NCBI GenBank assembly: GCA_012837465.1
Contig: DURG01000169.1
Coordinates: 1 to 32,077 of the forward strand
Direction: 5' to 3'
DNA length: 32,077 bases
Source of the DNA: Propionibacterium sp.
Lineage (GTDB): Bacteria > Actinomycetota > Actinomycetes > Propionibacteriales > Propionibacteriaceae
This document shows, piece after piece, positions 1 to 32,077 of the stretch. The position numbers and the translations under genes were made by a program. Position 1 is the first letter of the stretch, and the number at the start of each line of letters is the position of its first letter. A model generated the notes under the pieces. That model was given only the letters and a program-made list of their open reading frames with translations, ran no database searches and was not told the DNA's origin.

Positions 1-267
1 CCACCACGGTGGCGGCGTACTCACCCAGCAGCAGCGGCGCCTCGTGCACCTCCCGGACCTGACGGGCCGGCGGCTCCCACTCGCCGCGGCTGATCATCCG
101 TTCCTGATCTACCAGCCATCCTTCGGCGTCGATCCGGGTGACGAAGGTGATCGGAGCGCTGTGCCGACTTCCGTCGGGGCCGGTGTAGCGCGCCCGGTAC
201 CGCCCGCTCGGCAGCTGGCCGACCTCACCGAAGCCGCGCTTGATCTTGGCCCGTGGTCTACCCATGA
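1..267 (-). CDS. Tyrosine-type site-specific integrase, N-terminal part (truncated by window start)
   Basis: Minus-strand translation from ATG at 267: MGRPRAKIKRGFGEVGQLPSGRYRARYTGPDGSRHSAPITFVTRIDAEGWLVDQERMISRGEWEPPARQVREVHEAPLLLGEYAATVV, open to the window edge. It resembles the AP2-like/SAM-like N-terminus of actinobacterial phage integrases and sits next to a tRNA. The ORF track misses it because it runs off the edge. Confidence 0.8.
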
Positions 268-337
268 TGCGTCCCTCCCGTCACGGTCCGTAACGGCCAC
301 GAGGGGTTCGGGTGGACAAGTGAAGGGGCGCGCGACG

Positions 338-386
338 TTCCCCACGGTCCGGATGTCGTGGGGAACCGTGGGGAATACGTGGGGAA
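338..386. repeat. Four copies of the 9-mer CGTGGGGAA (one inverted, three direct)
   Basis: Inverted copy at 338-346 (ttccccacg); direct copies at 357-365, 367-375 and 378-386. The direct copies are spaced 10 and 11 bp. Confidence 0.85.
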
Positions 387-434
387 TGGGAGGCCTCTTG
401 AGGCCATCCATGTCCATGAGAGTCCACAACTGAG

Positions 435-450
435 AAGGACCGAAGTCCTT
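435..450 (-). terminator. Hairpin with UUCG tetraloop downstream of tRNA-Leu
   Basis: Minus strand AAGGAC-TTCG-GTCCTT followed by CTCAGTTG; perfect 6-bp stem. Confidence 0.55.
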
Positions 451-492
451 GTCAGAGGGGATTTGATGTAGTCAGGGGACCATACATCGTTG

Positions 493-575
493 TGCGCGTG
501 AGAGGAGTTGAACCTCCACGCCCTTGCGGGCACCGGCACCTGAAGCCGGCGCGTCTGCCATTCCGCCACACGCGC
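493..575 (-). tRNA. tRNA-Leu (anticodon CAG)
   Basis: Minus strand GCGCGTG...CACGCGC acceptor stem; anticodon arm CCGGC-TTCAGGT-GCCGG with CAG; long variable arm; GGTTCAACTCC T-arm; CCA not encoded. Confidence 0.93.
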
Positions 576-639
576 ATCCGGATCGTTTCCGATCCGACGT
601 CAAACTCTAGCATCCCGCCGCGGGGCGGCACAAAATGGA

Positions 640-1575
640 TCAGGGAACGAGGTAGCCCGCGGCGCGGTACAGCTCGTACCACTCTGGGCGGCTGAGCTCG
701 ACGTCGGCCCCCGCCGCGGCCTTGGTGACGCGCTCCGGCGTGGTGGTGCCGAGCACCACCTGGATGTTGGCCGGGTGGCGGGTGATCCAAGCGACGGCGA
801 TGGCCTCGGGCGCCACGTCGTACTTGGCCGCGAGCCGGTCGATGACCTCGTTGAGCTCCGGATACTCCGGGTTGCCAAGGAACACGCCGTTGAAGAAGCC
901 GGCCTGGAACGGCGACCACGCCTGGACGGTGAGGTCGTGCACGCGGCAGTAGTCGAGGATGCCGAGGTCGAGGCTGGCCGACTGCTCGACGCCCACCATG
1001 TTGGCCGCCACGCCCTGCGCGACGATCGGTGCATGCGTGATGGACAGCTGCAGCTGGTTCACCACCAGCGGCTGGCTGACGTAGCGGCGCAGCAGCTCGA
1101 TCTGGTTCGGGGTGTGGTTGGACACGCCGAAGTGGCGCACCTTGCCGGCGGCGCTGAGCTCGTCGAACGCGCGGGCGACCTCCTCGGGCTCGACCAGCGC
1201 GTCGGGGCGGTGCAGGAGGAGGACGTCGAGGTAATCGGTCTCCAGGGCGGCGAGCGAGCCGTCGACCTGCTTCATGATGTGCTCGTAGGAGAAGTCGAAG
1301 AACGGCCCGTCCTTGTTGATGCCCGCCTTGGACTGGAGGATGATCTCCCCGCGCTCCGACGGCGACAGCTTCAGCGCCTCCGTGAACCGCTGCTCGCAGC
1401 CGTGGTACGAGGCCGAGCCGTAGATGTCGGCATGGTCGAAGAAGTTGATGCCCGCCTCGCGGGAGGCGTCGTACAGGGCGCGCACCTCGTCGTCGCTCTT
1501 GTCCTGGATGCGCATGACGCCGGTGACGACGGCGGGCACCACGAGGTCGGTGTTGCCAAGGGTGAAGGTCTTCAT
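640..1575 (-). CDS. Aldo/keto reductase family oxidoreductase (YdhF-like)
   Basis: 311 aa; GINFFDHADIYG, LLLHRPD, HFGVSNHTPNQIELL and IQVVLGTTTPERV motifs. Confidence 0.9.
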   Translation of the reverse strand: MKTFTLGNTDLVVPAVVTGVMRIQDKSDDEVRALYDASREAGINFFDHADIYGSASYHGCEQRFTEALKLSPSERGEIILQSKAGINKDGPFFDFSYEHIMKQVDGSLAALETDYLDVLLLHRPDALVEPEEVARAFDELSAAGKVRHFGVSNHTPNQIELLRRYVSQPLVVNQLQLSITHAPIVAQGVAANMVGVEQSASLDLGILDYCRVHDLTVQAWSPFQAGFFNGVFLGNPEYPELNEVIDRLAAKYDVAPEAIAVAWITRHPANIQVVLGTTTPERVTKAAAGADVELSRPEWYELYRAAGYLVP

Positions 1576-1653
1576 GCTTCAGCGTATCGCCGCACCGTGG
1601 CATCCGGGACCCGAGGCTCAACCCGACACCCGCGCGGCCCCCGGGTCCCGAGG

Positions 1654-2715
1654 TCAGGCGGCGATGGGCAGGGGGCGGTGACCGGCGCGGGCCAGCAGTT
1701 CCTCGTGGACGGCGGCGAGGTCGTAGGAGACCGCGCGGAGGTCGTGCTGGGCGGCCAGGAGTCGCCCGGCGTGCGTGAGGTTGGGCGCGTCGTCGGCGAG
1801 GATCGCGCGGGCCTTCACCTCGAACTCGGCGGTGCTGGTGGCGCGGTGCACCGCGGCCTCGTGCAGCCAGCCGTCGTAGACCGGGATGTCGCGCACGAGC
1901 ACGGGCACGCCGCTGGAGAGCGCCTCGAGCACCACGATGCCCTGGGTCTCCTCGTGTGACATGAAGCAGAACAGGTCCGCCCCCGCATAGGCGTCGCGCA
2001 CCTCGTCGGGCGATACGTGGCCCATGAGGTGGACGTTGCCGGGCAGGTCCGCCAGCGCGGCCCGCACGTCGGGGGTCATCATGGCCTCGCTGGGCGCGGT
2101 GCCGGCCCAGTAGAAGTCGGCCTCGGGCATGCGGCGGGCGAGGTCGAGGAACTCGACGATGCCCTTGCGCACCATCAGGTGGCCCACGCTGAGCACCACC
2201 TTGCGGTCCGCCCCGATGCCGTACTTCATCCGGAAGCGGGAGCGGGCGGCGGGGCCGCCGGAGAAGAAGCGCGTGTCGACCCCGTTGGTCAGCACGCGGA
2301 TGGGGGCCTCGATGCCGTACTTCTCGATGATCCCGCGGGAGTAGGGCGTCGGGGTGACGACGACGTCGCCGCGGCGGTAGACCACGCCCAGCCACTTCTC
2401 GAACAGGGGCGCGAAGCTGCGCGCGCCCACCCAGGACTGCTCGAAGTCCTCGCGCGTGGAGTGCGCGAAGACCACGACGGGGATGCCGAACGCCCTCGCC
2501 AGGCAGGCGACGAGCACGGAATCGGGGAAGATGGTGTTGAGCTGCACCACGTCGGGGCGGCGCCAGAGCTTGACGATCTGCGAGCCGAGCGCCAGCAGCA
2601 TCTTGGTCTGGTGGCGCATCGCGGAGCCGACCCCGCTCTTCTCCATCAGGCGCCCGGCGCCCGAGTACAGGCAGACCCGCAGGCCACCCTGCGGCCGCGC
2701 CGCCGTCGTCGTCAT
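1654..2715 (-). CDS. Glycosyltransferase family 4 (1,2-diacylglycerol 3-glucosyltransferase-like)
   Basis: GT4 motifs VLTNGVDTRFF, LSVGHLMVRKGIVEFLDLARR, FMSHEETQGIVVLEALSSGVPVLVRDIPVYDGW. Start set at MTTTAARP because its ATG overlaps the upstream DedA stop (TGATG). Confidence 0.85.
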   Translation of the reverse strand: MTTTAARPQGGLRVCLYSGAGRLMEKSGVGSAMRHQTKMLLALGSQIVKLWRRPDVVQLNTIFPDSVLVACLARAFGIPVVVFAHSTREDFEQSWVGARSFAPLFEKWLGVVYRRGDVVVTPTPYSRGIIEKYGIEAPIRVLTNGVDTRFFSGGPAARSRFRMKYGIGADRKVVLSVGHLMVRKGIVEFLDLARRMPEADFYWAGTAPSEAMMTPDVRAALADLPGNVHLMGHVSPDEVRDAYAGADLFCFMSHEETQGIVVLEALSSGVPVLVRDIPVYDGWLHEAAVHRATSTAEFEVKARAILADDAPNLTHAGRLLAAQHDLRAVSYDLAAVHEELLARAGHRPLPIAA

Positions 2716-3410
2716 CAGAGTCCCAGCCATGGGAACACCGCCTTCAGGAGGGCCATTACGCCGGTCGTGTAGAGGAGGACTCCCCATGGTTTGCACAGGA
2801 AGATGATTAGGAGATAGGTGCGCCAGCGCATCTGGGTGAGGCCGGCGAGGTAACAGAGTGCGTCGTCGGGTGCGAGGGGCGCCGCGATGGCGATCGCGAA
2901 GTACTTGGTGAACTTGGGGTGGTCGAGCCACTTGCCGTAGCGCTCGATGGTGCGTTGCGAGAAGCGGGCGACAAGGAGGTCGCGGCCGATGAGGCGCGAG
3001 ATGCCGAAGACGATGATGGAGCCCAGCACCGTGGCGAGGTAGGCGTAGATGGTGCCTTCGAGGTGCCCGAAGATGATGGGCGCGGAGATGATGGTGCCGG
3101 AGCCGGGGATCAGCGGGAAGACGGCCTCGAGGGAGCCGGCGAGGATGAAGGCGATCGGGGCGAGCGGGCCGAAGGAGTCGACGAACTCACGCAGCGAGGC
3201 GACGGACGTGAGGACGCCGCTGGTGAAGCCCAGGACCACGAGCGTGACGATGCCCGCGAGGCCGATCAGCGACATGACGTGGAAGAACCGCTTGAGTCGC
3301 TTGGAGCGCTCCGGGTTCGACGGGGTGCTGAGCTCCTCAACGTCCACGGGCACCTCGTCGACGGGTCGCGCTGCCGTGGTCGGCAGCGGCGCGGCTTCCA
3401 GGATGGTCAT
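2715..3410 (-). CDS. DedA / TVP38-TMEM64 (SNARE-associated) family membrane protein
   Basis: Multi-TM protein with FGPLAPIAFILAGSLEAVFPLIPGSGTIISAPIIFG and an SRLIGRDL segment. Confidence 0.85.
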   Translation of the reverse strand: MTILEAAPLPTTAARPVDEVPVDVEELSTPSNPERSKRLKRFFHVMSLIGLAGIVTLVVLGFTSGVLTSVASLREFVDSFGPLAPIAFILAGSLEAVFPLIPGSGTIISAPIIFGHLEGTIYAYLATVLGSIIVFGISRLIGRDLLVARFSQRTIERYGKWLDHPKFTKYFAIAIAAPLAPDDALCYLAGLTQMRWRTYLLIIFLCKPWGVLLYTTGVMALLKAVFPWLGL

Positions 3411-3422
3411 GGCAACCATCCT
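3400..3422 (-). promoter_or_regulatory. 8-bp stem enclosing the DedA Shine-Dalgarno and start codon
   Basis: Minus strand AGGATGGT-TGCCATG-ACCATCCT; the ATG at 3410-3408 is in the loop and AGGA is in the stem. Confidence 0.45.
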
Positions 3423-3513
3423 TCCCGCGGAAGGGTCGGCGCACATCAGGCCAACGTCTCGCACCACCCCCTACTTCGGTTGGATTCTGAGGGGGTGAAC
3501 CCTGAGGGGGACC

Positions 3514-3707
3514 CGCTGGTTGAGCCGCCTTCTGCGACGAAGGAGCCAGCCGAGTGTTGAAACAGCAGCGCTGGTTGAGCCGCGCTCTGCGACGAAGGAG
3601 CCAGCGCGTGTCGAAACCCGGCGAGCTTCCAATCAACCTTGCCCGCAAACTCACCGGGTTTCGACACGCTGCGCTGCTCGTACCTCGCAGGCAGCGGCTC
3701 AACCAGC
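3514..3707. repeat. Intergenic REP-like repeat: two direct units and one inverted unit
   Basis: GCTGGTTGAGCCGC.TCTGCGACGAAGGAGCCAG...TG(T)CGAAAC at about 3514-3563 and 3568-3620; inverted copy CCGGGTTTCGACACGCTGCG...GCGGCTCAACCAGC at 3655-3707. Confidence 0.85.
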
Positions 3708-3740
3708 GGCGTGGGGCTCAACCAGCGGCGTGGGGCTCAG
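3697..3740. repeat. 19-bp tandem duplication GCTCAACCAGCGGCGTGGG
   Basis: Exact copies at 3697-3715 and 3716-3734, then a partial GCTCAG. Confidence 0.9.
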
Positions 3741-4648
3741 CCGTTGACGATCTCCCAGTGCGGCATCTCGGGCAGCAGCGCCTCGTACTCGGCCACCAAC
3801 TGGTCCTGGTACTCGCCGCGGTACGTCCCGTTCAGGAACCTGGGCAGCGCCTCCTCGCGGAACCGCCGCCAGCTCTCCCGCTCGGAGCCGGGGAGGATGG
3901 GGTAGAACAGCACGCCCTCGCTGTAGGCCGAATCCCGGTCACCCGGGGCGTCGCCGATCAGCATGATGTGGTCGTCGTCGTACTTGCCCTTCGCAGCCCA
4001 GCGCACGTGCTCGGCCTTCGATCCCATCTCCTGGCCGGCGATGACCTCCATGTACTTGGCCAGGTCGTGTTCGTGCCATTCGCGCTCGAGGGCCTCCATC
4101 GGGGTGGCGGAGACCGTCATGCAGTCGACGTCCTCGGACATGGCCTCGAAGGCCTCGCGCACGCCGGGGAACGGGGCGCAGCCGTGCACCATCCAGGCGA
4201 TGAGCTCGTTGACGCCCTTGCCCCACTCGATGCACTGCTCGATCTCCGCCGACGGGTGGGCGGCAGCGAAATCCGCAATGCCCCGGTCCGAGCGTGGGTA
4301 GCCGGAGTCGAGGAACTTCTGCAGCTCCTTCCCCTCGGGGATCCGCACGCCGCGCTCCAACACTTCGGGGCGCTGCTTGAGCAGTTCGAACAGCCGCGCC
4401 AGGGCCACCCAGCGGTTCTGGCCGCGGGTGGTGGAGTACAGGTTGACGAACAGCGCCGTCTCCCGCACCAGGGTGGAGGCGGCCTGCAGGTCGAAGTACT
4501 TGATGTAGGAGGGCGTGAAGCACTCCTGGTGCTTGATGTCCATGGCGTCCATGGCGCAGCCGTCGGAGTCGATGCCGACGAAGAACTTGCGCTTGGGCTG
4601 GAAGTCGACGAGGACCTGGGCCCGCTCGGGCATCTTCGTTTCAGTCAT
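3737..4648 (-). CDS. HAD family hydrolase (putative phosphatase)
   Basis: 303 aa; HAD motifs FFVGIDSDGC, MTVSATP and IMLIGDAPGDRDSA. Confidence 0.8.
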   Translation of the reverse strand: MTETKMPERAQVLVDFQPKRKFFVGIDSDGCAMDAMDIKHQECFTPSYIKYFDLQAASTLVRETALFVNLYSTTRGQNRWVALARLFELLKQRPEVLERGVRIPEGKELQKFLDSGYPRSDRGIADFAAAHPSAEIEQCIEWGKGVNELIAWMVHGCAPFPGVREAFEAMSEDVDCMTVSATPMEALEREWHEHDLAKYMEVIAGQEMGSKAEHVRWAAKGKYDDDHIMLIGDAPGDRDSAYSEGVLFYPILPGSERESWRRFREEALPRFLNGTYRGEYQDQLVAEYEALLPEMPHWEIVNG

Positions 4649-4660
4649 GGGTGGGTCCGT

Positions 4661-6424
4661 TCAGATGTGGGTGTCGGGGAAGGGGAACATCTCGGTGTTG
4701 GGCGTGCCCTTGAACTCGCTCTTGCCCTCCAGCTTGTCGAGCACGATGTCGAGGTTGAAGTCCTTGTCGTCGTAGGCGTTGATGTAGGTCTTCACCTGCG
4801 GCATGTCGGGCAGCAGGTTGGGCGACGCCGTCGAGACCAGGATGGTCGGGATCTCGTGCACGAACCAGGGCATGTCGAGCGTGCCCTTGGTGCCGGGCCA
4901 GTAGGGGCGCTCGATGGCCTGGCCGATGCCGACGACGTTGGCCACGGTGATGACCAGGTCGTAGTTGTCGGTGAGGTCGGCGATGGCGGACTTGCCGGCA
5001 TAGGCGTTGGAGAGGATCTCGCGGATCTCCTCGTTGGTCTTGCCCTTGACCTTGTCGAGCTGCGACTCGTAGCGGTCGGCCTCGTAGCCACGCTCCCGGA
5101 GTTTCTCGGCAACCTTGTCGGCCGGGTGGATGCCAGCGTCGCCGGTGAGGGCCGCGAACGGGCTCGGGGCGGCGCCGACGGGGATGACGAGGATGCGCTT
5201 GAACTTGTCCGGGGAGATGGGCAGGGTTTCGGGCTGCTTGTTCTTCACCAGGGTGATGGCGGCGTCGGCGAGCTCCTCAGCGACCTGCTGGTGCTCTGCC
5301 AGGCCGATCTTGGCCATGGCCTCGTCCTTGGGCATGAGCAGTTCGTTGCCGGGCTTCTTGTGGAGGCCGAGCATGGCCTTGAGGCCGAGGATGCGGGTGA
5401 GCGCGTCATGGAGGCGCTCGTCGGAGAGCTTGCCGGATTTCCAGCCCTCCATCATCCAGTTGAAGTCCTCGTCGGGGTCGTTGAAGAAGAGGAAGAGGTC
5501 GCAGCCGGCCTCGATCGCGGTGGGGAGGATGTCGGAGCGCTTCATGGCTCCGGTGAGGCCCACCATGTGGCTCGCGTCGGTGACGACGACCCCGTTGAAG
5601 CCGAGCTGCTCGCGCAGGAGCTTGGTGTTGATCTCCTTTGACAGGGTCGCCGGCAGGATGTCCTCATCACGCATGTCGGGGTTGAAGTGCTTCTGGTAGG
5701 CGGGCAGCGCGATGTGGCCGGTCATGATCGACGGCAGGCCGGCGTCGAAGAGGCCCTTGTAGAGGCGGCCGAAGGTGTCGTCCCATTCCTCGGTGCTGAG
5801 CCAGTTGGGGGCGTGGGAGAGGTGCTGGTCGCGCTCGTCGATGCCGTCGCCGGGCCAGTGCTTGGCGGCCGGGGCGATGCCGGATTCCTGGATGCCCTTC
5901 ATGTAGGCGAGGCTCATCTCGAGGACCTGGTCGACGTCGCCGCCCCAGGTGCGGCGGCTGACGATGGGGTTGCGCCAGTTGCGGTACACGTCGACGATCG
6001 GGGCGAACGACCAGTTGCAGCCGATGGCGGAGGCCTCGACGCCGGAGATGCGGCCGAGTTCGTAGGCGAACCTCACGTCGTTGGCGACGCCGATCTTGGC
6101 CTCCCAACCGACGTAGGTGCCGTCGGTGCAGGCGCCGTTGCCGCCGGCCTCGGTGTTGGCGGCGATGAGCATGGGGATCTTCGAGTGGGTCTGCAGGATG
6201 TTGTTCTGCTCCCACACCTCGTCGGCCTTGGCCGGCGTGTAGCGCACGGCCCCGATGTGGTAGGTGTTCAGGACGTCGGTGAGGTACTCCTCCGTGCGCT
6301 CGGCGCCCATGTTGACGAAGAGTTGACCGATCTTCTCCTCGTCGGTCATCTCCGAAATGGTCTTCTCCACCCAGGCGACGGAGTCGGCATCCAGGTTGAA
6401 GGGCTGTGCTGTGAGATCCACCAT
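4661..6424 (-). CDS. Glycoside hydrolase family 3 protein, NagZ-like (beta-N-acetylhexosaminidase or phosphorylase)
   Basis: 587 aa; AKHWPGDGIDERDQH (NagZ-type KHxPGxGxxxxDxH loop) and NGVVVTDASHMVG nucleophile region. Confidence 0.85.
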   Translation of the reverse strand: MVDLTAQPFNLDADSVAWVEKTISEMTDEEKIGQLFVNMGAERTEEYLTDVLNTYHIGAVRYTPAKADEVWEQNNILQTHSKIPMLIAANTEAGGNGACTDGTYVGWEAKIGVANDVRFAYELGRISGVEASAIGCNWSFAPIVDVYRNWRNPIVSRRTWGGDVDQVLEMSLAYMKGIQESGIAPAAKHWPGDGIDERDQHLSHAPNWLSTEEWDDTFGRLYKGLFDAGLPSIMTGHIALPAYQKHFNPDMRDEDILPATLSKEINTKLLREQLGFNGVVVTDASHMVGLTGAMKRSDILPTAIEAGCDLFLFFNDPDEDFNWMMEGWKSGKLSDERLHDALTRILGLKAMLGLHKKPGNELLMPKDEAMAKIGLAEHQQVAEELADAAITLVKNKQPETLPISPDKFKRILVIPVGAAPSPFAALTGDAGIHPADKVAEKLRERGYEADRYESQLDKVKGKTNEEIREILSNAYAGKSAIADLTDNYDLVITVANVVGIGQAIERPYWPGTKGTLDMPWFVHEIPTILVSTASPNLLPDMPQVKTYINAYDDKDFNLDIVLDKLEGKSEFKGTPNTEMFPFPDTHI

Positions 6425-6578
6425 GAGTTTTTCCTCGCTACGTTGCTTGGTTGCTCCTTCACTTCACCAAAGGTTGACCACCGCCCGAAGAAGTTGCCCT
6501 ATGTTGCCATTGCCCGCCCTCGGCTTGAAGGGGTCGCCGCAGCGTGACCCGTGGTGCGTCGCACGGTCAACGGAACAA

Positions 6579-6708
6579 GCAGGGGCTGATGGGGGCCCGA
6601 CAGGGGTAGGTCGGGCGTTGTGGAGCCCGATCACCAACCAACCACTTTCAGCAGCCACCGACGTGATCGGGATCCACATGGGCGGGGAGGGCCCCCATCA
6701 GGCCCTGC
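6579..6708. repeat. Nested imperfect inverted repeat
   Basis: Outer arms 6579-6598 / 6689-6708 (19/20 complementary); inner arms 6620-6634 / 6663-6677 (14/15); local hairpin 6595-6601 / 6610-6616 (7/7). Confidence 0.85.
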
Positions 6709-6800
6709 GGAACCATCCAGTGGTTCAGGCCACAGACCAGCTGCGGCGGCCCTTCGACCTGCCCGGCGCTCCGCGCTGGGACAGGCTCAGGGAGCGAGTG

Positions 6801-7913
6801 TCAGGCGCCTCGGCCGATGCCGCGCGGCAGCTTCTTCGGGTCCCAGCCCAGGCGACGCTGGGCCTGCTCGAAGGCGAACCGGTCCGTCATGCCGCCCACG
6901 TAGGCGACAGCTCCACGGACCAGGTCGTCGCCGTGGTACTCCTGCGGCAGCGCCCGGGGGTTGTCGAGGTAGAAGTTGACCAGGTCCCGCAGGACGGCCA
7001 CGACGGTGACGGATTGGGCCACTGATTCGGGGCGCGTGTAGATCCGCTCGTAGTTGAAGCGTCGCAACTCCCCCAACGCCTCGGCGGTCATCGGATCCAT
7101 GCCGACGACGCCGGTCTCCGCGGTGGTGCGGATGACCGCGTTGATGAAGCTGGCCAACTGCTCGCGGCGGGTGGTGCCTGCCACCTCGCGGATCACCTGC
7201 GGCAGGTCAGCCAGGTCCACGATGCCGGCGTAGACGGCATCCTCCAGGTCATGGGCGCAGTAGGCGATGCGGTCCGCCCAGCTGACGATCTCGCCCTCGA
7301 TGGTCGACGGGGCCGGACGCGACCAGCTGTGGTTGCGGATCCCGTCGAGGGTCTCGAGCGTGAGGTTGAGCGGCCGCAACACCACGTCGGCCCCCCAGGG
7401 CCCGTGGTCGTAGCCGCCCTCGATGAACTCGTCGAACGCGTCTTCTGACGCGTGGCCGCCGGGGCCGTGGCCACAGTCGTGGCCCAGCGCGATCGCGTCG
7501 GTCAGGGTCACGTTGACGCCGATCCCGCGAGCCATGGCGATGGCACACTGCGCAACCTCGATCGCGTGCGTCAGCCGGGTGCGCTGGTGGTCGGTTGGGT
7601 AGACGACCACCTGCGTCTTTCCGGCCAGCCGGCGGAAGGCCGCCGAGTGCACGATCCGGTCCCGATCACGCTCGAAGGCGGTGCGGAACGGATCTGGCGC
7701 CTCCTCATGGGCGCGGTTGCCTGAGCCGCTGGCGAACGCCGCCTCGGGCACGTAGAGGGAGCGCTCCAGTTCCTCGCGCTCCGTGCGTTCCCGCGCGGCG
7801 CGCGGGCTGATGGTGGCCGTCGACGACTCGTGGGCGGTGATCACGTCGTCGCCGTGGCCGTGCATCGTGGTGGCCCAGAGCTTGGTGCGGGGCAGGATCT
7901 CGTCGTTCATCAC
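6801..7913 (-). CDS. dgt: Deoxyguanosinetriphosphate triphosphohydrolase-like HD-domain protein
   Basis: RDRDRIVHSAAFRRLAGKTQVV, TRLTHAIEVAQ, ALGHDCGHGPGGHASEDAFDEF and IVSWADRIAYCAHDLEDA. Confidence 0.9.
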   Translation of the reverse strand: MMNDEILPRTKLWATTMHGHGDDVITAHESSTATISPRAARERTEREELERSLYVPEAAFASGSGNRAHEEAPDPFRTAFERDRDRIVHSAAFRRLAGKTQVVVYPTDHQRTRLTHAIEVAQCAIAMARGIGVNVTLTDAIALGHDCGHGPGGHASEDAFDEFIEGGYDHGPWGADVVLRPLNLTLETLDGIRNHSWSRPAPSTIEGEIVSWADRIAYCAHDLEDAVYAGIVDLADLPQVIREVAGTTRREQLASFINAVIRTTAETGVVGMDPMTAEALGELRRFNYERIYTRPESVAQSVTVVAVLRDLVNFYLDNPRALPQEYHGDDLVRGAVAYVGGMTDRFAFEQAQRRLGWDPKKLPRGIGRGA

Positions 7914-7931
7914 TGCCCAGCCTAATGGGAC

Positions 7932-9218
7932 TCAGCGCTCGGAGCGGGGCACCCACTGGGACAGGGTCGGCCCCGTGTAGACCTGCCGCGGCCGGTAGAT
8001 GCGCTGCTTGGGATCCTCGGTGACTTCCTTCCAGTGCGCGATCCAGCCCGGGGTGCGGCCGATGGCGAACAGCACGGTGAACATGTCCAGCGGGATGCCA
8101 ATGGCGCGCAGGATGATGCCGGAGTAGAAGTCGACGTTGGGGTACAGGCGGCGCGACGCGAAGTAGTCGTCGGCCAGGGCGGCCTCCTCGACTTCGCGGG
8201 CGATGTCCAGCAGCGGATCGGTGATGTGCATCGCGTCGAGCATCTCGTGCGCGGCCTTCTTGAGGATCTTCGCGCGTGGGTCGAAGTTGCGGTAGACGCG
8301 GTGGCCGAAGCCCATGAGGCGGATGCCGGAGGACTTGTCCTTGGCGCGGGCCACATACTCCTTGGCCGTCCAGTCGCCCTCGTGGATGCGCTCGAGCATG
8401 TCGATCACGCCCATGTTGGCGCCGCCGTGCAGCGGCCCCCAGAGTGCGTTGACGCCTGCCGAGAGCGACGCGTAGAGGTTGGCGCCGGACGAGGCGACCA
8501 TGCGCACCGTGGAGGTGGAGCAGTTCTGCTCGTGGTCCGCGTGCAGCACGAGGAACATGTTGAGCGCGTGCGCCACCTCGGGGGTGGCCTCGTAGTCGCG
8601 GTACGGCACGGAGAACATCATGTGGAGGAAGTTCTCGGCGTAGTTGAGGTCGTAGCGCGGATACGCGATCGGCTGGCCGATGTGCGCCTTGTAGGACGCG
8701 GCGGCGATGGTGCGGGTCTTGGCCAGCAGGCTCGCGGTGGCCTCCCGGAAGCCCGTCTCGTCGGTGAAGCGGTGCTCCGGCATGTCGTGGGCCTGGAGCG
8801 CGTTGACCATCGCCGACAGGATGCTCATGGGATGGGCGTTGACGGGGAAGCCCTCGAAGTGCTTGCGCATGTCCCGGTGGAGGGAGGAGTTCTCAGTGAG
8901 CAGCGTGCGGAACTCGGCGCGCTCCTCCTCGTCGGGCAGTTCGCCGAAGATCAGCAGCTCGGCGGTCTCGATGAAGCTGGAGCGCTCGGCGAGGTCCTCG
9001 ATGGGCACGCCGCGGTAGCGCAGGATGCCCTTCTCGCCGTCGATGAAGGTGATGGCCGACTTGGCCGAGCCGGTGTTGGCGTAGCCGTCATCGAGCGTGA
9101 TGAGCCCGGTGTCCGCCCGGAGGCGGGAGATGTCGATGGCGCGTTCTCCCTCGCTGCCGGTGACGATGGGCAACTGGTGGTCGACGCCGTCGATGGTGAT
9201 GGTCGCAAATTCCTGCAT
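7932..9218 (-). CDS. gltA: Citrate synthase
   Basis: About 428 aa; YRGVPIEDLAE, HADHEQNCSTSTVRMVASSGAN, LWGPLHGGANM and GFGHRVYRNFDPRAKI. Confidence 0.96.
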   Translation of the reverse strand: MQEFATITIDGVDHQLPIVTGSEGERAIDISRLRADTGLITLDDGYANTGSAKSAITFIDGEKGILRYRGVPIEDLAERSSFIETAELLIFGELPDEEERAEFRTLLTENSSLHRDMRKHFEGFPVNAHPMSILSAMVNALQAHDMPEHRFTDETGFREATASLLAKTRTIAAASYKAHIGQPIAYPRYDLNYAENFLHMMFSVPYRDYEATPEVAHALNMFLVLHADHEQNCSTSTVRMVASSGANLYASLSAGVNALWGPLHGGANMGVIDMLERIHEGDWTAKEYVARAKDKSSGIRLMGFGHRVYRNFDPRAKILKKAAHEMLDAMHITDPLLDIAREVEEAALADDYFASRRLYPNVDFYSGIILRAIGIPLDMFTVLFAIGRTPGWIAHWKEVTEDPKQRIYRPRQVYTGPTLSQWVPRSER

Positions 9219-9343
9219 GGGCGCCTCCACGGGCCAGAGCCCTCTGTTCGGGGGCCGGGTGCGCACAAATTTACCCACGGGCCCCACCCCACCTCTTCGG
9301 GGGTCCCGCTAAGCGTCTGTTGAGCGGTCACGAGGACAGCCTG

Positions 9344-10492
9344 CTAACCGCCGGAAACGTCCAATTCCGCCTCGGAGAGGTCGAGCTCACAGCCCGAGGT
9401 GTCGTCATACCAGCCGTGCGGCAGCACCACCTTGCCGCGCGGCGAGCCCTGCCGCCCGCGCGGGGTGCCCAATTCGCTGACCGGGAACTCGGCCTCCGCG
9501 TCGAGGAGCGCCACCAGTGACTCCAACTCCTCATACGAGGAGACCATCGCGAAGCGGCGGCGCAGCTCGCCCACCGGGTAACCCTTGAAGTACCAGGCCA
9601 TGTGCTTGCGGAGATCGACGATGCCACGCGGCCCCATGACGTTGATGAGCAGTTCCGCGTGGCGCAACAGCATGCGGCCCACCTCGCCGAGCTTGGGGCG
9701 CAGGCGCAGTTCCTCGCCACGGAATGCAGCGGCGAGGTCCCCGAAGAGCCAGGGCCGGCCGAGGCAGCCGCGGCCGATGACCACGCCGTCACAGCCGGTC
9801 TCGGCCATCATCCGCAGGGCGTCCTCGGCCTCCCAGATGTCGCCGTTGCCCAGCACGGGGATGTCGACCTCGTCCACCAGCTCCTTGATGCGCGACCAGT
9901 CGGCCTCGCCCGAGTAGGCCTGCTGCACGGTGCGGCCGTGCAGGGCGATGGCGGCCGCACCCTCCTCCTGGGCGATGCGGCCGGCGTCGAGGAAGGTCTC
10001 GTGGTCGGCATCGATGCCGACGCGGGTCTTGATGGTGACCGGGACGCCGAACTCGTCAGCGGCACGCACGGTCTCGCGCACGATGGCGCGCAGCCGGTCC
10101 CGCTTGTAGGGCAGGACTCCCCCGCCGCCCTTTCGCGTGACCTTCGGCACCGGGCAGCCGAAGTTGAGGTCGATGTGGTCGACATCGTGCTCGCGGATGA
10201 GGATGCGGGCCGCGCCGGCCATCGCGTCGGCGTCGACTCCGTACAGCTGGACCGAGCGGGTGGTCTCCCCTGGGTCGAACTGCAGCATGTCCCGGGTCTT
10301 CTGGTCTCCGACGACCAGGCCCCGGGAGGTGATCATCTCGCAGACGTACAGGCCGGCGCCCTGCTCGCGGCAGAGTTGGCGATAGGCGGCGTTGGTCACG
10401 CCCGCCATCGGCGCGAGCACGACGGGTAGCTCGACGACGACGGCGTCGCGTCGGCTGGGGGCATGCAGGCGGAGGGGGGCGATGGTTGTCAT
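9344..10492 (-). CDS. dusB: tRNA-dihydrouridine synthase
   Basis: VLAPMAGVTNAAYRQLCREQGAGLYVCEMI, DLNFGCPVPKVTRKGGGG, TIKTRVGID, IALHGRTVQQAYSG and VLGNGDIW. Confidence 0.94.
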   Translation of the reverse strand: MTTIAPLRLHAPSRRDAVVVELPVVLAPMAGVTNAAYRQLCREQGAGLYVCEMITSRGLVVGDQKTRDMLQFDPGETTRSVQLYGVDADAMAGAARILIREHDVDHIDLNFGCPVPKVTRKGGGGVLPYKRDRLRAIVRETVRAADEFGVPVTIKTRVGIDADHETFLDAGRIAQEEGAAAIALHGRTVQQAYSGEADWSRIKELVDEVDIPVLGNGDIWEAEDALRMMAETGCDGVVIGRGCLGRPWLFGDLAAAFRGEELRLRPKLGEVGRMLLRHAELLINVMGPRGIVDLRKHMAWYFKGYPVGELRRRFAMVSSYEELESLVALLDAEAEFPVSELGTPRGRQGSPRGKVVLPHGWYDDTSGCELDLSEAELDVSGG

Positions 10493-10504
10493 GGCCCGAG
10501 AAGT

Positions 10505-10804
10505 TTACCCCTCGCGCGGGATGTTCTCGCCCAGTTCCTCGGGAGGCAGGAAGGCGCTGGGCTCGTCGATGGCCCGCGACAGGAGCGGCGTGAGGATCAT
10601 CTTGGCGTCGTAGCCGTTGAAGGAACGGCGGTAGTCGCCCACGGATTCCCACCGGGAGACGATTGCCCACAACTCCGGGTCATCAAGGTTCTGCACCACG
10701 TCGATGCCCAGACAGCCGGTGCGCTGCGACCACCACTCGACGGCGGCCCCGGCCTCCTGTTGGAAAGTGGGGCCGGGCGAGGCGAAGCGGCTGATCGCGA
10801 GCAT
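10505..10804 (-). CDS. Antibiotic biosynthesis monooxygenase (ABM)-like domain protein
   Basis: 99 aa; GCLGIDVVQNLDDPELWAIVSRWESVGDYRRSF pattern typical of ABM/dimeric alpha-beta barrel proteins. Confidence 0.7.
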   Translation of the reverse strand: MLAISRFASPGPTFQQEAGAAVEWWSQRTGCLGIDVVQNLDDPELWAIVSRWESVGDYRRSFNGYDAKMILTPLLSRAIDEPSAFLPPEELGENIPREG

Positions 10805-10810
10805 GAGGTC

Positions 10811-10861
10811 ACCCTACCGTTGGTTTGACTCCAGTCGAGCTACTCTTGATAATGGTTCTCA
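10811..10861. promoter_or_regulatory. Divergent promoter region ABM/znuA with putative Zur box
   Basis: Plus strand TTGACT (10825-10830)-N17-GATAAT (10848-10853)-N7-ATG (10861); 7-1-7 imperfect palindrome TGATAATGGTTCTCA (10847-10861) over the -10/start; minus strand TAGGGT (10816-10811)-N6-ATG (10804). Confidence 0.7.
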
Positions 10862-11799
10862 TGAACGCAAAGCTCCGTACTTCACTGGCCGTTGCGGCGG
10901 CCGCCACCATGGCTCTCGCTGCGTGCGGTTCCCCGGCCTCCAGCGAGGCCGGAGGTGATGCTCCCACGATCGTCACCTCCTTCTACCCCCTTCAGTGGGC
11001 GACGGAGCGGGTTGTCGGAGAGTCCGGGGCCGCCGTCGACGTGCTGACCAAGCCCGGCGCAGAGGCCCATGGCCTGGAGCTCAGCCCCCAGCAGATCGCG
11101 TCCCTCGGCAAGGCGGATCTCGTCATCTACCTCGAGGGCTTGGCACCAGAGGTTGACGCGGTGATCCCGGGTTCGGGGGCCAAGTCGGTTATGAACGTCG
11201 CCGACGTCATCACGCTCGCCCCCTCCTCCGACGGGCACAGCCACGACGAGCAGGGCCATGAGGATCACGACCATGGCGACTTCGATCCCCACTTCTGGCT
11301 CGACACCGAGCGCATGGGCACCGTCGTGACCGCCATCGCCGACGAGCTCGCCACCTCAAACCCTGATCAGGCTGACACCTACCGGGCCAACGCCGAGGCC
11401 ACCGTCAAGGAGCTCAACACGCTGGACGAGGAGTACAAGACGGGTTTGGCCAACTGCGAACGCCGGGAGTTCATCACCACGCATGCCGCGTTCCAGTACC
11501 TGGCGGACCGCTATGACCTCGAGGAGATCGGCATCTCCGGCGTCAATCCGGACGCCGAACCGTCCCCGGCCCGCATCGCCGCCGTCCACGAGGAGGCCGA
11601 GCTCCACGGCGTGACCACGATCTTCTTCGAGGCGTTGACCTCCCCCGCCGTCGCCGAATCCATCGCAGGCGACCTCGGCCTGAAGACCGCCGTGCTCGAT
11701 CCACTCGAAGGGATCACGCAGAATTCCCCTGGCGACGACTACCCTTCAGTCATGCGCGCGAACCTGGAGGCGCTGAGGAGTGCCAATGACTGCAGCTGA
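10861..11799 (+). CDS. znuA: Zinc ABC transporter substrate-binding lipoprotein
   Basis: Lipoprotein signal AAAATMALAACGS; FYPLQWATERVVG; His/Asp-rich loop GHSHDEQGHEDHDHGDFDPHFWLD. Confidence 0.92.
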   Translation: MNAKLRTSLAVAAAATMALAACGSPASSEAGGDAPTIVTSFYPLQWATERVVGESGAAVDVLTKPGAEAHGLELSPQQIASLGKADLVIYLEGLAPEVDAVIPGSGAKSVMNVADVITLAPSSDGHSHDEQGHEDHDHGDFDPHFWLDTERMGTVVTAIADELATSNPDQADTYRANAEATVKELNTLDEEYKTGLANCERREFITTHAAFQYLADRYDLEEIGISGVNPDAEPSPARIAAVHEEAELHGVTTIFFEALTSPAVAESIAGDLGLKTAVLDPLEGITQNSPGDDYPSVMRANLEALRSANDCS

Positions 11800-12538
11800 C
11801 CCACTCGACGCACGGGGGCTCTACGTCTCCATCGGAGGGATGCCGATCCTGCGGGACGTGAGCATCCACGTCGACAGTGGCGAGGCGGTTGCGCTGCTGG
11901 GCGGCAACGGCTCCGGCAAGTCGACGCTCGTCAAGACGCTCCTTGGCCTCCTTCCCTACCAGAAGGGCACCGTCGAACTCTTCGGTGAACACCTCCCCGG
12001 CTTCAAGGACTGGTGGCGCGTGGGCTACGTGCCGCAGCACTCGGCCATCTCCGTGGCCAACGCCACGGTGCGCGAGATCGCAGCCTCGGGCCGGCTTGCC
12101 CACCGCCGGCCGTTCCAGTGGCTCGGCCGCAAGGACAAGGTGGCCCTCGACGAGGCGCTCGAGCTCGTGGGCCTGCAGGACCGGATGAAGTGGCCCTTCG
12201 GGTCGCTGTCCGGCGGCCAGAAGCAGCGCGCCCTCATCGCCCGCGCGCTGTCCTCCCACCCGGACCTGCTGGTGATGGACGAACCCCTCGCCGGCGTGGA
12301 CCTCCACAGCCAGGCCGGGTTGGCCCAACTGCTGGGTCAACTGCGTGACGACGGTCTGGCCCTGCTGGTCGTCCTCCATGAGCGCGGCTACATGAACCCC
12401 GTCCTCAGCCGGTCGGTCACCCTGTGTGACGGCCGCATCGTCGACGACGAACACCCGTCGGCCATGGACTGCGCGCCGGACATGGAGCCTGCCTCCGCCT
12501 TCGGCGTGGTCGACCCCATCTCGGGAGTGCTGGCGTGA
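11786..12538 (+). CDS. znuC: Zinc ABC transporter ATP-binding protein
   Basis: Walker A GGNGSGKST, LSGGQKQRALIARAL, VMDEPLAGVD; GAGGAG RBS upstream of the ATG at 11786. Confidence 0.92.
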   Translation: MTAADPLDARGLYVSIGGMPILRDVSIHVDSGEAVALLGGNGSGKSTLVKTLLGLLPYQKGTVELFGEHLPGFKDWWRVGYVPQHSAISVANATVREIAASGRLAHRRPFQWLGRKDKVALDEALELVGLQDRMKWPFGSLSGGQKQRALIARALSSHPDLLVMDEPLAGVDLHSQAGLAQLLGQLRDDGLALLVVLHERGYMNPVLSRSVTLCDGRIVDDEHPSAMDCAPDMEPASAFGVVDPISGVLA

Positions 12539-13521
12539 TCGAGATCCTCTCGCTGCCCTTCATGCAGCGCGCCCTGATCGCAGCACTGCTCAGCGGCCTG
12601 ATCGCCCCGGCGATCGGCACCTTCATCGTGCAGCGCAAGATGAGCCTGCTGGGCGACGGCCTGGGCCACGTCGCGATCATGGGCGTGGGTTTCGCGCTCA
12701 TGACCGGCACCGCTCCCCTGCCAGTCGCCGTGGTCACGTGCGTCGTGGGCGCGGTGGTCGTCGAGCTGCTGCGCCAGCACGGCAAGGCGTCGGGCGACCT
12801 CGCCCTCGCCATCCTCTTCTACGGCGGCCTCGCCTCGGGCGTGCTCATGGCCGGCATCGCGGGCCAGGGGGCGGCCGGCCTCTCCGCCTTCCTCTTCGGC
12901 TCCCTGACATCGGTGAGCCAGAACGAGATCTACGTGGTCATCGCTCTCGCGGTGGTCATCCTCGGCATCACGATCACGCTGGCCCCGCGCCTCTTCGCCG
13001 TCTCGGTCGACGAGAACTACGCGCAGGTGCTGGGCATTCGTGTCAAGCTCCTCAACCTCCTCGTGGTCGTGCTCGCAGCCGTTACCGTGACCGTGTCGAT
13101 GCGCACCGTCGGCCTGCTGCTGATCAGTGCCCTGATGGTCATTCCGGTGGCCACCGCGCAGCAGTCCTTCGTCGGGTTCACCGCGTCGTTCTTCGGCGCG
13201 ATGGGTGTCGGGGCGCTCGCCGCCGTCGGCGGCACCCTCGGGTCCTTCTACCTCGACACCGCCACGGGCGCCACCATCGTCGTGACCGCCATCGCGCTGC
13301 TGGGCCTCTCCTGGCTGATCGGCGGGAAACTCAGGCGCTCGGACCGGTTCATCCCCTTCATCGAGGATCACGGCCAACACCTGCACGAACCGGCCGAGAA
13401 CCACGACGACCGGCATGCCGACCAGCCCGGCGTCCTGGTGATCCAGCACGGCGACCACCTTGACTACGTCCACGACGGCCACCGACACGCCCGCCACGGA
13501 GACCACTATGACGAGCACTGA
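12535..13521 (+). CDS. znuB: Zinc ABC transporter permease with His-rich C-terminal extension
   Basis: ABC-3 family permease: LLGDGLGHVAIMGVG, ILFYGGLASGVLMAG, VSMRTVGLLLISALMVIPVATA; tail HGDHLDYVHDGHRHARHGDHYDEH. Confidence 0.92.
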   Translation: MIEILSLPFMQRALIAALLSGLIAPAIGTFIVQRKMSLLGDGLGHVAIMGVGFALMTGTAPLPVAVVTCVVGAVVVELLRQHGKASGDLALAILFYGGLASGVLMAGIAGQGAAGLSAFLFGSLTSVSQNEIYVVIALAVVILGITITLAPRLFAVSVDENYAQVLGIRVKLLNLLVVVLAAVTVTVSMRTVGLLLISALMVIPVATAQQSFVGFTASFFGAMGVGALAAVGGTLGSFYLDTATGATIVVTAIALLGLSWLIGGKLRRSDRFIPFIEDHGQHLHEPAENHDDRHADQPGVLVIQHGDHLDYVHDGHRHARHGDHYDEH

Positions 13522-13918
13522 GACCACCCGCGCACCGGCCACCCGCCAGACCTGGCAACGCGCCGCGGTTCGCGACCTCATGGAACGGACCGAGGAGTTC
13601 CGCACCGCCCAACAGGTCCACGACCTCCTGCGCAAGGAGGGCGCCAAGGTGGGTTTGGCGACGGTGTACCGGGCGCTGCAGTCGATGGCCGAGGCCGATG
13701 AGGTCGACGTGTTGCGCACCCCGGAGGGCGAGAACGCCTACCGCTCCTGCTCCCGCGGACACCACCACCATCTGGTGTGCCGCTCCTGCGGTTACTCGAT
13801 CGAGATCCACCCTGAGGCCATGGAACAGTGGGCCAGGGACATCGCGGAGGAGCACGGGTTCACGGACACGGGCCACGAACTGGAGATCTTCGGCCTCTGC
13901 CGCAACTGCTCCGGTTAG
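13508..13918 (+). CDS. zur: Fur family transcriptional regulator, probably the zinc uptake regulator
   Basis: TRQTWQRAAVRDLMERTEEFRTAQQVHDLLRKEGAKVGLATVYRALQ; HHHHLVCRSCGYSIEI and CRNC metal-site motifs; overlaps the znuB 3' end. Confidence 0.88.
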   Translation: MTSTETTRAPATRQTWQRAAVRDLMERTEEFRTAQQVHDLLRKEGAKVGLATVYRALQSMAEADEVDVLRTPEGENAYRSCSRGHHHHLVCRSCGYSIEIHPEAMEQWARDIAEEHGFTDTGHELEIFGLCRNCSG

Positions 13919-14853
13919 GCGGAGCCCCGCACCACCAGGGACGGCTCGACCACGACGCGCTCGACGCCACCCGACAGGAGGATCTCCATCGCCCGCCTGC
14001 CCATCTCCGCCCGCGGCTGGGCCACCGTGGTGAGCTTGGGCCGAACCAGGCTGGCCAACTCCGTGTCGTCGTAGCCGACGATCGCAAGGTCATCAGGCAT
14101 GCGGAGCCCCGCGTCCGCCGCTGACCCGAGGAGCCGTACGGCCGCCCTGTCGTTCGAGGCGAACACCGCCGAGGGACGCTCCGCCAGCACCGACGCCGGG
14201 TTCCACCACACATGGCTGGCGAGGCCATGCGCGTCCATGACGTCCTCGTAGGCCTCCGCCCTCACGCGCGTCGTGCGCGACTCGGAGGCGGCCAGGAAGC
14301 CGATGCCCTTGTGGCCCCTTGCCAGGAGGTGCTCGACCGCCTGCCGCGCTCCGGCGGCGTCGTCGTTGCGCACCTGGCTCACGTTGTCGGGCAACTCGTA
14401 CGGATTGGCGATGACGACGGTGGGCGCCTGCCGGGCAGCCGCTTCCAGCTCCTTGCCGGGCACGTGAGCCGACACGATGACGAAACCATCGAGGCCCAGT
14501 CGACGCATGGCCTGCAGACGTTCGGCCAGCGTGCCCGGATCCCGACGACCGTGGCTCACCACGACGCCCATGCCGTCCTCCACCGCCACGTCCTCGATCG
14601 CCTCGACGATGTCGGTGTTGTGCGGGTTGCCCAGTTCGTTCAGCAGCACGCCGATGAGGTTCGTGCGGCCCGCCACCAGCGACCGCGCCCAGTGGTTCGA
14701 CCGGTAGCCGATCTCGTCGGCCACTTCGAGGATGCGGTTGCGGGTGGCCTCGCTGACGCCGCGATCGTTGCGGATGGCGAGCGACACGAGCGACTTTGAC
14801 ACGCCAGCGGCGCGTGCCACGTCCACGATGGTCGGTGAGTTCTTGACTCGCAT
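13915..14853 (-). CDS. LacI family transcriptional regulator
   Basis: TIVDVARAAGVSKSLVSLAIRNDRGVSEATRNRILEVADEIGYRSN HTH; periplasmic-binding-protein-like sensor domain. Confidence 0.93.
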   Translation of the reverse strand: MRVKNSPTIVDVARAAGVSKSLVSLAIRNDRGVSEATRNRILEVADEIGYRSNHWARSLVAGRTNLIGVLLNELGNPHNTDIVEAIEDVAVEDGMGVVVSHGRRDPGTLAERLQAMRRLGLDGFVIVSAHVPGKELEAAARQAPTVVIANPYELPDNVSQVRNDDAAGARQAVEHLLARGHKGIGFLAASESRTTRVRAEAYEDVMDAHGLASHVWWNPASVLAERPSAVFASNDRAAVRLLGSAADAGLRMPDDLAIVGYDDTELASLVRPKLTTVAQPRAEMGRRAMEILLSGGVERVVVEPSLVVRGSA

Positions 14854-14873
14854 GGCGCCATCCTACGCGGATT

Positions 14874-14887
14874 CTGGAGCGTTCCAG
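14874..14887. promoter_or_regulatory. Putative LacI-family operator 1
   Basis: CTGGAGCGTTCCAG: near-perfect 14-bp palindrome with central CG, upstream of the lacI-type gene. Confidence 0.7.
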
Positions 14888-14939
14888 CAGGGTTCACGCC
14901 CAGTTCACCTCCCCGTTACCGGGCCTCCCTATGGTTCCA

Positions 14940-14953
14940 CTAGAACGTTCCAG
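14940..14953. promoter_or_regulatory. Putative LacI-family operator 2
   Basis: CTAGAACGTTCCAG: near-perfect 14-bp palindrome matching operator 1, upstream of the HAD/ECF operon. Confidence 0.75.
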
Positions 14954-14975
14954 ACAGGTCTTGGGAAAGGGCCAG

Positions 14976-16565
14976 ATGTACGCACGACCAGATGCACTGC
15001 TCCTCGATTTCGGGGGCGTCATCATCGAGACCCACAAGCGGGCCACGGGTCCGACGGAGATCGCAGGGGAACTGCACTCGAAGCTGGCGGCAGGCGGCCA
15101 CGAGGTGCCACGGGACGAGATCCTGGCCTCGCTGAATGCGGGCAACGCGGCGCTCAAGCACTGGAAGCATGCCAGCTCCCGGCGGAGCCGGCCGGTCGAG
15201 TTGACCCACCGTGAGATCGTCGACGAGTTCCTGGCGGGGGACCTCGCGGACGGGCCGCGTGCCCTGCTCACCGCCGAGGCGACATCCGTCCTGGGCATCG
15301 TCTCGCGCCTGAGCAACGACCACCCCATCCGCCCCGGGGTTCGCGAACTGCTCGAGCTGTGTGCGCGCGAACGCATCGCAGTGGGCGTCGTCTCCAACGC
15401 CCACTCCGGCGTCACGCACCGCCAGATCCTGGCGGACCTGGGCATCGCAGACCTCATCGGCGTTCAGGTCTACTCGGATGAGGTGGGCGTCCGCAAACCC
15501 AACCCCGAGATCATCCAGATCGCCTCCGACGCGTTGGGCGTGGCCCCCGGTCGCGCTTGGTACGTCGGCGACACCCAGGACCGCGACGTCGCAGCGGGCC
15601 GACGTGCCGGCGTCGGCGCGGTGCTCATCACCCGCTCGAAGCACACGGACAACCCGCCCTTCACCGTGGCCCACCGCCCCGATGCGGTGTTCGACGATCC
15701 GCGCGGCGTGCTCGGCCTACTCACGCAGGTGGTCGAAGGGCAGTCTCCTGCGAAGCTCCCCTCAGCGAGCATGGAGGAGGGGCCACGCGGCCCCGCCGTG
15801 CTCATCGACCACGGCGGCGTGATCTCGCTGACCGCGCCCGGCACCGATGGGCTGACAACCTTCCTGGAGGAACTCGCGCAGCAGTTGCGGGCCACCCATC
15901 GCGTCGCCCCCACCGTTCACGAACTACGGACCGCCCTCACCAGGGCTCGCGCCGGATTCAAACAGTGGAAGGCGGAGCGCCTCGACGCCTACGCAGAGGC
16001 GGGTGAGCCCCTGCGCGAGGTGACCCACCGACAGTTCTGGGAGGCCGTGGCCGACCAGCTCGACCAGGACTTCCGTGCCTGGTTCCGGGCTGAGGCCGAC
16101 GACCTGGCTGCGCGGTACGGCAACGTGAAGTCCGATCGCACCTGCCGCCCAGGAATGGTTGAACTGCTGCGTGGATTCGCAGATGCCGGCACTCCTGTCG
16201 TCGTGGTCTCGAACACCGTCTCGGGCCGCGCGGTGCGGGATTCCTGCGCCCGGTACGGACTCGACCCGTACATCTCCGCCTACGTCTGCTCCGACGAGAT
16301 GGGGCTGCGCAAGCCTGAGGCGGGCATCTTCCACGAAGCCCTCACCATCGCCCACGCCGACCCGGATCGCACGATCTTCATCGGGGACAAGCCCCGCAAC
16401 GACGCCGCCGGGGCCTTGGCCGTTGGCATCGCCCACCGGGTGCTCCTGACCGGGGGGTCAACCCCCACGAATGAATTGGAGGCCGCCCTCGCCGACGGCA
16501 CCGCCACCCAGGTCGCCACCGACCTCCACGAACTCCTCCCCCTCCGCGAAGCAATCGCCAGCTGA
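14976..16565 (+). CDS. Fused tandem HAD-like hydrolase (two complete HAD domains)
   Basis: Domain 1: LLLDFGGVI, VVSNAHSG, VRKPNPEI, YVGDTQDRD. Domain 2 (from about 15771): VLIDHGGVI, VVSNTVSG, LRKPEAGIF, FIGDKPRND. Start at MYARPDAL with a GGGAAAGGG RBS. Confidence 0.88.
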   Translation: MYARPDALLLDFGGVIIETHKRATGPTEIAGELHSKLAAGGHEVPRDEILASLNAGNAALKHWKHASSRRSRPVELTHREIVDEFLAGDLADGPRALLTAEATSVLGIVSRLSNDHPIRPGVRELLELCARERIAVGVVSNAHSGVTHRQILADLGIADLIGVQVYSDEVGVRKPNPEIIQIASDALGVAPGRAWYVGDTQDRDVAAGRRAGVGAVLITRSKHTDNPPFTVAHRPDAVFDDPRGVLGLLTQVVEGQSPAKLPSASMEEGPRGPAVLIDHGGVISLTAPGTDGLTTFLEELAQQLRATHRVAPTVHELRTALTRARAGFKQWKAERLDAYAEAGEPLREVTHRQFWEAVADQLDQDFRAWFRAEADDLAARYGNVKSDRTCRPGMVELLRGFADAGTPVVVVSNTVSGRAVRDSCARYGLDPYISAYVCSDEMGLRKPEAGIFHEALTIAHADPDRTIFIGDKPRNDAAGALAVGIAHRVLLTGGSTPTNELEAALADGTATQVATDLHELLPLREAIAS

Positions 16566-16581
16566 CCCGAAAGGACCTCCC

Positions 16582-17553
16582 ATGACCAACGACTACCAGC
16601 GCGCAGGCAGCCTGCGCACCTCTGGCTCCGGCGCCCCCGAACTGCGCACTCCACAAAAACTCATGGTCTTCGTGCTGTCCATGGCGCTGTTCGGCCTGGC
16701 CAACATCATCCTCGAGATCATTCCCGACGTGACCATCGGCCCCGTGGACATCTCGGTGGCCTACTTCGTCTTCGTGCCCCTCGCGATGGTGGCCCTGTTC
16801 TCCCCGTTCTGGGCGGCGCTCGGCGCCCCGCTGGGCGAGATCGTGTTCGTCGATCTCCTCATGGGCGACTTCTCCGGCCTCTCCGAGGTCGAGGGATACC
16901 TCCAGATGTTCCTCGCCCTCTACATCGCCGGCTCACTGATCCGCAACCCCCGTTCCCGCACGCAGATCTGGCTCGGCGCCATCCTCGTGGTCGTCATCGA
17001 CAAGTTCCTCTCCGCCATCGTGGACCTTGCGAAGGTGTGGCTCGCACTGGAGGATCCGGAGTACGTCGAGGGCCTCCCTGAGTCGATCCTGTTCCTTGAG
17101 GGCATCGGGTTCGGCGTCGACATCGTGATGTCCGGCATCCTGTTCGGAGCGATCCCCGCCATGTGGCTCATCCCCGCCCTCCACGGCAAGATCGAGCCGC
17201 TGCTGGGAATGCGCCCCCGCGTACCCGGCGAGCCCATCCCCGGCCAGGCCCCCCGCACGGGCTGGTTCGTTGCCGTGGCGGTGCTCCTGTCGATCGCGGC
17301 CGCCTTCTTCGCCTTCATCGAGGCCTGGGACCTCAACGTCGGCGAATGGGAACCCGACTTCCTGGACCAGTTCGGCATGAACTTCCTGTGGGTGTCGGTG
17401 GGCGCGATCGTCGTCGTGCTCGGCCTCGCGTACCTCGCCTATCGCGCAGGCCGCAAGCGCGACGGCGAGTCGCAGGCCCGCCTTCAGGCGGAGGCTGACG
17501 AGGCCGTCGCCCTTGCAGAGCGCGAACGCCGTGAGGAGTCCATCCACTCGTGA
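16582..17553 (+). CDS. ECF transporter S-component-like integral membrane protein, unusually large
   Basis: 323 aa with about 8 hydrophobic segments, located directly upstream of EcfAA' and EcfT genes; no recognised vitamin-specific signature. Confidence 0.65.
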   Translation: MTNDYQRAGSLRTSGSGAPELRTPQKLMVFVLSMALFGLANIILEIIPDVTIGPVDISVAYFVFVPLAMVALFSPFWAALGAPLGEIVFVDLLMGDFSGLSEVEGYLQMFLALYIAGSLIRNPRSRTQIWLGAILVVVIDKFLSAIVDLAKVWLALEDPEYVEGLPESILFLEGIGFGVDIVMSGILFGAIPAMWLIPALHGKIEPLLGMRPRVPGEPIPGQAPRTGWFVAVAVLLSIAAAFFAFIEAWDLNVGEWEPDFLDQFGMNFLWVSVGAIVVVLGLAYLAYRAGRKRDGESQARLQAEADEAVALAERERREESIHS

Positions 17554-19244
17554 GCGCCATCATCGAAGTGTCGAACCTCAGCTTCCGGTACCCGGGGGCT
17601 GAGGTCGACACGCTTCGCAACGTGAACCTCACCATCGAACGAGGCGACTTCGTGGCCATCGTCGGCGGGAACGGTTCCGGCAAGACCACGCTGTGCAAGA
17701 CCTTCAACGGGCTCGTGCCCCACTACTGGTCCGGCGACTTCGCCGGCTCGGTGCACGTCGATGGCGTCGACACCTTCACGTCGTCGGTCGCCGCGCTGTC
17801 GGCGAAGGTCGGCTACGTCTACCAGGACTTCCAGAACCAGTTGGTGCGTCCCACCGTGCGCGATGAGATCTCATTCGGCCCCATCAACTTCGGCCACCCG
17901 GACCACGTGGCCCGGACGGCCGAGGTGATCACCTCGCTGGGGTTGGAGGACCTGGCCGGACGCTTCACGTGGCAGCTCTCCGGCGGCCAGGCCCACACCA
18001 CCGCACTGGCGGCGGTGCTGGCGCTCAGACCAGAGATCCTCGTCGTCGACGAGCCCGTCGCCGAACTGGATCCTGCCCGCGCCCACGACATCTACCAGCG
18101 GCTCCGTTGGCTCAACGAGGAGCTGGGCCTGACGATCATCACGATCGAACACCACGCCGAGTTCATCGCCCAGTACGCCAACTCGGTGGTGCTGATGTCC
18201 TACGGCGCCCCGGTCTGGCACCTGCCCGTCGACGAGGCCGTGAACCGCACGGACGAGCTGGCGCGTCACGGCATCCCGGCGCCCCAGGTGATCCAGGTGG
18301 GCCGCGGTGCGGGCCTGGGCCAGGTCCCCCGGGACATCCCGTCGGCCGTGAGCGCCCTTCAAGCCGCGGGGGTCACGGCCCGCGACCTGCCACGGCCGCC
18401 CGTCAGCAGGCCCGCCACCGACGTGGTGGCCACCGCGCGCGGCGTCCGCCATTCCTACCGCAGCGTGGGCGGCAACCTTCACACCGCACTCGACGGCATC
18501 GACCTCGACCTGCACGCCGGCGACCGGGTCGCGCTCGTCGGCGGCAACGGCTCGGGCAAGACCACGCTCCTCAAGCTCCTCTCCGGCATCCTCGTTGCCC
18601 GCGAGGGCGACGTCACCGTCGACGGAATCAATACGCGCACCAAGTCGCCCGGCAAGCTCGCCGGGACCACTTCCTACATCTACCAGCACCCCCAGCAGAT
18701 GCTGTTGAAGGACTCGGTGCGCAGCGACGTGGCGCTGTTCCCCTCAGGGCGCCGCATGGACGGCTGGCAGGAACTCGTGGAGCAGGTGATCGAGCGCGTC
18801 AACCTCAGCGAGTTCGCCGAGCGCGACGGCCGCACCCTGTCCGGGGGGCAACAACGCCGGGCCACCCTCGCCATCGGGTTGGCCATGCGCCCACGTGTCC
18901 TGCTCCTCGACGAGCCCACCTCCTCGCTGGACGTCGCTTCGCGGGAAGGCGTCACCGCCATGTTGGCGGATCTCTCCGACGCCATCTCGTGCGCGGTCGT
19001 GGCCACCCACGACATGCACCTCGTGGCTGACTGGGCCAACCGCGTCATCGTGCTCGAACAGGGCAGGGTCGCCGCCGACGTCGAGCCGCGGGAGTTGTTC
19101 GCGCAGCCCGAACTCCTGGCCCGCGTCCGGCTCGTCCCTCCCCAGGTTGCCGAACTCGGCCTCGCCCTCGGGCTCGAACAGCCACCACTCAACGTCGTCG
19201 AACTGCTCGAATGCCTGCAGGTCAGGGAGAGGGTGTCATGCTGA
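17550..19244 (+). CDS. ECF-type ABC transporter ATPase, two nucleotide-binding domains fused (EcfA-EcfA')
   Basis: Two Walker A motifs (GGNGSGKTT twice), signatures LSGGQAHTT and LSGGQQRRA, Walker B VVDEPVAELD and LLDEPTSSLD; start overlaps the preceding stop (GTGA). Confidence 0.92.
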   Translation: MSAIIEVSNLSFRYPGAEVDTLRNVNLTIERGDFVAIVGGNGSGKTTLCKTFNGLVPHYWSGDFAGSVHVDGVDTFTSSVAALSAKVGYVYQDFQNQLVRPTVRDEISFGPINFGHPDHVARTAEVITSLGLEDLAGRFTWQLSGGQAHTTALAAVLALRPEILVVDEPVAELDPARAHDIYQRLRWLNEELGLTIITIEHHAEFIAQYANSVVLMSYGAPVWHLPVDEAVNRTDELARHGIPAPQVIQVGRGAGLGQVPRDIPSAVSALQAAGVTARDLPRPPVSRPATDVVATARGVRHSYRSVGGNLHTALDGIDLDLHAGDRVALVGGNGSGKTTLLKLLSGILVAREGDVTVDGINTRTKSPGKLAGTTSYIYQHPQQMLLKDSVRSDVALFPSGRRMDGWQELVEQVIERVNLSEFAERDGRTLSGGQQRRATLAIGLAMRPRVLLLDEPTSSLDVASREGVTAMLADLSDAISCAVVATHDMHLVADWANRVIVLEQGRVAADVEPRELFAQPELLARVRLVPPQVAELGLALGLEQPPLNVVELLECLQVRERVSC

Positions 19245-20062
19245 GGAAGCAACGCGACGTGCTGTCGGTCGAGTGGATCAAGCTCGAACTGATCCGCACC
19301 GCCTACGCCACCAGAGGAGGCATGTTCTCCCGCCGCGACCCACGCGCCGTGCTGGTCTGGTACCTCATCATGGCCTTCGTCCCCTGGTTCACCCACAACG
19401 TCACGGTGCTGGCGGTGCTGTTCGTCATCGCCGCGATCGGAGTGTTCCTCGCCCGGGTCGGCCCGTTGGTGCTGGGGTTGTTCATCATCGGCATCGGTTT
19501 TGAGATCTTCTACCTGATCCTGGTGTCCCTCATGTTCGGCGGGAACCTCGGTACCCTCGCCGCGCTGGGCGTGGTCAACCTGAAACTGGGCATCATCTCG
19601 ATGGCGTCGATGGCGGCGTTCGTCTCCCTCGACCCGGAGAAGTTGTCCGATGCCCTGCTGGCCTTCAAGATGCCGGAGCTGTTCGCCTTCGGCGTGAGTT
19701 ACGGCTACCGGATGCTGCCCATCATGGTGGAGGAGTTCAACACGGTGTTCGACGGCTTCCGCCTCCGCATGGCGCCGCCTGAGAAGCGTGGCTTCCTCGG
19801 CTGGCGCACCGTCGTGCACTGGGCGAAGATGGCGATCCTCAGCTTCTATCCGATCTTCCTCAACACCGCCAAGAACGTCCGCACGACGGTCGAGGCCCTC
19901 GAGACGAGGGGCTTCACCTACGCCACCGTCGACGGCCGCGGACGGAGCATCCGGCTCGGTCAGATGAGGATGGGCACCGTGGATTGGCTCCTGCTCGTGG
20001 TCACGGTCGCGCTCGTGGTCGGGGCCTTCGCGGCCGGGCAGGCCTGGCCGCTCTACCGCTGA
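19238..20062 (+). CDS. ECF transporter transmembrane component EcfT
   Basis: Multi-TM protein with C-terminal coupling motif ALETRGFTYATVDGRGRSIRLG; 7-bp overlap with the ATPase gene. Confidence 0.85.
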   Translation: MLRKQRDVLSVEWIKLELIRTAYATRGGMFSRRDPRAVLVWYLIMAFVPWFTHNVTVLAVLFVIAAIGVFLARVGPLVLGLFIIGIGFEIFYLILVSLMFGGNLGTLAALGVVNLKLGIISMASMAAFVSLDPEKLSDALLAFKMPELFAFGVSYGYRMLPIMVEEFNTVFDGFRLRMAPPEKRGFLGWRTVVHWAKMAILSFYPIFLNTAKNVRTTVEALETRGFTYATVDGRGRSIRLGQMRMGTVDWLLLVVTVALVVGAFAAGQAWPLYR

Positions 20063-20868
20063 GCGAGCAGTTCCTCGATGACGACGGCGACGCCGTCCTC
20101 GTCGTTGGTCAGGGTGACGTGGTCGGCCGCGTGCCGCACGTCGGGCCCAGCGTTGCCCATCGCGACGCCCATGCCGGCCCACTCGAGCATCTCCAGGTCG
20201 TTGATGTTGTCGCCGAACGCCACGACATCGCGTCGGTCGATCCCCTTCGCCTCGCAGTAGCGCGACAACGCGGTGGCCTTGGTGACCCCGGCGCGGCCCA
20301 CCTCCAGGAAGGGTGCGCCGGAGATCGTCGGGTGACATCCGGGCACGTCGAGGCGCAGCGCCGCGGTGAGCAACTCCTCGGGGAGGATGCCGTCGTCGCG
20401 CAGCACGAGCTTCAGTGAACGCTCCGCGAGGACCTCTTCGCGGGTGCCGCGCCAGTGCCGCACGGGCCAGCGGGCCACCTTCGCACCCGGATCCTCGATA
20501 CCTGAGTAGCCGTGCTCGGCGACGTAGCTGTTGCCTGCGTCACGCACCGAGACCAGGTTCAGGCCGGGGAAGACCTCGAGCATTCGTCGAACCAGCTCCT
20601 GCTGCGCCGGCAGGTCCATCAGCTCCTCGAAAAGCACCTGGCGCGTCTGCAGGTTCATCGCGACAGCGCCGTTGGAACCGATGGCGTCGCCGTCGAGAGC
20701 GGTGTGCTGCACGATCACGCCGATCGAGTACGGCTGGCGCCCCGAGACGGCGATCACCTCCATGCCGGCCCGCCTGGCCCTCGCGAAGGCAGTGCGAGTG
20801 CGGTCCGAGATCTCGTGCGAGGTGTTCAGGAGGGTGCCGTCGACATCGGTAGCCAGGAGTCGTGCCAT
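20053..20868 (-). CDS. Cof-type HAD-IIB family hydrolase
   Basis: MARLLATDVDGTLLNTSHEIS, VIAVSGRQPYSI, VVAFGDNINDLEMLEWAGMGVAMGNA. Confidence 0.93.
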   Translation of the reverse strand: MARLLATDVDGTLLNTSHEISDRTRTAFARARRAGMEVIAVSGRQPYSIGVIVQHTALDGDAIGSNGAVAMNLQTRQVLFEELMDLPAQQELVRRMLEVFPGLNLVSVRDAGNSYVAEHGYSGIEDPGAKVARWPVRHWRGTREEVLAERSLKLVLRDDGILPEELLTAALRLDVPGCHPTISGAPFLEVGRAGVTKATALSRYCEAKGIDRRDVVAFGDNINDLEMLEWAGMGVAMGNAGPDVRHAADHVTLTNDEDGVAVVIEELLAQR

Positions 20869-20903
20869 GCCAGCGACCCTAGCCAAAGACACCGTGGTGT
20901 CGA

Positions 20904-21626
20904 CTATCGCTCAAAGTACGGCAGCGACCGCAGGGCGCGGTCCAGGTGCCAGGTGGCGTAGGCCACCACCATGGCGTCCACCCGGCGTGCCGTTCCGCGC
21001 TCGGTCGCCTTGGCCACGGCCCAGTCCCCGGCCAGCAGCGCACCGAGGTGGGCGGCGGCGGTGCCCTCGAGCGGCGTGGAGCCAGACGTCTTGCAGCCGG
21101 CGCACACTGCGCCGCCGCCCTGGGGCGAGAACCACTTCACGGCTGGGCTGTTGCAGCCTGCGCACCGTGTCGTTGCGACGGCGTAGCCGGCCACTGCCAT
21201 GGAGCGGAGCAGGTACGAGTCCACCACCAGTGGGTAGGGCCGATCCGGGTCCTCGAGGGCCCGCAGGGCCCCGGCCAGCAGGCGGTACTGCTGCAGCGAG
21301 GGGCTGCCCTCCTCCGCCACGAGGCGGTCGGCCGTCTCGACGAGGACCTCCGCCGCGGTGAAACGCGAGTAGTCGCCGGCGAGCTTGCTGACGAACAGCG
21401 ACTCCACCTGGGTGACCACCTCCAGCGAGCCCCTCCCCTCCGCGAACTGGATGTCCACCAGGCAGTAGGGCTCCAACCGGCCACCGAAGCGGCTCGAGGT
21501 CTTGCGGATGCCCTTGGCGACGGCGCGCACCTTGCCGTGGCGGCGCGTCAGGAAGGTGATGATGCGGTCCGCCTCACCGAGTTGGTGGGTCCGCAACACC
21601 ACTGCTTCGTCACGGTAGGTGGGCAC
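20904..21626 (-). CDS. recO: DNA repair protein RecO
   Basis: [56 protein letters not shown]...CAGC zinc motif; GTG start at 21626. Confidence 0.94.
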
Positions 21627-21657
21627 GCATTCGATGATAGGCCGGTACGCTCGTGGC

Positions 21658-22422
21658 GTGCCTGAGCCTCGCCGTCGCCCCACCCCGCATCCCAGCGGCG
21701 CCACGCCGCCGCAGCTCCCGAAGGGGTCCCTGCCACGCCATGTCGCCATCGTCATGGACGGCAACGGCCGGTGGGCCAAGCAGCGCGGCCTGAAGCGCAC
21801 CGAGGGCCATGCCATGGGCGAGGCCTCGCTGCTCGACGTCATCCATGGAGCCATCGAGATGGGCATCCCGTACCTCTCGGCCTACGCCTTCTCCACGGAG
21901 AACTGGAAGCGCTCCCCCGACGAGGTCCGCTGGCTGATGGGCTTCAACCGAGACGTCATCCACCGTCGGCGCGACGAGCTCAACGAACTGGGCGTGCGCA
22001 TCCGCTGGGCCGGTCGTCGGCCGAGGCTGTGGGGCTCCGTCATCAAGGAGTTGGAGGTGGCCGAGGAGATGAGCCGCACCAACTCGACGCTGACGCTCCA
22101 GTTCTGCGTCAACTACGGCGGGCGGGCGGAGATCGTCGACGCAGCTCGCGAGATCGCCCGGATGGCACGCGACGGGAAGCTGGACCCTGACCGTCTCACC
22201 GAGGACCGCTTCGCGAAGTTCCTCGACGAGCCGGAGATCCCGGACGTCGACCTGTTCCTGCGCTCATCGGGTGAGCAGCGCATCTCCAACTTCCTGCTGT
22301 GGCAGTCGGCCTACGCGGAGTTCATCTTCCTGGACCGGCTGTGGCCGGATTTCGATCGGCGGGACCTGTGGGCCGCCGTCGAGCAGTACACGGATCGGGA
22401 GCGTCGTTTCGGCAGCGCCTGA
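21658..22422 (+). CDS. uppS: Isoprenyl transferase (undecaprenyl/polyprenyl diphosphate synthase)
   Basis: [63 protein letters not shown]. Confidence 0.95.
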
Positions 22423-22425
22423 CCT

Positions 22426-22580
22426 CCGGGTCCCGAGTGCGCTCCACCGTGCCGGGTCCCGAGTGCGCTCGTGAGGAACGAACCAGCGTGGCTGAGCCGG
22501 GTCCCGAGTGCGCTCGTGAGGAACGAACGAGCGTGGCTGAGCCGGGTCCCGAGTGCGCTCGTGAGGAACGAACGAGCGTG
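22426..22580. repeat. 45-bp intergenic tandem repeat, about 3 copies plus a partial 26-bp copy
   Basis: CCGGGTCCCGAGTGCGCTCGTGAGGAACGAACSAGCGTGGCTGAG starting at 22452, 22497 and 22542 (third copy diverges at its 3' end); partial CCGGGTCCCGAGTGCGCTC at 22426. Confidence 0.95.
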
Positions 22581-22590
22581 TATCGAGGGA

Positions 22591-23556
22591 CTAATCCTCG
22601 AAGCTCGGGGGCAACTCGCGGGGCAGCGGGCGCAACAACTGGGTGCGCAGCTCGATGACCTTCTTGGCGTGCTCATCGAGTGCGATATCGCCGAGCAGCT
22701 TCGGCTCCCACGACGGGACGGGTCGCTTGCGACCCTCGGAGTCGACCCCGCAGTAGACGAAGGTGCAGTGGGTGGTTTCCCGTAGCTCCCGGGTCCGCGG
22801 GTCGCCCGAGCGCACGGAGATCGACACGTGCATGCTGGTGTTGCCCGTGTGGATCAAACGGGCGTCGACCTCGACGAGGTCGCCGATGAACATGGGGCGG
22901 TAGAAGCGCACCCCGCCGGCGTAGACGGAGGCCACCGGGCCTGCATGCCAACGTTCGGCGACGATGCGGGCGGCGGTGTCGATCCAGGCCATCACGTAGC
23001 CGCCATGGACCTTGCCACCCCAGTTGACGTCGGTGGGCGCAGCCAGGAAACGCAGGGTCTCGCGGCAGACCTCGGTCTCGTCGGAGTAGATCTGCGTGCC
23101 CATGTCGGCCTCGATCGCCCGGCGGGCGGCGTTGAGCTCGACGGCGCGGGCGTGCTGCTCCAGTTCCCAGGCGTCCTGGGGGTAGAACTTCGGCACCTCC
23201 ACGGGCTTGTCGTCCTGCATGGCCACGAACTGGAGGATGCACTGCGTGTTGAGCGTGCGCTCCCCGGAGCGGGGGTCGCCGCTCGCGACGGTGCACACGA
23301 CCTGCATCGAGGTACGGCCGGTGAACACGACGCGGGCCTGCACGACGACCAGGTCGCCGACGCGGATGGGCTTGACGAAGTGGGTGTTTCCCACGTAGCC
23401 GGTCACGGCCGAGTGCCCGGACCAGCCGACGGCCGCGGCATAGCCCGCCTTGTCGATCCACTCGAGCACCTTGCCCGCGTCCATGACACCGCGCACGTTC
23501 GCATCGAAGGGCTCCGCCAGGAAGCGTAGCGTGATCCCGCGCCTCATCTCAGCCAC
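22591..23556 (-). CDS. Acyl-CoA thioesterase with two hotdog domains
   Basis: Two repeats of the pattern LRFLA.P.D.N..G.V..G.V..WID.A; 321 aa. Confidence 0.88.
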   Translation of the reverse strand: MAEMRRGITLRFLAEPFDANVRGVMDAGKVLEWIDKAGYAAAVGWSGHSAVTGYVGNTHFVKPIRVGDLVVVQARVVFTGRTSMQVVCTVASGDPRSGERTLNTQCILQFVAMQDDKPVEVPKFYPQDAWELEQHARAVELNAARRAIEADMGTQIYSDETEVCRETLRFLAAPTDVNWGGKVHGGYVMAWIDTAARIVAERWHAGPVASVYAGGVRFYRPMFIGDLVEVDARLIHTGNTSMHVSISVRSGDPRTRELRETTHCTFVYCGVDSEGRKRPVPSWEPKLLGDIALDEHAKKVIELRTQLLRPLPRELPPSFED

Positions 23557-23597
23557 AGCAACTCCTCAGGTTTCGGGACTGACCCTATCCCCCTCGC

Positions 23598-26147
23598 TCA
23601 GCCGAGGCGAGCGAATCGTGTGGCGCGGACAACTGCGGAGCCCGCGGCGTCGCTGGCCTCCAGGTCGACCTCGGCTTCGATGTGCCAGTCGTGGTTGCCG
23701 TCGGGGTCGTGGATGACCTGCGTGACCTGCCAGGTCTTCGGCCCCTTCTCGAGTCGGAAGAGCTCCGGGCCGCGGGCGTCGCCGTCGAGGAGGATCTCGT
23801 CGTAGTCGTCCCAGTAGTCGGCCAGCGCGTCGTCCCAGGCCTCGGCGTCCATGACCACGTCCATGGGCGGCTCGACGAGGTGGGCGGCGGCCCCTTCGAG
23901 ATCACCCAGGGCCTCCCACCGGTCGTCGGCCAGCAGTTCGACGCGGCGGAACATGGCGGTGCGGATCATGGCGGTGAAGGCGCGCTCGTTGCCGGTCACG
24001 GGCCTTGGTGGCGGCGGGGGCGCGCCTTGGGCGGCCAGCTCCGCGGCAGCGGCGACCTTGTCCGGATCGGTCAGCGACTCCCACTCATCGAGCAGCGATG
24101 AATCGGTCTGTCGGACGGTCTCCCCGAGCCACTCGACGATGTCGTCGAACTGCTCGTTTCGATACTCGTCGGGAACCGTGTGGCGCAGGATGCGGTAGGC
24201 GTCGGTGAGGTACCGCAGCACGGTGCCCTCGCTCCGCTGGAGCCGGTACCCGGAGATGAGTTGGGTGAAGTTCATGGCGCGCTCCCACATGTCGCGTACG
24301 ACGGACTTCGGGGAGAGGCCCGTGGGGTCCACCCACGGGTGCGATTCGGCGTAGACGCTGAAGGCGTGTTCGAGGAGTTCAGCCAGGGGTTTGGGCCAGG
24401 TGACCTCCTCGAGGAGCTCCATGCGTTCCTCGTACTCGATGCCGTCGGCCTTCATCTGCGCGATGGCCTCGCCTCGGGCCATGTGCTGCTGGCCGAGCAA
24501 CACCTGGAAGGGATCCTCCAGCACCGCCTCCATGACGGAGATGACGTCGAGGTGGTACGTCGGGGAATCCGGGTCGAGGAGGTCGAGGGAGGCGACGGCG
24601 AACGGGGCGAGCGGCTGGTTCAGGGCGAAATCCTCGCTGACCCCCTCACCCAGGGCACACCAGCTACCCGTGGCGTCCGGCTCGTCGCGCTTGACCAGCA
24701 CGCCGGAATCGAGCAGGCCCTTGGTGAGGGCGAGCGCCCGGCGCCGCAGCGCCTTCTTGCGGTCCTTGGTCTCGTGGCTCGATTCGATGAGCCGCACCAT
24801 GGCCTGGTACCCATTGCCGGGGCGTTGGGCGAGGTTCAGGATGGTGCCGTGAGTGATCTGCATGCGGGAAACGAGGTTCTCGGGCTCGGCCACGATGATC
24901 TTGTCGTAGGCCTCCTCGTTCCAGCCGACGAACCCCTCCGGCGGCTTGCGGCGCACGACCTTGCGGCGCTTCTTCTCGTCGTCACCGGCCTTGGCCAGGG
25001 CCCGCTCGTTCTCGATGACGTGCTCGGGGGCCTGGACGACGACGAAGCCGACGGTGTCGTAGCCCGCTCGGCCGGCCCGCCCGGCGATCTGGTGGAACTC
25101 GCGCGAGCGAAGCCGGCGGACGCGGTTGCCGTCGTACTTCGACAGGCCCGTGAACAGGACGGTCCGGATGGGCACGTTGATGCCCACGCCGAGCGTGTCG
25201 GTGCCGCAGATGACCTTCAGCAGGCCGGTCTGGGCCAGTTGCTCGACGAGGCGCCGATACTTGGGCAGCATCCCCGCGTGGTGTACGCCGATGCCGCGGC
25301 GAACGAGGCCGGAGAGGATCTTCCCGAAGCCGGGGCCGAAGCGGAAGGCCCCGATCTCCTCGGCGATCTGCTCGGCGTCGTGCTTGGTGATGAAGTTCAC
25401 GCTGAGCAGGCCCTGGGCCCGTTCCAGTGCGTCGGCCTGGGTGAAGTGCACGATGTAGACGGGCGCCTTCTGCTCCTGGACGAGATCGGTGACCTTCTCC
25501 TGCATCGGGGTCAATGACCACTCGAAGATCAGGGGAACGGGGCGCTCCGCATCGTCGATGAGGCTGGTGCTGCGGCCCGTGCGTTCGGACAGGTCGGCCA
25601 TGAGCCGGTCGACGTCGCCGAGCGTGGCGCTCATCAGCAGGAATTGCGCCTGCGGGAGTTCGAGCAGCGGCACCTGCCAGGCCCAGCCACGATCAGGTTC
25701 GGAATAGAAGTGGAACTCGTCTGCGATGACCATGCCCACATCGGCTGCCGCACCCTCGCGCAGCGCGATGTTGGCCAGCACCTCCGCGGTGCAGCAGATG
25801 ATCGGCGCATCCGCGTTCACCGAAGCGTCGCCGGTCACCATCCCGACGTTGTCGGCCCCAAACACCTGGCACAGGGCGAAGAACTTCTCGCTGACGAGCG
25901 CCTTGATGGGTGCGGTGTAGAAACTCACCCGGTCGGTGTTCAGCGCCGCGAAGTGGGCTGCCAGGGCCACCATCGACTTCCCCGAACCGGTGGGCGTCGC
26001 GAGGATGAGGTTGTTTCCGGAGAACAGTTCGATGGCCGATTCGTCCTGATGGGGGTACAACGAGATCGACTCGCCCTCCGCCCAGGCGGTGAAGTGTTCG
26101 TAGAGGGAGTCCGCATCACCTGGCACGGGGTCGGTGAGCTTCGGCAT
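23598..26147 (-). CDS. Ski2-like DEAD/DEAH-box RNA helicase (actinobacterial family with C-terminal uncharacterised domain)
   Basis: LATPTGSGKSMVALAAHFAAL, MVIADEFHFYSE, LLMSATLGD, VICGTDTLGVGINVPIRTVLF, QIAGRAGRAGYD. Confidence 0.9.
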   Translation of the reverse strand: MPKLTDPVPGDADSLYEHFTAWAEGESISLYPHQDESAIELFSGNNLILATPTGSGKSMVALAAHFAALNTDRVSFYTAPIKALVSEKFFALCQVFGADNVGMVTGDASVNADAPIICCTAEVLANIALREGAAADVGMVIADEFHFYSEPDRGWAWQVPLLELPQAQFLLMSATLGDVDRLMADLSERTGRSTSLIDDAERPVPLIFEWSLTPMQEKVTDLVQEQKAPVYIVHFTQADALERAQGLLSVNFITKHDAEQIAEEIGAFRFGPGFGKILSGLVRRGIGVHHAGMLPKYRRLVEQLAQTGLLKVICGTDTLGVGINVPIRTVLFTGLSKYDGNRVRRLRSREFHQIAGRAGRAGYDTVGFVVVQAPEHVIENERALAKAGDDEKKRRKVVRRKPPEGFVGWNEEAYDKIIVAEPENLVSRMQITHGTILNLAQRPGNGYQAMVRLIESSHETKDRKKALRRRALALTKGLLDSGVLVKRDEPDATGSWCALGEGVSEDFALNQPLAPFAVASLDLLDPDSPTYHLDVISVMEAVLEDPFQVLLGQQHMARGEAIAQMKADGIEYEERMELLEEVTWPKPLAELLEHAFSVYAESHPWVDPTGLSPKSVVRDMWERAMNFTQLISGYRLQRSEGTVLRYLTDAYRILRHTVPDEYRNEQFDDIVEWLGETVRQTDSSLLDEWESLTDPDKVAAAAELAAQGAPPPPPRPVTGNERAFTAMIRTAMFRRVELLADDRWEALGDLEGAAAHLVEPPMDVVMDAEAWDDALADYWDDYDEILLDGDARGPELFRLEKGPKTWQVTQVIHDPDGNHDWHIEAEVDLEASDAAGSAVVRATRFARLG

Positions 26148-26245
26148 GCGGTCCAACCTACCGGATGCCCCCTGAGCGAGGCGCGTCCGGGCACGGAGGA
26201 CCGTGACACGTCGAAGAGGATCCCCGCGGCCGGCTCTGGGCCCAT

Positions 26246-27088
26246 TCAGGCCGAAGTGAAGCGGTGCAGGACGACCTGCGACTGGTTCAGGAACCGGTAC
26301 TTCGGGCCCGTCACTCCCACGCCGGAGTCAATGAACAAGGTTGCCTCTCCCATCTCGTAGGGGCCCTTGGAGTACTCCGGGAAGAAGTTGCGGCCCGGGG
26401 CGTAGATCGCCCCGACGAACGGGAGGCGGATCTGGCCGCCATGCGTGTGGCCGCACATCGCGTAGTCGATCCCGTTGGCCTCCAGTTTCCCCACCACGTC
26501 CGGTGAGTGGGTCAGGAGCAGCCGGAAGGCATCCTCAGGGGCACCATCGAGGGCGGCGGCAAGGTCTCCGTGGCCGCTGAAGTGGTCGTCGGTGGCCGCG
26601 ACGATGGCCCTCCCCCAGGGCCCCAGGTAGGCGAAGTGCTCATCCACCATCAGGGTCACGCCGTACTGCTCGTAGAGCGCATGGAGGTCGGTCTGCTGGG
26701 CGGACCAGTGCTCGTGGTTGCCATCGACGGCGACCACCGGCGCGCCCGCCTCCCGAAGCCCCGCGATCAGTCTCTCGACGGAGGAGAGGTCCTCGTTGTG
26801 GGTGTTGATCAGGTCTCCCGTCAACGCAATGAGGTCCGCTCGGGCCGCGACGGCGATCTCCACCACCTGGTCGACCTGCTCCGGCCGCGGCAGGCTGTGG
26901 AAGTCAGATACCTGGAGCACCCGGAACTCATCGGTGAGCTCGGGCGTGACATGGACCGTCTCCACGAGCTTCGTGTGGCCCACCTCCCACGTGCCCCGGA
27001 CGTGAAAGGCGGCCCCTCCTGCCACCAGCAGCAGCACCAGGACCGTTGCCAGCAGCGCAAGGGGCCGCCTCCGGGGTTCAGACACCAA
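26246..27088 (-). CDS. Metallophosphoesterase (YaeI-like, N-terminal TM anchor)
   Basis: LQVSDFHS, LTGDLINTHNEDLS, VDGNHEHW, LLLTHSPDVV, MCGHTHGGQIRLP. Confidence 0.92.
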   Translation of the reverse strand: MVSEPRRRPLALLATVLVLLLVAGGAAFHVRGTWEVGHTKLVETVHVTPELTDEFRVLQVSDFHSLPRPEQVDQVVEIAVAARADLIALTGDLINTHNEDLSSVERLIAGLREAGAPVVAVDGNHEHWSAQQTDLHALYEQYGVTLMVDEHFAYLGPWGRAIVAATDDHFSGHGDLAAALDGAPEDAFRLLLTHSPDVVGKLEANGIDYAMCGHTHGGQIRLPFVGAIYAPGRNFFPEYSKGPYEMGEATLFIDSGVGVTGPKYRFLNQSQVVLHRFTSA

Positions 27089-27094
27089 TCGGGG

Positions 27095-28834
27095 TCACCG
27101 CTCGGAGCGGTTCAGTGCGCTCAGGATCGCCTTCATCGAGGCCGAGGTGATCGACGGGTCGATGCCGACGCCCCACAGGACCTCCGCGTCGTCGCCCTCG
27201 CCGATCTCGCACTCGACGTAGGCCGCGGCCTGCGCGTCGCCGCCGGAATCCAGCGCGTGCTCGGCGTAGTCCAGCACCCGCACGTGCGCGCCGGCCTGGA
27301 CGAGGCCGTCGACGAAAGCGGAGACGGGGCCGTTGCCCTCGCCGTGGATGCCGACTCCCTGGCGCTCGGGCCCGTCCACTGTTGCGTTGACGGCGAACGA
27401 ACCGTTGCTCGACGTGGTGCCGGCGCTGGTCAGGCGCCACGGGCCCTCCGACAGATACTCGTCGTTGAAGATGTCGTAGATCTCCTGCGGGGTGATCTCG
27501 GAACCGGTGGTCTCCGTGTGCTGCTGCACGGCGCGGCTGAACTCGATCTGCAGGCGGCGTGGCAGGTCCATCTTGAACTCGGACTTCAGCAGGTAGGCCA
27601 TGCCGCCCTTGCCCGACTGCGAGTTGACGCGGATGACGGCCTCATAGGTGCGGCCGACGTCGTGCGGGTCGATGGGCAGGTACGGCGCCTCCCATGGCAT
27701 CTCGGTGACGGCCTTGCCGGCCTCCTCGGCGACGTACTCCAGGTGCTCCAGGCCCTTCTTGATGGCGTCCTGGTGCGAGCCGGAGAAGGCAGTGTAGACC
27801 AGGTCACCCGAGTACGGGTGGCGCGGGTGCACGGGCAGGCCGGTGCAGTATTCGACGGTGCGGCGCACGTGGTCGATGTCGTGGAAGTCGAGCTGCGGGT
27901 CCACGCCCTGCGTGTACAGGTTCAGGGCCAGCGTCACCAGGTCGACGTTGCCGGTGCGCTCGCCGTGGCCGAAGAGGCAGCCCTCGACGCGGTCTGCGCC
28001 GGCCATCTGGCCCAGCTCGGCCGCCGCGACTGCAGTGCCGCGGTCGTTGTGCGGGTGCAGCGACACGGCGACGTTCTCGCGGTGCTTCACGTTGCGGATG
28101 AAGTACTCGATCTGGTCCGCGTAGGTGTTGGGCGTGGAGCGCTCGACCGTGGCAGGCAGGTTGAAGATGATCTCGCGGTCCGTGGCGGGCTGCCACACGT
28201 CGGAGACGGCGTTGCAGACCTCGACGGCGAAATCGGTGGGCGTCTGGGTGAAGATCTCCGGGGAGTACTGGTAGCCGAACTCGACGTCGCGCAGGTACTT
28301 GTCGGCGTACTTCATCACCATCTCGGTGCCGCGCACGGCCATGTCCACGCACTCCTTCTCGGAGATGCGGAACACGACGTCGCGGAACAGTTGCGCCGTC
28401 GCGTTGTACATGTGGATGGTCGCACGCTTGGCGCCGACCAGCGACTCCGCCGTGCGGCTGATGAGGTCCTCGCGGGCCTGCGTCAGCACCGAGATCGTCA
28501 CGTCGTCGGGGACCCGGTCCTCTTCGATCAGCTGGCGGACGAACTCGAAGTCCGTCTGCGAGGCCGACGGGAAGCCGATCTCGATCTCCTTGTAGCCGAT
28601 CTCGACCAGCAGTTCGAACATGCGCATCTTGCGCGAGGGGGTCATGGGGTCGATGAGGGCCTGGTTGCCGTCTCGCAGGTCGGTCGACAACCAGCGCGGT
28701 GCGTGCTCGATGCGCCTGCTGGGCCAGGTGCGGTCCGGTACGTCGACCGGTACGAAGGGGGTGTAGCGGTGCACCGGCATCCCGGTGGGCTGCTGGACCG
28801 GCTTGGGCTGCGGGCGGTGGTTGATCTCAGTCAT
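27095..28834 (-). CDS. leuA: 2-isopropylmalate synthase
   Basis: [68 protein letters not shown]; regulatory LeuA dimer C-terminal domain. Confidence 0.96.
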
Positions 28835-28841
28835 CGTCAAA

Positions 28842-28925
28842 ATCTCCTGGGCTGGGGGTGTGTGCCAGACACGACAAGCACCGCAGCGAGGAGATCCGGC
28901 TCAGAAGTTCTGGGCCTCGCTGCGG
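28842..28925 (-). promoter_or_regulatory. leuA leader RNA: competing hairpin and anti-SD pairing
   Basis: Perfect 10-bp pair CCGCAGCGAG (28925-28916) / CTCGCTGCGG (28890-28881); ATCTCCT (28895-28889) complementary to the leuA SD AGGAGAT (28848-28842), overlapping the second hairpin arm by 2 nt. Confidence 0.7.
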
Positions 28926-28954
28926 CAGCCAAGGAGCAGGTTGTGCCATGCCAC
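28901..28954 (-). CDS. leuA leader peptide (M)AWHNLLLGCRSEAQNF
   Basis: 17-codon ORF GTG GCA TGG CAC AAC CTG CTC CTT GGC TGC CGC AGC GAG GCC CAG AAC TTC TGA with three consecutive Leu codons, 66 nt upstream of leuA. Confidence 0.8.
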   Translation of the reverse strand: MAWHNLLLGCRSEAQNF

Positions 28955-28961
28955 GAGCGAA

Positions 28962-28989
28962 ACAATAGCACCGGGGGCGGCAGCGTCAA
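28962..28989 (-). promoter_or_regulatory. leuA promoter (leaderless start of leader peptide)
   Basis: TTGACG (28989-28984)-N16-TATTGT (28967-28962)-N7-GTG (28954); TGC precedes the -10 (extended -10). Confidence 0.7.
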
Positions 28990-29007
28990 CGACACGTCCG
29001 CCCCCGG
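28971..29007 (-). terminator. Terminator of the ABC sugar transporter operon
   Basis: Perfect 10-bp inverted repeat CCGGGGGCGG-N17-CCGCCCCCGG followed on the minus strand by TGCTATTGTTT; 12 nt downstream of the last permease gene. Confidence 0.75.
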
Positions 29008-29018
29008 ATGTCGAATCC

Positions 29019-29885
29019 CTACTTGACCGAGCCTGCGGTCAGGCCGCCGATGAGACGCTTCTCGATGATGCCGAACAGGATGGCCACCGGCACGATCGCG
29101 ACGAGGGCAACCGTGAACAGGTACTGCCAGTCCTGGACGTACAGGCCGAGGAACCGCGGCATGGACACCGTCAGCGGCTGGAGGCTGTTGTCCCTGACCA
29201 GGATGAGGGCCGCGGCGAACTCGTTCCACGAGTTGACGAACACGAACACGATGGCGGTCACGATGCCGGGCCACACGAGCGGTAGCGAGATGCGGAACAT
29301 CGTCTGCAGGCGCCCGAGGCCGTCGATGAGGGCTGCCTCGTCCACCTCCTTGGGCACCGAGGCGAAGAACGCCTGCATGATCCAGATCGCAAAGGAGAGG
29401 TTGAACGCGGCGTTGATCAGGATCAACGCGCCCCAGACCGCGTAGCCCTGCCAGCCCTTGAACTCCTGGAACAGGCCGACGGCCAGCACTGTGGGCTGGA
29501 GCATCTGCGTGCAGAGCACCAGCAGCAGGAAGACGAGGCGGCCGGGGAACCGGAAGCGGGCGATGTAGTAGGCGGCCGGGGTCGCCACGATGAGCACGAG
29601 GATCGTCGCGCCGAAGGCGATGACGGAGGTGGCGAGCAGCGACGACGCCGGGTTGACCTCGGAAGTCCACACGTCGAGGTAGTTCTGCCAACGGGGTTCT
29701 GCCGGGAAGTAGTCCGGCGGGATCTTGGTGACCTCGAGGCGCGTCTTCAGCGACGTGATGAACATCAGCAGGTATGGGAAGCCGAAGAACAACATGACGA
29801 CCAACGCGCCGATGATGGTGAGGATCAGGTTCGGCTTCTTGTCGATGCCGCCGCGGAGCTTGTGTTCAGACTTGACCTTCGCCAT
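29019..29885 (-). CDS. Carbohydrate ABC transporter permease (MalG-type)
   Basis: EAALIDGLGRLQTMFRISLPLVWPGIVTA EAA loop; 6 TM segments. Confidence 0.92.
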   Translation of the reverse strand: MAKVKSEHKLRGGIDKKPNLILTIIGALVVMLFFGFPYLLMFITSLKTRLEVTKIPPDYFPAEPRWQNYLDVWTSEVNPASSLLATSVIAFGATILVLIVATPAAYYIARFRFPGRLVFLLLVLCTQMLQPTVLAVGLFQEFKGWQGYAVWGALILINAAFNLSFAIWIMQAFFASVPKEVDEAALIDGLGRLQTMFRISLPLVWPGIVTAIVFVFVNSWNEFAAALILVRDNSLQPLTVSMPRFLGLYVQDWQYLFTVALVAIVPVAILFGIIEKRLIGGLTAGSVK

Positions 29886-29888
29886 GGC

Positions 29889-30836
29889 TCAGGCCACCTC
29901 CTTCGTGGGCTTCACGATGATCAGGTAGATCGCGATGATGACGAGGCAGAACATGAAGTTCAGTACCGACAGCGCCGAGGAGACGCCGGGGCCGAGGTTC
30001 GACTGGTACTCGAACATCAGCGTGGTGGTGATGTGCCCGGAGTGGTATCCGGGGGTGTCCTGCAGGATCCTCAGGATGGGCAGCGAGTTGAACACGTTGA
30101 TGATGTTGATCAGCGCCGCGGTCGCCACCGCGGGGCGCAGCAGGGGCAGCACGATGTGCCAGTAGCGCTGCGGGGAGTTGGCGCCATCGACGTGCGCGGC
30201 CTCGAGCACGTCGCCCGGGACGGCCTGCAGGCCGGCGAGAATGGTGTAGGTGGTGAAGGGCAGCGACACATAGATGGCCACGAACACGGCCACCCAGAAC
30301 GCGGAGGTCGGGTCCTTGGTCCACGCCTTGGCGGATTCGAGGATGCCCGTGTCGACCATCAGACGGTTGAACAAGCCGACGTTCTGCTCCAGGCCGTAGC
30401 GGAACACGGTGGCCGTCATGACCACGGAACAGGCCCACGGCAGGATGATGAACAGGCGGATGAACTTGCGGCCGCGGAACGGCTTGTTGAGGAACTGCGC
30501 CAGCGCGAGGCTGAGGATCACGGTGACGATCACGACGATGACGACCCAGACAACAGTGTTGAGCAGGATGCGCGAGATCGGCACGCCCGGGAAGGTCAGT
30601 GCCCCCGCTGGACCGAAGTAGTTGTCGAGACCGACGTTCTCCGTACCGCCGATGCCGAAGCGGTTGTACTTGAAGAACGAGGTGTAGATCATCAGGCCGG
30701 CCGGGTAGAGCACGACCCCGACGATCAGGATCAGCGTCGGCAACAGCCAAGGCAGTGCTCGGAGGGTCTCCCAGCCACCGGAGATCTTCCTCTTCTTGGT
30801 TTGGTTCACCATCTGTGGTGTGGCGGTCAACGACAC
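29889..30836 (-). CDS. Carbohydrate ABC transporter permease (MalF-type)
   Basis: EAAHVDGANSPQRYWHIVLPLLRPAVATAALI EAA loop; GTG start with upstream GAAGGGA; ATG at 30812 is an alternative. Confidence 0.9.
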   Translation of the reverse strand: MSLTATPQMVNQTKKRKISGGWETLRALPWLLPTLILIVGVVLYPAGLMIYTSFFKYNRFGIGGTENVGLDNYFGPAGALTFPGVPISRILLNTVVWVVIVVIVTVILSLALAQFLNKPFRGRKFIRLFIILPWACSVVMTATVFRYGLEQNVGLFNRLMVDTGILESAKAWTKDPTSAFWVAVFVAIYVSLPFTTYTILAGLQAVPGDVLEAAHVDGANSPQRYWHIVLPLLRPAVATAALINIINVFNSLPILRILQDTPGYHSGHITTTLMFEYQSNLGPGVSSALSVLNFMFCLVIIAIYLIIVKPTKEVA

Positions 30837-30876
30837 CGGCGTCGTCCCTTCTCGATCAAACTGGGAGGAATGTGGC

Positions 30877-30918
30877 GTGATGTGGGGTGGCACGGATGCC
30901 CGTGCCACCCCACATCAC
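30877..30918. repeat. 19-bp perfect hairpin with 4-nt loop between SBP and permease genes
   Basis: GTGATGTGGGGTGGCACGG-ATGC-CCGTGCCACCCCACATCAC. Confidence 0.95.
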
Positions 30919-30935
30919 ATGTGATTCAGGTCAGG

Positions 30936-32077
30936 TCAGCCCTGGGCTGCGACCTGAGCCTCGAGCTGCTCCAGGAGGGCCTGGGGCTCTTCGGTGCCGA
31001 TCTTGAAGGCGTTCTGCTGCAGAGCGGTCTGCAGGGCATCCCACTGCGGGTTCGCCACGGGGGCGAAGCGCACGACCGACAGGGCGTCGAGGAAGGCAAC
31101 CTGGTTGCCCTCAGCCGAACCCTTGGCGGAGTCGATCACCGAGGTGGTGACGGGGAGGAGGCCGGTGCCCTCGTACCAAGGCGTGTACAGCTCGTCCTGG
31201 TAGAAGTAGTCGAGGTAGGCAGCGGTCGCGGCCTTGCGGTCCTCGTCCTGGTTGTTGAAGGCGACGATGAAGTCGGTCACGCCGATGGCAACGCCTTCGC
31301 CGTCCTTCGAGGGAACCGGGGCGAGCGCCACGTTGACGCCACGCGCCTCGGCATCGCCGACGACCTGGCCGTGACCGATCGCCATGGCGAGCTGGCCGTT
31401 GGCGAGGAGGTCGGTGGTGTCCTGACGGTTGTCCTCGAGGTTCGGCTGGGTCCAGCCGTTGTCGTACATCTTCTTCATCTGCGCGAAGCCCTCGAGGGCG
31501 ACGTCGGAGTTGACGGAGAGGTTCTCGCCATCAGCCCAGTCGCCGCCGGCGCCCCACACCCAGAGCGAGGCCTCGATCTGAGCCTCTTCGGCGCCGAGCG
31601 GCATGCCATAGGCGTAGACGTCACCGTCGAGGTCGACGATGGCCTGGGAGGCGGCCTCGAGGTCGGCCCAGCTCTTCGGGGGCTCGGCGATGCCGGCCTG
31701 CTCGAAGAGGTCGGTGTTGTAGACGAGCATGCGGGCCGAAGCGATGTCCGGGGCAGCCCACTGGGTGCCGTCGGGGCCGGCGCCGTTCTCCATGAGGGTG
31801 GCGTCGAGGTTGGCGAGGGTCTCCTCGCTCAGCAGTTCATCGATCGGGTACAGGAGGTCAGCCTCGGCGAGCGACGCGAACGCGTTGTCGTTGAGGATGT
31901 CGGGCAGGTCGCCGGCCTGGATCCGCGACTGGACGGTCTGCGCGAAGTTCTCCCAGCCGTCGATCTGCAGGTTGACGGTGACGTTGGGGTACTCCTCGTT
32001 GAAGGCCGCGGTGATGCGGTCCCAGTCGGCCTGCGACGTGTCGCCGTAGGACGGGGCGAGGATGTTGATCTCGGTGG
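30936..32077 (-). CDS. Extracellular solute-binding protein family 1 (sugar ABC transporter), 5' end outside window
   Basis: Frame stays open to the window edge (...TEINILAPSYGDTSQADWDRITAAFNEEYPNVTVNVQIDGWENFAQTVQSRIQAGDLPDILND...); typical family 1 SBP, followed by two permeases. Confidence 0.9.
   Translation of the reverse strand, partial: TEINILAPSYGDTSQADWDRITAAFNEEYPNVTVNLQIDGWENFAQTVQSRIQAGDLPDILNDNAFASLAEADLLYPIDELLSEETLANLDATLMENGAGPDGTQWAAPDIASARMLVYNTDLFEQAGIAEPPKSWADLEAASQAIVDLDGDVYAYGMPLGAEEAQIEASLWVWGAGGDWADGENLSVNSDVALEGFAQMKKMYDNGWTQPNLEDNRQDTTDLLANGQLAMAIGHGQVVGDAEARGVNVALAPVPSKDGEGVAIGVTDFIVAFNNQDEDRKAATAAYLDYFYQDELYTPWYEGTGLLPVTTSVIDSAKGSAEGNQVAFLDALSVVRFAPVANPQWDALQTALQQNAFKIGTEEPQALLEQLEAQVAAQG

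Follow-up and report, generated by a model that had tools for sequence, protein, structure and literature searches.

A LEU element precedes leuA in Propionibacterium sp. and probably acts by translational attenuation

How might the supply of leucine be passed on to leuA through a leader that encodes a run of leucine codons and carries no U-tract terminator? This question is raised by a locus of Propionibacterium sp. located in a window of 32,077 nucleotides (contig DURG01000169.1), the window being the whole stretch of DNA that was analysed. The gene for 2-isopropylmalate synthase, leuA, lies on the minus strand at 27095–28834 with its ATG at 28834. Its identity follows from its score of 830.9 bits with TIGR00970, for which the cut-off is 697.4, and the Pfam domains HMGL-like, IPMS_D2 and LeuA_dimer are present. 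The Shine-Dalgarno sequence (SD) of the gene, AGGAGAU, is read directly at 28842–28848 (minus). Further upstream, a leader ORF of 17 codons extends on the minus strand from a GTG at 28954 to a stop at 28901: GTG GCA TGG CAC AAC CTG CTC CTT GGC TGC CGC AGC GAG GCC CAG AAC TTC TGA. A sequence-only reading of this DNA had reported a triple-leucine leader peptide 5' of leuA, and the peptide is read directly as VAWHNLLLGCRSEAQNF, with CTG CTC CTT at 28931–28939 (minus). The last codon of this run is CTT in 107 of 117 relatives.

A promoter for the leader, missed in the earlier reading, is predicted as TTGACG-16-TATTGT (28989–28962, minus). It is composed of a -35 box, TTGACG, at 28984–28989 (0.1 expected in shuffles) and an extended -10 box, TG-c-TATTGT, at 28962–28967, both on the minus strand. 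Because the -10 box ends 7 nt 5' of the leader GTG, the leader transcript is predicted to be leaderless. The same arrangement recurs among the relatives: in 83 of 117, a TANNNT lies 6–8 nt 5' of the leader start, against 2% in shuffles, and only 3 of 113 elements have an SD-like 4-mer 5' of that start. Moreover, in 82 of the 117 relatives the start codon found 6–8 nt past TANNNT shares the frame of the Leu run, and in one it does not (82:1:0 over the three frames). This conservation of the start-codon frame indicates that the leader is translated, and the predicted start of its ORF is a leaderless one. Directly 5' of the leader, on the same strand, are two ABC-transporter-permease-like genes (window 29019–30908), and the leader seems to be transcribed from a promoter of its own.

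The RNA of the leader can form several pairings, all of them read on the minus strand. Helix A joins arm 1, CCGCAGCGAGG (28915–28925), within the leader ORF, to arm 2, CCTCGCTGCGG (RNA CCUCGCUGCGG, 28881–28891), with an energy of -22.8 kcal/mol. It corresponds to the perfect 10-bp hairpin reported earlier after the leucine codons; it is indeed perfect, but its real length is 11 bp, with a loop of 23 nt. The leader stop falls 2–17 nt past arm 1 in nearly all relatives. The anti-SD of the earlier reading, AUCUCCU, is also read directly at 28889–28895 and pairs with the SD at -8.3 kcal/mol: ATCTCCT (28895–28889) is the exact complement of AGGAGAT (28848–28842), and it overlaps arm 2 by 2 nt if the 10-nt arm of the earlier reading is taken, or by 3 nt with the 11-nt arm.

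Helix A and the anti-SD are thus present as described, but the pseudoknot helix B and a base stem between the Leu run and the SD had been overlooked. The 5' side of the base stem, CUCCUUGGCUG (28926–28936), consists of leucine codons plus 5 nt; it forms 10 of 11 pairs with CAGCCCAGGAG (28844–28854), a stretch that includes the leuA SD core, and the duplex energy is -17.2 kcal/mol. In the minimum-energy structure of the free leader, this stem is present and encloses the helix A hairpin. Helix B pairs GCCGGAU (28894–28900) with GUCUGGC (28864–28870) over 7 bp (-11.0 kcal/mol) and crosses helix A, forming an H-type pseudoknot around arm 2. Arm 2 can alternatively pair with the SD region, through GCUG with CAGC and through the anti-SD. 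The competition of helix A with the anti-SD, as claimed before, is found in the window as two almost isoenergetic folds: a ribosome placed on the first Leu codon leaves the helix A fold lowest in energy (-41.9 kcal/mol); when it is moved 3 nt further, the anti-SD/arm 2 fold is the lowest (-40.6 kcal/mol).

When the leader was shuffled 5000 times with its dinucleotides kept, 19 shuffles contained a perfect inverted repeat of at least 11 bp and 30 contained ATCTCCT. As a whole, the leader fold is not unusually stable compared with shuffles (z -0.97). The support for the leader structure is comparative, not thermodynamic. A search of Rfam 15 gave the leader no match at the gathering score and no meaningful match below it. 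The sole RNA-family match of the window is a tRNA, namely a tRNA-Leu (CAG) at 492–575 on the minus strand.

A leader of this kind, the LEU element, was described in 2005 5' of actinobacterial leuA (Seliverstov et al. 2005, PMC1262725). It encodes a Leu-run peptide and forms a pseudoknot; its Leu codons pair with the leuA SD in a base stem, on which an alternative hairpin can also be built. The window has all four features, the alternative hairpin being seen in the minimum-energy structure of the free leader, and comparison with the text of the 2005 description showed no structural difference. The leader of the window is a LEU element, an assignment about as secure as sequence evidence allows. 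Compared with the 2005 account, many more sequences, controls, members from Propionibacteriales and relatives at leuC and leuB are included here. The element is absent from Rfam; hence, genomes are unannotated for it. Leader peptides of leuA are also listed in papers on C. glutamicum and C. diphtheriae. In S. lividans TK24, leuL1 is a Leu-run leader 5' of leuA, leaderless by RNA-seq and lacking, as here, a typical terminator, and is annotated as an attenuator with no stated structure (PMC8079986); its peptide, MRFGLLLLSCRGEGL, is identical to that of an element recovered in this study (L211).

The distribution of the element was followed from leuA loci of Tessaracoccus, Arachnia, Propioniciclava, Nocardioides and others, which yielded 83 distinct aligned leaders. 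A covariance model, R1, was built on 30 of these, with helix A as its only pairs. It gave matches in 188 of 198 Actinomycetes genomes and in 4 of ~182 genomes of other classes (a phylum-wide draw), two of these four being weak. R1, although derived from Propionibacteriales leaders, finds elements across Actinomycetes, and, judged by its matches, the LEU element is nearly universal in this class. With further regions, the set reached 199 elements, or about 117 after removal of near-duplicates. Cutibacterium porci has a LEU element with the leader MSRALLLVCRSETR (L034). Two weak model matches (L234, L235), from which the element finder recovered no element, were set aside as apparent chance, and one candidate element (L223) has no leuA, leuB or leuC match downstream. 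The ordinary fold energy given above would suit a leader that regulates nothing and is conserved for other reasons, e.g., re-initiation or mRNA stability. The class-wide distribution, along with rare codons in the Leu run and the covarying stems, leaves this explanation with a negligible probability.

The earlier reading had proposed a covariance search in relatives, and the search supported one of its pairings and not the other. In 115 diverse elements, each column of helix A is 90–100% paired, with compensatory changes; helix A was required at extraction, and this percentage is therefore biased, while its covariation, helix B and the SD features are unselected. At column 5, for example, A-T, G-C, G-T and T-A versions all occur. 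Relatedness was controlled by a sister-pair test, in which own and cross pairing are compared in disjoint nearest-neighbour pairs with both strands differing. Helix A gave 14:0 in this test. The Leu run plus 5 nt gave 35:11 with the SD (p = 0.0005), and the region of arm 2 with the SD gave a borderline 22:10 (p = 0.05). The 7-nt anti-SD, by contrast, gave 17:10 with the SD, which is not significant, and is perfect (7/7) in only 9 of 186 elements. It was proposed as the pairing that blocks the SD; the pairing conserved in that place is instead the stem of the Leu run with the SD, and comparison of the relatives indicates that the 7-nt anti-SD is a local feature. A switch with two states as first written, helix A against AUCUCCU:AGGAGAU with neither pseudoknot nor base stem, can point to the presence of both structures at nearly equal energy in the window and to the rarity of the 7-mer by chance. 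Given the counts in relatives, it is nonetheless very unlikely.

Helix B has at least 5 bp in 97% of relatives, compared with 50% in shuffles, and its own strands pair far better than swapped strands in leuA-type elements (z = 11). The sister-pair result for helix B in leuA elements is not significant (19:12, with 41 ties), because its core seldom varies between sisters. In a structure-blind MAFFT alignment, helix B ranked first among six-pair helices, with weak covariation: the best helix was 65% paired against 62% in shuffles, with 23 double changes against at most 20. This column test is weakened by spacers of differing length, and the swap and sister tests were used instead. In the set of related elements at leuB (see below), all 28 have a helix B of 6–11 bp in very different sequences (z = 8.7), for example GCGAGGCCA:TGGCCTCGC, GAGGGCC:GGCCCTC, CGGTCGGT:ACCGACCG and GTCAGCCA:TGGCTGAC. 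The strongest support for helix B comes from the swap tests and these leuB-type relatives.

The choice of codons in the Leu run differs from that in the gene. CTT makes up 1.5% of the Leu codons in the leuA genes of relatives but 46% in the Leu run of the leader; CTG, which accounts for roughly two thirds of them in leuA, falls to 14% in the run. CTC and CTT are thus favoured over CTG, and together they spell the anti-SD CUCCUU. Codon rarity may add to the stalling of a ribosome.

Folding models were used to see how the position of such a ribosome acts on the SD. In 110 elements, which are related and not independent, folded with the nucleotides under an assumed ribosome footprint blocked, the mean accessibility of the SD was 0.22 for the free leader, 0.40 with the ribosome on the Leu codons and 0.25 with the ribosome at the leader stop. 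The values for leader-shuffled controls were 0.34, 0.37 and 0.39, respectively. With the pseudoknot imposed (its energy was not computed), covering the Leu run lifts the accessibility by 0.20, against 0.04 in shuffles. For the window itself, the picture is less clear and the modelled opening on stalling is small: the accessibility is 0.13 in the free leader, 0.13 in the stalled state, 0.26 in the stalled state with the pseudoknot imposed and 0.25 with the ribosome at the stop. If the pseudoknot is ignored, moving the ribosome one more codon along the Leu run is predicted to favour the closed anti-SD fold. Across the 110 elements, the models agree with an SD that is shut by default and would be opened by a stalled leader ribosome.

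The best explanation of this locus is probably translational attenuation, in which the position of the leader ribosome sets the translation of leuA. While the Leu codons are free of ribosomes, the stem that the Leu run forms with the leuA SD would shut the SD. With plentiful leucyl-tRNA, the ribosome would reach the leader stop and cover arm 1, leaving arm 2, together with the nucleotides preceding it, free to hold the SD as its alternative partner. When leucine is short, the ribosome would stall on CTG CTC CTT and thereby occupy the anti-SD itself; helix A (arm 1 with arm 2) and helix B, joined in the pseudoknot, would then tie up arm 2, freeing the SD and allowing leuA to be translated. Computation shows the anatomy and its conservation, the covariation of helix A and of the base stem, and an SD whose opening in folding models depends on the state of the leader; from these we infer the stalling, the direction of the response, an action on translation and not on transcription, and the leaderless start. 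Leucine-dependent translational control of leuA without a U-tract terminator, the core of the sequence-only reading, is therefore retained as the best-supported interpretation, with another lock than the 7-nt anti-SD.

Control at the level of transcription has to be weighed against this. The leader would then decide between termination and read-through, possibly by means of Rho instead of a U-tract hairpin. There is a precedent in M. tuberculosis, where the ilvB1 leader encodes an LVVI peptide and attenuates transcription (PMC13236596), and transcription attenuation has been suggested for the leuA leader of C. glutamicum (PMC3890552). As the earlier reading had noted, the window leader has no U-tract terminator: the single terminator-like match of the scan sits 5' of the leader start, over the promoter, and no intrinsic terminator (GC hairpin with U-tract) was found between arm 2 and leuA in the window. 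Among relatives, at least 6 T within 8 nt occur in only 6 of 119 elements, and leuL1 of S. lividans likewise lacks a typical terminator (PMC8079986). Furthermore, the SD itself belongs to a covarying stem. Transcriptional attenuation, through Rho or otherwise, is thus rather unlikely here, and the translational mechanism probably applies. With the classical transcription attenuators (E. coli leu and trp; M. tuberculosis ilvB1, PMC13236596), the window leader would share the principle that stalling at cognate codons chooses the RNA structure; it differs from them in having no terminator hairpin with U-tract and in that the competing partner is the SD.

Weaker matches of R1 and a second model, R2, built from the leuB group, revealed elements at other genes. 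LEU-type elements precede leuC at five loci (L143, L144, L147, L273, L277), all five with the Leu run LLL. LEU-type pseudoknot elements precede leuB at 41 loci, 28 of them unique (L149, L151, L155, L216, L217, L221, L224-L226, L229-L231, L233, L245-L248, L250, L252, L253, L255, L256, L259, L266, L268, L269, L278, L279). None of these has a Leu triplet, which is found in 98% of the leuA-type leaders as LLL; their leaders carry Val, Leu and Ile codons instead, e.g., MRSVFVLIDCRGEA, MRHALILRCRGGA and MQWSVRILSCRGGAR. For Val they favour GTA (26 of 44 codons), which high-GC genomes as a rule use little. An IlvE match follows leuB in 15 of the 28; these are almost all of the loci whose sequence continues for about 270 bases or more past leuB. 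A full-text literature search found no description of such a leuB leader for Actinobacteria, and no leuB-type element was found in the genome of the window itself.

In 24 of the 28 leuB-type loci (among them L151, L155, L217, L224, L225, L226 and L231), a small ORF of about 27–45 aa, with a product that ends in ...ALDRRDNGGETGH or ...LDLRDGGGERPDDN, separates the element from leuB; two examples were scanned, and neither has a Pfam match. Pairing of the branched-chain amino acid codons with the SD of this small ORF is striking in single cases and was rejected as not significant (z 0.5; for the nearest 8, z 1.3). At one further locus (L276), a LEU-like element with the leader MSRMLVVRRRSGV stands before a small protein that matches, below threshold, the allosteric (dimerisation) domain of LeuA alone (PF08502, E 1.3e-4).

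These relatives bear on the proposal made with the first description of the element. Its authors doubted attenuation because of codon mutants in S. coelicolor and proposed a binding protein (PMC1262725). In those mutants, changes of the leader codons affected leuA somewhat, not as classical attenuation predicts, according to the account of Craster 1999 given in PMC1262725. The LEU RNA would then be the site of a protein (ML1624 of M. leprae, a DEAD-box helicase-like protein), with the leader peptide incidental; phylogenetic co-occurrence and the non-classical response of the Leu-codon mutants were the reported grounds (PMC1262725), and a large part of the RNA sequence is strongly conserved. 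Such a site does not account for a reading frame kept at 82:1:0, nor for codons that match the pathway of the gene, with the Leu run at leuA and leuC and Val, Leu and Ile at leuB. In addition, conserved unpaired nucleotides are lacking according to the 2005 authors, and the absence from P. acnes that they state for the element (PMC1262725) is weakened by its presence in Cutibacterium porci. The protein-binding proposal is therefore considered improbable: the codons of the leader follow the pathway of the regulated gene, which favours sensing by the ribosome. The puzzling behaviour of the S. coelicolor mutants may be explained, after the fact, by the base stem, which the codon changes also break.

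Translational attenuation by a leader ribosome has well-known examples in the erm and cat genes, in which a stalled leader ribosome frees an SD held in a hairpin. The mechanism favoured for the LEU element would share with these the opening of the SD by a stalled leader ribosome. It would differ in that the signal is uncharged tRNA and not a drug, in the pseudoknot and in that the codons themselves are the anti-SD.

The mechanism of the LEU element has been unsettled since 2005, and the match of the codons with the pathway argues for ribosome sensing. With a base stem made of the codons and the SD, codon mutants would change the sensor and the lock together. More tentatively, and with a chance somewhat short of even, the LEU-type leaders may make up one regulon throughout Actinomycetes, with Leu runs at leuA and leuC and Val, Leu and Ile codons at leuB; they would be leaderless ribosome sensors with a pseudoknot, in which the hungry codons at leuA are the anti-SD and the position of the ribosome is the switch.
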